Below are positions 1 through 64,000 of a DNA stretch of 64,000 nucleotides, piece by piece (within the stretch, counting starts at the first letter, position 1; every line of letters starts with the position of its first letter). The stretch spans positions 62,001 to 126,000 of the forward strand of contig NZ_PCPT01000005.1 in the NCBI RefSeq assembly GCF_002975435.1, given 5' to 3'. The notes beneath the pieces were generated by a model. The model was not told the origin of the DNA and did no database searches. It saw nothing but the letters and a program-made list of their open reading frames with translations. The translations under genes and the position numbers were made by a program. Source of the stretch: Arthrobacter sp. MYb227. Lineage in GTDB: Bacteria; Actinomycetota; Actinomycetes; Actinomycetales; Micrococcaceae.

Positions 1-52
1 TTCGGTCAACGCGAAGATCGCGTTGGAACGGATGTTGGCGGCCCGCCCGTGA
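1..52 (+). CDS. nadA: Quinolinate synthase NadA, C-terminal end (partial)
   Basis: Only the last 16 codons are inside the window, reading in frame from base 2 to a TGA at 50-52. The residues end in NAKIALERMLAARP, which fits the usual NadA C-terminus (a helix ending in ALERML). The stop overlaps the GTG start of nadB by four bases (GTGA), the coupling expected of a nadA-nadB-nadC operon. NadA is a 4Fe-4S enzyme that condenses iminoaspartate with dihydroxyacetone phosphate to quinolinate. The short length makes this a context-supported call. Confidence 0.75.
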   Translation, partial: SVNAKIALERMLAARP

Positions 53-1704
53 ATACCGGGGACACCGATCTGATTGTTGTTGGCTCCGGGGTTGCCGGGC
101 TCTATGCGGCCCTGAGCGCGGCAACCCGTGGGCTGCGCGTGAGCTTGGTGACCAAGGATGCGTTGGAGAATTCTAATTCTTGGTATGCCCAGGGCGGTCT
201 GACCGCTGTGGGCCCGGTGGGTCTTGCTCGCGGGGATTCGGTAGCAAGCCATATTGCCGACACCCTGATTGCCGGGGCACAACTCAATGACGTGAGCGCG
301 GTTGCCTCCATGTGTGAATCGGCCTGGACGCACGTCGAAGCGCTGGTCGCTGCGGGCACCGAATTTGATAAGAACGCGTCTGGTGAATTTGCGCTGGGTT
401 TAGAAGCGGCCCATGCCCATCCACGGATTTTGCATGCAGGGGGAGACGCCACAGGGAAGGTCATGGCCGGTGCACTGATCACCGCCTGCCTGAAGGAAGA
501 AGCCGCGGGCCGTCTCACTATCCGTGAACATGTATTTGTCACCGATCTACTTCAAGATGCACAGCATGATCCGGAGCGGGTTACCGGCATTCGGGTGCTC
601 AATCAGCACGGAAGAGTTGAAGTTCTACGCTCAGCCGCGGTGCTACTTGCTACAGGTGGTATCGGTCGGCTTTATGCGGCAACGACTAACCCAGACGGAG
701 CCACGGGGGACGGTGCTGCTCTTGCCTACCGTGCCGGGGCGGTGCTTGCCGATATCGAGTTCGTCCAATTTCACCCGACCTTGGTGACCCCCGGCGATTT
801 CATGATCTCCGAGGCCGTCCGTGGTGAGGGAGCCATCCTTATTGATCAACACGGTGAGCGATTCATGCTTAGCGTTCATCCGGATGCGGAACTTGCCCCA
901 CGTGATGTGGTGGCTCGCGCCATTCATGCAATCGACGCCACCGGAAATCAAGCATTCCTGGATGCTACAGCAGTTGAAACACAACACGGAGGAGGGTTCT
1001 TGGCTCGACGCTTCCCAAGTATCACCACCTCCCTTGCCGCCCTTGGTTATGACCTTGCGGTGGCACCGGTCCCGGTTAGCGAGGCCGCGCACTATTGGAT
1101 GGGCGGGGTGCTGACCAACGAACAGGGACAAAGCACCCTGCCGGGGCTTTACGCGGCAGGAGAAACAGCGTGCACCGGTGTGCACGGAGCGAATCGGTTG
1201 GCATCAAACTCGCTTCTCGAGGCACTGACCTTTGCCTGGAATACGGTTGCGTCCCTCGAGACGTCCGCCAACGTGCAAACTAAAGATGCTGACATCAGCG
1301 TGATCATCACCCACCCAAGTACCTCGCCTCATTCCAATGAACCGGTTAGAGAACTCAACCTTGAGACATTGCAGGATGTGGCAACCACTTACTTGGGCGT
1401 CGAACGCACCGCGGCAGGACTTTACGCAGCGCTAGAAACACTGTCTTCCTACCAGGTCAGTGGAACGGACCGGGAAGCACACGAACTACGCAACCTGCTC
1501 AGCCTCGCCACAGTCATCGGGCGTGCGGCACTGAATCGTACAAGCTCAATCGGTGCTCACTACCGCACTGATGCACCAGCACTCCCGGAATCCGAGCGTG
1601 GCAAGCTCACTCGCTACGGATTCAAATGTGCACCCGTTGTCACCGAGTCCATGGAAGCTGGCATGACAGCGCAGCTAGATCAACAAATATTGAGAATTGG
1701 ATAA
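49..1704 (+). CDS. nadB: L-aspartate oxidase NadB
   Basis: FAD-dependent oxidation of L-aspartate to iminoaspartate, the first step of NAD de novo synthesis, in the cytoplasm. The N-terminus has the dinucleotide-binding motif VVGSGVAGLYAALSAA (about residues 10-25), followed by the family's SNSWYAQGG flavin segment. A central RILHAGGDATG and a late GANRLASNSLLEAL segment are typical of the succinate dehydrogenase/aspartate oxidase flavoprotein family. At 551 residues it is full length. The GTG start overlaps the nadA stop, and nadC begins just after its end, so the three are probably translated from one message. Confidence 0.95.
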   Translation: MNTGDTDLIVVGSGVAGLYAALSAATRGLRVSLVTKDALENSNSWYAQGGLTAVGPVGLARGDSVASHIADTLIAGAQLNDVSAVASMCESAWTHVEALVAAGTEFDKNASGEFALGLEAAHAHPRILHAGGDATGKVMAGALITACLKEEAAGRLTIREHVFVTDLLQDAQHDPERVTGIRVLNQHGRVEVLRSAAVLLATGGIGRLYAATTNPDGATGDGAALAYRAGAVLADIEFVQFHPTLVTPGDFMISEAVRGEGAILIDQHGERFMLSVHPDAELAPRDVVARAIHAIDATGNQAFLDATAVETQHGGGFLARRFPSITTSLAALGYDLAVAPVPVSEAAHYWMGGVLTNEQGQSTLPGLYAAGETACTGVHGANRLASNSLLEALTFAWNTVASLETSANVQTKDADISVIITHPSTSPHSNEPVRELNLETLQDVATTYLGVERTAAGLYAALETLSSYQVSGTDREAHELRNLLSLATVIGRAALNRTSSIGAHYRTDAPALPESERGKLTRYGFKCAPVVTESMEAGMTAQLDQQILRIG

Positions 1705-1711
1705 ACCCATA

Positions 1712-2617
1712 ATGCAGCAAACACTCACCAGCACACCCACATCCCTCACCCCGCTGCCGGTCCCACAGCGGGTGATCAACCAGATCGTCACAGCGGCGCT
1801 CGCCGAAGATAACCCACGCGGCGATCTCACCGGCAATGTGCTGATCCCGGCCCACATCCAGGCCACGGCAGCGGTGATCGCCCGTGAACCCGGTATCTGT
1901 GCGGGTCTAGAAACCTTCATTGCCGCGATGAAACTCACCGACCCGGCGCTGGAACTGGTCGCGGCGCTCGCCGATGGTGACGCTTTTGCGAAGGGCGATA
2001 CCCTGATCACCGTGACCGGTCCGGCCCGCGGCCTGCTGGCCGGGGAACGTGTGGGCCTCAACTTGTTGCAGCGCCTCTCGGGCATTGCCACGGCTACCGC
2101 GGCGTTCGTCAAGGAAGCCGCCGGAACCAAGGCACGCATTGTTGACACCCGAAAAACCACCCCGGGATTACGTGCCCTTGAACGTTATGCCGTGCGTTGC
2201 GGTGGCGGACACAACCACCGAGATAACCTCTCCGACGCGGTGATGGCCAAGGACAACCACCTAGCGCTGCTGGGCACCGGCGAGGAGCTGACCGCGGCGC
2301 TGCTCGCCGCCCGCGCCCAGCTGGGACATACCACCCACTTCGAGGTGGAAATTGATTCGCTCACCCAACTCGATGCGGTTCTGGCCGCCGGAATAGATAC
2401 CATCATGTTGGATAACTTCACGCTCGAAGACCTTGCCACAGGTGTTGCCCGGATCAACGGGACGGCCCTCGTTGAGGCCTCCGGCAACGTCAAACTGGAC
2501 ACCGTTGCGTCAATCGCAGCCACCGGAGTTGACGTGATTTCCTCCGGCGCACTCACCCACTCGGTACGTGCCCTCGACCTTGGCCTAGATATCAGGATTG
2601 AAACACCCACACCATGA
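1712..2617 (+). CDS. nadC: Nicotinate-nucleotide pyrophosphorylase NadC
   Basis: Quinolinate phosphoribosyltransferase: quinolinate plus PRPP gives nicotinate mononucleotide and CO2. Family signatures are visible: EDNPRGDLTG near the N-terminus, VDTRKTTPGLRALERYAV in the middle, GGGHNHRDNLSDAVMAKDNH, and the barrel strands EVEIDSL and IMLDNF, then SSGALTHSV near the end. The ATG at 1712 lies 7 bases after the nadB stop. A TTG at 1697, overlapping nadB, is an alternative start that adds five residues. The end overlaps the next gene by ATGA. The length of about 300 is normal. Confidence 0.94.
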   Translation: MQQTLTSTPTSLTPLPVPQRVINQIVTAALAEDNPRGDLTGNVLIPAHIQATAAVIAREPGICAGLETFIAAMKLTDPALELVAALADGDAFAKGDTLITVTGPARGLLAGERVGLNLLQRLSGIATATAAFVKEAAGTKARIVDTRKTTPGLRALERYAVRCGGGHNHRDNLSDAVMAKDNHLALLGTGEELTAALLAARAQLGHTTHFEVEIDSLTQLDAVLAAGIDTIMLDNFTLEDLATGVARINGTALVEASGNVKLDTVASIAATGVDVISSGALTHSVRALDLGLDIRIETPTP

Positions 2618-3759
2618 TCTACCTTGACGCAGCTGCCACCACTCCGGTCCGCCAGGAGGTGCTCGACGTCATTATCCCGTTGTTGACCAGCGACTACGGG
2701 AACCCGTCAAGCACCCATGAAATGGGCCAAAGCGCTGCTCGAGCCCTTGACTATGCACGCACCGCCGCCGCAAAGGTCTTGGGAGTGCGTAGCGGGGACA
2801 TTGTTTTTACCTCCGGCGGCACCGAGTCAAATAACCTGGCGCTCAAGGGTCTCGCGCTGGCTAACCCGCGCGGTAGGCATGTGCTGATCTCGGCGATCGA
2901 GCATCCCTCGGTCACCGAGGCCGCTCACTATCTTGAAAAGCATCACGGATTTAGTGTGGATGTAGTTCCAGTGACTTCAAATGGACTAGTTGATCTGACG
3001 GCGCTGGAAAACTTATTGCGTCCCGACACAACGTTGGTTTCTGTCATGGCGGTCAACAATGAGGTGGGGACCATTCAGCCCATCGGAGAAGTTTCCGCTG
3101 CTGCTCGCGCTGTGGGTGCCTTAGTTCATTGTGATGGGGTACAGGCCGCTGGCTGGTTGGATATGGCAGAAATCGCTAGAAATGTTGACGCGCTCAGTAT
3201 TTCCGGGCACAAGATCGGTGGGCTCAAAGGAGCCGGGTTGCTCATGGTTCGCGGCAAGCTTGCGCTTGAACCCTTGGTTCACGGTGGTGGGCAGGAACGT
3301 GAACGGCGCTCGGGTACCGAAAACGTTGCGGGAGCCGTTTCCACGGCAACTGCGATGGTACATGCCGCGCAAAGTAATGCAGCTGGCACCGCACAAAGCT
3401 ATGGTGAGTATTTCATCAATACGGTGCTCACTGGGCTGAACACCGAGGGACGCACTCGCGCAATCCTCACCGGAGATCGGATCCAGCGCGTGCCGGGCAT
3501 CGTGTCTTTCATCTTCCCGGAAACCGGGGGAGAGACCGTGCTGCTGGAACTCGAACGACGCGGAGTTGTCTGCTCCTCCGGCTCTGCATGCGCCGCAGGG
3601 TCTACGGATGCTTCGCATGTGTTGTTGGCTCTGGGCTACGACGAGGAAATTGCGCACACAGCCGTACGCCTGAGCTTTACCCGCAATGTGAAAGAAGCCG
3701 AGATAGCAACCGCAGCACGGGCGGCTGTCGCAGCCGTGAAGGCGATTGCCGGGGACTAG
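2614..3759 (+). CDS. Cysteine desulfurase (IscS/NifS family)
   Basis: PLP enzyme that takes sulfur from cysteine. The PLP lysine sits in SGHKIGGLKG (Lys200) and the persulfide cysteine in CSSGSACAAGS (Cys326). TSGGTESNNLALKG and GGGQERERRSGTEN are also diagnostic. The 381-residue length is typical. It overlaps nadC by ATGA, so it is the last gene of the nad operon. In other bacteria a NifS-like enzyme in this position (for example NifS/NadX next to nadBCA in Bacillus) supplies sulfur for the NadA 4Fe-4S cluster; that role is inferred here from position. Confidence 0.93.
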   Translation: MIYLDAAATTPVRQEVLDVIIPLLTSDYGNPSSTHEMGQSAARALDYARTAAAKVLGVRSGDIVFTSGGTESNNLALKGLALANPRGRHVLISAIEHPSVTEAAHYLEKHHGFSVDVVPVTSNGLVDLTALENLLRPDTTLVSVMAVNNEVGTIQPIGEVSAAARAVGALVHCDGVQAAGWLDMAEIARNVDALSISGHKIGGLKGAGLLMVRGKLALEPLVHGGGQERERRSGTENVAGAVSTATAMVHAAQSNAAGTAQSYGEYFINTVLTGLNTEGRTRAILTGDRIQRVPGIVSFIFPETGGETVLLELERRGVVCSSGSACAAGSTDASHVLLALGYDEEIAHTAVRLSFTRNVKEAEIATAARAAVAAVKAIAGD

Positions 3760-3837
3760 CCGTCCAACAAGAGAATCATTTGATCAAAAGACCATGTCAT
3801 CGTTAGGTTTTTTGCCTCGAGCTGATTGGATTGCACT

Positions 3838-4998
3838 ATGAGTAATAGTGCGGAAACTTATTCGGAGCCCAAAGCTGCTAGTCGACTCAACGGATCCGAA
3901 GGCATAGAACGCCTATTGAATCGTGAGACGAATGTATCTGATCTGTTGCAGTACCTTACTATTCTCGATGCCAGTCCATGGGTCGAATTAGTAGGGTTTG
4001 AGCCTTTTGAAGCCCACCGCGAGTTCTCATTGCTGAGTAAAAACCACAAGGGGAGTGGGGACCTGCTTCTGACGGGGCCGGATTCTGAACTTGTGGCAAT
4101 TGAGCTCAAATTAGGGCATCAGATAAGTGTAGAGCAACAAGCAAAATACGAAGGTTGGGCCGACTCGAGAAATGCCAGCCTATTCTTAGTATCTCTCGAC
4201 CCCGACAATGAGCGGCCTTCTAACCTTTGGGAGATAGTCCGGCTGGATGATCTATTTGGCCGTTGGAAATCTTCGGAAGTACTCCTTGCCCGTAAATTGG
4301 CAGCGGATATTTTCGAGGTATTTAACAAGCGGCAAAAACTCGTTGCAGGAGTGTTTCTTGGTCCTGGCGAACCAGGTTCTCGACAATTTTCTGAGGTCCG
4401 AACTGCAGATGAAATGCGAATCATTACCCGTACAATTCGTGAAAACTTCAAGAAGCAAGATATTCAGGCTCATGCGGATGTCACGCTTGGGGGTGGAAAT
4501 GCCATTATTCAAACGTGGCTACCAATCGCCGAAACTGAGGACCTATTTTTCATCGCCGAGGCACGCTTTAGTGCTAACCGGGCGGTTCTGCGATTTGGGC
4601 TGGACGGTCCTTGGGATGGAATCCACGTGTGGAAAGCTGCAAACTCGATTGATGCAGGATTACGTTGTGACGCGCTCAAAGAATACGTTGAGGCAAAAGG
4701 TCAGCTGGAACTATTTGCAGGAGTGAATCTTCACAAATCGGGTCGGCCTGCGGCCAAGGGCGATTGGGAAGCCGCACTGAATTCATGGGATGGGACTAGT
4801 CGCTTCGAAGATCATTTTGGAGGGCTTAATCCGGGTTTTAATCGGGACAAGGCATTCCGCCTGCAGGCTTCGGCCAGTTTCGACCGCGAACAAACGAATG
4901 CTTCCTCGCTGATAGGAGTCCTTGAATTTACGCTCGAGTATCTGCAGGAGATCTGGGATTCTCGGACGCCTGGGAATGCAGGCAGTGAAATACGGTAG
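3838..4998 (+). CDS. Unknown protein with PD-(D/E)XK nuclease-like N-terminal domain
   Basis: 386 residues from the ATG at 3838 (a TTG four codons upstream is possible). I do not recognise a named family. What can be seen is a PD-(D/E)XK-like core: an acidic residue in GSGDLLLTG (Asp75), a strand, then AIELKLG (Glu89-Leu-Lys91), and a following helix with a Gln-rich QISVEQQAKYEGW segment, as in many restriction-type nucleases. The C-terminal half (about 190-386) has no obvious motif and no membrane segment. The gene stands alone between the nad operon and a peptidase, and is visibly more AT-rich than both, which suggests transfer. A defence or DNA-repair role is only inference. Confidence 0.6.
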   Translation: MSNSAETYSEPKAASRLNGSEGIERLLNRETNVSDLLQYLTILDASPWVELVGFEPFEAHREFSLLSKNHKGSGDLLLTGPDSELVAIELKLGHQISVEQQAKYEGWADSRNASLFLVSLDPDNERPSNLWEIVRLDDLFGRWKSSEVLLARKLAADIFEVFNKRQKLVAGVFLGPGEPGSRQFSEVRTADEMRIITRTIRENFKKQDIQAHADVTLGGGNAIIQTWLPIAETEDLFFIAEARFSANRAVLRFGLDGPWDGIHVWKAANSIDAGLRCDALKEYVEAKGQLELFAGVNLHKSGRPAAKGDWEAALNSWDGTSRFEDHFGGLNPGFNRDKAFRLQASASFDREQTNASSLIGVLEFTLEYLQEIWDSRTPGNAGSEIR

Positions 4999-5076
4999 CG
5001 GTTCAGAAATTAAGGGTGCCCACTATTTGATGGAAGCATAGACAAGTAGCGGTGAGCCCGGCATAGACTGGCGAAT

Positions 5077-6429
5077 ATGACCGCCACCTCATCTTTTGCG
5101 TCACAGGTAAGCCCAATACAAATTGCCGAAAAGCTTGCGCAGCTCATTCAATGCCGTACGGTCTCGCACCCGGACCGCGATGAAGAAGACCGTGCTGAGT
5201 TCACCCGTCATGTGGAACTGCTGAATCAGCTCTTCCCGGCTATCGCCGATGTCGTTGAGCAGCATACCGTGGGGATCACCGGACAACTGTGGCACTGGAA
5301 AGGGCAATCCGATGCAAAGCCACTTGTCTTGATGGCGCACCAAGATGTGGTCCCGGTGGAAAGCGAAGCGGACTGGGAATTCGCTCCCTTTGAGGGAATT
5401 ATTGCCAATGGGTGGATCCACGGCCGCGGAGTTCTCGATGACAAGGGCGACCTCACCTGCATCCTGCAGGCCGCCGAAGAACTCGCCCAGATCGATTTCA
5501 CCCCGAGGCAAGACGTCTACTTCTTCTTTGGGGATTGCGAGGAAATTGCCGGTCCAACGGCCACCGAGGCTGTTGAATTTTTGCGCAACCGAGGTATCAC
5601 GCCGTGGATGGTCATCGATGAAGGCGGGGCAATCGCTCATGAAGCATTCCCGGGGGTGAAGATTCCGGTGGGAGTCATTGGTGTGAGTGAAAAGGGGATC
5701 ATGGACCTCCTACTTGAGGCACAAGACTCGGGTGGACACGCGTCGGCACCACCAAACTTTGGCGCTGTGCAGCGAATTGCACGAGCTATTACCAGATTGC
5801 AACGCAAGCCATTCCCGGCAATCATTCATCCGGTAACCGAAGCAATGTTCAAACGCCTAGGGGAGAACACTCCCGGTGTTACTGGTACGGTCTTGAAAAC
5901 CATTGCCAGACCCGGACGGCTTCCGGGTGAGCTGTTGGCGCGGGTTGGCGCGGAACCTGCAGCCATGGTTCGTACCACGGTTGCGGCAACGGAGCTTGAA
6001 GGAAGTGATGGCACCAACGTGCTGGCGCGCCGTGCTGCGGTCACGCTGAATATCCGTATTTCGGTCACCGAATCGGTTGCCTCAACCGTGGAGGGGATCC
6101 GAAAACGCATTTCCGATCCTCAGATCAAGCACACGGTACTTACCGCCTCGGAGCCCTCACCCATTTCACCCGTGGACAGCGATCAGTTCGCGCTTATTGA
6201 ATCCTGTATGAAGGACTCTCACCCCGAAGCACTGCCCGTTCCGTACCTCATGATGGCCGCAACCGACTCACGGTTCTTTACCGGCATAAGTGAGCATGTC
6301 TACCGCTTTGCCCCGCTGGCTATGGACAAACAACAGCGTGGTGCCATTCACGGAACCAATGAATCGGTTGCCATCGAAGAATTGGCCAAGGGCGTGCAGT
6401 TTTACTCGAAACTACTCAAGGCACTGTAA
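5077..6429 (+). CDS. M20 family metallopeptidase
   Basis: Zinc-dependent carboxypeptidase/deacylase of the M20 (ArgE/DapE/CPS1) family. Metal-site motifs occur in order: LMAHQDVVPV (His and the neighbouring Asp), GRGVLDDKGDL (bridging Asp), FFGDCEEIAG (catalytic Glu pair) and VIDEGG. The dimerisation-domain motif SGGHASAPP and the late metal ligand region ATDSRFF then ...GIHGTNE complete the set. At 450 residues it resembles the CPS1/PM20D1 branch more than dipeptidase V. No signal peptide is seen, so it should be cytoplasmic. The substrate is unknown. Confidence 0.88.
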   Translation: MTATSSFASQVSPIQIAEKLAQLIQCRTVSHPDRDEEDRAEFTRHVELLNQLFPAIADVVEQHTVGITGQLWHWKGQSDAKPLVLMAHQDVVPVESEADWEFAPFEGIIANGWIHGRGVLDDKGDLTCILQAAEELAQIDFTPRQDVYFFFGDCEEIAGPTATEAVEFLRNRGITPWMVIDEGGAIAHEAFPGVKIPVGVIGVSEKGIMDLLLEAQDSGGHASAPPNFGAVQRIARAITRLQRKPFPAIIHPVTEAMFKRLGENTPGVTGTVLKTIARPGRLPGELLARVGAEPAAMVRTTVAATELEGSDGTNVLARRAAVTLNIRISVTESVASTVEGIRKRISDPQIKHTVLTASEPSPISPVDSDQFALIESCMKDSHPEALPVPYLMMAATDSRFFTGISEHVYRFAPLAMDKQQRGAIHGTNESVAIEELAKGVQFYSKLLKAL

Positions 6430-6473
6430 ATGCTGGAGGGGGGTAAGGGATGTATCGGCGCCGCGGAACGTGC

Positions 6474-6848
6474 CTAAGCGTTATTTGAACGGGTTGCTCG
6501 CCACATGGCGGCCAAGCATGCGGCAATGATCAGCGCAGTAGCCCCTAGACCATAGAGCGCGCCGGAACCCTTGGGTGTCACCGAGTCCTGGGTAGATTTC
6601 ATATAAGTACGCTGCAGGGTAGCCGCGGACTTGCCGATGGACTTGCCGGCCTGCTTGGCATGCCTCTTCCGGCCCTCGAGTGTTGAAAGAACATCTTTCG
6701 ATGCTGTGGAGAACGCCTGGACATCAAGCTTGTCGAGGGCAGATCGAAGAGAGTCTTCAAGATGTTGCGGGTACTCGACCTTTGTTTTCTTGGCCCAGTG
6801 GGCAAGTTGATCGGTAATGGCTTTGAACTGCTTCTCGGTCTTATTCAT
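6474..6848 (-). CDS. Small tail-anchored membrane protein of unknown function
   Basis: 124 residues, mostly charged and helical (lysine-rich, with LSTLEGRKRHAKQAGKSIGKSA around residues 55-80), then a single hydrophobic segment GLGATALIIAACLAAMWRAT close to the C-terminus, so it is probably a cytoplasmic helical protein anchored by its tail. I do not recognise the family. Its upstream region holds a GAAC-N4-GTTC palindrome about 90 bases before the ATG, matching the Gram-positive LexA box, so it may be DNA-damage induced. Small SOS-induced membrane proteins that block division are known in actinobacteria and Caulobacter; similarity here is in layout only. Confidence 0.65.
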   Translation of the reverse strand: MNKTEKQFKAITDQLAHWAKKTKVEYPQHLEDSLRSALDKLDVQAFSTASKDVLSTLEGRKRHAKQAGKSIGKSAATLQRTYMKSTQDSVTPKGSGALYGLGATALIIAACLAAMWRATRSNNA

Positions 6849-6936
6849 GTGCTATCTCCCAGCGACGCTCAATAATCTCAGACTAAGCATGTCACGCGTC
6901 GGATAGGAGTAGCGAACAGTGAATCAAAAAACCTTA

Positions 6937-6954
6937 CTAGAACATACGTTCTAG
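6937..6954. promoter_or_regulatory. Candidate LexA (SOS) box
   Basis: A perfect inverted repeat with arms CTAGAAC and GTTCTAG around a 4-base spacer. Its core GAAC-N4-GTTC (6940-6951) is the LexA box of Gram-positive bacteria. It lies between two divergent genes, 89 bases from the small membrane protein start (6848) and 170 bases from the kinase start (7124). Distance favours the membrane protein as target. Confidence 0.55.
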
Positions 6955-7011
6955 CTGTTTGTTTGTGGCACTCATGCGCCATTCTGCCCATTGCCACATC
7001 CTGAAGGCAAA

Positions 7012-7050
7012 AGCCATGGGGTGCGAGTGAAGCGCACCTGCCCCATGGCT
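7012..7050. promoter_or_regulatory. Hairpin upstream of the sensor kinase gene
   Basis: Perfect 10-base arms AGCCATGGGG and CCCCATGGCT, with a second 4-base pairing (TGCG/CGCA) inside. It has no T-tract. It could be an operator or a structured leader of the kinase message. Confidence 0.4.
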
Positions 7051-7067
7051 ATAGATACGAGTATCGT
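7049..7067. promoter_or_regulatory. 19-bp regulatory element, copy 1
   Basis: Quasi-palindrome with core GATACGAGTATC, 57 bases before the kinase start. A copy with 17 of 19 identical bases lies at 29273-29291, upstream of the PRC-barrel gene. Two near-identical non-coding sites suggest a shared regulator. The convergently encoded LuxR-type response regulator is the obvious candidate, but that is inference. Confidence 0.4.
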
Positions 7068-7123
7068 GGCGCATAGGTGGCAGCTAGTGGAAGACCAGGC
7101 GAGGGAAACGAGCTTAAGCGAAC

Positions 7124-8638
7124 ATGTCTAAACGAAGCGACGCACGAGTCCGCGAACTCCTAGCCTCCATGGCAAATGTCACCGCAGACCTCAGTGTCGA
7201 TGTCATAGCCCACCAATTAGTCATTGAAGCAATGAATACCTTCGGCGCGACCGCCGGACTACTCGAACTCACCGGCGCCACTCAGGCCCAAGGACAAATC
7301 GCTAAAGGCAAAGATGCCCTAGAACTTATTGACATCTCACACCACGAAGAACCCAAACGCCTACGCATAGAGCTCAAAACCCGTGGAGAACGCCTAGGCA
7401 AACTAACCCTAGGGCCCAAGAACGGCAAAGACCGTTACTCCAAATACGATAAGGAACTCGCCTCAGCGCTCGCCGGAGCCGCCGGAGTGGCCCTAGAAAA
7501 TGCCCAACTCTACCAAGACACCTCGGATCGGGTCCGCTGGCTCGAAGCTACTGCCACCATCGGATCACTTCTGGGCGGGGATAAGCAACAAACCCGGGGA
7601 CTGGACAATGTTGCAGAGCTAGCCCGCCAAGAAGCGAGAGCAAAATACTCATTCATCCTCACTCCCTTGGGAGAAAGCGAAACGCAGAAACATTCCTACC
7701 GCATCGCGGGGATTAGCCAGAACGTTCACCCAAGCCTCGCCGGTCGCATTATCACCAAGAACGCCACTGAATGGCCCAAACCGCGTGATGACACCGGCAC
7801 ACTGCTCCTCATGAGACCCGAACCCGTACTACCCCTGGGCGAAATTGCCGATGGCGGACATACCCTGCTCACCGAACTCCATGCCCGAAACACTCATTAC
7901 GGAATCTTGCTCATGATCAGGGAATTGGGACAACCAAGTTATCGGCCCATCGAAACCCAAATGGCCCAAATCTTCGCATCCAATACCGCCCAAGGCATCG
8001 GCTTAGTCCAAGCACATCACCTACACGAGGAGGTACGCCTCTACCTAGAACGCGAACGCATCGCCAGGGACCTACATGACATAGTCATCCAACGCATCTT
8101 CGCGGCAGGACTAAGCATCAGCGCACTGGCCAAACACCTACCCACTGACAAAACCCGCGAACGCGCCCAAAGCATTGCCCAAGAACTCGACACCACCATC
8201 GCCGAGCTACGTGCCACCATCTACTCGCTACGCACCGGCACCGAAGACCATGAACAACCCAGCAGTCGAATCCTGCGCACCATCAAACTCGCCAGCGAAT
8301 CGCTCACCTTCACCCCGCGAGTGCACCTGGGAGATGGGCTGGACACGCTAAACGATGAAACCCTGCTCGCCCACCTGCAAGCGGTCATCACCGAATCAAT
8401 CACCAACGTGGTGCGCCACGCCCACGCACACACCCTGTCTATCGATGTAAGAATCAAGAAGCAAAGCCTCGAACTCACGGTGAACGATGACGGAATGGGA
8501 ATCAGCACACCAAACTCGGAAAGCGGAATAGCAAATATGCGCCAACGCGCCAGCGAACTCGGCGGAAACCTCACCATCAACACCGATCCCAGCGAAGGCA
8601 CGCTCCTCACCTGGGCAATCCCGCTCCCGGCCAACTAA
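7124..8638 (+). CDS. GAF-domain sensor histidine kinase (DevS/NarX type)
   Basis: 504 residues with no membrane segment, so a cytoplasmic sensor. Two GAF-like regions (about 15-135 and 145-300) precede a HisKA_3 dimerisation domain with ERIARDLHDIVIQRIF, phospho-acceptor His318. The HATPase domain follows, with N-box ITESITNVVRHAHA, VNDDGMGI and GIANMRQRASELGG. The RDLHD-VIQR-F sequence is characteristic of the DevS/DosT group, whose GAF domains bind haem; whether these do is unknown. It faces the response regulator tail to tail, 32 bases apart, an uncommon arrangement for a cognate pair. Confidence 0.9.
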   Translation: MSKRSDARVRELLASMANVTADLSVDVIAHQLVIEAMNTFGATAGLLELTGATQAQGQIAKGKDALELIDISHHEEPKRLRIELKTRGERLGKLTLGPKNGKDRYSKYDKELASALAGAAGVALENAQLYQDTSDRVRWLEATATIGSLLGGDKQQTRGLDNVAELARQEARAKYSFILTPLGESETQKHSYRIAGISQNVHPSLAGRIITKNATEWPKPRDDTGTLLLMRPEPVLPLGEIADGGHTLLTELHARNTHYGILLMIRELGQPSYRPIETQMAQIFASNTAQGIGLVQAHHLHEEVRLYLERERIARDLHDIVIQRIFAAGLSISALAKHLPTDKTRERAQSIAQELDTTIAELRATIYSLRTGTEDHEQPSSRILRTIKLASESLTFTPRVHLGDGLDTLNDETLLAHLQAVITESITNVVRHAHAHTLSIDVRIKKQSLELTVNDDGMGISTPNSESGIANMRQRASELGGNLTINTDPSEGTLLTWAIPLPAN

Positions 8639-8670
8639 ACCAACCAGCGACCGTACAAGCTGCAACCCGC

Positions 8671-9381
8671 TCAGGTCCCGCCATCATGTGGCCCAGCGGG
8701 CGGATGAGTAACAAAAACAGCAGCCTGCGTACGCGATTCAAACCCCAATTTCGCCAGCATTGAAGAGACGTAATTCTTCACCGTCTTCTCCGCCAAACGC
8801 ATGCGCTCGCCGATTTGTCTATTGCTCATGCCCTCACCCACAAGTTCAAGAACTCGACGTTCCTGAGCCGTGAGTAGTCGCATGCGTGGGTCCGGATTGT
8901 CGTGGGTGAAAAGTCCGGAGATGATGCGTTGTTTGAGCCCGGGGGTGAATAATGATTCTCCGCGTGCTGCCCTGCGTAGCGCGCCGATCAGATCGTTGCC
9001 GGCAATTTGTTTGAGAACGTAGCCCACGGCACCGGCAAGAACCGCTCCGCGCAGTGCTTGTTCATCGTCGTAGCTGGTCAGGATCAGGCAGTTTAATGTT
9101 CCATCGATGGAACGTACATCGCGGCACACCTCGATTCCTGTCCCGTCGGGGAGCCGTGCATCGAGTACCGAAACATCTGGGCGTAGGGCCGGGATTTGTT
9201 TGCGGGCATCCTTGGCGCTGCCAGAAGTGCCAACCACTTCGAATCCTTCACCCTCGAGTAACTCGGCAAGCCCGCGGCGTACAAGTTCGTGATCATCAAG
9301 GATAAATACGCGAATGGGAGCCGTTGCGGGTTCTTCTGCCGGGGGGAGTGCGGGGGAACCTGCTGCCGTTGCGTCGTCCAT
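8671..9381 (-). CDS. LuxR/NarL-type response regulator (DevR-like)
   Basis: Receiver domain first (RVFILDDHELVRRGLAELL; phospho-acceptor Asp in SVLDARLPDGTG; conserved Lys in GYVLKQIAG), then a LuxR helix-turn-helix (LTAQERRVLELVGEGMSN, then AEKTVKNYVSSMLAKLG). The last segment is the DevR/DosR signature. The chosen ATG at 9381 follows a GGAAGTGG ribosome site. Longer forms starting at 9447 (ATG) or 9468 (TTG) are possible but would run into the DevR-box-like sequence at 9461-9476. It is the likely partner of the convergent kinase at 7124-8638. Confidence 0.9.
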   Translation of the reverse strand: MDDATAAGSPALPPAEEPATAPIRVFILDDHELVRRGLAELLEGEGFEVVGTSGSAKDARKQIPALRPDVSVLDARLPDGTGIEVCRDVRSIDGTLNCLILTSYDDEQALRGAVLAGAVGYVLKQIAGNDLIGALRRAARGESLFTPGLKQRIISGLFTHDNPDPRMRLLTAQERRVLELVGEGMSNRQIGERMRLAEKTVKNYVSSMLAKLGFESRTQAAVFVTHPPAGPHDGGT

Positions 9382-9460
9382 GTCCGCCACTTCCGATCCC
9401 GAAGAGTTTGAGGTTTCACCTAGTATTTCAATTCTTGGCCGCGGCATGGTCTCTGGGCAA

Positions 9461-9476
9461 GGGGCCAAAGACCCGA
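9461..9476. promoter_or_regulatory. DevR/DosR-box-like sequence
   Basis: GGGGCCAAAGACCC matches the mycobacterial DosR box core GGGACTWWAGTCCC at 11 of 14 positions. It sits 80 bases upstream of the chosen start of the DevR-like regulator, so autoregulation is plausible. The comparison is by eye. Confidence 0.35.
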
Positions 9477-9515
9477 CGTGGAAAAGTACCAGCCTGCCAC
9501 GAGAGTTATCGAGGA

Positions 9516-9965
9516 TTACGCCTGCAGACCCAGCAGGGTCCTGACCCGGTCATACTTGCGCGCAAGTCGTTCTTGTACATCCTGCGGCAAAAGGGCGGTG
9601 CGGGCCGGGTCTGTGTTATCCGCCAAATCACCGCGCTTAACGAGCAATGCGGTGGGGTTCGCTGCTACGCGAGCGCAATAGTCATCGAGTGGTTCGCCAG
9701 AACGTTTGGTCACCGCCTGCACTGCGGTAATAACCTGGGCAGGGATTTCCGCTGCCGTTAGATCTTCGGCGGTGACGTCGCAATCCTCCAGGACGTCGTG
9801 AAGCCATGCCGCGGCAACTGCGCAATCATCGCCACCCAGCCCGCGTACGGTCGCGGCCACGCGTTCGGGATGCAGGATATAGTCCGCTCCGGCCTTATCC
9901 GTCTGACCAAGGTGTGCGTTACACGCGATATCTTGTGCAATCTGTAGATAACTTTGCTGGCTCAT
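9516..9965 (-). CDS. HD-domain phosphohydrolase (MESH1/SpoT hydrolase-like)
   Basis: 149 residues from an ATG at 9965 with a GGAAGGCAG ribosome site. It has the metal-dependent HD signature: an early His in ILHPERVAA, LHDVLEDCDVTAEDL (the HDxxED motif of RelA/SpoT hydrolase domains), then VKRGDLADN carrying the late Asp. The size is that of the stand-alone MESH1-like (p)ppGpp hydrolases. It may degrade guanosine tetraphosphate or another nucleotide; the substrate is inferred from the motif. Confidence 0.75.
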   Translation of the reverse strand: MSQQSYLQIAQDIACNAHLGQTDKAGADYILHPERVAATVRGLGGDDCAVAAAWLHDVLEDCDVTAEDLTAAEIPAQVITAVQAVTKRSGEPLDDYCARVAANPTALLVKRGDLADNTDPARTALLPQDVQERLARKYDRVRTLLGLQA

Positions 9966-10041
9966 GATCTGCCTTCCGGACGTTGGTAACCTGCCCTTTG
10001 AGCTTAGCGAGAGCATAAGACAAATGGCGCAACGAGCTGAT

Positions 10042-10578
10042 TTAGGTGGTTCTCTGCTCCGGCGGATAGGAGATATTCGGTCCGTCCACGCGTGCAAATG
10101 ATGTGAGTGTGTGGGCGCTGACCTTGGTAGCGGAGAAAATATCGAGGACTTCGATGCCGCGGATCAGCAGCGCGTCTCCAATCAGTGAGGGGTGGCAACG
10201 CCAGGGCAGAACCTCGGCACACATGATGGCCAGATCATTTGATTCGGCAAGGCTTATGAGCCGATCGATGCCTTCGAGAAAGGGCTGGGTTTGCATGTAG
10301 TCTGCATAACCACGGAACGATTCGTTGTGCCAGCCAGTATTGATTGAATCCTTGTGGGTGGGCCGTAGCCCTCCGAGCTCTGTGAGCCGCTGATAGGCAA
10401 TTGCCGATTTTGGAAGGGTGAGTGCTAAATCTTCGCCATCGAATTGTGGGTTGTGCCGGGAGCGCGGGATCGTGCGGATGTCCACCAGCTGTTTGATGCC
10501 GTGTGTGCGCAAGACGTCAATGAATTCCTCGAGCTCATGCGTTGAATGCCCGATGGTAAAAATGCGGGTGGCACTCAT
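10042..10578 (-). CDS. DUF488 family protein
   Basis: 178 residues starting MSATRIFTIGHSTHELEEF, the typical DUF488 opening (TIGHS). Other family landmarks are VDIRTIPRSRHNPQF, LGGLRP, a FRGYADYMQT region and IMCAEVLPWRCHPSLIGDAL, which carries the conserved Cys and Cys-His. The function of DUF488 is not established. It is preceded by the HD hydrolase gene on the same strand, 76 bases away. An upstream in-frame start at 10620 is possible but adds atypical sequence. Confidence 0.82.
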   Translation of the reverse strand: MSATRIFTIGHSTHELEEFIDVLRTHGIKQLVDIRTIPRSRHNPQFDGEDLALTLPKSAIAYQRLTELGGLRPTHKDSINTGWHNESFRGYADYMQTQPFLEGIDRLISLAESNDLAIMCAEVLPWRCHPSLIGDALLIRGIEVLDIFSATKVSAHTLTSFARVDGPNISYPPEQRTT

Positions 10579-10665
10579 TTGAACCCCCAACCTTCCGTTA
10601 CTAGGCAGCATGCGCAGCAAGTGAATCGCTCTAATACCTTCAGCGTAAGGGCACAGCGCACCTAA

Positions 10666-11244
10666 TCACATCCAGGAAGCCGTATCTTTGAGCGCCAGCC
10701 ACTGTGCACGGGTGATCGCGTATTGCACGTCTCCCTGCTCATCACCGGGAATATGCACCGGCCAATCGGCCTGTAAGGTTCGTACCAATCTCATGCCGGA
10801 ATTTTCCATCACCTTGCGTGAAGCTACGTGAACGGCCATGGTGTTGGCGATGACCCGTTCGATGTGCGGAAAGCTAAAGGCATGGGAAATAAGTGCCCGT
10901 GATCCTTCGGTGGCCAAACCCAAACCCCAATAACGCTGAGCAAGACGGTAGCCGAGTTCGGGTTCCGTGGGGGATGCGCCGGGTTCTGGGCGTAGATGAA
11001 ACCAGCCCATGAAGTCGCCAGTCTTGGTAGACTCGGCGGCCCAAAAGCCGAAGCCCGGGGTGTGCCGATAGTAATCCAGAAATGCGGGAAGAACCTCGTC
11101 CCGCATTTCTTCTCGTGGCGTCGGGACACCATTGGTAATGAAATGCATGACTTGTGGATCCGAATCCAGTTCCACGAGCACCTCAAGATCTGCCATGGTG
11201 AATTCACGCAACATCAACCGCTCGGTGCGTAGCAAGATGCTCAT
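10666..11244 (-). CDS. GNAT N-acetyltransferase (RimJ/RimL-like)
   Basis: 192 residues. The opening LLRTERLMLREFTMADLEVL is characteristic of the RimJ/RimL branch, followed by the acetyl-CoA region YRLAQRYWGLGLATEGSRALISHAF and IERVIANTMAVHVASRKVMENSGM. These proteins acetylate the N-terminus of ribosomal proteins or small amines; the substrate here is unknown. Confidence 0.85.
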   Translation of the reverse strand: MSILLRTERLMLREFTMADLEVLVELDSDPQVMHFITNGVPTPREEMRDEVLPAFLDYYRHTPGFGFWAAESTKTGDFMGWFHLRPEPGASPTEPELGYRLAQRYWGLGLATEGSRALISHAFSFPHIERVIANTMAVHVASRKVMENSGMRLVRTLQADWPVHIPGDEQGDVQYAITRAQWLALKDTASWM

Positions 11245-11424
11245 GTATCAGTGTGCACCCAGCTGCCACGCTCGATATATATAACCTCCAGATCGGGCGG
11301 TTGTAAGCATTTCTGACCGGCTGTCAGCTTTGTTACGTGGCTGGTTGTTCTTAGCAGCTGGAGATCTATTTCTACTCCAATAGATCAACTAGAGCGGGTC
11401 GACTGTCAGCGGACCGAAGCAGAT

Positions 11425-12318
11425 TCAGACGTAATTCGGCCTTTGTCGCGAGTTCTGCAGGGGTTGACCCTGCACGATCGCGGCGTGCGCAATCCGATCT
11501 AAGCCCGCGCCAAGCAACGGGGTTACTGTTCTAAGTGTCATGGAAAGCGTTTCGAGATGAGTCGCACCACCATGCAGAACAAGATTTCGATGCCGATACA
11601 GCCGACGCATTGCTGAGACCATATGCTTTTTTGCTTCCATTAAAGTACCTGACGGGTTTGTCAGCAAACGTTTCACGCGTTCCTCTGCAGCGCGATCAGA
11701 TGCATTTGGGAGAACTAGAGAGTTCCCGGAATGAATCCATCCTGCGACTAACTGTGCACGATCCCGGTTAGTAGATTCCTCGCCGAGATTAGCCATCTTT
11801 TTTGAAAGGACGTCAGTTTCCTCTGGAGCATGTGCGTAAGAAAGTGTTGTGAGTTCTGGACGAGGCCACGAGCATGCGGTCAACGCTGCCATCCGGTCTG
11901 CTGCAAGTACGCCACGACCTTCCTCGCTCTCGTCATCGCCACGCAGTAACAAAGCCTCCGTCGCCGACCATCCTCCGGAAATTGCCGTAGCAATTGAGCC
12001 ATGATTCATAGGTGCTGCGAGTTCCAAGGCATTGTCCAGTAGAGTTCGTTCTTGCACGGCGTACAGACGTTGCTCACGTACCAAAGACAGAACGAAACCC
12101 CCTCGTCCTGGTCTCTGCAGGGGTAGGGGAGCCGAACGCCCCTGAACTACAAGTAGTCCAAAGTCTTTGAGTTTAGTAAGTTTTCGGCTATATGTGGCCC
12201 GAGCCTTCAATCGATCGACTATTTCTCGAACTTCCTCTGCAGCGGATCGGGAATTAAACCCGCGGAGTGATACAGCTATTGAAGAAAAAGCTGGAGCTGA
12301 GCAAGTATACTGCGTGAG
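11425..12318 (-). pseudogene. 5'-truncated unknown gene with HEPN-like C-terminus
   Basis: A TTG at 12210 would give a 261-residue protein, but reading upstream in the same frame gives 36 more protein-like codons (including SSIAVSLRGFNSRSAAEEV) back to a TAG at 12319-12321, with no ATG, GTG or TTG in that stretch. The natural 5' end therefore appears lost. Near the C-terminus RRLYRHRNLVLHGG contains R-N-x3-H, the HEPN-type RNase motif, in a context like Apea-like HEPN domains. A central segment WSATEALLLRGDDESEEGRG is part of the same family pattern. It may be a relic of a defence or stress RNase. The 12322-12535 stretch upstream shows nothing I can assign. Confidence 0.55.
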
Positions 12319-12535
12319 CTAACTGCTCACGCCCCAACTTTGGAATGAGCTCGGAAAATTGGCGGAAGCGGACTCATAACCAGACTTTCCTTTGCAGCTG
12401 GACCAAGAATGACTGGGTTACAGCACTCAAACCTGATGGCCAGACTAAATCATCCGTTCAGCATTCGTGCTGGTGCCAATTGGGGTGGGCCCAAAATCCT
12501 TGAACTCGCCTTTACACGTCTGTAAACCCAGCCAA

Positions 12536-14182
12536 CTAGGAATTAATCCCGATGCGTACCTTGCCGTTTTCGACCATCCAGCGCTGATCGAGCCTGACAT
12601 TATCTAGTAAACGACGGTCGTGCGTGACCAAAAGAAGTGCACCATCGTAGGCCTCGAGTGCCTCTTCGAGTTGTTCGATGGCCGGTAGATCAAGGTGGTT
12701 GGTTGGCTCATCAAGCACCAGCAGGTTGACCCCACGAGCCTGAAGTAGCGCGAGACCCGAACGGGTACGCTCGCCCGGGGACAAATCCCGTACCAAGGAA
12801 GCCGTCTGGTGTGCCTTGAGCCCAAACTTGGCGAGCAAGGTACGGGCATCGGCGGGCGACATTTCCGGAACCGCCAACTCGAAAGCTTCGCCCAGCGCCA
12901 CGTCTTCGCCCAGGTAACTACGCGCCTGATCAATCTCGCCAATGGCCACCGAGGAACCCAATGACGCCGAACCCGTATCCGGGGCAAGATGACCCAACAG
13001 CAGATTCAGCAGTGTTGATTTTCCTGCACCATTGGGGCCGGTGATACCGATGCGATCTCCGGCGCTTACCTGGGCAGAGACCGGACCGAGGGTGAAATCC
13101 CCACGGGTGATCGAAACATCATTGAGCGTTGAAACAACCGTTGAACCACGCGGGGCCGAGGCAATCTCAAATTGCAAAACCCATTCCTTGCGAGGCTCGG
13201 CAACCTCATCCAGGCGGGCAATGCGTGATTCCATTTGACGGACCTTTTGCGCCTGCTTTTCCGAAGACTCGGAGTTTGCCTTGCGCCGAATTTTGTCATT
13301 ATCCGGTGCCTTTTTCATTGCATTGCGGACACCTGCCGAAGACCATTCACGTTGGGTGCGGGCACGAGAAACAAGATCGGCTTTCTTGTCGGCGAACTCA
13401 TCATAGGCCTCGCGAGCATGGCGACGATTGATGGCACGTTCTTCAAGGTAGGAGTCGTAGCCACCGTCGTACACGGCAACCGAGTTCTGCGCCAGATCTA
13501 ATTCAACGATGCGCGTGACGCAGCGGGCCAAGAATTCACGGTCGTGGGAAACCAACACCACACCGGTTCGCAGTGAGGAAACAAAGGATTCAAGACGTTC
13601 GAGCCCGGCCAGATCAAGATCATTTGTCGGCTCATCAAGCAACACAAGATCAAAGCGGGAGAGCAGCAACGCGGCCAAAGCAACGCGGGCAACCTGGCCA
13701 CCGGAAAGCGCGGTCATGAGCGTATCGGTCGGCAGATCAAAACCGAGCTCGGCAAGGATCCCCGGTGCGCGGTCCTCAAGATCCATGGCCCCCGAAGCCA
13801 TCCAGTGATCAAAGGCGAGCGCGTAGGCATCATCGGCACCCGGTGCGCCAGAACCCAGTGCCTCGGCAGTAGATTCCATGGCAGTGGTTGCCGCTGCACA
13901 CCCGGTGCGGCGCGCAAGATAGCCCTCAATGGTTTCACCAATGATGCGTTCGTGTTCCTGGGGTAGCCAGCCAATGAACGCGCCATCGGGTGCGCTTGAG
14001 ACACTGCCACCCAGTGGCTCATCAACACCTGCAAGTAGGCGCAGGAGCGTGGATTTACCGGCACCGTTGGCACCCACCACGCCGATGACGTCTCCCGGAG
14101 TTACGGTAAAGCTCAGTGCGGAGAAGAGGGTTCGGTGGGCGTGGCCACCGGCAAGATCCTTGGCCACGAGTGTTGCAGTCAT
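12536..14182 (-). CDS. ABC-F family ATPase
   Basis: 548 residues with two ABC cassettes and no membrane segment. Cassette 1: Walker A GANGAGKST, signature LSGGQ, Walker B LVLLDEPTNDLD. Cassette 2: GPNGAGKST, LSPGER, LLVLDEPTNHLD. Between them (about 240-330) is a charged, Arg/Lys-rich linker (AINRRHAREAYDEFADKKAD), the arm that reaches the ribosomal P-site in this family. ABC-F proteins rescue or protect ribosomes rather than transport; a resistance role is possible but unproven. It is a different subgroup from the second ABC-F at 58863. Confidence 0.9.
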   Translation of the reverse strand: MTATLVAKDLAGGHAHRTLFSALSFTVTPGDVIGVVGANGAGKSTLLRLLAGVDEPLGGSVSSAPDGAFIGWLPQEHERIIGETIEGYLARRTGCAAATTAMESTAEALGSGAPGADDAYALAFDHWMASGAMDLEDRAPGILAELGFDLPTDTLMTALSGGQVARVALAALLLSRFDLVLLDEPTNDLDLAGLERLESFVSSLRTGVVLVSHDREFLARCVTRIVELDLAQNSVAVYDGGYDSYLEERAINRRHAREAYDEFADKKADLVSRARTQREWSSAGVRNAMKKAPDNDKIRRKANSESSEKQAQKVRQMESRIARLDEVAEPRKEWVLQFEIASAPRGSTVVSTLNDVSITRGDFTLGPVSAQVSAGDRIGITGPNGAGKSTLLNLLLGHLAPDTGSASLGSSVAIGEIDQARSYLGEDVALGEAFELAVPEMSPADARTLLAKFGLKAHQTASLVRDLSPGERTRSGLALLQARGVNLLVLDEPTNHLDLPAIEQLEEALEAYDGALLLVTHDRRLLDNVRLDQRWMVENGKVRIGINS

Positions 14183-14248
14183 GAAACTAGTTTAGACAGT
14201 TCACACTGCCGCGCCCGACCACTGGTGAACTGGGGCACAGGCAACTAG

Positions 14249-15205
14249 CTAGCGTAGGTAGGCCGAGCTCATCCATCCGGTTCGCGTACCAATCTTTACT
14301 TGAACCCAGGTTCCCGATTTCTTGCCGGTAAGCGAGACCTTGGTTCCCTTTTTAGCGGTGAGCAAGACGGCCGAGGAAGTATTGGCAGACTTGCGTAGGT
14401 TCAGATTGGCGGTGGTTACCTTGGTGGAGCTGCTGGATGAGTTTTTCGGGGAAGTTTTGGTGGGTGCGGGCTTGGGTGAAGAAGCAACACCGTAGTAGTG
14501 CTCGAGGGTCTTTGATTTCTTTTTGGCCATGTCTTTGGCCTGTTCAGTACCAACATAGCGGAAATGCCAAGGCTCGTAGTTGTAGCCGGTGACTTTCTCC
14601 TGCCCCTTGGGGTAGCGCAGAATAAAACCATGCTTGGAGGCATTCTTAGCCATCCATCTACCCACCTGAGTGGATTCGAAGCATGCCTGCAAGGCGCATT
14701 TACGGTTGTAGTTTCCAACATCAACCGTTAGTCCGGTTTGGTGCTCCGAGGTACCTGGTTTGGCGGCAATTCGTTGGGCGTAGGCGGAGCCATATTGCCG
14801 AGTATATTTGTCCATGAGGTAGCTCTGCGTCGCATACGACCGGTAGCCGGAGGTGAGCTTGATATTCACACCGTCCTTCTTCGCGGCCTTAGCCAACTTT
14901 CGGTAGGCGGTTGCCGTCTGAATTTGAAGTTCGATTCCGGTACCTGAAATCGTTGACGTTTTTGGTTTGTAGTTCTTGGGAATCAACGGATATTTCTTGT
15001 TAACCAGCACGTTGATCTTGGCCGGGTCGCGTGGAACCGGTTTTTTGTTGGCAAGCTGTTGGCTCTGGGAAACCAAAACGGAGTCAACCAGTTGGACGCT
15101 TGTTGATGGTGTGCTCAGCGCAAGTGCCGAACCAGAAGTGAAAGAAAGCGATACCGTCAGCAACGCTGTGGCCAAGAGTGCCGATAAACGTAGTTCCTTA
15201 CGCAT
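14249..15205 (-). CDS. Secreted D-alanyl-D-alanine carboxypeptidase (VanY, M15) with SH3 tail
   Basis: 318 residues from an ATG at 15205 with a GGAAGTGAG ribosome site. A signal peptide (MRKELRLSALLATALLTV...ALA) comes first, then the peptidase: SGYRSYATQSYLMDKY, the zinc motif SEHQTGLTVDVG and EPWHFRYVG with the late His. After a Lys/Thr/Pro/Ser-rich linker comes a C-terminal bacterial SH3 domain (TTANLNLRKSANTSSAV ... GWMSSAYLR). It would trim stem peptides of peptidoglycan outside the cell. The SH3 unit resembles those repeated in the protein at 55647-58382, suggesting the same wall ligand. Confidence 0.92.
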   Translation of the reverse strand: MRKELRLSALLATALLTVSLSFTSGSALALSTPSTSVQLVDSVLVSQSQQLANKKPVPRDPAKINVLVNKKYPLIPKNYKPKTSTISGTGIELQIQTATAYRKLAKAAKKDGVNIKLTSGYRSYATQSYLMDKYTRQYGSAYAQRIAAKPGTSEHQTGLTVDVGNYNRKCALQACFESTQVGRWMAKNASKHGFILRYPKGQEKVTGYNYEPWHFRYVGTEQAKDMAKKKSKTLEHYYGVASSPKPAPTKTSPKNSSSSSTKVTTANLNLRKSANTSSAVLLTAKKGTKVSLTGKKSGTWVQVKIGTRTGWMSSAYLR

Positions 15206-15279
15206 GTAGTTCTCACTTCCAGTTCGTTCAAATACCCCCATACGCAATCATCGGTGGAGCCGGGGCGTTAGGAAGTATC

Positions 15280-15969
15280 CTAGCCACTTTCGGTAGCAAA
15301 TAGCGCTGAATGTGGGTTGAAGATCCCACTGGAGATGTAAAAGATATTGCTGATAATGATCAAGGCGATGTTGGTGCCAAGATACATGGCTGTTGTCAGT
15401 GCAGGGACGATGTCCGGATTAATGGTGTAGGCGAAGAAGCTACGTAGTCCCGCATCAAGAAAAAACCCTAGCCCCCACACCACAGTCGAGATCCTCCACA
15501 TGCGTCGAAACCGTGGGGCAGCTTTCCAATGCACTTCCCAATTGCCGGGCCAGTGCATGCGACCCTCAATCAGGGGTCTAGTGAAGGTATAAACGATGGG
15601 CCGTTCGGTGCGTATTGAGTATATGAACCATGCCCCGGTTCCCGCGGTGATTGCTGCATCCCTTGCCATCAGGAATTGTGGTGAACCGGGAATGAATGCC
15701 AGCAACGTTGCGGCCAAGGACACCAATGAAAAGTACGTGGTGATAATCGAGGCACCTGTGCGCCTGCGAACCAAACTCCAGATTGCCGGAACCCCAGTTG
15801 CGACAGCGACGATCACCAAGCTTAGATAAATCGATAAGCCGAAGGCGCGCAACACATAGTAGAGCGCTGGAGGTAGCGCAATTGCAGCAAGGAATAATAG
15901 CGCCGCGAGCCACCGAGGTTTGGTGGAACGTGGTGCTGATTGACCAGTCGAATCAGGGTGTTGTGGCAC
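15280..15969 (-). CDS. Integral membrane protein, VC0807-like
   Basis: 229 residues with about six hydrophobic segments (starting WLAALLFLAAIALPPALYYVL) and a conserved cytoplasmic-looking loop with FTRPLIEGRMHWPGNWEVHW before the last two segments. The pattern matches the VC0807/septation-like membrane family as I know it; no function is established. It is expressed on the same strand as the VanY gene, 74 bases away. Confidence 0.7.
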   Translation of the reverse strand: MPQHPDSTGQSAPRSTKPRWLAALLFLAAIALPPALYYVLRAFGLSIYLSLVIVAVATGVPAIWSLVRRRTGASIITTYFSLVSLAATLLAFIPGSPQFLMARDAAITAGTGAWFIYSIRTERPIVYTFTRPLIEGRMHWPGNWEVHWKAAPRFRRMWRISTVVWGLGFFLDAGLRSFFAYTINPDIVPALTTAMYLGTNIALIIISNIFYISSGIFNPHSALFATESG

Positions 15970-15981
15970 GGGCTCGCGATG

Positions 15982-16191
15982 CTAGGTGTTGTGTTCTGCC
16001 CGGTACACGTGCACCATTGCGTTTGCGTGTCCGTGGCCAATACCGTGCTCGGTTTTCAGCCAATTCACTTGTTCAAGGTGTTTAGCTTCGGTGACAGTAT
16101 CGAGCAAGCTCATCCAGTGTCCAATGGGGTGGCCATATTTTGCTTCGATGGAGGGGAAATAGGATCTGGGGCCTTTAGCCGCTTCGCTCAT
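15982..16191 (-). CDS. DUF4287-type small protein
   Basis: 69 residues beginning MSEAAKGPRSYFPSIEAKYG; the SYFPSIEAKYGHPIGHW segment is the DUF4287 signature, and HGIGHGHANAMVHVYRAEH closes it. Function unknown. The ATG at 16191 is chosen because the longer form adds unrelated residues. It lies 12 bases upstream of the membrane protein gene, probably in one transcript. Confidence 0.8.
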   Translation of the reverse strand: MSEAAKGPRSYFPSIEAKYGHPIGHWMSLLDTVTEAKHLEQVNWLKTEHGIGHGHANAMVHVYRAEHNT

Positions 16192-16475
16192 GATCCAATC
16201 CGAACACAATCGACTTTCTGTCACAAGAGAAAGCCGGCAAGAAGGCAAGTTTTCTAGTTGGTGTGGTGAGAGTGACTTTGTACCCTAGCGACACGTGCCA
16301 CGCAGGAGCAAGATGAAATTACGCCGAAAGAACCACCACGGAAACTAGCGGGTTACGATTCGCGCAAGACCAAGGAAAATTCTAGGAGCGTACACATGCG
16401 AGTTCCTCCCGCATCACGTGCCAGCAGCATGCGAATGGACCGGGGAACATGATGAAAGGCAAGGAGATCTAGACC

Positions 16476-16841
16476 ATGAAGCGGTTTACTGAATGGCAGA
16501 ACTGGCTAGTGGTGGCAGCCGGTGTTTACACGCTGCTCGCCATGACATGGACCAATGCGGTGGGTTCCTCTAACGCCTATATGACCAGCGGCGGTATCGC
16601 CCTGATCGTCATTGGCGCAATTAACCTGGTGGCAACGGGTCAGCCGATTGCTGAATGGGTTCAAGTGATCGTAGCTCTGGCAGTCGTTGCAGCCCCTTGG
16701 ATGGGAAGCTTCGCCTCCGGCACACCGGGAGTCGCTTGGAATACCTGGGTACCAGGTGTTGTAGCACTTGCTGCTTCGGCCTTGGCAATTCAGCCAGCAA
16801 TGAAGGTTTACCACGAGCATCATGCGGTAGGTTCACACTAA
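16476..16841 (+). CDS. SPW-repeat membrane protein
   Basis: 121 residues with four hydrophobic segments. The two halves each contain the SPW-repeat pattern (WQNWLVVAAGVYTLLA and APWMGSFASG...WNTWVPGVVA). The family is common in actinobacteria and has no assigned role. A clear AAGGCAAGGAG ribosome site precedes the ATG. The 5' region carries two very short ORFs with their own ribosome sites (see findings). Confidence 0.82.
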   Translation: MKRFTEWQNWLVVAAGVYTLLAMTWTNAVGSSNAYMTSGGIALIVIGAINLVATGQPIAEWVQVIVALAVVAAPWMGSFASGTPGVAWNTWVPGVVALAASALAIQPAMKVYHEHHAVGSH

Positions 16842-16883
16842 TAGTGTGAATCCTCCATGCAGTGCCCAAGTAGGAAATTGACG

Positions 16884-16914
16884 ATGTGGGATCCGGTGAG
16901 ACCGGGTCCCACAT
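16884..16914 (+). terminator. Hairpin downstream of SPW gene
   Basis: 13-base stem (ATGTGGGATCCGG paired with CCGGGTCCCACAT, one G-T) with a 5-base loop. No T-run follows. It lies 43 bases after the SPW stop. Confidence 0.55.
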
Positions 16915-17180
16915 CCATGTGCGAGACGGTCAATGTGGCGCTTTTAGTCGAAATAGTGAATAGTCAGCGACCATAAGTGCGTGGTGCATTGTGGTTTTAT
17001 ATGAGTGCTTCGGAGCTAATCTCAATTATCCAGACCTTGTATGGGGAATTGAGAACTTCCTTCTCAGGGGATGCTGGGGAAGCATCTGCGCGGAAGCGAG
17101 CCGAGAAATTGACGTATACGCCGAGTGTGCCGCGAAGCAGAAACAAAGCACGTGGCGATTACCGCGATAAGGTTCATAAT

Positions 17181-17693
17181 ATGTTGCTACGAACCGAAGA
17201 ACTTGAAGACCGTCCCGCGATTAGCAAACTAGTAGCTAGAGCCTTTGCCGACCAAGCAAAAGGGGGGGAACCGGGTGAAGTTGCTCTTTTGGAGCAGCTT
17301 TATGCGTGCGATGAATACATTCAGCAGTTCTCGGTTGTGGCACTCGTTGAAGATCAGATTGTTGGCCACGTTATAGCAACTCGCGGTTGGTTAGATGGTG
17401 ATGTCCCGCTTTTGGGTTTGGGTCCCATCGCGGTAGATCCAGAATTTCAGGGCAAGGGGATCGGTGGTGCGTTGCTTAATGAGATCCGCGACCGGGCGAT
17501 CGCTGCAGGAGAACGGGGCATTATTTTGTTGGGGCATACGACGTATTACCCGCGGTTTGGTTACGTTCCTGCGATTCCTGCTGGCATCATTCCCTCAGAC
17601 GTTTCATGGGGAGACCACTTCATGGCGCTACAACTGGGCGATAAGGAGCTTCCACAAGGGAAGTTTATCTACGCAGCACCATTTGGGGTGTAG
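17181..17693 (+). CDS. GNAT N-acetyltransferase (YhbS-like)
   Basis: 170 residues from an ATG at 17181 (MLLRTEELEDRPAISKLV). The acetyl-CoA loop is visible in LGPIAVDPEFQGKGIGGALL, and LLGHTTYYPRFGYVPA is the characteristic YhbS segment. The frame stays open upstream to 16977 (GTG) and 17001 (ATG), adding about 60 residues with no family counterpart that I recognise, so the shorter start is preferred. Substrate unknown. Confidence 0.8.
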   Translation: MLLRTEELEDRPAISKLVARAFADQAKGGEPGEVALLEQLYACDEYIQQFSVVALVEDQIVGHVIATRGWLDGDVPLLGLGPIAVDPEFQGKGIGGALLNEIRDRAIAAGERGIILLGHTTYYPRFGYVPAIPAGIIPSDVSWGDHFMALQLGDKELPQGKFIYAAPFGV

Positions 17694-17758
17694 CGGTATC
17701 GGGAAGCCGTCACCGAAAACGGGTTGCCCGATTTGGGAGACCGTGAAGTTAATCCGCT

Positions 17759-17812
17759 AAACGCCATGGGCCGGGAGTTCTCAGTAAGGAGTCATCCCGG
17801 CCCATGGCGTTT
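17759..17812. terminator. Bidirectional terminator
   Basis: Perfect 18-base stem (AAACGCCATGGGCCGGGA and its complement) with A-rich and T-rich ends, between a plus-strand GNAT gene and the minus-strand MarR gene. Confidence 0.85.
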
Positions 17813-17827
17813 TCCTTGGGCTATTTC

Positions 17828-18277
17828 TTAGCCATCCACATAGTTGCGCAGCTTGGTGGTGAGCTCAAGAAGGGTCTTGAACTCTTCCTCGGAAAGCGCG
17901 CCACCAATGAGCTGATGGATACCCTTGACGTGTTCGCGGCCAATTGCCTTTTGGAGCTTGGCCCCTTTTTCGGTCAGCGTGAAGAGTACTGCTCGCTGAT
18001 CAGTGGGATCCGCAGCTCGCGAGACTAAACCCTTCTGTTCCAGCCGATCTGCCATGCGGCTGAGGCTTGGCTGAGAGATCAGCAAGTGCTGATTCAAGTC
18101 CGAGAGCCGGGAAGAACCCGAGGGGCACCTCGAGAGGTTGAAGAGCACGTCATACTCGCGAGTGCTTAATTCCTTGAACTCGGGTAGCTTCTGCAACCGG
18201 CGCATGACCGAGACCTGCGCGCGGAAGAGCGACTCCCAGGCTGTATTTGAGTCACGTAATGACGCTGGATTAGGCAT
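17828..18277 (-). CDS. MarR family transcriptional regulator
   Basis: 149 residues starting MPNPASLRDSNTAWES. Winged-helix features are clear: LSTREYDVLFNLS, LNQHLLISQPSLSRMADRLEQKGLVSRAADPTDQRAV and FTLTEKGAKL, the standard MarR DNA-binding helix and wing. Its ATG overlaps the end of the LLM oxidoreductase gene by eight bases, so the two are co-transcribed. It probably represses its own operon and perhaps the divergent MFS exporter through the palindrome at 19417-19436. Confidence 0.88.
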   Translation of the reverse strand: MPNPASLRDSNTAWESLFRAQVSVMRRLQKLPEFKELSTREYDVLFNLSRCPSGSSRLSDLNQHLLISQPSLSRMADRLEQKGLVSRAADPTDQRAVLFTLTEKGAKLQKAIGREHVKGIHQLIGGALSEEEFKTLLELTTKLRNYVDG

Positions 18278-19373
18278 TGGTCTTCCCGACGGCAAGCTTT
18301 GCATCGCGTGCCGCAACACGGTTTGCGTGGGTTGGCGCCTCGGGGTGATCCGCTGGCTTGCGTGAGTCCAGTTCCTTGCGGAGTTCCGGCAGCACATACT
18401 CGCCGAAGAGATCAAGCTGTTCCAGCACGGTCTTGACCGGCAAGCCTGCGTGATCCACCAAGAAGAGCTGGCGGTGATAGTTGCCGAAGGCCTCCTGGAA
18501 CGTGAGGGTCTTTTCGATCATTTCCTGTGGCGAACCAACAGTCAGCGGAGTCTGCTCCATGAAGTCTTCCATGGAGGGCCCGTGGCCGTAGACCGGCGCG
18601 TTGTTGAAGTACGGGCGGAACTCGTTCTTGGCGTCCTGGGAGTTCTTGCGGATGAAGAACTGGCCGCCCAGGCCCACGATTGCCTGGTCCGCGCGGCCGT
18701 GGCCGTAGTGCTCGTAGCGTTCGCGGTAGAGATCGATCAGCTGCTGGTAGTGCTCCTTGGGCCAGAAGATGTTGTTGGCGAAGAAGCCGTCGCCGTAGTA
18801 GGCGGCGATCTCGGCGACCTGCGGGGTGCGGATTGAACCGTGCCAGACAAATGGAGCAACATCATCCAGCGGGCGCGGGGTGGAGGTGAAGTTTTGCAGC
18901 GGGGTGCGGTACTTGCCTTCCCAGTTCACGACGTCCTCGTCCCAGAGGCGGCGCAGCAGGTTGTAGTTTTCCACGGTCAGGTTCACCGAGTCCTGCATGT
19001 TTTTACCGAACCACGGGTAGACCGGGGCGGTGTTGCCGCGGCCCAGTACCAAATCCACGCGGCCTCCGGAGAGGTTCTGTAGCATGGCGAAGTCCTCGGC
19101 GATCTTCACCGGGTCGTTGGTGGTGATCAGCGTGGTGGCCGTGGAGAGGATCAGTTTCTCGGTCTGCGCCGCAATGTAAGCCAGCGTGGTGGTGGGGGAC
19201 GAGGAGAAGAACGGGCGGTTGTGGTGCTCGCCAATGGCGAAGACGTCCATGCCAACTTCTTCGGTCTTCTTGGCGATGGCAACGATGTCATCGATGCGCT
19301 GTTTTTCGCTAGGGGTGTTGCCGGTGGTTGGGTCGCGGGTGATGTCGCTGACCGAGAAAATGCCGAACTGCAT
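18270..19373 (-). CDS. LLM-class flavin-dependent oxidoreductase
   Basis: 367 residues of the bacterial luciferase-like fold. MQFGIFSVSDI starts strand 1; FAIGEHHNRPFFSSSPTTTLAYIA and TTLITTNDPVKIAEDFAMLQNLSGGRVDLVLGRGN are hallmark F420/FMN-binding segments of this group. A charged C-terminal tail follows the barrel. It is co-transcribed with MarR and divergent from an MFS exporter, a typical detoxification layout. The substrate is unknown. Confidence 0.9.
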   Translation of the reverse strand: MQFGIFSVSDITRDPTTGNTPSEKQRIDDIVAIAKKTEEVGMDVFAIGEHHNRPFFSSSPTTTLAYIAAQTEKLILSTATTLITTNDPVKIAEDFAMLQNLSGGRVDLVLGRGNTAPVYPWFGKNMQDSVNLTVENYNLLRRLWDEDVVNWEGKYRTPLQNFTSTPRPLDDVAPFVWHGSIRTPQVAEIAAYYGDGFFANNIFWPKEHYQQLIDLYRERYEHYGHGRADQAIVGLGGQFFIRKNSQDAKNEFRPYFNNAPVYGHGPSMEDFMEQTPLTVGSPQEMIEKTLTFQEAFGNYHRQLFLVDHAGLPVKTVLEQLDLFGEYVLPELRKELDSRKPADHPEAPTHANRVAARDAKLAVGKTNA

Positions 19374-19416
19374 GAGAGATTCCTCCGTGAATGGTCTGGC
19401 TTATATTGTGCCACAT

Positions 19417-19436
19417 TTGTATGCGTTTGCATGTAA
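19417..19436. promoter_or_regulatory. Candidate MarR operator
   Basis: Imperfect inverted repeat TTGTATGC-GTTT-GCATGTAA (6 of 8 arm positions pair) in the 145-base divergent region between the LLM-marR operon and the MFS gene. Its size and position suit a MarR site. Confidence 0.45.
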
Positions 19437-19518
19437 TAGCGCTGTCGTCAGTGGAAATATTCCAACTGCTCCTGTGAAGCACCTCACGTCAGGGCGTGCA
19501 TCGCGATATAGTCCGGCT

Positions 19519-21009
19519 ATGGACCCAATGACTTCTCCCCGCGAGCAAGTACCAGCACACGTTCCCGTGCCGTGGAAGGCTGTGGGCGCAATTGTTGGAT
19601 TCTTGGCGGTTGTCGAAATTACCAGCGGAATCTTGCAGGGCTACTACACGCCGCTCATGACCGATATTGCGCGGCATCTGGGCATCCATGATGCTGATGT
19701 CAACTGGTTTGAAGCGGCCCAACTCATGGTCTCTGCCTTGGCCGTCCCGCTGCTGGCTTCTATGGGCGATATCTTTGGACACAAGAAGATGCTGCTGCTC
19801 TCGGCAATCGTTACGGCGGTTGCCTCCTGGGCAGTAGTATTTTCGGGATCTTTTACAACTTTCTTGATTGCCTGGGCATTCCAGGGCTTCTACGCCGTGT
19901 GGCTTCCCCTTGAAATTGCCCTGATCTTTTCGCGAGCCAGAAAACTAGGAACACCGGGACCCATCACCCGACGGGCCGCAGGAATCTTGGTGGGAGCCCT
20001 TGAATTTGGTGTCATCGTAGGTGCGCTTGCGGGCGGTGCATTAATCAGTGTTTTCGGTGGAAACCTTGCCTTGACCATGACGATCCCCGCGATCGCCACC
20101 ACCTTATGTGTCTTTGCCGTTGGCTTCGGCGTACCCGATGACGGGGATCGCAGCGGCGCCAAGATCGATGGTGGCGGATTTATCTACCTGGCCATTGGTT
20201 TGCTTCTGTTGACCAGCGGATTGAGCTTCCTACGCATCAACGGCCCGGCAAGTCCTCTGGTCTGGGGTTCGCTAGTTGCCGGGCTGCTCATGCTCTACGT
20301 GTTCTACCGGCATGAAAACAAACAAGAGGACCCGCTGATTGACTTCAAGGTGCTTTTCGCCCGCTCCATGTGGCCGCTTCAGCTCACCGCGGGACTCTTT
20401 GGAATTTCCGTGCTTGGCGCGCAAATTCCCATGAGTACCTTTGCCCGTACCGATCCCAGCATCAATGGCTATGGGCTGGGGCTCAGTGCCTCCGGGGTTT
20501 CGGTCATCATTGGTGCTTATGTGCTCTCCATGCTGCTAGGTGCATTGGCCTTCCCTACGGTGGCGCGCTGGGTAGGAATGCGGATGTCATTGGTAGCCGC
20601 CAGCAGCCTCGTGGGAATCGGGTATCTGCTCTTTCTGCCGTTGCATGAGAATTTAACCCAAACATTGACCAACATGATTATTGCCGGTTTGGGTTCGGGC
20701 GCTCTGGTTGCGGCACTTCCCGCGGCCGCAGCAGCTGCCGCTCCATTCCACCGAACCGGTATGGCCACCGGTCTCACCAATGCGGTGAAAACGATTGGTG
20801 GTTCGTTTGCCTCGGCGGTGTTCGGTTTGGCACTCATTGGACAGGCCGTGGGAGCAGCAGCGGAGGGCACTAGCGAGAGTTTCGCTGCTCCATTAACCGG
20901 CTACATGATTGTGTGGGCCATCTGTGGCGGTGCCGCCATGATCTGCGCGCTGGCACTACTCGCGGTTCCACGCGGGGCCCTGGATGACGCACCGGTAACC
21001 GTGGAGTAG
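19519..21009 (+). CDS. MFS drug-efflux-type transporter
   Basis: 496 residues from the ATG at 19519. The frame is open further upstream, but that part overlaps the opposite LLM gene and is not MFS-like. About 14 hydrophobic segments follow, with GDIFGHKKMLLLSAIV as the loop 2-3 motif of the DHA2-like group and a second-half loop at ARWVGMRMSLVAAS. It probably exports a toxic compound by proton antiport. The divergent MarR repressor is the likely regulator. Confidence 0.85.
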   Translation: MDPMTSPREQVPAHVPVPWKAVGAIVGFLAVVEITSGILQGYYTPLMTDIARHLGIHDADVNWFEAAQLMVSALAVPLLASMGDIFGHKKMLLLSAIVTAVASWAVVFSGSFTTFLIAWAFQGFYAVWLPLEIALIFSRARKLGTPGPITRRAAGILVGALEFGVIVGALAGGALISVFGGNLALTMTIPAIATTLCVFAVGFGVPDDGDRSGAKIDGGGFIYLAIGLLLLTSGLSFLRINGPASPLVWGSLVAGLLMLYVFYRHENKQEDPLIDFKVLFARSMWPLQLTAGLFGISVLGAQIPMSTFARTDPSINGYGLGLSASGVSVIIGAYVLSMLLGALAFPTVARWVGMRMSLVAASSLVGIGYLLFLPLHENLTQTLTNMIIAGLGSGALVAALPAAAAAAAPFHRTGMATGLTNAVKTIGGSFASAVFGLALIGQAVGAAAEGTSESFAAPLTGYMIVWAICGGAAMICALALLAVPRGALDDAPVTVE

Positions 21010-21095
21010 AGACGGAATCAGAAATCTTTGCAGACACCATGCTGGGATTGAAACGACAAATATTTTTCTGCCACGTCATGACGCGGTCGTGGTTT

Positions 21096-21117
21096 CCCCC
21101 TGATAAGTCTCAGGGGG
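21096..21117. terminator. Terminator between convergent genes
   Basis: Stem CCCCCTGA/TCAGGGGG with a 6-base loop, between the MFS gene (plus) and the permease gene (minus). The minus-strand side is followed by AAACC rather than a clean T-run. Confidence 0.6.
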
Positions 21118-21134
21118 GATCAAGACTGTTGTGC

Positions 21135-22463
21135 TCAGGAAGACACCGGTTTGTCCCTACGTATACGGATCATCCGTAGAACTATTCCTAATGCCAAGAC
21201 TCCTAAGCCAACCGCGATAGACATGTATGGCAACGTAACTATGAGAAGTACACAGGCCATGGCCCCCAATATTTGCAGAAACCTGGGGAAGCGACGATCG
21301 GAATGTGGCTGAGTGTAGGCAGCAATGTTTGCAACCAAGTAATAGATCAGCACACCAAACGATGAGAAGCCGATGGCACCGCGTACATCTGCCATGGCGA
21401 TGACCACGCAGATCAGTACGGCTAGTGTGAGCTCGGCCCGATGTGGAACCCTATATTTTGGGTGAATAGCTGATAACCAATGCGGCAGATCATGCTCTCG
21501 GGCCATGGCCAGCGTGGTACGTCCAAGGCCCGTAATGAGCGCCAGCAAGGCACCTAGCGCGGCCAGTGCCGCGGCTACCTGAACAATTGATACAGTCCAG
21601 CGTGTAGAAGTCGCCTCGGCCAGGGCACGTAATGGTGCTTGAGTGGAGGCGACTTGCTCAGGACCCAAGACAGCCAAAAGCGTGAAAGCTACGGCGCCGT
21701 AGATAACTATCGCAATGCTCAGCGCAATGCCAATGGCCCGAGGAATAGTGCGGCGCGGATTGCTGACCTCCTCGCCCATTGTCGCAATGCGTGCATAACC
21801 GGCAAAAGCAAAGAATAACAATCCACTTGATTGCAGGATGCCATACCAACCGTGTGCAAAGAGCCCAACACCTAGAACCTTAGAAGGTTCGGGTGAGGCC
21901 AACCCCCATGCCGCCGCGATAAGCACAGCGAGACCGGCGAGTACCAAAATCACCAGCAATCGCGTCAGCGCAGCGGTACGCGTGACGCCGTGATAATTCA
22001 CTATTGCCAGGACGACGACCGCAGCCATGGCCAGCGGTCGCTCCCAACCGGACGGTGCAACATATGCTGCAAACGTCATGGCCATGGCAGCCGCACTCGC
22101 TGTTTTACCAATGACAAAACCCCAGCCGGCAATGAAACCCGGCCAAGGTCCGAGCCGTTCGCGCCCATAGACGTAGGTGCCACCGGAGGCTGGATATGCG
22201 GCTGCCAATTGCGCCGATGATGTCGCATTGCAGAACGCCACGAACGCAGCAATGAGCAATCCAACTAAAAGCCCCGAGCCGGCTACCTGTGCCGCAGGAC
22301 TGAAAGCAACAAAAACACCGGCGCCGACCATGGAACCAATACCGATGAGGGAAGCATCGAACGTACCGAGTCGGCGAAGCATAAGCGGGGGATTAGTCAC
22401 TGGGGGAGATACTGCCTTTGAAGCGTTAGGAGGTACGTGTGCTTTACATGGTTCTGCCAGCAT
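21135..22463 (-). CDS. APC family amino-acid permease
   Basis: 442 residues with about 12 membrane segments. Family landmarks: GIGSMVGAGVFVAFSPAA (the unwound TM1 binding segment), AAYPASGGTYVYGRERLG, FFAFAGYARIATMGEEVSNP and REHDLPHWLSAIHPKYRVPH. It is probably a proton-coupled amino-acid or polyamine transporter in the membrane. No ribosome site is clear at the 22463 ATG; internal starts nearer MLRRLGTFDA are possible. Confidence 0.88.
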   Translation of the reverse strand: MLAEPCKAHVPPNASKAVSPPVTNPPLMLRRLGTFDASLIGIGSMVGAGVFVAFSPAAQVAGSGLLVGLLIAAFVAFCNATSSAQLAAAYPASGGTYVYGRERLGPWPGFIAGWGFVIGKTASAAAMAMTFAAYVAPSGWERPLAMAAVVVLAIVNYHGVTRTAALTRLLVILVLAGLAVLIAAAWGLASPEPSKVLGVGLFAHGWYGILQSSGLLFFAFAGYARIATMGEEVSNPRRTIPRAIGIALSIAIVIYGAVAFTLLAVLGPEQVASTQAPLRALAEATSTRWTVSIVQVAAALAALGALLALITGLGRTTLAMAREHDLPHWLSAIHPKYRVPHRAELTLAVLICVVIAMADVRGAIGFSSFGVLIYYLVANIAAYTQPHSDRRFPRFLQILGAMACVLLIVTLPYMSIAVGLGVLALGIVLRMIRIRRDKPVSS

Positions 22464-22884
22464 TGCGCAGCACCGTGTCCAAGAAATGTAAGCATGGATT
22501 CATATCGCAGAAACTTCATTTCCTAGCATTGGATGGGACTGAGAATACCTCGCTTTGTGTGCAGCGAAGCTGTAGGGCTCTAGCAGTTCATCAAGAGTTT
22601 GCCAAGACTTCATGGACGGATGTGAGCTCAAGAACTACAGCTCCTGATAGTGCTGGAACACCCTCGTAGGATGGCTCGTTGACTAGCTCGTCGCCCGGAA
22701 CTCAGGGTTGGGAAACCGCGCTACTCGGGGATAAATCAGGGATGCCTCGGGGCGGACCCCTACGGATTCTGCTGGGTTTGATCCTGCGACCGGAATAGCG
22801 TTGAAACCGAACCACACGAGATCTTCGAAGCTATCGCCCTCGCCTAGCCCCGAGGATTCCAAAAGCTTGAAGGAAGGGAAAAGT
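22464..22884. other. Intergenic region without a recognisable gene
   Basis: 421 bases between the divergent permease and ABC transporter genes. Short open frames exist but carry no family features, Shine-Dalgarno sites or codon bias. It should hold both promoters; I cannot place them securely. Confidence 0.5.
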
Positions 22885-23805
22885 ATGATTATATTTCAGG
22901 ATTTAGGCAAGGATTACGGATCAGTCCGTGCCGTGGATTCACTGAGTCTTAGTGTTATGCCGGGGAAAGTGACAGGTTTTCTGGGACCCAACGGGGCCGG
23001 GAAAACTACGACCATGCGGATGTTGCTAGGTCTAGATAGTCCAAGTCGGGGTAGTGCCACGATCAATGGTGTCGGCTATGCCCAGCTCCTGGCTCCGCTA
23101 CGTACCGTCGGTGCATTGTTGGAACCCCGCACAGGTCACCGCGGACAACGCGCAGATTCTCATTTGACGGGTCTAGCACGAAGCAACAAGATACCGGTGG
23201 TGCGAGTGCAACAGGTGCTTGAGGAGGTTGGACTAGGGGATACCGGGAAGCGGCGCATTGGTACCTTTTCACTGGGCATGCGTCAACGTTTGGGAATAGC
23301 AGCGGCGCTTTTGGGAGACCCCGAAATTTTGATCTTTGATGAACCGGTGAATGGATTGGATGCAGACGGGGTTGCCTGGATCCGTGGATTGATGCGAGCC
23401 AAGGCTGCAGCCGGAGCAACCGTATTTGTCTCCAGCCATCTCATGAGTGAGATGCAATCGACGGCTGATCAACTAGTGGTGATTGGTCGCGGGAAACTGC
23501 TCGCTCATGATTCGATGGATCACGTGCTTGCCTCAAGTGCACAAAACTCGGTGGTAGTTTCCTCTCCGCACATTGGGATCTTGGCCGGCGCACTGGAAAA
23601 GGCCGGGTTTACCGTGGCTATGAGTGGTATTGAATCCTTGCAAGTCACCGCAGCCACCCCAACTCTAGTGGGCGGAATCGCCCATGAATTGGGGCTTCGG
23701 ATCAATGAACTGAGCTTGCAGCGAGCTTCCCTAGAACAGGCATACACGGAACTTACTGCACAAAGCCTTGACTACGTGCCAACGGGAATTGTGGAGGAAT
23801 CATGA
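22885..23805 (+). CDS. ABC transporter ATP-binding protein
   Basis: 306 residues from the ATG at 22885, which has an AAGGAAGGG ribosome site. Walker A GPNGAGKTT, signature SLGMRQRLGIAAALL, Walker B ILIFDEPVNGLDADG and SSHLMSEM with the switch His. The C-terminal 80 residues form the short extra domain of the CcmA/BcrA-type ATPases. The stop overlaps the permease start by ATGA, so it forms a two-component exporter or bacitracin-type resistance pump. Confidence 0.92.
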   Translation: MIIFQDLGKDYGSVRAVDSLSLSVMPGKVTGFLGPNGAGKTTTMRMLLGLDSPSRGSATINGVGYAQLLAPLRTVGALLEPRTGHRGQRADSHLTGLARSNKIPVVRVQQVLEEVGLGDTGKRRIGTFSLGMRQRLGIAAALLGDPEILIFDEPVNGLDADGVAWIRGLMRAKAAAGATVFVSSHLMSEMQSTADQLVVIGRGKLLAHDSMDHVLASSAQNSVVVSSPHIGILAGALEKAGFTVAMSGIESLQVTAATPTLVGGIAHELGLRINELSLQRASLEQAYTELTAQSLDYVPTGIVEES

Positions 23806-24623
23806 GCCATAAAAATGTTGTTGATAGCAGTATTGAGAGGAACGCTACGCTGTCACGGAGTTCCGGAGCAAGGCCAAGTTTTGGGGCAGCCATGTTTTTT
23901 GAAGCTACCAAACTATGGGCAGTGCGCTCGACTCGGATAACCCTTGCAAGCGCATTGATAGCTCATATTGGGCTTTCGTGGCTACTCGCCTTTTCTGCCA
24001 AGGCCAGTGGTGATAATGGCTATGAGTCATTCATGCCGGCTCCGTATATGTCGTTGGCATCGTTGCAACTGGCGCAGTTGTTCGTTGCAGCACTTGCAGC
24101 ATTATCGATCACCAGCGAATACTCAAATGGAACAATCTTTTCATCATTGCAGGCGGTCCCGCTACGGGCCCGACTGTTGGGTGCCAAAGCTGCAGTGATC
24201 GGAATCTTGGGATTCGTTTTTGGTTTGCTGTTGATCGGTGCGGGAACACTACTTGCTGCCCCGGCGGCTGGCCACTATGGTGCCTTTGGCGCCGATGAAC
24301 TATTGATCGCTTTGTTCGGTGGCGGGTTCTATTTGGGAGCGCTGTCGATGATGATGCTCGGCGTTGGCGTACTACTACGCAGTACAGCCGGTGCCATTAC
24401 CAGTGCTTTTGTGCTGATTTTTGGGCTCCCGCAGATTCTTCCGTTGTTCAATATTCAGTGGCTTCAGGATCTCGCTTTTTACCTACCGACAAATGCCGGT
24501 CAGATACTCGGTACCGGACAGACCGAACCTTACGGCGCAACAGTAGCCGTACTAGTCTTAGTGCTTTGGACATTAGTACTCTTAGGCTCCGGAATCTGGG
24601 TATTCAAGCGCAGGGACGCCTAA
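23802..24623 (+). CDS. ABC transporter permease
   Basis: 273 residues with six hydrophobic segments: one near 40-60, a second at about 90, then ITSEYSNGTIFSSLQAVPLR (the conserved ABC-2 coupling segment), two central helices, and a last pair before a short FKRRDA tail. This is the ABC-2 exporter topology. It is translationally coupled to its ATPase. The substrate is unknown; antimicrobial peptides or lipids are usual for the group. Confidence 0.88.
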   Translation: MSHKNVVDSSIERNATLSRSSGARPSFGAAMFFEATKLWAVRSTRITLASALIAHIGLSWLLAFSAKASGDNGYESFMPAPYMSLASLQLAQLFVAALAALSITSEYSNGTIFSSLQAVPLRARLLGAKAAVIGILGFVFGLLLIGAGTLLAAPAAGHYGAFGADELLIALFGGGFYLGALSMMMLGVGVLLRSTAGAITSAFVLIFGLPQILPLFNIQWLQDLAFYLPTNAGQILGTGQTEPYGATVAVLVLVLWTLVLLGSGIWVFKRRDA

Positions 24624-24651
24624 TATTTCTCATGCGGTGCAACACCGAACA

Positions 24652-25104
24652 CTACCCGTGACGCATGTGTTTCCACCACGTCAACGGGTCAGCTACCTTG
24701 AACCGACGTCCGGTCATGGAAGTGGGCACGATGCGTACGAATTGGTCCTTAGGTCCCGAATCCCAAGGGAAGAGCATGAGGTTAAACGAATCGAGGGTTT
24801 CTTCGATTCCGGCAAAGAACTCGGCGTTGCCCTGAACCATCACCGACCACGCGATACCGGTGGCAGAGTCGATTCCATCTGCCTGAAATGCGACACGCGG
24901 CTGGGCACGCATTGTCTTGAGTTTGCTGCCTTCACCACTGCGGAACACTACAGTTCCGTGGTCAACCGTGAAGTTGATGGGGAAAAGTTGCGGGGCATCG
25001 TTGAGCGTGACCGCCAAGTGGCCTAGCGAGATGGTGCGTAAAAGCTCTAGGCATTGGTGGGTTTCGAGGTTTTCAACATCCGTTCGAGTCTGCTTCTCAT
25101 CCAT
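24652..25104 (-). CDS. Pyridoxamine 5'-phosphate oxidase-family protein (flavin split barrel)
   Basis: 150 residues. CLELLRTISLGHLAVTLNDAPQLFPINF is the standard opening of the split barrel; TVVFRSGEGSKLKTM and AFQADGIDS...GIAWSVMVQGNAEF complete the flavin- or F420-binding fold. Proteins of this size reduce quinones or F420-linked compounds, or bind haem. The nearby RND gene is transcribed separately. Confidence 0.85.
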   Translation of the reverse strand: MDEKQTRTDVENLETHQCLELLRTISLGHLAVTLNDAPQLFPINFTVDHGTVVFRSGEGSKLKTMRAQPRVAFQADGIDSATGIAWSVMVQGNAEFFAGIEETLDSFNLMLFPWDSGPKDQFVRIVPTSMTGRRFKVADPLTWWKHMRHG

Positions 25105-25180
25105 GATTTGAGCGTACGTGGAAGGAACCTAGATGGCCAGAGATATAACGGCAATCCGTTGGTACGAATAATGAATAAGA

Positions 25181-25227
25181 AAGGAAGCTGTTGTACGCGC
25201 CATTTCGGCGCGGACAACAGCTTCCTT
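25181..25227 (-). terminator. Terminator of the RND transporter gene
   Basis: 21-base stem with one mismatch (starting AAGGAAGCTGTTGT, closing ACAACAGCTTCCTT) and a 5-base loop; on the minus strand it is followed by a T-rich run. It lies 24 bases after the RND stop. Confidence 0.88.
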
Positions 25228-25250
25228 CACGTTTTCTAGAGAGTTTTAGC

Positions 25251-28200
25251 CTAGGAACCCTTCGGCTTGAATTTCCCTTCTTCAACATCCTTGCGTTCGC
25301 GCCGCGTGAGCGGAATTGAACCGGTTGCCGGGTTGATCAAGGTTCCCGGTGGGTAGTTTTTAACCGGATCCTTTGCCGCGGACTTGGTCGGATCCCCGGT
25401 GGCAGGAATCGGAGCCGAATCGGTGGTTAAGGCTGCGCCAGTAGCTGCGGCCATGGCGCGGACCAGATCGTTTGTTGAGGTGGTTGGTGCGCTCAAATCC
25501 GATCTTTTGTACTTTGTAGCGCGTCGCGCGGCCCCACGTTCCTTGGCACCTTCAACCAGGTGGTAAAGCACCGGAACCAGGATCAGGGTCAAGGCCGTTG
25601 AAGATACAAGACCACCGATGACAACAACTGCCAATGGCTGTGAAATAAATCCACCACCACCGGTGAGCCCCATGGCCATAGGAACCAACGCGAAGATGGT
25701 TGCCAGAGCGGTCATGAGGATCGGGCGCAGACGCTGGCGGGCACCATGATAAATGGCATCCTGCAAGTTCATCGCAGGCCGGTGGCCCAACGGTAAACGG
25801 TACTGGTTGATCAGGTCGATGAGCACAATTGCATTAGTGACAACAATACCCACGAGCATCAGCATGCCAATCAAGGATGGCAGCCCCAGTGGTACTCCCG
25901 TCAGTAGCAGCAGCCCAATGGCGCCAGTTGCTGCAAATGGAATCGACACCAACAAGATCAGCGGCTGAACTAGTGATTTGAACGTGGCAACCATGACCAC
26001 ATAGACAATTGCAACAGCCGCAAGAAGCGCGAGGTAGAGCTGGGCAAAGGCATCAGCCTGCTCGGTTGCTGCACCACCCAGTTCCGCTGTTGCGCCAGCA
26101 GGAAGCTCCAACGCGTCAAGGCGCTTGGTGACCTCCGCGGAGACCGAACCAAGATCATTCTCACCAGGGGTGATCGACACCGTCGCGATGCGATCCCCAT
26201 TGGAAGAAGTGATGGTTGCAGGAGATTCGGTTCGCTCAACCTTTGCAACATCACCGAGCTTCACCATGCCGGACGCGGTGGGCAGTGCGAGATTACGCAA
26301 CTGGTCAAGATCGGTCAGATCTGTCCCTTCACCGATACTGATCGGGAAATCGGTGTAGCCAAGGCGCACCGTACCGGCAGGAACCGGTGAGAGTGTAGCT
26401 GCCGTGATGCCACCAATTTGTGCTTCGGTCAGGCCAGCCTTGGCGGCCTTGACTCGGTCAATCTCTACGGAGACCTGCGGCCGTGCAGCAGAGAGGTTGT
26501 CGCTAACATCTGTGGCACCTTCGATGCCGGTCATTGCCTTTTGCGTTGTGGCAGTTGCCTCGGTGAGTAGCTCCGGTGTTGGCGCACCAACCTTGACTGT
26601 TACCGCCGAGGAACCACCCATGCCGCCCTCGGAGCTGGAGACGGTGATCTCCGAATCCTTACCCCAGGGTTCAACTGCTGCACGAGCAGCCTCAAGGATC
26701 GCTTTCTGATCGGCCTCGGCATCCGTCATCACGGTGAAGCTTGCCTGATCGGACCCGCCGGCAAGGAAGGATGCAAATCCACCCGAGGGTGAACCAACGG
26801 TCATCTGTACATCTTGCACACCCGTTACCTTGCGCAGTGCTTCTTCGACGGGCGTTGCTGCCTCAAGCGTTGTTTCAAGTGAAGAACCGGCAGGCATTTT
26901 CTGGGAGACGGAGAACGTATTCTGTCCTGTCCCACCCAAAAGGTTGGTGGGTACCAGCGGAACCATCAGAACCGTACCGGCAAGAATTGCTACCGAAGCC
27001 AGCAGAGTAATCACCGGGTGCTTCTGGGTGCCGCGCAGGATCGGGGAGTAGCCGCGCTGCAACCAAGAGTTCTTTTCCTTGGCCTCGGCCTTGAGCCGTG
27101 CAGTGTCAAGATCTGCTGCACCCGGCTGGGTGTGTCCAAGGAACCAGTATGCAAGCACCGGAACGATGGTCAGTGAGACCAACAGTGAGGCAAGCAAGGC
27201 AATGGTGACGGTCAGTGCGAATGGGCGGAAGAGTTCTCCTGCCATGCCACCAACCAAGGCAACGGGCAAGAACACAGCAACAGTGGTCAGCGTCGCCGCA
27301 GTAACAGCCGTTGCAACTTCGCGCACTGCCGTGAGAATTGCAGTCTTCTTATCCTCACCGTAGGTGAGGTGACGCTTGATGTTTTCAATAACAACAATCG
27401 AGTCATCAACAACGCGCCCAATGGAGATCGTCAAGGCACCAAGGGTGAGCATATTCAGTGAATAGCCACCCATACGCAATCCAATGAACGTGACCAGGAG
27501 AGAAAGCGGAATGGAGATCGCTGTGACAAGTGTTGAGCGGACCGAGAGCAGGAAGATCAGGATGACAATTACCGCAAAGCCAAGACCCAATAACCCCTCA
27601 ACCGTTAGATCATGGATAGATTGTTCAATGAAGGGTGCCTGATCAAAGACGGTGGTGAACTTGGCACCGTCACCAAGCTGAGTGGCAAGCTCCGGAACTA
27701 GTGCGCTGACCGCATGGGAAATTCCCACGGTATCTCCATCGGGCTTTTTGGTAACCGAAACGGCGAGCGTCTCGACACCATTGGTGCGCGTGATAGAGGT
27801 GGCTGTGTCGTTCTTGAGCTCAACTTTCGCAAGCTCGGAGAGTTTATGAACACCGCTGGCGCCCTTGATCGGGGTTGCCTTCACTGCCTCGAGCGAATCG
27901 ATTTGTGAGCCGCTGGTGACCGGAAGATCAAGTCCTTCGGTTTCAACACGACCCACAGGCATGAGACCCGAACTCTCCTCGAGGACGGTCTTCAGATCGC
28001 TAACGCTTAGCCCTTCGGCAGCGAGTTTTGCTTGATCGGGCAGGACAGCAATGTGTTGGGAGGTGCCACCGGAAACATCAGCGGTGCGAACCCCCTCAAT
28101 TTTGGAAAGTTTGGGCAAAACCAGTCGTTCAACATCCGAGCGCAGGGCATTGAGGTCTTGACCGCCGGAAACCGCCATATAAACAATGGGGAAATCGGAG

Positions 28201-28598
28201 ATGGAACCGGCAAATGCAGTTGGCTCAACGTCCTTAGGCAGTGTTGCCTTGGCATTCGAGATTGCCTTGTCTACCTGGGCGCGGGCCCGGTCAAGGTCTG
28301 TGCCGTACACAAAGGATAGCGAGACGGTTGTGAAGTTTGTTTGGGACGTCGAGGAGGAAGATTCCAAGCCTTCGACGGCCTGTAAGGCACCTTCGAGTGG
28401 TTGGGCTACCTGCTTGTCGATCACTTCGGGGGAGGCACCTGGCTGGGCCGCGATAACCGAAATTTGTGGGAACTCAAGTGAAGGAATGAGTTCCTGCTTG
28501 AGCTGTCCCATGGTAATCACGCCGAAGATCGCAACAAACACCGTAATGAGTGCGATCAGGGCACGATTGCCTAAAGAAAGTACGGCCAGGCGATGCAT
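25251..28598 (-). CDS. RND superfamily efflux transporter (HAE1/SwrC-like)
   Basis: 1115 residues with the duplicated RND architecture: TM1 at the N-terminus, a large extracytoplasmic loop, six helices at about 330-560, a second loop and a final helix set at about 860-1040. The proton relay in TM4 is seen in SIGRVVDDSIVVIENIKRH (paired Asp). The opening LGNRALIALITVFVAIFGV and TSQTNFTTVSLSFVYGTDLDRA are HAE1-type. A Lys-rich tail (last 60 residues) follows. No membrane-fusion or outer-membrane partner lies nearby, as usual for the Gram-positive SwrC/YerP group, which exports surfactants and drugs. Confidence 0.92.
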   Translation of the reverse strand: MHRLAVLSLGNRALIALITVFVAIFGVITMGQLKQELIPSLEFPQISVIAAQPGASPEVIDKQVAQPLEGALQAVEGLESSSSTSQTNFTTVSLSFVYGTDLDRARAQVDKAISNAKATLPKDVEPTAFAGSISDFPIVYMAVSGGQDLNALRSDVERLVLPKLSKIEGVRTADVSGGTSQHIAVLPDQAKLAAEGLSVSDLKTVLEESSGLMPVGRVETEGLDLPVTSGSQIDSLEAVKATPIKGASGVHKLSELAKVELKNDTATSITRTNGVETLAVSVTKKPDGDTVGISHAVSALVPELATQLGDGAKFTTVFDQAPFIEQSIHDLTVEGLLGLGFAVIVILIFLLSVRSTLVTAISIPLSLLVTFIGLRMGGYSLNMLTLGALTISIGRVVDDSIVVIENIKRHLTYGEDKKTAILTAVREVATAVTAATLTTVAVFLPVALVGGMAGELFRPFALTVTIALLASLLVSLTIVPVLAYWFLGHTQPGAADLDTARLKAEAKEKNSWLQRGYSPILRGTQKHPVITLLASVAILAGTVLMVPLVPTNLLGGTGQNTFSVSQKMPAGSSLETTLEAATPVEEALRKVTGVQDVQMTVGSPSGGFASFLAGGSDQASFTVMTDAEADQKAILEAARAAVEPWGKDSEITVSSSEGGMGGSSAVTVKVGAPTPELLTEATATTQKAMTGIEGATDVSDNLSAARPQVSVEIDRVKAAKAGLTEAQIGGITAATLSPVPAGTVRLGYTDFPISIGEGTDLTDLDQLRNLALPTASGMVKLGDVAKVERTESPATITSSNGDRIATVSITPGENDLGSVSAEVTKRLDALELPAGATAELGGAATEQADAFAQLYLALLAAVAIVYVVMVATFKSLVQPLILLVSIPFAATGAIGLLLLTGVPLGLPSLIGMLMLVGIVVTNAIVLIDLINQYRLPLGHRPAMNLQDAIYHGARQRLRPILMTALATIFALVPMAMGLTGGGGFISQPLAVVVIGGLVSSTALTLILVPVLYHLVEGAKERGAARRATKYKRSDLSAPTTSTNDLVRAMAAATGAALTTDSAPIPATGDPTKSAAKDPVKNYPPGTLINPATGSIPLTRRERKDVEEGKFKPKGS

Positions 28599-28769
28599 CT
28601 GCCATCCTAGGAGATTCGTTGTGTATGGTTTTGCGCTTCTACCACTCTAGTCAACGATGCTCATAGGCGAAGATTCCTGCCGCCGAAGTGCCGCCACTGA
28701 ACGCTAATTCACAGGATTGATGACAGGCCAAATGCTCTTGAGCCGTTCCCCGGAAGATATGAAATGTTT

Positions 28770-29105
28770 CTAGTCCAGTGGTTCCGGACCGAAGTGGGCG
28801 TAGTACTCATCGAGGTTCTTTTTAGTTTCATCATCAAGCTCGGCCAGCGGATCAATATTCGGTGCATGCTTTATGACATCTTTGGGGAATGCGACGTGAA
28901 GATGCCCCTTGCTGATTTCGGCACCGACAAGTGAAACCACGCATTCCTCGGAGCCAAAGAGGCCAAGATGGACGGTGACAAAATCGGCGTCACCGCTTCC
29001 GCGATCCATATAAATATTGCCCAGGATCCCGATCTTGTGAGAGTCGGGTCCGTAGACGGCGGTCTTGGCATTTTTGAGGGCATTTAGATAGCCGTGACCT
29101 TGCAT
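28770..29105 (-). CDS. PRC-barrel domain protein
   Basis: 111 residues. The small beta barrel reads AKTAVYGPDSHKIGILGNIY, FVTVHLGLFGSEECVVSLVGAEI and GHLHVAFPKDVIKHAPNI, the order seen in PRC-barrel proteins, ending in an acidic tail. An AAGGAG ribosome site precedes the ATG. PRC-barrels of this kind are often stress-induced in actinobacteria. A regulatory element also found before the sensor kinase gene lies upstream of it (29273-29291). Confidence 0.8.
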   Translation of the reverse strand: MQGHGYLNALKNAKTAVYGPDSHKIGILGNIYMDRGSGDADFVTVHLGLFGSEECVVSLVGAEISKGHLHVAFPKDVIKHAPNIDPLAELDDETKKNLDEYYAHFGPEPLD

Positions 29106-29272
29106 GACAGATTTCTCCTTGCCGGAATCCAGCTTAGGACGCTCATGGAGGCCGGGAAGGCAGACAACTGGATGATCCTAAGGCTTCCACCTTCAGCAAA
29201 GCATCACGGGTGAAGCCAAGCAATAGTGCGGCGCGGTTTTGGCCCCCGGGACCCATTTTGACGCATCAAGGA

Positions 29273-29291
29273 CCATAGGTACGAGTATCGT
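29273..29291. promoter_or_regulatory. 19-bp regulatory element, copy 2
   Basis: Identical to 7049-7067 at 17 of 19 positions, with the core GGTACGAGTATC. It lies about 170 bases before the PRC-barrel start. Half-sites GGGACC and AGGACC beside it (29249-29274) resemble halves of a DevR-type box. Confidence 0.4.
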
Positions 29292-29292
29292 C

Positions 29293-30792
29293 TTATCCAA
29301 GCTGCGGCCCTAGACGCGTGTAGGTCTGATTCCCCGGCCCCTTGAGGACGCACGATGCGAGCAGCGGCAGCTCCCGGTGGGCAAGTTTGTGCCCGGTGAT
29401 CCAGTCTCTCCATTCAATCCTCAGTGTGTAAGTTCCGGCAGTCGGAGGATGTAAGAGCAAATCGTAGCGTTCGGCCGAACCCATGGAAAGGGTATGGGTG
29501 AATAAGTGGGCGCTGGGGTCCGGATGCATGCTGGTGGGGATTGCCGGGGCTCCGGGGGTTGCGGTGTGCCGGTAAGGCCGCCCATCGTGGGAGACCAGTT
29601 CGGCGATGCGCGCGGGTGTCCCGTCGGGATTCACGAAGGTGATCTTATTCGGTAGGTAGTTACCGTCCAGGAAGCGCATCAGGCTTGGCGCCTTTCCATG
29701 GCCCGAGACGTTGATTGGCAGTTGGGTGGGGGCCCAGACTTCCTCGCCCGTTTCCCGGCGTTGGGCCAAGAGGCCTCCGGTGATGTAGAAGTGGGTTGGT
29801 TCGAAACGGTTCAACCCGACGTCTTCGCCGGAAAGCCCTGCCGCATGTCCCATCTTGTGCCAGCGCGGATCAATGGAAAACGGCATGATCAGTGACTCGG
29901 TGGCGATATCGTATTCGGGCCCGTCCGCAAAGGCACGCCGGTTGCCCGGGGCGACCGGGAAACCCGGCAGTTCGATCGGATCGATGATTAAGGGGCCAAG
30001 TAGTCCCATCTGGGCGTGGAGCGGGGTATTGACGTGGCAGTGGTAGAAGTATGTTCCGGCCGCACCATAATTCGGGTCGTGTGTCCGACCAGGTTCGGGC
30101 TGCCACTGGTAGGTGTAGTGGTCATCGATCTCAAATGAGGTGTGTCCCACGCCGTCATTTCGCGGGTCCGGTTCCATGCCATGCCAGTGAATACTGTGTG
30201 GGCCCATGCTGGGCTCCACCCGGGCATGGAAAATACCCTTTTCCGTCGGACGCAGGGTAGGCCCGGGAAATCCGCGTCCCGAGCTGTCTTGGTGGAATAC
30301 CCACATCTTGAACTTTGCGCCGTCTGGGAAACGCAGATCGCGACTGGATAGATCCAAATCGACAGATAGCTGCGGCGTTTCTAGGAAGTGCGTCTCGGGG
30401 GCATCCTGCTGCATCTGGTGTGATGCAAAGTCGGCTTGCGAGTCATACTCGCGTTCCTCGCCGTCGTCATCCGATGATGGTGATGGTCGAGTTGGCCGTG
30501 GTGTTGGTGTGCTCGACCGGGTGGGAGTTGGCCCCGTTGTGCCCGGTGCGGGCGTTGGGCTCGGCGTCGCCGAGCGCGTTGCTGAGGGCTGGGAGCTGGG
30601 GGTCGCGGAGCGAGAAGGCTGTGGACGTGGGCTCTTGCTGGGTGAAGGTTTTGGTTTCTGCCGCTCCCGGGGTCCGGGCGACTTGTCATCCCTACGCTTG
30701 GTGGAGGATTTTTTCTTATCATCGTCGTCCGAACGCCGTTTGCCTTCCGAAACCACGGTCGCGCTTGGTGCGGCCCAACCTCGTAGTCGCAT
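29293..30792 (-). CDS. Multicopper oxidase, N-terminal-half polypeptide (MCO-B)
   Basis: 499 residues from an ATG at 30792, behind a GGAGG ribosome site; an ATG at 30807 overlaps the upstream gene. Residues about 25-110 are a Lys/Asp then Pro/Ser/Thr-rich disordered stretch. Two cupredoxin domains follow, with trinuclear-site motifs HSIHWHGME (His199, His202, His204) and TYFYHCHVNTPLHAQMG (His251, Cys252, His253). NDGVGHTSFEIDDHYTYQW is reminiscent of MofA/MnxG-type manganese oxidases. The C-terminal HxH motifs of a complete oxidase are absent; they occur in the neighbouring gene. No signal peptide is seen. Confidence 0.85.
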   Translation of the reverse strand: MRLRGWAAPSATVVSEGKRRSDDDDKKKSSTKRRDDKSPGPRERQKPKPSPSKSPRPQPSRSATPSSQPSATRSATPSPTPAPGTTGPTPTRSSTPTPRPTRPSPSSDDDGEEREYDSQADFASHQMQQDAPETHFLETPQLSVDLDLSSRDLRFPDGAKFKMWVFHQDSSGRGFPGPTLRPTEKGIFHARVEPSMGPHSIHWHGMEPDPRNDGVGHTSFEIDDHYTYQWQPEPGRTHDPNYGAAGTYFYHCHVNTPLHAQMGLLGPLIIDPIELPGFPVAPGNRRAFADGPEYDIATESLIMPFSIDPRWHKMGHAAGLSGEDVGLNRFEPTHFYITGGLLAQRRETGEEVWAPTQLPINVSGHGKAPSLMRFLDGNYLPNKITFVNPDGTPARIAELVSHDGRPYRHTATPGAPAIPTSMHPDPSAHLFTHTLSMGSAERYDLLLHPPTAGTYTLRIEWRDWITGHKLAHRELPLLASCVLKGPGNQTYTRLGPQLG

Positions 30793-30796
30793 GGTC

Positions 30797-32242
30797 CTAG
30801 CCTCCATTCACCTGTGATTTGAGTTCCCAGTGGGCGACAAGCCCGCCGGGGTACATACCGCCTGCAGCTGTTTGTGACATTTCGGCGTGGCAGTGCATGG
30901 GATATTTCCAGTCTTCGGTCCTGTTGTACCAAACCTTGTCTGTGGCATCCGGTGGTCGCTTCAAAGGAATGATGCAGTCCTTACGATCCATGGGTGGGAG
31001 CTCGATGACGTCTTCCCATTGCTGCAGCACCACGTGCCCGTCCGCGTCGACGTGGCCAAATTCGCGCGGCCATTCAACATTGTTGCGCCGCACCGTCCAC
31101 AGGTGGTTTCCGTGGAAGTGCATTTGGTGGCTGGCAATCCCCGGATTAACCATTCTTACGGCTTGGCCGCCGCGCAGGGTACCCAGCGCCAGATCCTCAC
31201 CGAAGTTCCGGATATCTACCTGCCGCGGGTAGCCGGAAATGAGTGATTCCTCGTGGGCCAGACGATTGAGTTCTCGGTTTGGTGAGTGGCCAAGTGCCTC
31301 ATACCCGCTGCGGTCGTTGAGCATGAAATAGCGGGGCACCGCGGGGTCGGTCAGCGGATTGACGGTTCCGCCGGCCGCCTCGATGCGTGCCCATGTGGTG
31401 TCGATGGCGTGGGTCATCCATAGCCATTGCCTTTCGAATGCCATTTGGTTCGGGGCTACCCGCCAGGGATCATCCGGATCCATCACAAGAATTGTGCCAA
31501 AGAGCCCCAGCGCGCGTTGTACCGGGGCATTTGTTGGATCGTAGTAGATGTAGGTTCCGGCGTAGGGAGCATCAAATTCAAGTAATGCCTGCCCGCCCGG
31601 GGCTATGGGGCCGGTGCTCAGATCGCTGCGGCCGTGCGCCGCCTGGGCGACTGTGAGTTGGTGAGTTCCGGCAAGCCCGTTGAACACACGTAGCCGCACC
31701 GTTGCGCCACTTTCGACAATGATGGTGCGTTGCGGGAAGAAGCTGGCCCAGTGGTTGCGCCTGATAAAGAATTGGCCCGGGTTTGCCGGATCCGCTCCTG
31801 CCGGTGCGGGCGTTCCGTTGGGTGGTATTGCGGCCCCTAATGGATAGGTTCTGGATTCGACAACCTGCCCTTCGCGCGTGAAGATTTTGGGGACGACCCG
31901 CAGGGATGGCCTCGCGTCCCGTAGCGCGGTAGGCCGGTCACCGAAGCCACGTTGATAGACCAAAGAGTCATCGACCATTTTGGTATACCCCTCGTTGATA
32001 TAGAGGTCGAGCACCCCGGGAAGCGGCACCGCGGAGGCGGTAAATCGTCCATGGGCCCGCGGCACTCCGGCGGCCGAGACCGGAGAAACCGCCGCTCCCA
32101 TGGCCACGGCGGTCCCCCAAGCGGTAGCCGCCCCAAATTTTAGGAGTGTGGATCTGTTGATCCCGGGTTCGACAGGGTGCAACGCACTATCGGTATCGGA
32201 GACAGAGCTGGGTGTTATGGCAGGCGTATTTTCGCTAGACAT
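30797..32242 (-). CDS. Multicopper oxidase, C-terminal-half polypeptide (MCO-A)
   Basis: 481 residues. A hydrophobic leader follows GINRSTLLKFG at about residues 28-60, Tat-like but without twin arginine. The first cupredoxin domain looks like a copper-site relic (GTYIYYDPTNAPVQRALGLFG, where histidines are expected). The C-terminal domain keeps SHQMHFHGNHL (His372, His375, His377) and KYPMHCHAEMSQTAAGGMYP (His450, Cys451, His452). The HxHxExSQT-GG pattern recalls MofA/MnxG oxidases. Its ATG overlaps the accessory gene by eight bases and has a GGAGGA site; the MCO-B start follows its stop by four bases. Confidence 0.85.
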   Translation of the reverse strand: MSSENTPAITPSSVSDTDSALHPVEPGINRSTLLKFGAATAWGTAVAMGAAVSPVSAAGVPRAHGRFTASAVPLPGVLDLYINEGYTKMVDDSLVYQRGFGDRPTALRDARPSLRVVPKIFTREGQVVESRTYPLGAAIPPNGTPAPAGADPANPGQFFIRRNHWASFFPQRTIIVESGATVRLRVFNGLAGTHQLTVAQAAHGRSDLSTGPIAPGGQALLEFDAPYAGTYIYYDPTNAPVQRALGLFGTILVMDPDDPWRVAPNQMAFERQWLWMTHAIDTTWARIEAAGGTVNPLTDPAVPRYFMLNDRSGYEALGHSPNRELNRLAHEESLISGYPRQVDIRNFGEDLALGTLRGGQAVRMVNPGIASHQMHFHGNHLWTVRRNNVEWPREFGHVDADGHVVLQQWEDVIELPPMDRKDCIIPLKRPPDATDKVWYNRTEDWKYPMHCHAEMSQTAAGGMYPGGLVAHWELKSQVNGG

Positions 32243-32915
32243 GAGCTTCCTCCAAGAATCCGGGACGCCAACTCACAGCAGGCAGTGGCAGTTCTAGCAG
32301 TTCGGTGCCCGGATTGGTGATGTCATCAAACACGGCGGTGAATTCCGTGGCGTCCGAGGGAACCAAGAAACTGATGTTGGCCATGATTCGGGCTCCGGGA
32401 AGCAAAAGACCCGGCGGGTAATTGTTCCAGCGGTTGACCACAAGCCACGGCTGGCTGTTTCCCCTCACCCGTAATTGCCCGGGCGAAAACATCTGCTCCT
32501 GCTCGCTATCATTGAAGACTTCGAGCTGAAGCAGCAGATGATCGCCGAATGTCATGTTTACTGGTTGGCGTTCACCACCCACGGCGGGCTGGTGTTCGGC
32601 ATGGCCGGCCGGTGCCGCATTACTGGAAGGCAGGCGTGCCTGACGCTCAGCCTTAGAAATCCGTGCCTGTCCAAAGCAGGTACGAATAGTGGTGGTCCCC
32701 AAGGGACCTGATCCGGCAAAGGCAACTGCCAAGGCGGTCATGCCGGCGCTTCCCAGGACAAGAGCAGACCCAATGGTGATGCCCAAAGTGCGGCGTGAGA
32801 TCAATGGTTTTTCGGCATCCGATTCGATGGATTCTAGATCGATGCCATGATGGCGCGGTTTAGCGCGATTTCCCCAAGATTTAGGCACGGCCGGTTCAAC
32901 CTCCCCAAGTTGCAA
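32235..32915 (-). CDS. Membrane-anchored accessory protein of the multicopper oxidase operon
   Basis: 226 residues. After a 40-residue polar start, LISRRTLGITIGSALVLGSA gives a twin-arginine-like motif and one membrane segment. The extracytoplasmic part has a short histidine stretch (PAGHAEHQPA) and a beta-sandwich-like domain (NMTFGDHLLLQLEVFND, then SPGQLRVRGNSQPWLVV, FTAVFDD). I do not recognise a family. It is the first gene of the three-gene operon and could anchor or metallate the oxidases, or lend them a Tat signal. The TTG at 32915 has a GGAGG site 5 bases before it; a GTG at 32888 is also possible. Confidence 0.7.
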   Translation of the reverse strand: MQLGEVEPAVPKSWGNRAKPRHHGIDLESIESDAEKPLISRRTLGITIGSALVLGSAGMTALAVAFAGSGPLGTTTIRTCFGQARISKAERQARLPSSNAAPAGHAEHQPAVGGERQPVNMTFGDHLLLQLEVFNDSEQEQMFSPGQLRVRGNSQPWLVVNRWNNYPPGLLLPGARIMANISFLVPSDATEFTAVFDDITNPGTELLELPLPAVSWRPGFLEEAHV

Positions 32916-33195
32916 AGCGACCTCCGGGAGGAGTCAAGACCCGGAGATAATCCCCATGATGTACATACTTCCCAAGTAATGAACTCAGTATGGATTGAAT
33001 CCGGGCAGGGGTAAAGAGGTACAGAAACCAACCGATGCACGCTTGTGCTCGAAGGGACGCCGGAGGTCAGGAATAGAAGCAGTGAAATGTGCCAAGGAAA
33101 GTGCCCCCCGTGGTCCGTTCCGGTGATCTAAGCCCCACTTCCGTAGGCAACAGAAAGTGCCTGGTTCCCTCGTGTTGCCCGAACTAGAGACGGAA

Positions 33196-33254
33196 GAAGC
33201 CCGGCGGCTCTTCCCCTCCACGCGATGTGGGAAGGAGAAGAACTACCGGGCTTC
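33196..33254 (-). terminator. Hairpin downstream of mqo
   Basis: Outer stem GAAGCCCGG/CCGGGCTTC with an internal TTCCC/GGGAA pairing, 41 bases after the mqo stop. The rest of 32916-33294 (379 bases) holds no gene that I can see and must contain the promoter of the oxidase operon. Confidence 0.6.
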
Positions 33255-33294
33255 CATCTTCTGCGGCAACGGATGCCGGTGAGATATTTTTTGC

Positions 33295-34776
33295 TTAGGA
33301 AAGCTTGAGCACCTTATCGGTCTCCGCGCGAACCTCTGCGTAGAGCGAGGGGTTCTCGTTCAGCTTCACACCGTAGGACGGGATGATCTCCTTGAGCTTG
33401 GATTCCCACCCGGCAAATTGCTTAGGGAAACAACGGCCAAGAAGGTTGAGCATGATCGGGGTTGCCGTGGAAGCTCCCGGGGAAGCGCCGAGCAGACCGG
33501 AGATGGTGCCATCGGCCGAGGTGATGACCTCGGTGCCGAACTGCAGCACGCCGCCCTTCTTCTTATCCTTCTTGATGACCTGGACACGCTGTCCGGCGGT
33601 GATCAATTCCCAGTTTTCGCCCACTGCCTCGGGGAAGTATTCACGCAGAGCGTCATCCTTCTTGTGGCGTGACTTCAGAACTTCCTTGATCAGGTACGCG
33701 GTCAAGGACATGTTGTCCTTACCCACCGCAAGCATCGGGATGATGTTGTGCAGGCGCAGGGAAGCCGGAAGATCCCACAAGGATGAGGTCTTCAGGAAAT
33801 TGGTGGAGAAGCCGGCGTAAGGGCCAAACATCAGCGAGCGCTTGCCATCAACAAAGCGGGTATCAAGGTGCGGGACGGACATGGGCGGGGCACCCACCGA
33901 GGCCTGACCGTAAACCTTGGCGTGGTGCTGATCGATGATCGTCTCATCGGTGCAACGCAGGAACTGACCGGAGACCGGGAAGCCGCCAAAGCCCTTAATT
34001 TCCTCGATGCCTGCCTTCTGCAACAGACCCAGGGCACCGCCGCCGGCGCCCACGAAGACGAACTTGGCGTTGACGGTGCGCTTTTCCTTGGTTGCGTTGT
34101 TCTTGACCTTGATGGCCCAGCCCGCACCCTCGCGCTTGATGCCGCTAACCTTGTGACCGAAGTTAACCTCAACACCGGACGCTGCGAGGTGTTTGGTCAT
34201 TTGACCGGTCAGTGAACCAAAGTCAACATCCGTGCCCGAGACTACGCGGGATGCTGCAACACGCTGTGAACCATCGCGGCCCTTGGCAACCAAGGGAGTC
34301 CATGAGTTGATGGTGTCGAGGTCTTCGGTGTGCTCGATCTCTTTGAATAGCTCGTGAGGCTTCAGCGCCTCATAGCGGGTCTTGAGGTAGTTAGCGTGGT
34401 CATCACCGAGCACGAAGCTCATATGTGGCAGGGGGTTGATGAAGCTCTTGGCGTCACCAACGTGTTTGTTCTTCACGAGGTGTGCGTAGAACTGGCGCGA
34501 AATCTGGAACTGCTCGTTAATGCCGATGGCCTTGGACGGATCTACAGATCCATCGGCGGAAGCGGCGGTGTAGTTCAGTTCGCAAAGCGCCGAGTGACCG
34601 GTTCCAGCGTTGTTCCATGGCGACGAAGACTCGAGGCCGGCCTGTTCCAAGTTTTCAAAAAGACCAATGCTCCACCCCGGCTCCAACTGCTTGATGAGGG
34701 TTCCGAGCGTTGCGCTCATGACACCGGCGCCGATTAGGACGACGTCAAATGATTGACTGGTGGCTTCAGAAGGCAC
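33295..34776 (-). CDS. mqo: Malate:quinone oxidoreductase
   Basis: 493 residues; FAD-dependent, membrane-associated oxidation of malate to oxaloacetate with electrons to the quinone pool. FAD motif [20 protein letters not shown] near the N-terminus, then [40 protein letters not shown] and [14 protein letters not shown], all mqo hallmarks, and [19 protein letters not shown] near the end. Full length. A GTG start has a CGGAGA ribosome site. Confidence 0.96.
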
Positions 34777-34864
34777 AGGGTATCTCCGTTGAAAGTTCTT
34801 CTAGACTGTAGCAAGAATAGCCCGCAGGCCTTGGCTCTATGAAATTGGAGTCATGACTGGTATG

Positions 34865-36697
34865 TCACTTGATGTTTAGTTTGACGCCGGAAAAAACCTC
34901 GTCAAGCACCGGAGACGAAGGATAATTGCGTACCGTGTCATTGAAGGCGAGCCCAGAAATTGGGAATGTCAGAGGCAAAGCCGGAAGATCTTGGGCGAGC
35001 GTTGAAGAAATCTCCTGGTACGCCGTTGAGCGTTCCTCTCCAACTTCAAGCGAGCGGGCCAGCAGGATCTGTGCCTGCAAGATGGGGGAGTTGTAACCGA
35101 ACTGGCTCGATGTCTCGGAGAAAATCCCACCTAGGAAATCATCGGGGTCTCGGTAGCCGCCATTGAAGCCCAAGAGGTGGAAACCTGGTGAGTCTCCCGC
35201 CCGCACCCGTGCTACATACCCATTAGTCCATTCCACGGGAATGGGCTGAACGTTAATTCCATTTGATGCAAGCTGACGCGAAATTTCCGCATAGGTAAGT
35301 TCGGGCAAGGGAAGGTAAGCCCGGGAGATATTCAGTGGGTACAAGAAAGGAATGGGGGAGCCGTCATAGCCGGACTCGGCAAGTAGATCCTTGGCCTTTT
35401 GGGTGTCGGGCCCGTAATAGGTATCCGAGGGTGAAATGCCTAGGGAAGCGGGTAAGAAACTACGTGCCTCCTTGGTTCCCTTGATATAAAACTCATTGAT
35501 GATTTTGGTGCGATCAATGCTGTGTGCCACGGCCTGACGGAACTTAAGATTGGCAAGCCATTTATTCTTTTGGTTCATTCCCAGATAGGCGACCGAGAAT
35601 GGATCGCGCTCAACTATCAGATTGCCCTCTCGAACTAGCTCGCGCAGGCCGCTAACCGTCACCATGTCAAAGCCATCAATTTCTTTGCGCCGTAGATCGC
35701 CTAATCGCCGTGCGGGGGTGCTTGTTTCTTTGAAATTGATAATTGTTGGTGCATCCGGATTTTGTGTGAAATCTGCACTGTCCCAGTAACCATCAAATCG
35801 TTTGACCGTGACAGTTGAGTTTTCCCATGAGGAGAATGCATAGGGTCCGGTGCCCATCGGGTGTGTGGCTAACCAGGAGAGCTGCTTGGGGTCCGTGGGT
35901 GCGGTGGCTAGGGCCTTGGGTGAAGCAATGGCCATGCCCGGCAGGGTCAGGGCCTCAATCAGCCCGGTGATGGGTCTACGCAGCGTGAGGACCACCGTAT
36001 GGGTGTCTGCTGCCTTGATGGAGCCAAAGTAGTTGGCGCTGGCTCCGGTGCTTGCCCCGAGGAAGGGATTGATTTGAAGATCTTCACGCAGCTTTTCAAG
36101 TTCTTCCATGGCGCTCTGGTGCTGCGCCTCGAGTGCCGGATCAATGCTCTCGGTGCCGTCTGGTCCTTCGACTGGTTTGGGCTCGGGCAGGGAGTCTGGA
36201 AGTTTCGGCAGTGAATCGTTGTAGCGGAAGACCTGAGTGAAGCCTTGATCGGAATCTTGGCGTGCGCTCAGGGGTAGTGCTGCCCAGCGTTGGAAGTTCA
36301 GTACCACTGCTTCGGCATTAAAGTCGGTTCCATCATGAAACTTCACGTTTCTGCGCAGGATGAAGGTGTATTGCAAGCGATCGGGGCTTGAAATCCAATC
36401 GGTGGCAAGTAGCGGCACGGCGGCACCGGTTTCCCGATCGACACCCACTAATCCTTCATAGATTTGTCGGGTGACACGAAAAGTTTCGTTATCCCCGGAG
36501 AGTGCCGGGTCCAGCGTTGCTGGGTTGGCTGCGGTGCCTAGTGTGAAGAGCTGTTCGGCAGGGGTTTCCGAGGGTGTCGGTGTGCTCTTCTGGGGGACGC
36601 AAGCGGTCAGCGAAAGAGCCGCAAGACCCAGAGAGCCGGCAAGGAATGATCGCCGCGAGGATTCTGTCGGTACTTTCATGTGTGGCTGCGTGGGCAC
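34865..36697 (-). CDS. Peptide/oligopeptide ABC transporter substrate-binding lipoprotein (SBP family 5)
   Basis: 610 residues. Twin-arginine start SSRRSFLAGSLGLAALSL followed by the lipobox L-T-A-C, so a Tat-exported lipoprotein. The binding domain has FTLGTAANPATLDPALSGDNE, VPLLATDWISSPDRLQYTFILR and NVKFHDGTDFNAEAVVLNFQRW, the family 5 signature. No permease or ATPase genes are adjacent, so its transporter lies elsewhere. The GTG at 36697 has an AAGGAG site; an ATG lies six codons later. Confidence 0.93.
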   Translation of the reverse strand: MPTQPHMKVPTESSRRSFLAGSLGLAALSLTACVPQKSTPTPSETPAEQLFTLGTAANPATLDPALSGDNETFRVTRQIYEGLVGVDRETGAAVPLLATDWISSPDRLQYTFILRRNVKFHDGTDFNAEAVVLNFQRWAALPLSARQDSDQGFTQVFRYNDSLPKLPDSLPEPKPVEGPDGTESIDPALEAQHQSAMEELEKLREDLQINPFLGASTGASANYFGSIKAADTHTVVLTLRRPITGLIEALTLPGMAIASPKALATAPTDPKQLSWLATHPMGTGPYAFSSWENSTVTVKRFDGYWDSADFTQNPDAPTIINFKETSTPARRLGDLRRKEIDGFDMVTVSGLRELVREGNLIVERDPFSVAYLGMNQKNKWLANLKFRQAVAHSIDRTKIINEFYIKGTKEARSFLPASLGISPSDTYYGPDTQKAKDLLAESGYDGSPIPFLYPLNISRAYLPLPELTYAEISRQLASNGINVQPIPVEWTNGYVARVRAGDSPGFHLLGFNGGYRDPDDFLGGIFSETSSQFGYNSPILQAQILLARSLEVGEERSTAYQEISSTLAQDLPALPLTFPISGLAFNDTVRNYPSSPVLDEVFSGVKLNIK

Positions 36698-36764
36698 CGA
36701 AGACTCCTTGAGGTGTTAGAGGCTGCGCCAAAACTGCATGCCGCTACATGGTGGTACTAACAAA

Positions 36765-36794
36765 CAAGGCCCCCGGAAAAATCCGAGGGCCTTG
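36765..36794 (-). terminator. Terminator of tRNA-Leu
   Basis: Stem CAAGGCCC/GGGCCTTG with an inner CGGA/TCCG pairing and an A-rich loop. On the minus strand it is followed by TTTGTT. It lies 39 bases downstream of the tRNA 3' end. Confidence 0.75.
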
Positions 36795-36833
36795 CCTGAT
36801 TGCCTGTGGTAACTAATACCGTTTACAGGCATG

Positions 36834-36918
<85 letters not shown>

Positions 36919-37006
36919 AAGGCAGTAACCACTTGCGTGGTTCAGCATGAATCAGTGTAGCGGATTCAGCAGGCCATTTTTCCCACTTTTGGGCTGTGGG
37001 CGAAAA

Positions 37007-37504
37007 TTATTTGGAATCGAGACCCAGATCACGTTGCAGTTTAGCGACGTGACCGGTGGCGCGCACGTTGTATTGGGCCACTTCGACGACACCGTTTTCG
37101 CCCAAAACAATAGTTGAACGAATCAAGCCTTCGTAAACTCGACCGTAATTTTTCTTCTCGCCCCAGGCTCCGTAGGCCGCGGCAACCGCGTGGTCCTCAT
37201 CGGAGAGTAGCGGGAAGCTGAGTGATTCTTTGGCAACAAACTTGGCGAGCTTTGCTGGGGCGTCGGGGGAGATACCGACAACTTGGTAACCGGCGGCCTG
37301 CAGTGATTCAAGTGAATCGCGGAAGTCGCAGGCTTGCTTGGTGCAGCCGGGAGTTGATGCTGCCGGGTAGAAGTACACGATGGTCTTCTTGCCGCGCAGT
37401 GAGCTCAGGGCCAGTTCTTCGCCGTTGGAATCGAGCAGTATGAAATCCGGTGCGGTGTCGCCAACTGCTAGACGGATGGCTTCGGTGGTGGTGTTTTCAC
37501 TCAT
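37007..37504 (-). CDS. bcp: Thioredoxin-dependent peroxiredoxin (BCP family)
   Basis: 165 residues from the ATG at 37504; reduces peroxides using thioredoxin in the cytoplasm. YFYPAASTPGCTKQACDFRD contains the peroxidatic Cys54 and resolving Cys59 (spacing of five), the atypical 2-Cys BCP pattern. VGDTAPDFILLDSNGEE and LLSDEDHAVAAAYGAWGEK are also typical. Confidence 0.93.
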   Translation of the reverse strand: MSENTTTEAIRLAVGDTAPDFILLDSNGEELALSSLRGKKTIVYFYPAASTPGCTKQACDFRDSLESLQAAGYQVVGISPDAPAKLAKFVAKESLSFPLLSDEDHAVAAAYGAWGEKKNYGRVYEGLIRSTIVLGENGVVEVAQYNVRATGHVAKLQRDLGLDSK

Positions 37505-37825
37505 GAGTTTTGGTTTGCTTCCGGGTAGGTTCACGCGGCGCATGGTTTGTGGTGCGCCACGCGTGGTTGGATTTTTTCTTATCTTCAAGCCTAGCTAAGC
37601 CGGTCGGTTGATTCTTCATCCCCGTCCTATGTTGGCCCCTGTGGCCGCAAAATGCGCCTGTCATCAGCCGTGAAGGTGCCCGATGGTATATCGGGAAAAG
37701 AACGTCAAGTATCTTGCGTTCCCTGAGGACGATGCCCCATTGGGCTGTAGCGCGGCGGGTACGCGTGGCGTGGGAGAGATCTGTTGGTGATTGGTTTTAT
37801 AAAGTCGGAATCTGTGCCTAGGCAG

Positions 37826-37885
37826 AAGTGCTCGGCGTTGTGGCGAGCCCCCCTTTGTGTGGGGCCACCATAACGCCGAGCACTT
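37826..37885 (-). terminator. Terminator of the MHS transporter gene
   Basis: Long stem (arms AAGTGCTCGGCGTT and AACGCCGAGCACTT, with a further GTGGC/GCCAC) just after the transporter stop. The rest of 37505-37900 shows no gene. Confidence 0.8.
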
Positions 37886-37900
37886 TCATTTGAGCTTGTC

Positions 37901-39193
37901 TTAGTCTTGCTTGTATTTCCTGCGGACCACCAAAATGCTGGCGACCGAAAGTGAGGCTATTGCCAGCATGTAGAAGCTTGGCGCAAGTAGAGAGCCGGTG
38001 GTGGTGATGAGCCAGGTCAGGATGAAGGGTGCGAAGCCACCAAAGATTGTCATGGCGATGTTGTAGCCAAGCGACATTCCCGTGGTGCGGATTTGCGGTG
38101 GGAAGATTGATGCCAAAAGCGCCGGTAGCGGTGCGAAATAGGCGGTTGCCAACAATCCAAAGACCACTTCGATGCCAGCGAGCATTAGAACGGAAGGGTA
38201 TGCAACAAGCAACATGAACATGGGGAGCGCCGCGATCAGTGAACCAATCGCTGCATAAGTCATGATGCGTGCCGGGCCAAACTTATCGGCAAGGGCGCCA
38301 ACAAAGGGTGCACCTGCGAACATCATTCCACCATAAACAAGCGTTGCCACAAATGCCGCAGCCCCATCCATTTTTAGGTTCACGATTGCGTAGGTGGGCA
38401 TGTAAAGAGCCAAATAATTTGCTACCGAGCAGAGCGCAACGACGCCAACCACTGCCCAGAGTCGTCCGCGGTTGGCAATAAATGCCTCTGTCAGCGGAGC
38501 CTTTGAGGGTTCGGTAGCCAAAAATTCCGGAGTTTCATCCATTTTGGTGCGAATGTACCAACCGACCGGGCCAATCATCAGGGCAAAGATAAATGGAATG
38601 CGCCAGCCCCATGACTCAAGCGATTGGGTCGAGAGGTAGGTATTCAGGGCAAACCCAAAGAGGCCGGCCAGCAGGATTGCTGCACCCTGAGTTGCTACCT
38701 GCCAGGAGCCGTAGAAGGCCTTACGCTCGGGGGCGTACTCGATGAGGAAAGCGGTTGCGGAGGCGAATTCACCGCCGGCGGAGAACCCCTGCATGAGCCG
38801 GGCGACAAGAATGATGATTGCCGCCGAAGCTCCGATGCTCTGCGCCGTGGGGGCTACCGCAATCATGAGCGTGCCCAGGAACATTAGAACTATGGAAAGG
38901 GTGAGTCCCGCCTTGCGGCCGGCCTGGTCCGAGTAGCGCCCAATGATGACGGCACCCAAGGGGCGCATGAGGAATGAGACACCGAATGATGCGAATGCCA
39001 GCAGCAACGAGGAATTCTCATTGGTGGTGGGGAAGAACAGTTTGGAGATGGTGACGGCGAAGGAGCCATAGACGATCAGGTCGAACCATTCAAGGCCATT
39101 GCCAATGGAGGCCGCAACGACAGCCTTGCGGGCATCCTTTCTTTTCTGCTCGAGAGACGGATGCGCTTGCAATGTTGGAGCTTGGTCGATCAC
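37901..39193 (-). CDS. MFS transporter, metabolite:H+ symporter (MHS) family
   Basis: 430 residues, 12 membrane segments. Near the N-terminus ASIGNGLEWFDLIVYGSFAV is the MHS opening; GRYSDQAGRKAGLTLSI is the loop 2-3 motif and MQGFSAGGEFASATAFLIEYAPERKAFYGSW the central MHS signature. Members of this group (ShiA/ProP/KgtP type) import organic acids, shikimate or osmolytes with protons. The solute is unknown. Confidence 0.92.
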   Translation of the reverse strand: MIDQAPTLQAHPSLEQKRKDARKAVVAASIGNGLEWFDLIVYGSFAVTISKLFFPTTNENSSLLLAFASFGVSFLMRPLGAVIIGRYSDQAGRKAGLTLSIVLMFLGTLMIAVAPTAQSIGASAAIIILVARLMQGFSAGGEFASATAFLIEYAPERKAFYGSWQVATQGAAILLAGLFGFALNTYLSTQSLESWGWRIPFIFALMIGPVGWYIRTKMDETPEFLATEPSKAPLTEAFIANRGRLWAVVGVVALCSVANYLALYMPTYAIVNLKMDGAAAFVATLVYGGMMFAGAPFVGALADKFGPARIMTYAAIGSLIAALPMFMLLVAYPSVLMLAGIEVVFGLLATAYFAPLPALLASIFPPQIRTTGMSLGYNIAMTIFGGFAPFILTWLITTTGSLLAPSFYMLAIASLSVASILVVRRKYKQD

Positions 39194-39456
39194 GTGGTGC
39201 TTTCAATGTTTGTGGCAGTGCAAGAGCCCGCGGCTGCCAGTAATCCAACTCTTGAATTGTTCGGATATCGGACTCATAGCGGAGTGCCGAGCTATCTGGA
39301 TGTTTTCAAAAAGGAGCTAGTCAAAGTGGTTTTCAACCTTCAACTTTGCTTTCACAGACAAAAGTGTGTCAAGAAGTGGACGCGACTGTCTCACAATGTG
39401 GATGGCGGTGTTAGCGCGCTCCGCACCGTTCCGCTTCGCGGGTGTTTGCGAGCGCT

Positions 39457-39496
39457 CCCCTTTAGTGATTGAATAACACCAATCACTAAAGAGGGG
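39457..39496. promoter_or_regulatory. Inverted repeat over the ribosome site of the next gene
   Basis: Perfect 11-base arms TTTAGTGATTG and CAATCACTAAA with an 8-base spacer; CCCC before and GAGGGG after extend the pairing with a bulge. The right end contains the GAGGGG ribosome site for the gene at 39507. It could be an operator or an RNA hairpin that hides that site. The rest of 39194-39456 shows no gene. Confidence 0.5.
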
Positions 39497-39506
39497 AAGT
39501 GTTGTC

Positions 39507-39710
39507 ATGACTAAACGAAAGCGCGTCAAGAATTACGCGGGCTTCGCGTTACCGGAAGAACTGGTGTCACAACGCGTGGCATTTGCCGGCTCCGGGGCGG
39601 CCGGTACTCACGATGACCAAGGCGCGCGTATTCACCGTACCGGATCAACAAATCGCCTGGGGTCACGAGCGGCACGCACTCGTGCCGCGATAGAATATAG
39701 TGGCTGGTAG
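39507..39710 (+). CDS. Small basic protein of unknown function
   Basis: 67 residues, Arg/Lys-rich (starts MTKRKRVKNYAGFALPEELV), with a good GAGGGG ribosome site 7 bases from the ATG. It ends five bases short of the opposing AAA+ ATPase stop. I recognise no family. The inverted repeat over its ribosome site is the main reason to take it seriously; composition in the second half (repeated TRTGSTNRLG-like Arg/Thr/Ser) is less convincing. Confidence 0.4.
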   Translation: MTKRKRVKNYAGFALPEELVSQRVAFAGSGAAGTHDDQGARIHRTGSTNRLGSRAARTRAAIEYSGW

Positions 39711-39715
39711 GTGCG

Positions 39716-41200
39716 TTAGTCTTCTTCGAAACCGATGCTCGACGAATAGCCCGTGGCCAGCCCGGGGGAGTAACCAGCAACATGGCCAAAGCGGTCGCCC
39801 TCTTCGCCAGCTGAACTCGCGGCGGTATCTTCTTCTCCTGTCCCACCCAATAGGCTGCGCGTCAAGGTTGCGGCGTCGGACATAAGTTCAGTTGTGGCGG
39901 CCAACAGGTGCTCATCGGTGGGCGTTTCGTTAGCCATGGCAGCCAGTAGGACGGCTCGCCGGGTGAGCTCCTTGGTGAAGGAAGCTGTTGTGCCCTCGAT
40001 GAGCTTGGCAATCTCTTCGATGGTCTCGTGGCTGGGTGATAGCTCGGCGCCGTACAGCTTGAGCAGTGAGCGGCGAGCAGGCAGATCCGGTCGAGGAACG
40101 CCGACGGCAAGGTCGATGCGCCCGGGGCGCTGTACCAGCGCTTCCTCAAGCAGATCTACGCGATTTGTTGTCAGGAGAAAGGCAACGTCTGCGTCGGTGT
40201 CTAGGCCGTCCATGGCATCGAGGAGTTCAAAGAGCAGTGGCTGCGGTCCGTGGCCAAAACTACGGTCTTCGGCCACCAGATCGCAGTCTTCGAGCACGAC
40301 TATCGCCGGCTGCAACGCACGTGCCATCCGAGCCGCTTCACTAACGTAGCTAAGCGTATTGCCCGAAAGCAAGATCACCGTATGCTTTGCCGCAGTGGAA
40401 GCTAGATAGCGCACCGTGTGAGTTTTACCGGTACCCGGAGGACCATAGAGCAGTACTCCGCGCTTGAGGTGAGCGCCGTGGGCAAGGAGCTGCTCGCGAT
40501 GTTCTCCCACGCCGAGCACTTGAGCCTCGATGCGTGTCAAGGTGCCCTCGGGCAGAATCACCTCGGCGGGGCTTGCGCTCGCGCGACGGTGGAAGGTGAC
40601 TCCAGCAACCGAAGATGAGTAATCATTTGCAGTGAAGGAAATAACATGCCCACGGAAAATACTATTCTCACGTAGTGCTGCCTTGAATTCCTTGAGGAAA
40701 GAATCGACGGTTTGTGCGTCCATGCCAAGAACCTCAAGGGTTGCCCGGTCGCGGCCATACTGTTGGTTTGCCTGCCTGACCAGAACTGCCAAAGCGGTCT
40801 CTTGATAGCCGAAGAGGTATAGGCCAAAACTGACAACGCGTCTTTCAGCATCCGGGCCCACGGCAACCGTCTCATAATCGGGCTCACCCACCCAGGCTGC
40901 ATGCCTGCCGTGCACGGAGATGAGATCTGCCAAATCCATGTGGTGGCGCTGGGGCCCGGCCAGCCCCAGAATTTGCGCACGTGGATCGGCTTGGATGTGG
41001 GATTCCATAATGAGTGCAACATCTGTCATGCGGTGTGGTGCGAAGGGTTCAACAACTACCGGCATGCTCCCGGGGTCTATGCCCAGATGCTCGGTGAGTA
41101 CCGGCATCAGCGGAGTTCCGCCATTGGATTCGGTCGATTCATTCGCAAGGCGGGAGAGCGTGGCAAAGTGCTTCAAGAAGGAGGTCAGCTGTTCATCCAT
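39716..41200 (-). CDS. AAA+ ATPase
   Basis: 494 residues. An N-terminal domain of about 240 residues without recognised motifs precedes one AAA+ module: Walker A LLYGPPGTGKT, Walker B AIVVLEDCDLVAEDR, sensor 1 FLLTTNRVD and arginine-finger region EEALVQRPGRIDLAVGVPRPD. The C-terminal 60 residues are Gly/Ser/Glu-rich. It looks like the CDC48/FtsH-type unfoldases without a protease domain. Role unknown; a chaperone or remodelling factor is plausible. Confidence 0.85.
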   Translation of the reverse strand: MDEQLTSFLKHFATLSRLANESTESNGGTPLMPVLTEHLGIDPGSMPVVVEPFAPHRMTDVALIMESHIQADPRAQILGLAGPQRHHMDLADLISVHGRHAAWVGEPDYETVAVGPDAERRVVSFGLYLFGYQETALAVLVRQANQQYGRDRATLEVLGMDAQTVDSFLKEFKAALRENSIFRGHVISFTANDYSSSVAGVTFHRRASASPAEVILPEGTLTRIEAQVLGVGEHREQLLAHGAHLKRGVLLYGPPGTGKTHTVRYLASTAAKHTVILLSGNTLSYVSEAARMARALQPAIVVLEDCDLVAEDRSFGHGPQPLLFELLDAMDGLDTDADVAFLLTTNRVDLLEEALVQRPGRIDLAVGVPRPDLPARRSLLKLYGAELSPSHETIEEIAKLIEGTTASFTKELTRRAVLLAAMANETPTDEHLLAATTELMSDAATLTRSLLGGTGEEDTAASSAGEEGDRFGHVAGYSPGLATGYSSSIGFEED

Positions 41201-41281
41201 AAATGGAGACTAACAGGCACCGCACCCCGGTTTGCCGATGCTGGCCAGCGATTCTTCTGACTGTGCGTTTTCCTCAAACGC

Positions 41282-41318
41282 AAAAGTCCCGGGTTGCTTT
41301 CGCAAACCGGGACTTTTT
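41282..41318 (-). terminator. Terminator of tRNA-Lys copy 1
   Basis: Stem around AAAAGTCCCGG and CCGGGACTTTT, just after the tRNA 3' end in the minus direction. Confidence 0.75.
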
Positions 41319-41324
41319 GAACTG

Positions 41325-41397
41325 TGCGCCCTCCGGGACTCGAACCCGGAACCTACTGATTAAGAGTCAGTTGCTCTACCAATTGAGCTAAAAGCGC
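41325..41397 (-). tRNA. tRNA-Lys (anticodon CTT), copy 1
   Basis: Acceptor GCGCTTT pairs with AGGGCGC (two G-T). D arm AGCTCAATTGGTAGAGC, anticodon stem ACTGA/TCAGT with loop CTCTTAA (anticodon CTT) and T arm CCGGGTTCGAGTCCCGG. No CCA is encoded. The sequence is identical to that at 46579-46651. Confidence 0.97.
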
Positions 41398-42641
41398 TTA
41401 TGTCGTGTCGGTCAGCGCTCCATGCGGAGCCCGTCCTTGCGACGCAGATAATCATAACCAGAAAGTGCCTTAGAAATAAAATCGTCGATTAGGTCCGCAC
41501 AGGGTGTGCCAAAAACCCTGAATTTGCAAGGAATGCAGAGACTTTTAGGAGTGTTTTCTAGGCGTTTTGACAGAGTTTTCCAGAAATTTACTTCTGTGAT
41601 CGTGGGCACATTGGATTGTTTCGGGTTCTGGTTCCTAAATATTCAAGGTTTCTGGGTGGGAGAGGCCTGGTGCCCACGCATGCCAAATGGTGTGCAATTG
41701 AATCTGATGATGAATCTCCGGACGTTCTGGATTCACAAATGACACCGACTCGGTGACTTTACTGGTCGGAAGGTTTGAGCCCTCCACATACACAGGCAAT
41801 GGGTGTGGAATGTGTCTAAGCGAAACGTGCGAGGAGGTGCGCGCGAGTAAAGTGCGTGGATAGTCCGTGCTGCTCGTTTCCTGGCGGATGATCATTCCAA
41901 TGCCATGCGCGAGAATTTCCTGCAGGCTCAGATGATTGGCCCTCTACGTGAAGATGAAGGTCGCGAATTGGTGTTAGGGCAGTGGTGCATGATCGCAATG
42001 GGCTAATCTCTGGTTCGGCAAACAGTTCATAGCTAGCTGCCATTCGATGACCCAAGGGGTAAGGCAGGGGCGGTGCTTCTGAGATTTCCCTCATTCAGGA
42101 CTAATGCGGGAAGTCATTCCGGGTGATCTTGGCGCTTTGCTGACAGGGGGTGTGAAGGGAGTGTCGGAAAAAGAACTCGTGATTCGTAGTGTTTTGCTAG
42201 ATCTGAGAATCCAGCGATGGGTGGGAAAGGCTGGGTTTGCTGAGGTGGGGTGGTAGCAATGGTTGGTAACGGGAATCTCTTCCAGGTAACGAGCCGGGAG
42301 GGGGTCGGATATCGTTGCTGGTTGTTTCGAGGTATTTGGCACGGTACTTGGTGTCCGTTGTCATTTGAGTTGAAGCACAAAAATCCCGACATCTAGGCTT
42401 TTGGTTCAACTGTAGTGAAACGGTTTTGTTCTCACAGTCATTACAGTTGCACCAAATCCTTAAATGTTGCCTTCGCTCGCGCTCAGGCCGTATATTGCGC
42501 TCCTTGGAAACAGTTCCGTAAGGGGAACCTTGAACGGGACTCAACCGCCTTATCTTAGGGTTCACAGTGTCGTTGGCTTGCTGACACTAAGTAGGTCATT
42601 GACTGCAAGACCCACCTGACGGATGAGCATTGGACTGTCTG
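41398..42641. other. AT-richer stretch with only degraded coding remains
   Basis: 1.24 kb inside the left end of the tRNA-Lys-bounded region. Many overlapping short frames occur on the minus strand, none complete. One remnant is listed separately (41635-42094). A plus-strand frame of 49 codons starts with ATG at 42103 but has no family features. Base composition is visibly lower in GC than the neighbours. Confidence 0.5.
41635..42094 (-). pseudogene. Frameshifted unknown gene
   Basis: Two minus-strand frames read as one protein if a frameshift near 41935 is corrected: the first ends DLHLHVEGQ and the second continues with NHLSLQEILAHGIGMIIRQE and on to a TAG at 41635. The joined product would be about 150 residues. 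No family is recognised. Loss of function is inferred from the shift. Confidence 0.4.
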
Positions 42642-43424
42642 TTAGGGCAGCCATCCGGCGTATGGTTGCCGCTCACCATCGGTCGGCATGCTGTTCCACA
42701 GTTTCGTCCAGGCGATGCGGAGTCGCATGGGTCGCCAAGGTTCGGGACGGAGCTCTGGCGGCAGGAGAGGATCGTTACGGATTGCGCGTTCGAGTGCGTC
42801 AGCAAGACGGATCTTGCGCATTGAAAAGGTTTCGGCGGTGTCGTCGTCGTCGAGTGCTTGCTCAAGCATGTCGTAGCCGGCGTTGATTGGAGCTGTTGGC
42901 CACAACTCTTCAGCGATGTCTGCGGCCTTGGTTTGGCCACGAACCGTCAGGTCTGTCGCTGTAGCAGTAACGAGTTGGGGAAGGGCCGACTCTCCGAGCA
43001 TCTGGGTCAGGTCATGCGGGCTAACAAAAAGAGCGGTCGCGAGATTCGCGGCGCCTGCGGCCAGCAGCCCTCGACGGATCGCGTCACGGGTGGATCGTTG
43101 TTGCTCTGGCACGCTGATAGCGATAAGCCGCCACTGCCCGTCCCACCGAACGGCCCCGGTGTCTTGGAGTCTGGCCAACTGAAGTCCGAGGCGGTCTTGC
43201 TCAATCCGTCCACGCCCCTCGGCAGTCAGCATGATGGTCCCGGAGCGGCCACGCCCGTGCTGGCTAATGAGGCCCTTGATGATCATTCGTCGAAGAGCCA
43301 ATCGAAGCGGCTGATCTGCGATTCCGAGCGCATTCGCCGCAGCGTAAATGGTGGAAAGCTCAACGGCGCCCGCAGCGGGCAGGAATGCCTCGATGATGGT
43401 ACGAGGTGCAATCGTTGCGGTCAT
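42642..43424 (-). CDS. PaaX family transcriptional regulator
   Basis: 260 residues. N-terminal winged helix (TIIEAFLPAAGAVELSTIYAAANALGIADQPLRLALRRM), a middle domain with WDGQWRLIAISVPEQQRSTRDAIRRGL, and the PaaX C-terminal hallmark RNDPLLPPELRPEPW. PaaX proteins repress phenylacetate genes using the CoA ester; no paa genes are here, so its targets are probably the adjacent GNAT and hydrolase genes. It overlaps the GNAT stop by ATGA. Confidence 0.85.
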   Translation of the reverse strand: MTATIAPRTIIEAFLPAAGAVELSTIYAAANALGIADQPLRLALRRMIIKGLISQHGRGRSGTIMLTAEGRGRIEQDRLGLQLARLQDTGAVRWDGQWRLIAISVPEQQRSTRDAIRRGLLAAGAANLATALFVSPHDLTQMLGESALPQLVTATATDLTVRGQTKAADIAEELWPTAPINAGYDMLEQALDDDDTAETFSMRKIRLADALERAIRNDPLLPPELRPEPWRPMRLRIAWTKLWNSMPTDGERQPYAGWLP

Positions 43425-44011
43425 CGCTCAAAGGTCCTCTCCATTGTGGTGTACCGGTCGAAACCGTACACGACAGACAGGACCCCAAGCGACCCGCCAC
43501 CCACCGCCACGAAGCCGAGGCGTCGATACAGGGCCTCCGCACGCGGATTAGTGTCAACGACAGTGAGCCGCATTGCCCGAAACCCAAACTCTCGAGCCCT
43601 GGAGCCCGCAGCATCGAGGAGGGACGTGCCGATACCCAGTCCTCTGTGGTTGCCAGCAACGCAGATACCGTCGAGGACGAGCGCTTCATGACTCGAGCTG
43701 CGGGCCAGAATTGCGAGCATCGCGATGGCTCGTGTCGCGCCGCGTCTAGAGAGGTGAGAACGCAGCGAGGTCCATGAGAGGTCGACCGCACTGACACCGT
43801 CCGCGGTGTAGCCGCAGACGCCGACCACCGATCCGTTGACTCGGGCGACCAGTATCCGATCTGGTCGCAGCGACGTCCTGACCACTGCCTTACCCACGTC
43901 TTCGCCGCCGAAAGCAGGCCGCAGCTTGCTACGAAACGCTTCCCAATACAACGAGGAGGCCCATGGCCGGTCCTGCTCGATCAAACCATCCTCGATCTGC
44001 AATTCACTCAT
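43421..44011 (-). CDS. GNAT N-acetyltransferase
   Basis: 196 residues. The acetyl-CoA loop is LDGICVAGNHRGLGIGTSLLDAAGSRA, followed by RLTVVDTNPRAEALYRRLGFVAV, the usual GNAT end. The ATG at 44011 lies 27 bases from the divergent hydrolase start. It is co-transcribed with the PaaX regulator. Substrate unknown. Confidence 0.85.
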   Translation of the reverse strand: MSELQIEDGLIEQDRPWASSLYWEAFRSKLRPAFGGEDVGKAVVRTSLRPDRILVARVNGSVVGVCGYTADGVSAVDLSWTSLRSHLSRRGATRAIAMLAILARSSSHEALVLDGICVAGNHRGLGIGTSLLDAAGSRAREFGFRAMRLTVVDTNPRAEALYRRLGFVAVGGGSLGVLSVVYGFDRYTTMERTFER

Positions 44012-44037
44012 ATAAAACTATCGCATACAATACGATC
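44012..44037. promoter_or_regulatory. Very short divergent promoter region
   Basis: Only 26 bases separate two divergent starts. On the plus strand TACAAT (44025-44030) is a good -10 box with transcription expected at or near the GTG of the hydrolase, so that message is probably leaderless. Minus-strand starts must also initiate nearby. Confidence 0.5.
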
Positions 44038-45060
44038 GTGAAGAAAAAGAGAGTATTGATTCGTCTGGCCATAGCATCCTTGGCAATCATGGTCCTGGTC
44101 GCAGCGAGCGTTGGTGTTGCTGCCATTGGCAACGACTATCGCTTCGATGCGCGAGAGGTGACGATCCCGGTCAGTAACGGCGGCACGCTGGAAGGCGTAC
44201 TGACCACACCCGAGCGAGGTGATGCGCAAGGTTTGGTAGTCATGCTTCATGGAGACGGCCCAATCGACGCCACCCATGGCGGGCTATACAATCCCTGGTT
44301 TGAGGGGGCGGCCGAAGCGGGCTGGGCGACGCTGTCCTGGAGCAAACCCGGCGTCGGTAGTTCCTCAGGCGACTGGCTGGCACAGTCCATGGCAGATCGG
44401 GCCGCCGAGGCGGAACAAGTGGTCAACTGGGCCCGGGGATACACCGATATTCCGACACAGCGGATCGTGCTCTGGGGAGCAAGCCAATCCGGGTGGGTGC
44501 TCCCCGCCATCGTCGCCCACAACGAAGACATCGCAGGTGTCGTGGCCGTTGGCACTGCAGTGAACTGGTTGCGCCAGGGCCAATACAATCTCCAAGCAGA
44601 ACTTGACCATAAGGTCGCGGATGATACCGAACGCTGGAACGCGAAAGAGGAAAGCGCCCGAACAAACGCGCTCCTTGAACGAGGTGCAAACTACGAAGAA
44701 TATCGCGACACAGCTCACGAAACCGACCCCATGACGCGCGAGCGCTGGACATTCGTCTCTCGGAATTTCCGCTCCGATGCAGAACACGATCTACGTGCAG
44801 CAGCTCAGCGACAGATCCCCTGGCACCTCATGGCCGGCAAGCACGATCGAAACGTCGATATGACAGAAACCGCCCGCGTTTACCAAGGAATCCTGGATGA
44901 TCAGTTCACCACGACAACACTCAACGCCGCGCACTCGATGGCACGACCAATCATGGAAGACTCTGAGCTCATTGGCCTCATCACCGGTGTCTTTTGGCCC
45001 CGAGCACTACTGGCCCCGGGTGTCATAAAGGACTACCAAACATTCCTCAAGCAACTATGA
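44038..45060 (+). CDS. Alpha/beta hydrolase, membrane-anchored or secreted
   Basis: 340 residues from a GTG at 44038 (VKKKRVLIRLAIASLAIMVLV), giving a signal peptide or anchor. The hydrolase core has VVMLHGDGPIDATHGG (oxyanion region), the nucleophile elbow LWGASQSGW and a late His in LNAAHSMARP. The longer frame from 43963 overlaps the opposite gene and is rejected. Divergent from a PaaX/GNAT pair, which may control it. The substrate, likely an ester, is unknown. Confidence 0.82.
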   Translation: MKKKRVLIRLAIASLAIMVLVAASVGVAAIGNDYRFDAREVTIPVSNGGTLEGVLTTPERGDAQGLVVMLHGDGPIDATHGGLYNPWFEGAAEAGWATLSWSKPGVGSSSGDWLAQSMADRAAEAEQVVNWARGYTDIPTQRIVLWGASQSGWVLPAIVAHNEDIAGVVAVGTAVNWLRQGQYNLQAELDHKVADDTERWNAKEESARTNALLERGANYEEYRDTAHETDPMTRERWTFVSRNFRSDAEHDLRAAAQRQIPWHLMAGKHDRNVDMTETARVYQGILDDQFTTTTLNAAHSMARPIMEDSELIGLITGVFWPRALLAPGVIKDYQTFLKQL

Positions 45061-45279
45061 TCACCCACCCACACGCCAGAACATCAACTACAGAAGTCCC
45101 ATCCAAATCGCTCAGACCAAGAGATCTGCACAACCCGGACAGCCCGCCAGGGGAACCTTGCGGGACGTGTGATGGACCATTGGACGCCATGGGCAACCCC
45201 AATTCACGGCAGCCGTAGATTGCGGAAAGTGGGTGTCGGCTGAGGCGCGCCCGATGAGGCAGCTTCGTTCGATGAGAGA

Positions 45280-45796
45280 CTAGCTTTTGCTGCCGGTGAG
45301 TGCCAGAGCCCCGTCAAGGCCGATCATCACCACGCCGCCACCGGCACCCATGTGTGAGAGGCGTTTGGGGTTACGGGCGAACCATGTTCGTGCGGTGCCG
45401 GCCGTGAGTGCCCACACGCTGTCACTGGCCACGCCAATGGCAAAGAAGATCATCCCGAGGGCTGCCATCTGCAGCGGGATGGCCCCGTTTTCGTAGCTGA
45501 CGAACTGCGGGAGCACGGCGACGAAGAGCACGATGGTCTTGGGGTTGGTTACTCCAACCAAGAATCCCTCACGGATGAGGCGGAAGGATGACGGTCGAGC
45601 CCGTGGTGAGGTGTCGGTTTCGGTGTGTTCGTTGCGCTGGCGGATCGCCTGCACTCCCAGGTAGATCAAGTAGCCGGCTCCGAGGAACTTGATGAAGATG
45701 AAGACGACTACGGATTCGGCGACGATGGCACCGACTCTGAGTGACACCAGGGCTAGGGCCGGAAACGCCCCGAGTGCCTTATGCGGGACGCGAATT
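45280..45796 (-). pseudogene. LysE/RhtB exporter, 5'-truncated
   Basis: The C-terminal two-thirds of a LysE family exporter: FIKFLGAGYLIYLGVQAIR, GFLVGVTNPKTIVLFVAVLPQFV and GLDGALALTGSK are typical. A complete protein is about 205 residues and starts with a helix carrying TPGP; here the frame is closed by a stop at 45796-45798, after which the sequence is TnsA-like. A GTG at 45747 would give 155 residues without the first helix. Probably inactive. Confidence 0.75.
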
Positions 45797-45810
45797 CACT
45801 TCCGACCGAA

Positions 45811-46269
45811 GCATCGTTTTGCGGAGGTTAGATCAGGTCCTTTCGGGCGGAATATTGGTGCCAGTGTCGGCACGTGCTGACCCGTCTTTAGCTTCCAGTC
45901 AGTGGTGTAGTGAGTCGGAACCGCCCTGTGGCATCCAGCCATCGGTGGCTTCTTGACTGAGCCGTTTCAGGGAACGCTCGCGCTGCGCCGGGTGGGCGAT
46001 ATGTAACCAAAGAGCTGGTTGTGTTCGTGGCGGGACTCGAGGCCAGCATGGCGAAGATTTGTTGCGCACCACCAGAAGCCCACAAAATTGCGTTGCCCCT
46101 TGAACGCCGAAAGCTTGCGGTTCGGCAGAGAATCCTCAAACGAGGTCACCCAGGAATCTGAGAGCAGTCCGGTGGCTATGGCATACGATAAATGCGCCTT
46201 GTAGCTCAGGGTACCCTCGACAACGGATCGCTCGACCGCTAGTTCGGATAGAGCCTGCTGGTGGCCCAT
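45811..46269 (-). pseudogene. TnsA-like transposon endonuclease, decayed
   Basis: The first frame (45967-46269) ends with FEDSLPNRKLSAFKGQRNFV followed by GFWWCATNLRHAGLESRHE. In actinobacterial TnsA-like heteromeric transposase endonucleases this region reads GQRNFPG-WWSATTGRHVGYESWLE, so the family is recognisable. The frame then degenerates; a different frame further on has THYTTDWKLKTG, which may be the next part of the domain. The reading frame is therefore broken. It is a relic of a Tn7-like element next to a tRNA gene. Confidence 0.6.
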
Positions 46270-46538
46270 GCTTCAACTATGGTGACAACAAAAGGCAGGA
46301 TGCGTTACCTGAAGTCACACCTGATGGTCTAATGCGTCATTTTAGGTGAGAATACTTCAACTTAGATGACAAGGGACACTTGGCGACATGTCGAAGCTCT
46401 TGCCAGATGGTGTCGAGCATTGCCTTGGCGTAAGTTTCGTTCCCGGCTCCGGTAGCTTGGCCCTGCCGGTGCAAATAAACCTATTCGAGAATAGGGCCGG
46501 GCTACGCCAGGGGGGTGCTGAATGTGCGGGAGAAAGCA

Positions 46539-46570
46539 AAAGACCCGGTCGCTTTGGCAACCGGGTCTTT
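46539..46570 (-). terminator. Terminator of tRNA-Lys copy 2
   Basis: Stem AAAGACCCGG/CCGGGTCTTT, similar in sequence to the hairpin at 41282-41318, so the terminator appears to have been duplicated with the tRNA. Confidence 0.75.
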
Positions 46571-46576
46571 ATATTT

Positions 46577-46651
46577 TGTGCGCCCTCCGGGACTCGAACC
46601 CGGAACCTACTGATTAAGAGTCAGTTGCTCTACCAATTGAGCTAAAAGCGC
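46577..46651. repeat. Direct repeat bounding the accessory region
   Basis: A 75-base sequence (TG plus the tRNA) is identical to 41323-41397, in the same orientation and 5254 bases apart. Flanks outside it differ on both sides. Confidence 0.85.
46579..46651 (-). tRNA. tRNA-Lys (anticodon CTT), copy 2
   Basis: Identical base for base to copy 1 (41325-41397), with its own terminator. CCA is not encoded. Confidence 0.97.
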
Positions 46652-46885
46652 ATCTGTTGTTTTGCTCGGAGTTTGTGGCTCCTGCGCTCTGCAACGACAT
46701 GAAACTCTACCAGCTTGAGTGGGGATTGCAAACCGAAAGGGAGCTTTGGGATTGAGGTCACAAGCATTGGCCTGAATTGGGTGTTTTGAGCAGGTTTTTA
46801 ACCCCATAAGAGCATGTGACTAGTCAATGACGTGAGCCAGTTCATTTCTTGGGTTGGGTTGCGAGACTGGTCGTAGGGTGAATGC

Positions 46886-47827
46886 ATGAAGCCTTTTAGT
46901 GTTGTTACGTTTCCTAGTGTCGAACTTCTTGAAGCAACAAGCCCATTGCCCGAAGGTATGAAGGTGGGTCTCTGGGACTTCGTTTCCCCTCCGGTCGGTG
47001 TGGAGCTCGCGGAGATTGAAGTTGCGGTTCTTCCCTATATGGCCAAGTTCTCCGACCTGCAAGATGTAACTAGTGCTCCAAATCTAAAACTGGTTCAAAC
47101 CCAGACCACCGGCTTTGACGGTATCCGTGAATTGGTTGGCCCAAACGTTTCGGTAGCCACCGCGCACGGTGTTCATGCTGCCTCAACGGCGGAACTTGCC
47201 ATTGGCCTGGCCATTGCTTCGCTACGCGGAATTGGTGAATCGGTCAGAGACCAAGCCATGAGTAACTGGAACCCTAGTCAGTGGCCCGGGCTCGCTGACC
47301 GTAAGGTAGCAATCGTCGGTGTTGGCGGCATTGGTGAAGAAATCCGTAAGCGTCTGGTCCCTTTTGAAGTGGAGCTGAGCCGCTTTGGCACGCGTGCACG
47401 CACCGATGCGCACGGTGAGATCCTTGCCGTGCAAGATTTGCAGGCACATGCAAAAGATATTGAGGTGCTGATTCTAATCGTGCCCCACAACGGTTCAACC
47501 CATCATCTGGTGGATGCGGAGCTACTCGCGGCACTTCCGGATCACGCGGTAATCGTCAACGTTGCCCGTGGTCCGGTGGTTGACACCGACGCGTTGGTAA
47601 AAGAACTTGAGTCCGGTCGTCTTCGTTGCGCCTCCGACGTTTTTGACCCTGAGCCGTTGCCCGCAGACCATCCAATCTGGAAGCTTCCCAATGCGTTGAT
47701 CATTCCGCACAATGGTGGAAACACCGGTGCGTTCATGCCGCGCATGAGTGCATTGCTCAAGCGTCAGGTCGTTGCCTGGGCAGCCGGCGAAGGTTCAGAG
47801 AACCTGGTTTTCAAGGCCGGGGAATAA
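46886..47827 (+). CDS. D-isomer-specific 2-hydroxyacid dehydrogenase
   Basis: 313 residues. NAD motif VGVGGIGEEIRKRL in the middle; catalytic Arg in VNVARGPVVDTDAL, Glu in FDPEPLP and His in PHNGGNTGAF. The N-terminal half has TQTTGFDGIRELV and TAHGVHAASTAELAIGLA. NAD(P)-dependent reduction of a 2-oxoacid is the expected reaction; the natural substrate is unknown (glyoxylate or hydroxypyruvate are common). Confidence 0.9.
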   Translation: MKPFSVVTFPSVELLEATSPLPEGMKVGLWDFVSPPVGVELAEIEVAVLPYMAKFSDLQDVTSAPNLKLVQTQTTGFDGIRELVGPNVSVATAHGVHAASTAELAIGLAIASLRGIGESVRDQAMSNWNPSQWPGLADRKVAIVGVGGIGEEIRKRLVPFEVELSRFGTRARTDAHGEILAVQDLQAHAKDIEVLILIVPHNGSTHHLVDAELLAALPDHAVIVNVARGPVVDTDALVKELESGRLRCASDVFDPEPLPADHPIWKLPNALIIPHNGGNTGAFMPRMSALLKRQVVAWAAGEGSENLVFKAGE

Positions 47828-48008
47828 GCAATTATGAGTCGGTGAGGGTCGAGGCATATTGGCCACGTGCAGGTCGGAGATCGCCTCAGTAATTCTTTGG
47901 TTGACGTTCTTTCCGCGGATGCCCCATGCTTTCAAAGCTCCTGGTGGCTAGCCCATTGCCTTGGAACGATGAGTACGGGGTCTTGAATCACCGTTACTCA
48001 ACGACCGA

Positions 48009-48051
48009 CGCAAATGCCGTCCCTCGTGTTTCTCGCGGGACGGCATTTGCG
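48009..48051. terminator. Bidirectional terminator
   Basis: Perfect 15-base stem (CGCAAATGCCGTCCC and its complement) between the dehydrogenase gene and the minus-strand LapA gene. Confidence 0.85.
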
Positions 48052-48077
48052 CCCCTTATCTCGGAAGAGAAAAGAGT

Positions 48078-48428
48078 TCAGGGCTTTGGGTGACCGGCAT
48101 TCTTTATGGAAGTCCGGTTTCTACTGCGCAATTGGATGATTCGTACTGCCCCAGAGATCGCTACGACTACGGCTCCAGCGACGGCGGCGATGAGCATTGA
48201 AATGCCTAAGCTCAATTGCCCTTGGAAGCCAAGAAAATAGACTGTGACTTGGCCCTGGTTTTGCACCATGAATATGACTAGCAGAATCAAAACCAAGACG
48301 GCAGCGACCGTGAACGTCCAAACAATGGCCGCGCGAGTGCCTTCATTTTTCGCTTTTCTAGACGAATTGGATGGCGGAGTAGTCTCTTGTGGAACGTCTT
48401 CGTGTGAAGTTGGAAAATCGTCAGACAT
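48078..48428 (-). CDS. LapA-domain membrane protein
   Basis: 116 residues from the ATG at 48428. A polar start is followed by two membrane helices: IVWTFTVAAVLVLILLVIFMV, then the LapA motif QNQGQVTVYFLGFQGQLSLG, and MLIAAVAGAVVVAISGAVRI. The longer frame to 48623 adds non-membrane sequence with weak support. LapA/YciS-type proteins are linked to lipopolysaccharide assembly in E. coli; in actinobacteria the role is unknown. Confidence 0.78.
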   Translation of the reverse strand: MSDDFPTSHEDVPQETTPPSNSSRKAKNEGTRAAIVWTFTVAAVLVLILLVIFMVQNQGQVTVYFLGFQGQLSLGISMLIAAVAGAVVVAISGAVRIIQLRSRNRTSIKNAGHPKP

Positions 48429-48694
48429 TTGAAATCCATGCCTTTCCATCATTTTTCGCTGCAGGTGCTTTGGCGTTGTGGAGACCATGAAATGAACCTG
48501 AAACGGATGGTCTCCTGACGACTGATCACCTGGGGTGCGGCGGTTCTTGTGGCAACTAAACAGCCTTCGAATCACAGTGAGGGGTGGGGGGTGACTCTCG
48601 AAGTAGTTGGTAAGCCTGATCATAAAAGGAAATGGCGTGCGTTTCCATAGGAATCACAAGCCATTTCCGGCAATCAATCCGGAGCAGCTCGGAA

Positions 48695-49171
48695 CTATTC
48701 CGTTGTTTCCGCGGCGCGAAGAGCCATATCTAGCTGATCCATGAAATTGTTCATGAAATCGGCAAAGTCTTCGGCGTCTTGATCCTGGCGCAGGGTGCCG
48801 CGCTGAGCGGCCGCGGTCCCTTCGGTGGGGATATCGAGTGTTGGGTGCGCCGGGATGGTGAACCTATATACGGTCCCGGTGCTGGTTCCAACCTCATAGC
48901 TGCCATCACTGACCAGGGCCACATGGGAAACGTTTGTATTGTTCACCGCAACACCGCGCTGTGTTGGTTTCAATGTTTTGGGGCTCAGCGGGCAAATGAT
49001 TAGCTCTGCCGGCTCACGCCGATAGCCAATGACTTTTAGTCCCGCGGATCCAGAAGTCCCGGAACCCGCAACAAGGTTGTAGCTTCCATAATTTGGGATC
49101 TGGGAATCGAATGCCTCATGGAAAAGCTTTTTGAGGCTTTGGTCGGTGGATTCAACTTGGGGTCTCTCCAT
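48695..49171 (-). CDS. Hypothetical protein
   Basis: 158 residues from an ATG at 49171 behind a GGGAGG site. LIICPLSPKTLKP and a Gly/Ser/Thr-rich middle are followed by an acidic helical end (DAEDFADFMNNFMDQLDMAL). No signal peptide, membrane segment or known family. It is divergent from ilvD, 117 bases away. Confidence 0.6.
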   Translation of the reverse strand: MERPQVESTDQSLKKLFHEAFDSQIPNYGSYNLVAGSGTSGSAGLKVIGYRREPAELIICPLSPKTLKPTQRGVAVNNTNVSHVALVSDGSYEVGTSTGTVYRFTIPAHPTLDIPTEGTAAAQRGTLRQDQDAEDFADFMNNFMDQLDMALRAAETTE

Positions 49172-49288
49172 GCCTCCCACACTAGCCCGTGTATGTTTCG
49201 GGGATATATCTTGTATTCGTTTGGCGAAATATGTCATTAACTCGTCACGGGTTCGTTGGCAAGAGTTATCAGCCTTAGAATCAAGGGC

Positions 49289-50992
49289 ATGAGCCAGGAC
49301 ACAACTCCAGATATCAAACCTCGTAGTCGGGTAGTTACGGACGGCATCCACGCCGCTCCGGCGCGTGGCATGTTCCGTGCCGTAGGCATGGGCGATGATG
49401 ATTTCGCCAAGCCACAGATTGGCGTCGCGAGCTCATGGAATGAAATCACCCCATGTAACCTCTCGCTCAACCGCTTGGCACAGGGTGCCAAGGAGGGCGT
49501 GCATGCCGGCGGGGGATTCCCCATGCAATTTGGCACCATTTCCGTTTCCGACGGAATTTCCATGGGCCACGAAGGCATGCACTTCTCACTAGTGTCACGT
49601 GAAGTCATTGCCGACTCGGTTGAGGTAGTGATGCAGGCCGAGCGCATTGACGGTTCGGTATTGCTTGCCGGCTGTGACAAGTCGCTGCCGGGTATGTTGA
49701 TGGCAGCGGCCCGTTTGGATCTTGCCTCGGTATTCCTTTACGCCGGTTCCATCATGCCGGGCTGGGTCAAGCTCGAAGACGGAAGCGAAAAAGAAGTAAC
49801 CCTGATTGACGCCTTCGAAGCGGTCGGTGCGTGTGCCGCTGGCAAGATGAGCGTGGAAGATCTCACCCGTATCGAAAAGGCAATCTGCCCCGGTGAGGGT
49901 GCCTGTGGCGGTATGTACACGGCAAACACCATGGCTTGCATTGGCGAAGCCCTCGGCATGAGCCTTCCGGGCTCGGCTGCCCCACCCTCTGCAGACCGCC
50001 GTCGCGATGAGTTTGCACGCAAGTCCGGCGAAGCGGTTGTGAACCTGCTGCGCAAGGGCATCACGGCTCGCGACATCATGACCAAGAAGGCATTTGAGAA
50101 CGCAATTGCCGTGACCATGGCCTTTGGTGGTTCAACCAACGCGGTGCTGCACCTGCTGGCCATTGCTCGTGAGGCAGAAGTTGATCTCACCCTTGCCGAT
50201 TTCAACCGCATTGGCGATAAGATCCCGCACCTGGGGGATCTGAAGCCATTTGGCCGCTACGTCATGACCGACGTGGATAAGATCGGCGGCGTTCCGGTAA
50301 TCATGAAGGCATTGTTGGATGCCGGCCTGCTGCACGGGGACTGCCTGACGGTAACCGGCAAGACGGTTGCCGAAAACCTCGAGGCAATCAATCCACCGGA
50401 TGTTGATGGCAAGATCCTGCGCGCGCTGGATAACCCGATCCACAAGACCGGTGGCATTACCATTCTTCACGGTTCGATGGCTCCCGAGGGAGCAGTTGTA
50501 AAGTCAGCGGGCTTTGATGCCGATGTCTTTGAGGGAACCGCGCGCGTGTTTGAACGCGAACAAGGTGCCCTAGCCGCATTGGACAACGGTGAAATTAAGG
50601 CGGGCGATGTAGTGGTCATCCGCTACGAAGGCCCCAAGGGTGGCCCGGGTATGCGTGAAATGCTCGCAATCACCGGTGCCATCAAGGGCGCAGGTCTGGG
50701 CAAGGATGTTTTGCTGCTTACCGATGGCCGCTTCTCCGGTGGAACCACGGGGCTGTGCATTGGTCACGTGGCCCCCGAAGCCGTTGATGGCGGTCCGATC
50801 GCGTTTGTGAAGGACGGGGATAAGATCCGCGTTGATATTGCCGCTCGCTCCTTTGATCTATTGGTTGATGACGTGGAGCTTGAGTCGCGCAAGGTTGGCT
50901 GGGAGCCATTGCCGGCGAAGTTCACCACGGGTGTTCTTGCGAAATATGCCAAGTTGGTTAAGTCGGCTTCAACCGGCGCCTACTGTGGCTAA
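49289..50992 (+). CDS. ilvD: Dihydroxy-acid dehydratase
   Basis: 567 residues; converts dihydroxyisovalerate and dihydroxymethylvalerate to the keto acids of valine and isoleucine, using an iron-sulfur cluster. Cluster cysteines lie in [12 protein letters not shown] and [31 protein letters not shown] and [22 protein letters not shown] are also typical. The ATG at 49289 is preferred over the TTG at 49256. It lies 280 bases before ilvB on the same strand, but separated by a terminator and an attenuator, so it forms its own unit. Confidence 0.95.
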
Positions 50993-51004
50993 TTGACTGC
51001 GCAA

Positions 51005-51041
51005 CCGAGGGGATGAATGCCCTAAAGCGTCCACCCCTCGG
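51005..51041 (+). terminator. Hairpin downstream of ilvD
   Basis: Stem CCGAGGGG/CCCCTCGG, 13 bases after the ilvD stop. No T-run follows. Confidence 0.6.
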
Positions 51042-51043
51042 AC

Positions 51044-51068
51044 ACTTGTCTCACATTGTGAGATAAGT
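51044..51068. promoter_or_regulatory. LtbR/NdgR-like (IclR family) operator before ilvBN-ilvC
   Basis: A 25-base palindrome with a single mismatched pair; the inner 15 bases TCTCACATTGTGAGA are perfect. It contains CACATTGTGAGA, which matches the published Corynebacterium LtbR consensus CA(T/C)ATAGTG(A/G)GA at 11 of 12 positions. LtbR controls leucine and tryptophan genes, and its Streptomyces counterpart NdgR also controls ilv and leu genes. Position before ilvB fits. Confidence 0.6.
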
Positions 51069-51114
51069 GGTGTGATTGTTTGACTCCGGTTGCGGCGGCG
51101 ACCAAACTGGAGTT

Positions 51115-51156
51115 ATGCAGATCCGCACCGAAGTACTACTAGTTATCAAGCGCTGA
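51115..51156 (+). CDS. ilvB operon leader peptide
   Basis: Thirteen codons, MQIRTEVLLVIKR, with a GGAG site 2 bases before the ATG. The Val-Leu-Leu-Val-Ile run is the regulatory signal expected of attenuation by branched-chain aminoacyl-tRNA, as in other ilvB leaders. Stop TGA at 51154-51156. Confidence 0.85.
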   Translation: MQIRTEVLLVIKR

Positions 51157-51164
51157 GCTTGAGT

Positions 51165-51237
51165 CCCTCCGACACCTAGGAGGGCTTCGGTGACGCGCAA
51201 ACCCCATTCGCCGCAAGGTGTCATTGGGGTTTTTTTA
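51165..51237 (+). promoter_or_regulatory. Transcription attenuator of ilvBN-ilvC
   Basis: A hairpin CCCTCC/GGAGGG (51165-51184) is followed by the terminator AAACCCCA/TGGGGTTT (51199-51232) with a run of T. CACCGAAG inside the leader ORF (51126-51133) is complementary to CTTCGGTG at 51185-51192, and GACACC (51171-51176) to GGTGTC (51217-51222), offering alternative pairings that ribosome stalling could favour. Confidence 0.75.
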
Positions 51238-51275
51238 TGTGCAGAGTATGAAGAGATAGAGAAGGAATAATCCCC

Positions 51276-53153
51276 ATGAGTAACGGAACTCCCACCGGCG
51301 CACCGCTGGTGGCAAAACCCGCCAACCGAAGCAAGGATGCCACTGTCTCTTCCGTCGTGGAAGCGTCGAGCCTCGTACAGGGCCCGAATAACATCATTGC
51401 TCCCACCGAGATGCTTGGCTCACAAGCCATCGTCCGTTCACTGGAAGAACTAGGCGTCAAAGACGTCTTTGGGTTGCCAGGCGGCGCAATCATGCCGACC
51501 TACGACTCGCTCATGGATTCGACCAAGATCAACCACATCTTGGTCCGCCACGAACAGGGCTCAGGCCACGCGGCACAGGGCTACGCCATGGTCACCGGCG
51601 AGGTAGGTGTTTGTATCGCAACCTCCGGCCCGGGTGCCACAAACCTTGTTACCTCCATTGCCGATGCGCATATGGACTCGGTGCCAATGGTTGCCATCAC
51701 CGGACAGGTTCACAGTGCCTTCATTGGCTCCGATGCTTTCCAAGAGGCAGACATTGTTGGCATCACCATGCCCATCACCAAACACTCGTTTCTTGTCACC
51801 AAGGCCGAGGACATCCCGCGCATGCTCGCAAGCGCTTTCTACATTGCCTCAACCGGTCGTCCCGGCCCGGTGCTTGTCGACATCACCAAGGATGCACAGC
51901 AGTCCAAGATGATGTTCTCCTGGCCGCCGAAGATTGATCTTCCCGGTTACAAGACGGTAGTGCGTGGACATAACAAGCAGGTCCGCGAGGCCGCTAAGCT
52001 GATTGCCGCATCCACCAAGCCGGTGTTCTACGTTGGCGGCGGCGTCATCAAGGGGCACGCGGCACACGAACTCAAGGAATTCGCAGAGCTCGTTGGTGCA
52101 CCGGTTGTCACCACGCTGCAGGCGCGTGGCGCATTCCCAGATTCCCACGAACTCCACGTGGGCATGCCGGGCATGCACGGCTCGGTTTCCGCGGTTACCG
52201 CGCTGCAGCAGTCCGATTTGCTGATCACCCTTGGTGCTCGCTTCGATGACCGCGTCACCGGGGTGCTGCATACCTTTGCACCCAACGCCAAGGTCATCCA
52301 CGCGGATATTGACCCGGCAGAGATTTCCAAGAACCGTACAGCTGATATCCCGATTGTTGGTTCGGTCAAGGAAATCATCCCTGAACTCACCGAGGCCTGC
52401 CGTGCACGCTTCGCCGAGGGTGGGGCACCGGATCTGAGCGAATGGTGGAACACCATTGGACGCTTGCGTGAGACTTACCCGATTGGTTTCACCCCGACCC
52501 AGGACGGCCTTTCGGCCCCGCAGCACGTGATCCAGCGCATTGGTGAACTCACCGGTCCCGAAGCCGTCTATGTTGCGGGCGTTGGCCAGCACCAGATGTG
52601 GGCAGCACAGTTCATCAAGTACGAACGCCCGCACGCCTGGCTGAACTCCGGCGGCCTGGGCACCATGGGCTACTCGGTACCCGCTGCCATGGGCGCAAAG
52701 GTCGGCAATCCCGACCGCGTCGTGTGGGCCATTGATGGAGATGGTTGTTTCCAGATGACCAACCAGGAGCTTGCTACCTGCGTCATCAATAACATCCCCA
52801 TCAAGGTTGCCATCATCAACAACTCGTCCCTGGGTATGGTCCGCCAGTGGCAGACCCTGTTCTACGATTCGCGTTACTCAAACACGGATTTGAACACCGG
52901 TGCTGGCACAGCGCGCGTCCCTGACTTTGTAAAGCTCGCCGACGCTTATGGTTGTGTTGGCTTGCGTTGCGAACGTGATGAAGACATTGATGCAACGATC
53001 AAGCAGGCATTGGAAATCAATGACCGCCCGGTGATCATTGACTTTGTTGTCTCCCGAGACTCAATGGTGTGGCCAATGGTTCCCACCGGCGTGAGCAATG
53101 ACCAGATCCAGATTGCTCGCGGCATGACGCCCGAGTGGGAAGAAGAGGACTAA
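51276..53153 (+). CDS. ilvB: Acetolactate synthase large subunit
   Basis: 625 residues; thiamine-diphosphate and FAD enzyme of branched-chain amino-acid synthesis. N-terminal PYR domain with [30 protein letters not shown] (catalytic Glu) and [17 protein letters not shown]; middle domain with [11 protein letters not shown]-terminal TPP motif [24 protein letters not shown]. An N-terminal extension of about 45 polar residues precedes the catalytic domain. The ATG has a GAAGGAA site and follows the attenuator. Confidence 0.95.
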
Positions 53154-53160
53154 GAATCCA

Positions 53161-53679
53161 ATGGCACGTCACACTCTTTCCGTACTCGTCGAAGACGTCC
53201 CGGGCGTTTTGACCCGCGTGGCAGGACTCTTCGCCCGTCGCGCCTTCAATATCCACTCGCTGGCTGTAGGCCCCACCGAAGTTCCTGGTATTTCCCGGGT
53301 CACCGTGGTGGTTGACGCCGAGGGAGATCTGCTGGAGCAGGTCACCAAGCAGCTAAATAAACTCATCAACGTCATCAAAATCGTTGAGCTGATGCCCGAG
53401 GCTTCGGTGCAGCGTGACCATATCCTGGTCAAGGTGCGCGCCGATGCGGCAACCCGCCTGCAGGTCACCCAGGCTGCAGACCTCTTCCGTGCCTCGGTGG
53501 TGGACGTGTCAACCGACTCGGTCATCATCGAAGCCACCGGCAACGCCGAGAAGATCAATGCACTGCTCGCGGTGCTTGAACCCTTCGGCATCCGCGAAAT
53601 CGTCCAGGCCGGCACCCTAGCGGTGGGCCGTGGCTCCAAATCGATGTCGGACCGCGCATTGCGTTCCGTCTCGGCATAA
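53161..53679 (+). CDS. ilvN: Acetolactate synthase small (regulatory) subunit
   Basis: 172 residues. The ACT domain reads TLSVLVEDVPGVLTRVAGLFARRAFNIHSLAVG, then ISRVTVVVD, and the C-terminal domain ends in FGIREIVQAGTLAVGRG. It binds valine for feedback inhibition and activates IlvB. It starts seven bases after the ilvB stop and is 40 bases before ilvC. Confidence 0.95.
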   Translation: MARHTLSVLVEDVPGVLTRVAGLFARRAFNIHSLAVGPTEVPGISRVTVVVDAEGDLLEQVTKQLNKLINVIKIVELMPEASVQRDHILVKVRADAATRLQVTQAADLFRASVVDVSTDSVIIEATGNAEKINALLAVLEPFGIREIVQAGTLAVGRGSKSMSDRALRSVSA

Positions 53680-53704
53680 AACTTTCAAATCTTTACACTG
53701 ATAA

Positions 53705-54742
<1,038 letters not shown>

Positions 54743-54792
54743 AGCGCAAGCTTGAGCAAGCAACTACCCGTAGGTAGCTAGTTTCCAGTTTT

Positions 54793-54822
54793 CCCCGATC
54801 AACCGACAAAGGTTGATCGGGG
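54793..54822 (+). terminator. Terminator of ilvBN-ilvC
   Basis: Perfect 12-base stem CCCCGATCAACC/GGTTGATCGGGG with a 6-base loop, 50 bases after the ilvC stop. Confidence 0.85.
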
Positions 54823-54970
54823 CAAACTGTCTTAAGTGGAGGAATCTGGCGTCTCATGCGAGCAGTATGTCGTCTATGTTGAAGGCAGCTGATTCTGCAG
54901 AAAATGCTCTTGGGCACTGATTATTTGTGTGTGATGGGTGCGAACTCGATTTTACTTCCGTTGGAGCACC

Positions 54971-55027
54971 ATGTGGCGGAAGATAATAGGTGTGACGAAC
55001 TGTTGGCTCACGTTTCACAGGGAGTAA
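54971..55027 (+). CDS. Possible upstream short ORF of the stress-protein gene
   Basis: Eighteen codons (MWRKIIGVTNCWLTFHRE) with GGAG four bases before the ATG. It ends three bases before the universal stress protein start, and the last codons overlay that gene's GGGAG ribosome site, so it could couple translation. It has no known family. Confidence 0.25.
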   Translation: MWRKIIGVTNCWLTFHRE

Positions 55028-55030
55028 ATC

Positions 55031-55528
55031 ATGGCTAAGGAAGTTCCCAACGTTGGGGGAGTCGGCCCAATCGTTGTAGGTGTATTGCCTAAGCAACCAA
55101 GACGTGTAGTTCTTGAAGCAAGGCGTCTTGCCGAAGCGCTGGGTAGCCCGATTGTTTTCGCTTACGTCCAGCCAAATAGTTACCTCGTGGAGTGGGAGCT
55201 AAAATCGGATATTCGAAGCAAGTCATTGAACCCCCAAGACATTGATGAAGACATGGAAGCGGAAGCTTCTGAAGTGTTGAAGGTGCTTGAAAGCTGCATG
55301 GCTGGAAGCCAAATTACCTGGTCCTTGAAGATCCTTGCTGGCGAACCTGGCAAGGCCGTTGCTCGGCTCGGTAACGAGTTGCATGCACGCTACCTTGTGG
55401 TGGGCACACGGCATAAGGGATTCGGAGCTAAAGTTTCCGAGCTATTCAATGGTTCCACCGCTGCGCATGTGCTGGCACAAAATTCGCTGCCCACACTTGT
55501 TGTTCCCGTTCACCACGACGAGCGATAG
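55031..55528 (+). CDS. Universal stress protein (UspA family)
   Basis: 165 residues in one Usp domain. GPIVVGVLPKQPRRVVLEARRLAEALGSPIVFAYVQP opens the fold; LKILAGEPGKAVARLGNELHARYLVVGTRHKG and GSTAAHVLAQNSLPTLVVPV complete the ATP-binding end. ATG follows a GGGAG site. The group is often under DevR-type control, but no DevR-box-like site was found upstream. Confidence 0.88.
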   Translation: MAKEVPNVGGVGPIVVGVLPKQPRRVVLEARRLAEALGSPIVFAYVQPNSYLVEWELKSDIRSKSLNPQDIDEDMEAEASEVLKVLESCMAGSQITWSLKILAGEPGKAVARLGNELHARYLVVGTRHKGFGAKVSELFNGSTAAHVLAQNSLPTLVVPVHHDER

Positions 55529-55646
55529 CGCTGGTAACGGGAGTATCGGCCGAAAAATCCTCGAGCATCTCATGTGGGGTTCTCAATTTGAAGATGTTAG
55601 GTACTGTTAAGACTTGTTTCATACTTGCCTTTCCAGGAGCCCCACT

Positions 55647-58382
55647 TTGCAGCGTAGACCCCTCGGACTTGTACTTGCCCTTGCCGTTTCACTGATCGGT
55701 GGAACTGCATCAATTGCAACAGCTGCACCCATAGCCCCGGTCAATACACAACATGTGAATGTGGGGTTGGCTCCGGCAAAAATATCCAAGAAAACGACGG
55801 CGAACCTCAACCTGCGTAAGAGTGCCACCACGCAGTCAGCCTCATTGCTTGTAATCCCCAAGAACACCACGCTGACAATAATTAAGGTCAGTGGCAAATG
55901 GAGCCAGGTAAGCTTCAAGTCAAAAACTGGTTGGGTTTCCAATGACTATCTCACCAACGCGGTGGCCAAGCCTGCTGCCGGGAAAACCTATAACTATACC
56001 AAGTCGTTCGTCCCGCTAAAAGCATCAGCCTCGGCTGGTTCAAAAACTATCCTGGACCTCCAGCGACGGACCAAGGTCGAAGTAACCGGCAAGAGCGACT
56101 CGTGGGTCAAGATCGTAGCCTCGGGGAAGGCTGGATTTGTTCCGGCATCAGCTTTGGACAAATCGAATCCCGCGGCGACTTACCGGTGGATCAACGGTAA
56201 ACAAAAGGTTCATGCAAGCAACCAGACCACTTCAAAGGTTCTAACCACACTTTCGAACAACACAAGGGTTGAGTGGCTGCGTACTTCCGGTGCGTGGCAG
56301 CAGGTGCGTTCCAGTGCGGGTATTGGCTGGGTGCCGTCGAAGAATCTTGCCACCAAGGAGATTAAGCCGGCTCCCAAGGTTTATAACTTCGCGAAGTCCT
56401 ATGTGGATGTGAAAACCACGGCAGCGGCTTCCTCGAAGACCGTGCTTTCAATTCACCGCCAGTCCAAGGTAGAGGTTCTGGGCAAGAGTGGTGCGTGGGT
56501 GAAGATTGCTGTTTCGGGTAAGACCGGATTTGTGCCGGCAAGCACGCTGCAAACCAGTAATCCTGCCCCGGTTTATCGCTGGTCCAACGGGAATCAGAAG
56601 GTCTATAAATCGACCTCTACTAATAGCCAGTCGATTATTACTGTAAAGCACAACACCAAGATTCAGTGGCTGCGTACTTCCGGTGCGTGGCAGCAGGTGC
56701 GTTCCAGCGCGGGTATTGGCTGGGTGCCATCGAAGAATCTTGCCACCAAGGAGATTAAGCCGGCTCCCAAGGTTTATAACTTCGCGAAGTCCTATGTGGA
56801 TGTGAAAACCACGGCAGCGGCTTCCTCGAAGACCGTGCTTTCAATTCACCGCCAGTCCAAGGTAGAGGTTCTGGGCAAGAGTGGTGCGTGGGTGAAGATT
56901 GCTGTTGCAGGTAAGACCGGATTTGTGCCGGTAAGCACGCTGCAAACCAGCAGTCCGGCGACAATCAATCGCTGGATCAAAGGCAACCAGCGAGTATTTG
57001 CGAGCACGAGTACCTCGGCAAAAGCTATTGCAACGTTCCCGCAAAACACCAAGATTGAATGGTTGCGTACTTCCGGTGCCTGGCAGCAGGTGAAAACCAG
57101 CGCTGGGAATGGCTGGATACAGAGCACAAACCTATCTAATACGCTCATCAAGCCAAAGGTTTACAACTACACCACGGCCTTTGTGGACGTAAAATCCACT
57201 GCTTCGGCTTCGGCCGCTACATTAGTCTCAGCGCACCGCCGTACTTCAGTTGAGGTACTTGGGACTAGCGGAGCATGGACCAAGATCGTGGTTTCAGGCA
57301 AAACTGGTTACGTTCCAAGCTCATCATTGAGCAAGAGTAACCCGGCACTTGTCTACCGCTGGATCAAGGGCAATCAGCGGGTATTTGCGAGCACCAGTAC
57401 CTCGGCGAAGGCTATTGCAACGCTGCAACAAAACACCAGGATTGAATGGTTGCGTACTTCCGGGGCCTGGCAGCAGGTGAAAACCAGCGCTGGGATTGGC
57501 TGGATACAAAGCACAAATCTATCTAACGCCGTTATCAAGCCCGCTGTACCACAAAAACCAAAGTTCGAGACTGCACGTTGGACTACCGCAAATCTCAACC
57601 TTCGTCAGGCAGGAACTCCAAGCGCAGCATCCTTGGGTGTGGTCCCGATCGGCGAGAAGGTCATGATGGCCACCACAGTCAATGGCTGGGCCCAAGTAGA
57701 GACGAGCCGAGGCACCGGATGGATGAGTACCGCTTACCTATCTTCTGCTCCGGTGGAAGTGGAAGACCCTGAGACCGAATACAAACCCGCAGGCACCCAA
57801 TACCGCTGGACCACCGGAAACCTAAACCTTCGTTCCGGAAACTCCACATCATTTGGCATTGTTGGAGTCGTGCCCATGGGCGAGAAAATAACCTACTTTG
57901 AATCGAAAGCCGGCTGGGCACGTGTCAAGTCAAGTGTTGGCCAAGGCTGGGTTAGCGAAGACTATCTCTCCAAGAGCGCCGTAGGACAGATGCAACCGGA
58001 CACCCTTGCTGTCATTGACGCGGTGAAGGCACGCTACGGTGCCTACATATCTTCCTTCGGAGGGGTACGGGCAGGCTCAACCGGGCATAGTTCCGGAAAG
58101 GCTACCGACATGATGATCAAGGATTACAAGAATCCCACGAGTATTCGCAAGGGCGACGAAATTGCAGCATTCCTGATTCGAAATCAAAGGGAGCTCGGCA
58201 TCAGCTACCTTATTTGGCAGGACAAGATTTGGTTGGGCAATTCTCTGGGGTGGCAAGAATATTCGACCTCAGGTAAATACGGAAATCAATTTGCCGGTAG
58301 CTGGAATGACACCACCAAGCACCTTGATCACATTCATGCTGAAACACTTGGTGACCAAGCCACCGGCGGACCGCTGAGATAG
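55647..58382 (+). CDS. Secreted multi-SH3 cell-wall protein with M15-like C-terminal domain
   Basis: 911 residues from a TTG at 55647 with a CAGGAG site; the longer frame from 55614 adds non-signal sequence. Signal peptide RPLGLVLALAVSLIGGTASIATAA. Then at least nine bacterial SH3-type units in series, the later ones (TTANLNLR and TGNLNLRSG types) with clear GWV/GWM ends. The last 120 residues form a D,D-peptidase-like domain: TGHSSGKATDMMI (HxxGxAxD) and KHLDHIHAETLG. This is the ARB-07466-like pattern as I know it. It probably binds and perhaps cuts peptidoglycan. Confidence 0.82.
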   Translation: MQRRPLGLVLALAVSLIGGTASIATAAPIAPVNTQHVNVGLAPAKISKKTTANLNLRKSATTQSASLLVIPKNTTLTIIKVSGKWSQVSFKSKTGWVSNDYLTNAVAKPAAGKTYNYTKSFVPLKASASAGSKTILDLQRRTKVEVTGKSDSWVKIVASGKAGFVPASALDKSNPAATYRWINGKQKVHASNQTTSKVLTTLSNNTRVEWLRTSGAWQQVRSSAGIGWVPSKNLATKEIKPAPKVYNFAKSYVDVKTTAAASSKTVLSIHRQSKVEVLGKSGAWVKIAVSGKTGFVPASTLQTSNPAPVYRWSNGNQKVYKSTSTNSQSIITVKHNTKIQWLRTSGAWQQVRSSAGIGWVPSKNLATKEIKPAPKVYNFAKSYVDVKTTAAASSKTVLSIHRQSKVEVLGKSGAWVKIAVAGKTGFVPVSTLQTSSPATINRWIKGNQRVFASTSTSAKAIATFPQNTKIEWLRTSGAWQQVKTSAGNGWIQSTNLSNTLIKPKVYNYTTAFVDVKSTASASAATLVSAHRRTSVEVLGTSGAWTKIVVSGKTGYVPSSSLSKSNPALVYRWIKGNQRVFASTSTSAKAIATLQQNTRIEWLRTSGAWQQVKTSAGIGWIQSTNLSNAVIKPAVPQKPKFETARWTTANLNLRQAGTPSAASLGVVPIGEKVMMATTVNGWAQVETSRGTGWMSTAYLSSAPVEVEDPETEYKPAGTQYRWTTGNLNLRSGNSTSFGIVGVVPMGEKITYFESKAGWARVKSSVGQGWVSEDYLSKSAVGQMQPDTLAVIDAVKARYGAYISSFGGVRAGSTGHSSGKATDMMIKDYKNPTSIRKGDEIAAFLIRNQRELGISYLIWQDKIWLGNSLGWQEYSTSGKYGNQFAGSWNDTTKHLDHIHAETLGDQATGGPLR
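56272..56950 (+). repeat. 393-bp tandem repeat in the SH3 gene
   Basis: 286 bases from 56272 recur almost unchanged at 56665, giving a period of 393 bases (131 codons). Few substitutions separate the copies, which points to recent duplication. Confidence 0.9.
56970..57528 (+). repeat. 387-bp repeat in the SH3 gene
   Basis: About 170 bases from 56970 recur at 57357 with a few changes. It is a second, slightly older repeat pair of the same domain organisation (129 codons). Confidence 0.85.
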
Positions 58383-58405
58383 CCAAGAAGCTTGTTGCGC
58401 CAATA

Positions 58406-58450
58406 AACGTGTTTTGCCCTCGGCCATTGAATCCGAGGGCAAAACACGTT
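58406..58450. terminator. Bidirectional terminator
   Basis: 18-base stem (AACGTGTTTTGCCCTCGG and complement) with a 9-base loop between convergent genes. It overlaps the stop codon of the minus-strand gene. Confidence 0.88.
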
Positions 58451-58685
58451 AACCAGCACGAATATTGAGTTCTCGTAAAATGGCGCTTTGCACCAGACGT
58501 TTACGGATCTTCAGAGATAGAGGTCTGCCGGCCATGAGCATGCCATGTGCCATGTTTTCCACGCGACGTTCGGCGCGGGTAATGATCTTATCGATTTCAC
58601 GTGTGGAGAGGGACTCAACGTATTCCCATACCAATTGATCGTGGGCAGAACCGTTGGAAGAGCCTGTGAAATCGTTAGTAGCCAC
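58449..58685 (-). CDS. Small conserved-looking hypothetical protein
   Basis: 78 residues starting with GTG behind a GGGAGG site. A helical, charged product (YVESLSTREIDKIITRAERRVENMAHGML) with no membrane segment. No family recognised. Its stop is embedded in the shared terminator. Confidence 0.6.
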   Translation of the reverse strand: MATNDFTGSSNGSAHDQLVWEYVESLSTREIDKIITRAERRVENMAHGMLMAGRPLSLKIRKRLVQSAILRELNIRAG

Positions 58686-58862
58686 GGTGCGCCTCCCTCA
58701 TAACCAGTGTGGCATTTGAAACCGAAACAGGCCACCATGCGAAGAACGATCGAGCGGTGGGGGAGTGGGCTTGGGCTCGAAGTAGAATTGATGGCGGTGT
58801 TGGCTTGCTTTGATTGACCAACATGACCATTCCGGTAGCCACTCCCAAAGGACTCTCATTTC

Positions 58863-60455
58863 ATGAGCCTCATTCGTCTTAATGATGTCAGCGTACGATT
58901 CGAAAACAACCAGATCTTGCGCGAGGCATTTTTCAAGCTCGAATCCGGAGACCGTGTTGGTCTTATTGGCAAGAACGGTAGCGGAAAGTCCACGTTGTTG
59001 AAACTAGTCCTGGACCAGGTCGAACCGGATACCGGAACCGTGGCAGTAGAACTGGGAATCAAGATTGGATACTTCTCCCAATTTTCTGAACTAAATGGTG
59101 CCTCGACCATTACTGACGTTCTCGACGAACTTTTTAGCGAAGTTAAAGAAATCGAGACTGAATTGGCAGCAATCGACCTAGCCATCGCAGCCGATCCTCA
59201 GCCCGATGAAATGGATCGGCTCATACACCGCCAGTCCGAGCTCTTTGAAAGCATGGATAGGTTAGATGGCTGGGATTATCCACGATCCATTGACACGGTG
59301 CTCACCACCCTCGGTTTTGATCAGGCGCATAGAATCTGTTCGATTGATTCGCTATCGGGTGGTTGGCGAAACCGTGCTGCCCTGGCGAAGATCCTGCTCG
59401 AGGATCCCGATGTGCTGCTTTTGGATGAACCTACAAACTTCCTTGACGTTGCCGGTGTCGAATGGCTTGAAAATTGGTTCAAGACATTCAAGGGTGCCGC
59501 GATTATCGTTTCTCACGATAGAAAATTCCTTGATGCGGTAGTCAACCGGATTGTTGAGGTGGAAAACTTCCACCTACACGAGTATCCGGGGAACTTTGCC
59601 GAGTACGTCGTTGCCAAGCAATTCAAACTCAAGACACTTGAGTCCCAATTCGTTCACGAAGCCGAGCTTCTTGCTTTTGAAGCCGAGGGTATTTCCGATC
59701 GCCGTGAGGCGGCCAAGGCTGCAAGCAAGGGACTGGATAACAAACTTTCTAAAATCAAGAAATCTCGAGCTCCACGACCGGTAGATAAGATCATCACCGA
59801 AATCTACGGTGGACTACATATCAAAGACACCCTGTGCCGGGTGGAGGGCCTTTCCAAAGCCTATGGCGAGAAGACTTTGTTTACCGAGCTTGGCTTTGAG
59901 ATTCGCCGTGGAAATCGAATTGTGATCCTTGGATCAAACGGTAGTGGCAAATCCACACTGCTTCGGGTGCTCACCGAGGTTGAAAAACAGGATTCCGGAT
60001 TCATCACCTGGACCAAGGGCGCGGGGGTAGTTTCCTACAACCAGATTCTTGAGGAGCTGGATCCCGAAGATACAGTCACTCATGCTGTTAATGCCATGCC
60101 AAATTCTTTGGCGTTCACTGCGACGAAGAAGTCGGTGAATAGGTTTCTATCAATGTTCCAATTCTCGGAGGCTGATCTGAAGAACAGGATTGGAAATCTC
60201 TCGGGCGGCCAACGCTCACGAGTTGCCATGGCCATGTGCTTACTCTCGGGCGCTTCGGTTCTGATTCTTGACGAACCAACTAACCATTTGGACATGTCGA
60301 GCACTCAGGTGATGGAACGAGCACTCATGCACTTCCCGGGTGCAGTAGTAGTGGTTAGCCATGACAGGTTCTTTACCGAGAAAATTGCGACGCGCTATTT
60401 GGTGTTTGGTGCCGAAGGCGCAGGGCAGGGCGAGATCGCGGTGCGCGGAGCGTAA
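58863..60455 (+). CDS. ABC-F family ATPase
   Basis: 530 residues, two cassettes: GKNGSGKST with LSGGWRNR and VLLLDEPTNFLD; GSNGSGKST with LSGGQRSRVAMAM and VLILDEPTNHLDMSS. Between them a basic linker (RREAAKAASKGLDNKLSKIKK) as in Uup/EttA-like ribosome-associated factors. It is the second ABC-F of the window, not a close copy of the first. Role in translation is inferred from the family. Confidence 0.9.
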   Translation: MSLIRLNDVSVRFENNQILREAFFKLESGDRVGLIGKNGSGKSTLLKLVLDQVEPDTGTVAVELGIKIGYFSQFSELNGASTITDVLDELFSEVKEIETELAAIDLAIAADPQPDEMDRLIHRQSELFESMDRLDGWDYPRSIDTVLTTLGFDQAHRICSIDSLSGGWRNRAALAKILLEDPDVLLLDEPTNFLDVAGVEWLENWFKTFKGAAIIVSHDRKFLDAVVNRIVEVENFHLHEYPGNFAEYVVAKQFKLKTLESQFVHEAELLAFEAEGISDRREAAKAASKGLDNKLSKIKKSRAPRPVDKIITEIYGGLHIKDTLCRVEGLSKAYGEKTLFTELGFEIRRGNRIVILGSNGSGKSTLLRVLTEVEKQDSGFITWTKGAGVVSYNQILEELDPEDTVTHAVNAMPNSLAFTATKKSVNRFLSMFQFSEADLKNRIGNLSGGQRSRVAMAMCLLSGASVLILDEPTNHLDMSSTQVMERALMHFPGAVVVVSHDRFFTEKIATRYLVFGAEGAGQGEIAVRGA

Positions 60456-60590
60456 CTTATCGACGGCAGCGAAAGATCGGATCCTCGGGGAATCACATCT
60501 GCTCCACGTATGGATGCTGCCTACTGGCTAAGCAACACGTTCAGAGGATAAGCACTTGTGAATTCAGCAGGGATGGAAGTTGCTGGCGAG

Positions 60591-60636
60591 TTTCATAGGG
60601 ATCTGCCAATGGCAAATTCCTGTGAAACTTTTCACA
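60591..60636 (+). promoter_or_regulatory. Overlapping inverted repeats upstream of serA
   Basis: A 37-base inverted repeat (arms TTTCATAGGGATCTGCCA and TGGCAAATTCCTGTGAAA, 15 of 18 pairing) shares its right end TGTGAAA with a second palindrome TGTGAAA-CT-TTTCACA (60621-60636). The two cannot form together. The rest of 60456-60768 (313 bases) holds no gene. Confidence 0.45.
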
Positions 60637-60768
60637 AAAGCGGCATTTGAGCCCGTAACATCACGCAGTGGAGCGTCGATTATGACGTGTCGAGCGATAT
60701 TCTGGCATCTGGTCCGGTCGTTCCCGGGCCAAGCATCCAGCCCACTGAAATAGCAAAGGTGCCACCCC

Positions 60769-62364
60769 GTGTCTGTAAACAAGCCAGTCGTCCTTTTGGC
60801 CGAAGAACTCTCGCCCGCAACAATTGCGGCGTTGGGTCCTGACTTCGAAATTCGCCAAACCGACGGTGCGGACCGCACCCAGCTGTTGGCCGCTATCGCC
60901 GACGTTGATGCAATCCTCGTTCGTTCGGCCACCCAGGTTGATGCAGAAGCAATTGCTGCAGCCAAAAACCTCAAGGTCATTGCCCGTGCCGGTGTTGGCC
61001 TAGATAACGTAGACATTAAGGCTGCAACTCAGGCCGGTGTGATGGTTGTAAATGCACCGACTTCCAATATCATTTCTGCAGCCGAACTTACCGTTGGCCA
61101 CATCGTGTCATTGGCCCGCCGCATCCCGGCAGCGAATGCATCCCTCAAAGCTGGAGCCTGGAAGCGTAGCTCCTACACCGGTATTGAGCTCTTTGAGAAG
61201 AAGGCCGGCATTATCGGCCTTGGCCGCATTGGCGCCCTCGTAGCAGCCCGCCTGCAAGGCTTTGGCATGGACATCCTTGCCTACGATCCATACGTCACCC
61301 CGGCACGTGCACAGCAGTTAGGCGTCACCCTGGTGACTCTTGATGAACTTTTGGCCCAGTCCGACTTCATCACCATCCACATGCCCAAGACCCCTGAGAC
61401 CCTTGGCATGCTGGGCAAAGAAGCCTTTGCCAAGATGAAGAATTCCGCTTATGTCATTAACGTTGCCCGCGGTGGTCTGGTTGACGAAGATGCGCTTTAC
61501 ACCGCATTGAAGAATGAGGAAATCGCTGGTGCCGGTATTGACGTTTTCGTCAAGGAACCGAGCACTGATCTTCCGTTCTTTGAATTTGAAAATGTAACAG
61601 TTACTCCGCACCTTGGTGCCTCAACCGACGAAGCACAAGAAAAGGCCGGCGTTTCGGTTGCCAAGTCTGTTCGTTTGGCTTTGGCCGGCGAGCTGGTCCC
61701 CGACGCGGTGAACGTTGCTGGCGGCGTCATTGACGAAAATGTTCGTCCGGGTATCCCACTGATTGAGAAGCTTGGCCGTATTTTCAACGCTTTGACCGTT
61801 GGTTCGTTAACGAACATTGATGTAGTTGTAGCCGGAGAAATTGCCAACCTTGATGTCAAGGCCCTCGAACTTTCCGCTCTTAAGGGTGTGTTCATGGACG
61901 TGGTTTCCGACCAGGTCTCCTACGTCAACGCTCCGGTTCTAGCCGAACAGCGTGGCGTTGCAACACGTCTGGTAACTACCCCCGATTCGCCTGAATACCG
62001 CAATTTGCTGACGGTCAAGGGCGCTTCCACGGAAGGCACACAGCTGGCTGTCGCTGGTACGCTGACCGGCCCGAAGCAGATCGAAAAGCTCGTTGGTATT
62101 AACGGCTACGAAATCGAAATCCCGGTCACCGATCACATGATCGTGCTCCGTTATGCTGATCGCCCGGGCGTCATTGGTACCTTGGGCAACGTATTCGGTG
62201 AGCAGGGCGTCAACATTGCAGGTATGCAGGTAGCGCGCAAGGAAGAGCGCGGCGAAGCACTTGCAGTGCTCGCCGTAGACTCGGCCCTGCCGGCCGGTGT
62301 TCTTGACATCGTGGGCGCAGCAATTGGTGCGACCGTGGCGCGAGAGATCAATCTCGAAGGCTAA
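60769..62364 (+). CDS. serA: D-3-phosphoglycerate dehydrogenase
   Basis: 531 residues; NAD-dependent first step of serine synthesis. Substrate-binding domain VIARAGVGLDNVDIKAAT; nucleotide motif IGLGRIGALVAARLQ; catalytic Arg NVARGGLVDEDAL, Glu VFVKEPS and His TPHLGASTDEAQ. The long form with an intervening domain (about 310-450) and a C-terminal ACT domain (DRPGVIGTLGNVFGEQGVNIAGMQVAR) is the actinobacterial type, serine-inhibited. GTG start. Confidence 0.96.
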   Translation: MSVNKPVVLLAEELSPATIAALGPDFEIRQTDGADRTQLLAAIADVDAILVRSATQVDAEAIAAAKNLKVIARAGVGLDNVDIKAATQAGVMVVNAPTSNIISAAELTVGHIVSLARRIPAANASLKAGAWKRSSYTGIELFEKKAGIIGLGRIGALVAARLQGFGMDILAYDPYVTPARAQQLGVTLVTLDELLAQSDFITIHMPKTPETLGMLGKEAFAKMKNSAYVINVARGGLVDEDALYTALKNEEIAGAGIDVFVKEPSTDLPFFEFENVTVTPHLGASTDEAQEKAGVSVAKSVRLALAGELVPDAVNVAGGVIDENVRPGIPLIEKLGRIFNALTVGSLTNIDVVVAGEIANLDVKALELSALKGVFMDVVSDQVSYVNAPVLAEQRGVATRLVTTPDSPEYRNLLTVKGASTEGTQLAVAGTLTGPKQIEKLVGINGYEIEIPVTDHMIVLRYADRPGVIGTLGNVFGEQGVNIAGMQVARKEERGEALAVLAVDSALPAGVLDIVGAAIGATVAREINLEG

Positions 62365-62569
62365 ACCCTGATTATTTGAAGTAAACGTGCCTCGTGCGCC
62401 GCTACACCACATGAACCTTCTGGTTTCGATTTGGTGGTAGTGGTTCGCGGGGCACGCTACTTTTTAAGCGGTGCAAAGTTCCATCTCAAAAGCTGGGAAT
62501 CTCCTAGACAAGTTAGGATTCTTCCGCGAGTCGGCAGTTTCACTTGTGTCAAGCGCATAAGATCAAAGA

Positions 62570-63622
62570 ATGATGGCTCAGAGTGCAATTTTTGTAGATG
62601 CAAGTTTCCTGCTGGCAATTGGTGGACACCGTGCGGCAGGCACAACTCTACGGTCTGCAATTACTGTCAACTATGAGTCCTTGATTCAAGGAATTCTTGA
62701 CACGGCCAAAGAAAACTGTGGGTTAGAGAATCTGCGGATGTATTGGTATGACGCTGCCAAGGATGCAATCTTTACCGATCAGCACAAGCGCATTGGGTTA
62801 CTCCCCGGTGTAAAGGTGCGTCTGGGCCGAATTTCGTATAACGGTGAGCAAAAAGGTGTAGATCTAAAGCTTGCTCTCGATCTTGTGGGCGTAGCTCGTA
62901 ATAGGGCAGCATCAGTCGCATTTTTGATGTCTGGTGATGACGATTTGGCAGAGGCCGTTGAAGAGGCCCAAGACCTTGGCATGAAGGTGGTGCTTATTGG
63001 CATTGAGAAGCCAGATCACCGCCTTGGAGTTGCTTCGGTTGCCGAACACCTAGCATTACGTGTAGATAGCATTATTGCGCTCCCTGAAGAGCTTGTGGCT
63101 TCTTCCTTCGTCAAGGCCGTTACTTGGGATGCCGAGCACGCTGCCCACGCTGCAGCTATTGCTGGAGCGGGTGTGCAGCCTACGCAGCAGATCGGCGCCG
63201 AAACAGCAGAACAAGCAGATCCTGCACCTAAGCCAAGCACCATCCCGGCGATTCCTACTCCCGCAATGATGTCGGCAAAACCTAAACCCACGGTTGTTCC
63301 TCAATTAGTTGTTAATGACTACCAACTCATTTACAGCTCAACGCAACAGAACTCGGGATTCTCTGGGGAGCCTTCAAATGATCTTGCTGCGATTGAAACC
63401 GCATCCGAGGTGGGTTCTTCCGTTGCCAAGAACTGGCATGCAAGTACCACCCAAACGGAGCTCAAAGTGTTGCTCGCCGATAGGCCGCTCTTACCGGCCG
63501 AAATTGATCGAGTGCTCCTCAAAGATTGCGCTCAGCGCATTGGTGAGTGGAAGACAGATATCAAGGATGTGCGTAGGGCACTGCGTGTGGCCTTTTGGGA
63601 ACAGATCGATCAGCTCACATAA
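62570..63622 (+). CDS. NYN-domain protein (LabA/PIN-like nuclease)
   Basis: 350 residues. The N-terminal 165 residues are a NYN domain with the acidic cluster: AIFVDASFLLA, GVDLKLALDLV and AFLMSGDDDLAEAVEEAQDLG, the metal-binding Asp residues of PIN-like RNases. A Pro/Ala/Thr-rich linker (about 190-240) leads to a C-terminal helical domain ending in RALRVAFWEQIDQL. A second ATG follows immediately. RNA cleavage is inferred from the fold. Confidence 0.82.
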   Translation: MMAQSAIFVDASFLLAIGGHRAAGTTLRSAITVNYESLIQGILDTAKENCGLENLRMYWYDAAKDAIFTDQHKRIGLLPGVKVRLGRISYNGEQKGVDLKLALDLVGVARNRAASVAFLMSGDDDLAEAVEEAQDLGMKVVLIGIEKPDHRLGVASVAEHLALRVDSIIALPEELVASSFVKAVTWDAEHAAHAAAIAGAGVQPTQQIGAETAEQADPAPKPSTIPAIPTPAMMSAKPKPTVVPQLVVNDYQLIYSSTQQNSGFSGEPSNDLAAIETASEVGSSVAKNWHASTTQTELKVLLADRPLLPAEIDRVLLKDCAQRIGEWKTDIKDVRRALRVAFWEQIDQLT

Positions 63623-63668
63623 TGGCGTAAATGGCGGGTTTGGTATCGACATACGGTAGATTTTTAGG

Positions 63669-64000
63669 GTGACTTCTGAGCAGACTCCCTTTTATATCAC
63701 CACGGCCATCTCCTACCCGAACGGCGTTCCCCACATTGGGCATGCCTATGAGGTAATAGCTACCGACGCCATGGCGCGCTTTAAACGCCTCGATGGATAC
63801 GACGTATTCTTCATGACCGGTACAGATGAGCACGGTCAAAAGATGCTGCAGACGGCAGAAAAGCAGGGGATCACCCCGCGCGAGCTGGCACAGAAGAACT
63901 CTGATGCCTTCCAAGCAATGAATGATGAGCTTGGGATCAGCTACGATCGCTTCATCCGCACCACAGATGCAGATCACTATGCAGCCGCCCAGGCCATCTG
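63669..64000 (+). CDS. metG: Methionyl-tRNA synthetase, N-terminal part (partial)
   Basis: 110 codons from a GTG at 63669 to the window edge. [25 protein letters not shown] is the class I opening with the HIGH signature, then [12 protein letters not shown] and [10 protein letters not shown], all MetG-specific. It continues beyond the window. Confidence 0.94.

Follow-up and report, generated by a model that had tools for sequence, protein, structure and literature searches.

Two adjoining genes on the minus strand of the Arthrobacter sp. MYb227 genome, hereafter designated A and B, raise the question of whether one multicopper oxidase can be divided between two proteins that each carry half of its copper centre. 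They occupy 30797..32242 (A, 481 aa) and 29293..30792 (B, 499 aa from an ATG at 30792) of a window of 64,000 nucleotides, the whole stretch of DNA that was analysed, and are accompanied by gene C (open frame 32235..32915, same strand), whose translation more probably starts at a GTG at 32888 than at 32915. As originally described, the three genes overlap or lie at most 4 bases apart: C and A share 8 bases, and B starts 4 bases past the A stop. The open frame of B begins at 30807, and because a GGAGG motif and an ATG sit at that 4-base distance, its start was placed at 30792, with which the residue numbers of the original prediction are exact. Pfam comparisons gave one passing cupredoxin domain in each of A and B, each chain being long enough for two, and Cu-oxidase_3 matched A at 33.2 bits and B at 36.3 bits.

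The copper ligands are distributed between the two chains. Domain 1 of B contains the motifs H199-S-I-H202-W-H204 (30181..30198, minus strand; His in 84/84 sequences) and H251-C252-H253-VNTPL-H259-AQ-M262 (30007..30042, minus strand), in which M262 is conserved in 81/84 sequences and the other ligands in all 84. The His and Cys ligands of B are thus present in 84/84 sequences, a full type 1 (T1) set is formed by H199, C252, H259 and M262, and domain 2 has no conserved HxH pair. The reverse distribution is found in A, whose first domain is devoid of HxH pairs and whose second carries H372-x-x-H375-x-H377 (HQMHFH, within HQMHFHGNH; 31112..31129, minus strand) and H450-C451-H452 (30887..30895, minus strand), the latter placed at residues 450-452 by HCHAEMSQTAAGG. 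H375 and H377 occur in 81/81 sequences and H372 in 79/81, while both His of the second motif are found in 81/81 and its Cys in 73/81, so that all four trinuclear His of A are invariant. Position 456, the site of the T1 partner His, is Ser or Thr in 81/81 sequences (Ser456 in the window copy). A therefore lacks a complete T1 site, since Cys451 has no T1 partner His and is itself missing in 8/81 sequences. These observations bear out both halves of the original prediction, namely that B has only N-terminal HxH pairs and that A keeps only the C-terminal ones.

The counts derive from 95 A and 90 B candidates covering the motif region, which gave 81 and 84 distinct rows, window copy (L001) included. 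Broken frames were seen in relatives L089, L090 and L151, and probably also in L110; frames broken or cut at contig ends are mostly outside the alignment, ligand and tree sets. Thirteen further pairs, eight of them distant, were taken from stretches (L180-L192) picked among 35 B-profile matches in 321 genomes (E<=1e-25). The ligand set is intact in 13/13 of their B rows and both HxH pairs in 12/13 of their A rows, the exception, L184, not being aligned at the second motif. Ten of these 12 rows have T, S, V, N, L or F in place of the middle Cys of A. Conservation across two phyla excludes chance as the source of the ligand pattern.

Searches of 245 family genomes revealed B in 25/25 genomes with A (E<=1e-80), and A in 25 of 26 genomes with B, the exception being a 70-residue remnant. 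Among 78 GTDB loci, A lies directly upstream of B in 42, the two form a natural A-B fusion in 29, and 7 show neither arrangement or are incomplete. The same order was found in 12/13 of the further stretches, the last of which stops at a contig edge. The conservation of the trio in related genomes, which the original prediction had proposed to check, is thus supported for A and B and also for the linkage of the membrane-anchored third gene. On a tree of 60 rows (22 fused, 38 split), three changes between fused and split forms are needed, two of them forced by well-supported branches, and the proteobacterial rows comprise the split form only.

Two other readings of the pair can be weighed against these data. 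A and B might be independent oxidases or copper-binding proteins with separate roles that merely sit side by side. Consistent with this, A occurs without adjoining B at six places (L109, L149, L151 with a broken frame, one of two copies in L161, L175 and L178) and B without A upstream at two (L040 and L050); four of the genomes with an unpaired A hold an A-B pair or fusion elsewhere. However, neither chain supplies more than half of the trinuclear ligands, and the 25/25 co-occurrence, the fusions and the fixed order in two phyla make separate roles very improbable. The window pair might otherwise be a single oxidase gene that has decayed or been frameshifted, as the existence of fused homologues and of broken frames in some relatives could suggest. 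Yet both frames are intact and have ribosome-binding motifs of their own, splits outnumber fusions (42 vs 29), and the split form is conserved in Proteobacteria, which leaves decay with hardly any credit. The division of one multicopper-oxidase active site between A and B is confirmed as far as sequence can establish it: the four HxH motifs assigned to a single site in the original prediction are split over the two chains, as indicated by conserved ligands, co-occurrence, fusions and a profile match in reversed domain order (see below). It is also confirmed that this division is more widespread than was supposed.

Profile comparisons relate the pair to two-domain oxidases. In these enzymes the trinuclear site lies between protomers, according to the available part of one account (PMC13151041). 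Fused relatives are about 800 aa long, and the AF2 model of one fused A-B homologue, a mainly beta chain of 782 residues, reached a pLDDT of 92.6 and a pTM of 0.93, using an alignment (A1) of 98 rows that came solely from the window and one locus set; gene C was aligned in 36 rows (A2), and A3 and A4 comprised 21 and 20 rows. The best PDB sequence matches of both B and the fused profile are 3g5w, the blue copper oxidase of Nitrosomonas europaea, and 2zwn, a two-domain type laccase, which represent type C; the fused profile matches them in two stretches with the domain order reversed. As in type C, T1 ligands appear to be confined to an N-terminal-type domain, here domain 1 of B, A having no full T1 set. 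The trinuclear site, too, would be expected to draw its ligands from the second domain of one chain and the first domain of a different one, to judge from the portion of that account available (PMC13151041). In contrast, a type C chain carries all T1 and trinuclear ligands and forms a trimer, whereas A and B each carry half; moreover, conserved copper ligands are absent from two of the four A/B domains, and in the fused form the domains follow one another in the opposite order. Other families are more remote. A alone came closest to copper nitrite reductases among the profile matches listed, and the corresponding model (TIGR02376, cutoff 296.3 bits) gave only 25.9 bits for A and 14.6 for B. 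Three-domain CueO/CopA-type models also scored far below threshold, B reaching 39.7 bits on TIGR01480 (CopA, cutoff 478.95) and the CueO model 14.7 against 525. Given the divided ligands, the fusions and the reversed-order match, the A/B pair is a relative of the type C two-domain oxidases that is permuted and asymmetric, and it most likely forms a heterodimer.

We thus consider, with a probability of roughly 0.8, that A and B form a single multicopper oxidase outside the cytoplasm, in which each is an obligate half. Because each gene seems to encode half of the centre and the halves are joined in some relatives, neither protein is likely to function without the other. In the model that we infer (physical heterodimer, site geometry, co-export and substrate alike), electrons from the substrate would enter at the type 1 copper in domain 1 of B (H199, C252, H259, M262) and follow a Cys-His path to a trinuclear copper cluster, where O2 would be reduced to water. 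This cluster would be held by H202, H204, H251 and H253 of B together with H375, H377, H450 and H452 from domain 2 of A, a ligand logic equivalent to one D2-D1 interface of a type C oxidase built from two different subunits. Domain 1 of A and domain 2 of B would have lost copper and may serve as scaffold.

The export signals of the three products differ. C combines a Tat-like signal (SRRTLGI), one predicted helix of membrane-spanning length, a short His-containing linker and a DUF4352-like beta-sandwich whose best structural matches are YjhA-like beta-sandwiches; [STN]RRxxG occurs in 57/62 C-homologous frames, the L056 occurrence being probably fortuitous. The window A has a Tat-like N-terminus with a single Arg (NRSTLLKF), and the window B has no signal peptide and a Lys/Ser/Pro-rich N-terminal tail. 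A strongly hydrophobic stretch before the domain was found in none of 48 B frames without A in frame, 4 of which were too short to score. By the same measure 7/41 A frames (25 scorable) reached 1.6, window A standing at 1.58, and with so few A frames above this value hydropathy parts A from B only roughly. The signal-less state of B is not universal, as signal-like segments are carried by B in L185, L186, L188 and one gene of L180, and more weakly in L183, and as a B-like protein in L147 has a Tat-like signal. This last locus, a Terracoccus cluster similar in make-up to the Sideroxydans cluster described below, contains one gene resembling B, one resembling A and a third that is large and rich in repeats. 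In the few lineages of the far pairs, the three A copies with non-RR signals (L185, L186, L188) are each matched by a B with a signal of its own, and 8/9 RR-bearing A copies in L181-L192 pair with a signal-less B. In 13/29 fused loci, the search for an export signal and for C gave neither. Since close relatives of B have no export signal, Tat probably carries B across jointly with A or with the membrane-anchored C. The signal-less B would most likely cross alongside A, joined in most actinobacterial loci by C, which may hold the complex at the membrane.

As regards the substrate, the original prediction had tentatively pointed to manganese or another metal. An MnxG/MofA-like Mn(II) oxidase, in which C would play the part of MnxE/MnxF, would agree with several observations: MnxG (9bxa), also a multi-domain cupredoxin protein, is the second-ranked structural match of the fused model, and MofA contains four HxH motifs, the total found in A plus B, as stated in the part of the source available (PMC8218464). 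On one Arthrobacter plasmid, an A/B copy also has MntH and a regulator of the DtxR/MntR family (168.6 bits to an MntR model, cutoff 350) in its vicinity, and copies of A alone have MntH nearby on pTC1 and in one chromosome. However, the fused model matches MnxG and rat ceruloplasmin equally (TMq 0.51 each; overlays about 0.5, rmsd 9-10 A). Ceruloplasmin and clotting factors V/VIII, animal proteins with TMq 0.40-0.51 and about 8-12% identity to the fused model, fit about as well as MnxG. They are longer chains of six or more domains. MnxG was not among the best 60 of the 242-260 chains passing profile searches, and the best structural matches of C are YjhA-like. MnxG and MofA are single large chains with all four motifs, a format that neither A, B nor the fused form (481, 499 and about 800 aa) shares, and kinship with MofA was rejected, as none of the 35 B-profile matches (321 genomes, E<=1e-25) had an open frame above 489 aa. 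A manganese operon, considered because of MntH on two plasmids and the MntR-like regulator on one, was likewise rejected: close MntH homologues are present in only 3/25 stretches (L109, L110, L175; one being the query itself), the match in L176 reaching only 24%, and none occurs in the window or in loci L001-L108. The MntH-linked copies are probably one mobile island. The manganese link was thus not upheld, the MnxG match being no better than that of ceruloplasmin and close MntH being near only 3/25 copies, and an Mn(II) oxidase now appears unlikely.

A cuprous oxidase that confers copper tolerance by detoxifying Cu(I), as CueO and CopA do, is a better candidate, albeit a tentative one. CusB and CusA genes adjoin A-B in 7/15 loci L094-L108 (profiles checked for L098, L100 and L105), a Met is conserved at the expected T1 axial position, and some proteobacterial B proteins have Gly/Met-rich tails. 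Known cuprous oxidases carry Met-rich segments. Yet L180-L192 and L111 have no CusB and a single distant RND match (34%, L181), so that CusBA totals 7/29 mostly proteobacterial loci, some with short flanks; the absence of Cus genes from these 14 further loci weakens the Cu(I) reading. Moreover, 83 actinobacterial stretches contain no Cus genes and only a 25% RND match in L033, actinobacterial B tails are Lys/Ser/Pro-rich, and the CopA score of 39.7 bits is far from its cutoff of 479. The RND pump downstream in the window was rejected as a conserved operon member, L033 being the sole actinobacterial sharer of the gene in the flanks examined; it scored 601 bits on a multidrug-type model (cutoff 1250) and 446 on CusA/CzcA (cutoff 701), passing neither. 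As a weak first guess, the substrate may be Cu(I); a phenolic compound, or a different metal (for example Mn(II) or Fe(II)), comes next.

That no named system shows this division was also put forward originally, and none was found in the literature covered on split, permuted, four-domain or heterodimeric multicopper oxidases, which included few subscription journals. In POXA3-type laccases of fungi, the large chain is a complete laccase by itself. Like A/B, these heterodimeric enzymes consist of two different chains, the small second one raising stability and activity, according to the part of the source available (PMC10741624). In Sideroxydans, Slit_1812-1818 comprise adjoining separate cupredoxin/multicopper-oxidase genes that are more abundant on magnetite, and the available portions of the two reports do not describe them as one divided enzyme or active site (PMC12016527, PMC5566968). 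The tandem genes Slit_1816-1818, likened by description only, may be a distant cousin of A/B. Unlike the window, this cluster has SCO1, cytochrome and adhesin-like genes; no SCO1, cytochrome or adhesin-like multicopper oxidase was detected among 12 other window proteins scanned, part of the scan covering 10 proteins at E<=1e-15, 3 of them without any match.

A broader proposal is evenly balanced between acceptance and doubt: A/B may represent a widespread, undescribed class of obligately heteromeric oxidases, permuted with respect to two-domain oxidases and joined or separated more than once. In the branch of the window, the enzyme would be exported preassembled, with a signal-less B on the Tat-carrying A and, in Actinobacteria, on the membrane-anchored DUF4352-like C, and in another branch both subunits would have their own signals. 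Separate annotation of the halves hides the pair, which appears in the plasmid records examined as 'multicopper oxidase domain-containing protein', 'hypothetical protein' or 'Tat domain protein'. The enzymes used above for comparison are either self-sufficient as single chains or homotrimeric. If the proposal is true, a natural heterodimer whose copper site is divided asymmetrically, together with natural fusions, would allow the evolution and assembly of an inter-subunit trinuclear site to be studied directly, and Tat export of a preassembled copper enzyme made of a signal-bearing and a signal-less subunit would become testable.

The three minus-strand genes of the window are open frames as described in the original prediction. 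Gene C, encoding the membrane-anchored partner, occupies an open frame at 32915..32235, in which a Tat-like SRRTLGI motif precedes a hydrophobic helix. In gene A (32242..30797), the first of two multicopper oxidase (MCO)-like genes, a lone Arg precedes the hydrophobic segment at the N-terminus, and gene B starts at 30792, preceded by GGAGG and with the stop of A four bases before. Once this start is taken for B, the residue numbers first proposed are exact; counted from the beginning of the open frame, which lies earlier, B residue numbers would be 5 higher. Pfam searches matched the Cu-oxidase_3 domain in both A (33.2 bits) and B (36.3 bits), and all NCBIfam oxidase models listed scored far under their cutoffs. 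Among solved chains, B comes closest in sequence to two oxidases of the two-domain type, 3g5w and 2zwn, and A, weakly, to a laccase and copper nitrite reductases. No metal gene occurred among the 12 neighbours scanned in the window.

Together, A and B are a real, widely conserved two-gene MCO with a divided ligand set. All 81 distinct A sequences compared have His375, His377, His450 and His452; 79 of them also have His372, and 73 keep the middle Cys. Where the type 1 (T1) partner His would stand, every one of the 81 has Ser or Thr. In B, all T1 and trinuclear His and Cys residues are invariant among 84 sequences, and the Met is kept in 81. Thirteen further pairs, eight of them distant, behave similarly: every B row keeps the ligand set, and 12 of the 13 A rows keep both HxH pairs (the Cys in two of those 12), the remaining row (L184) being unaligned at the second motif. 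Judged by these conservation patterns, T1 copper is a predicted property of B, with A giving trinuclear ligands only. His312 of B (window 29857-29859), in a WH motif after the first domain, is not an expected copper ligand; it is kept in 81/84 B sequences and in every B row of the 13 further pairs (YH in three), and may be a substrate or proton-path residue.

The structure of L079, a naturally fused homologue of 782 aa in which A and B share one frame, was predicted with a mean pLDDT of 92.6 and a pTM of 0.93. The PDB structures matching it best were those of clotting factors, of the Mnx complex (9bxa) and of ceruloplasmin (5n0k), the last two each with a TMq of 0.51, at an rmsd of 9-12 Å. A profile of the fused family matched 2zwn and 3g5w over two stretches, B domain 1 pairing with their domain 1 and A domain 2 with their domain 2; in contrast to these two-domain oxidases, the fused family thus has the reverse domain order. 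In two-domain oxidases, the trinuclear site forms at the protomer interface (PMC13151041), to which the A-domain-2/B-domain-1 pairing would correspond according to this reversed match.

Within the family of the window's organism, A was detected in 25 of 245 genomes (E<=1e-80, a cutoff set by us on the match table, weaker matches being generic oxidases) and B in 26 (E<=1e-20), including all 25 with A. The extra genome, from a congener, carries a 70-residue B remnant without A (G022:C2:381070-381279), and both genes seem to have been lost together. The pair is accessory: among 15 listed genomes of the same genus, counting that of the window, 5 carry it. In the class of a Thiobacillus genome (G245), the B profile matched 27/321 genomes (E<=1e-25); among 13 hand-picked stretches from that class, A lies directly upstream of B in 12, and in the 13th (L180, 8444-10638) a tandem pair of B-like genes lies where the contig ends, with any A partner off the contig. 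Overall, A lacks an adjoining B in six places and B lacks A in two. On plasmid pTC1 (L109), an A gene accompanied by C but not by B (7641-9221) lies roughly 1 kb away from MntH, and pieces of a decayed A-B copy (113-1174) lie some 7 kb from this A gene.

Of 78 B-bearing loci in GTDB genomes, 42 have a separate A directly upstream of B, and 29 carry A and B joined in one reading frame of about 800 aa. The other seven lack A upstream (L040, L050), are cut by contig ends (L057, L104, and the fusion L072) or have broken frames (L089, L090); A precedes B in all 71 remaining loci. On a 60-row tree, built by a quick method and with several forks weak or open, the fused state requires three changes, at least two of them forced by well-supported branches; proteobacterial rows are all split, as are basal actinobacterial rows except L058.

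Gene C is present at 16/29 fused and 24/30 split actinobacterial loci (plus one weak case); it is absent from 26 other loci, which, apart from L095, were treated as proteobacterial. Of 62 C homologue frames, 57 show a twin-arginine motif, which in one of them is probably coincidental. Modelling of C (pLDDT 75.4, pTM 0.59) predicts a helix and a beta-sandwich, best matched by YjhA of Bacillus and similar proteins, whose structures are of the DUF4352 kind; one C homologue matched DUF4352 below threshold (20.9 bits, cutoff 25.9). Among 48 B frames that do not also contain A, no 15-residue stretch upstream of the domain reached a mean hydropathy of 1.6 (maximum 1.37; four too short to score), the window values being 1.96 for C and 1.58 for A. 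The measure is crude, since only 7/41 A frames (25 scorable) and 0/29 fused frames (20 scorable) reached this value. In the far stretches, the export picture predicted from sequence splits into two patterns. Twin-arginine signals of proteobacterial A copies were identified by eye. RR-bearing A copies of L181-L192 have a B partner below 1 in hydropathy in 8/9 cases; unlike these pairs, L185, L186 and L188 combine a B with its own hydrophobic signal and an A with a non-RR signal. One gene of L180 and, more weakly, L183 also have such a B signal. Thirteen fused loci (L053, L054, L063, L070, L076-L079, L082-L085, L087) have neither a recognisable export signal nor a C gene in the locus, raising the question of whether their product stays in the cytoplasm or is exported alongside a partner encoded elsewhere. 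In some Gammaproteobacteria (L103, L106, L107), long Gly/Met repeats precede the first domain of B.

Neighbouring genes offer a weak, lineage-dependent picture of function. CusB and CusA adjoin A-B in 7 of the 15 loci L094-L108; no Cus gene was found in 14 further loci (L111, L180-L192), which gave a single distant RND match (34%), and the sole Cus/RND match in 83 actinobacterial stretches was a 25% RND in L033. Our commitment is therefore to an O2-reducing MCO with an unproven substrate, for which Cu(I) is tentatively placed first. The nearest case in the portions of the literature available is the Slit_1812-1818 cluster of Sideroxydans, whose tandem cupredoxin/MCO genes are more abundant on magnetite and are not treated as one divided site in the available parts of PMC12016527 or PMC5566968. 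A Terracoccus cluster (L147, 2443-11970) resembles it: it comprises a B-like MCO that bears a Tat-like signal of its own, an A-like MCO, a repeat protein of 1193 aa and an MCO-like protein containing a long repeat region. Conserved ligand sets uphold the proposal that the ligands of one oxidase are split over two genes, but close MntH homologues in only 3/25 actinobacterial stretches speak against the suggested Mn oxidase. Rather than a new Mn oxidase, A-B is most likely a novel variation on the two-domain multicopper oxidases.
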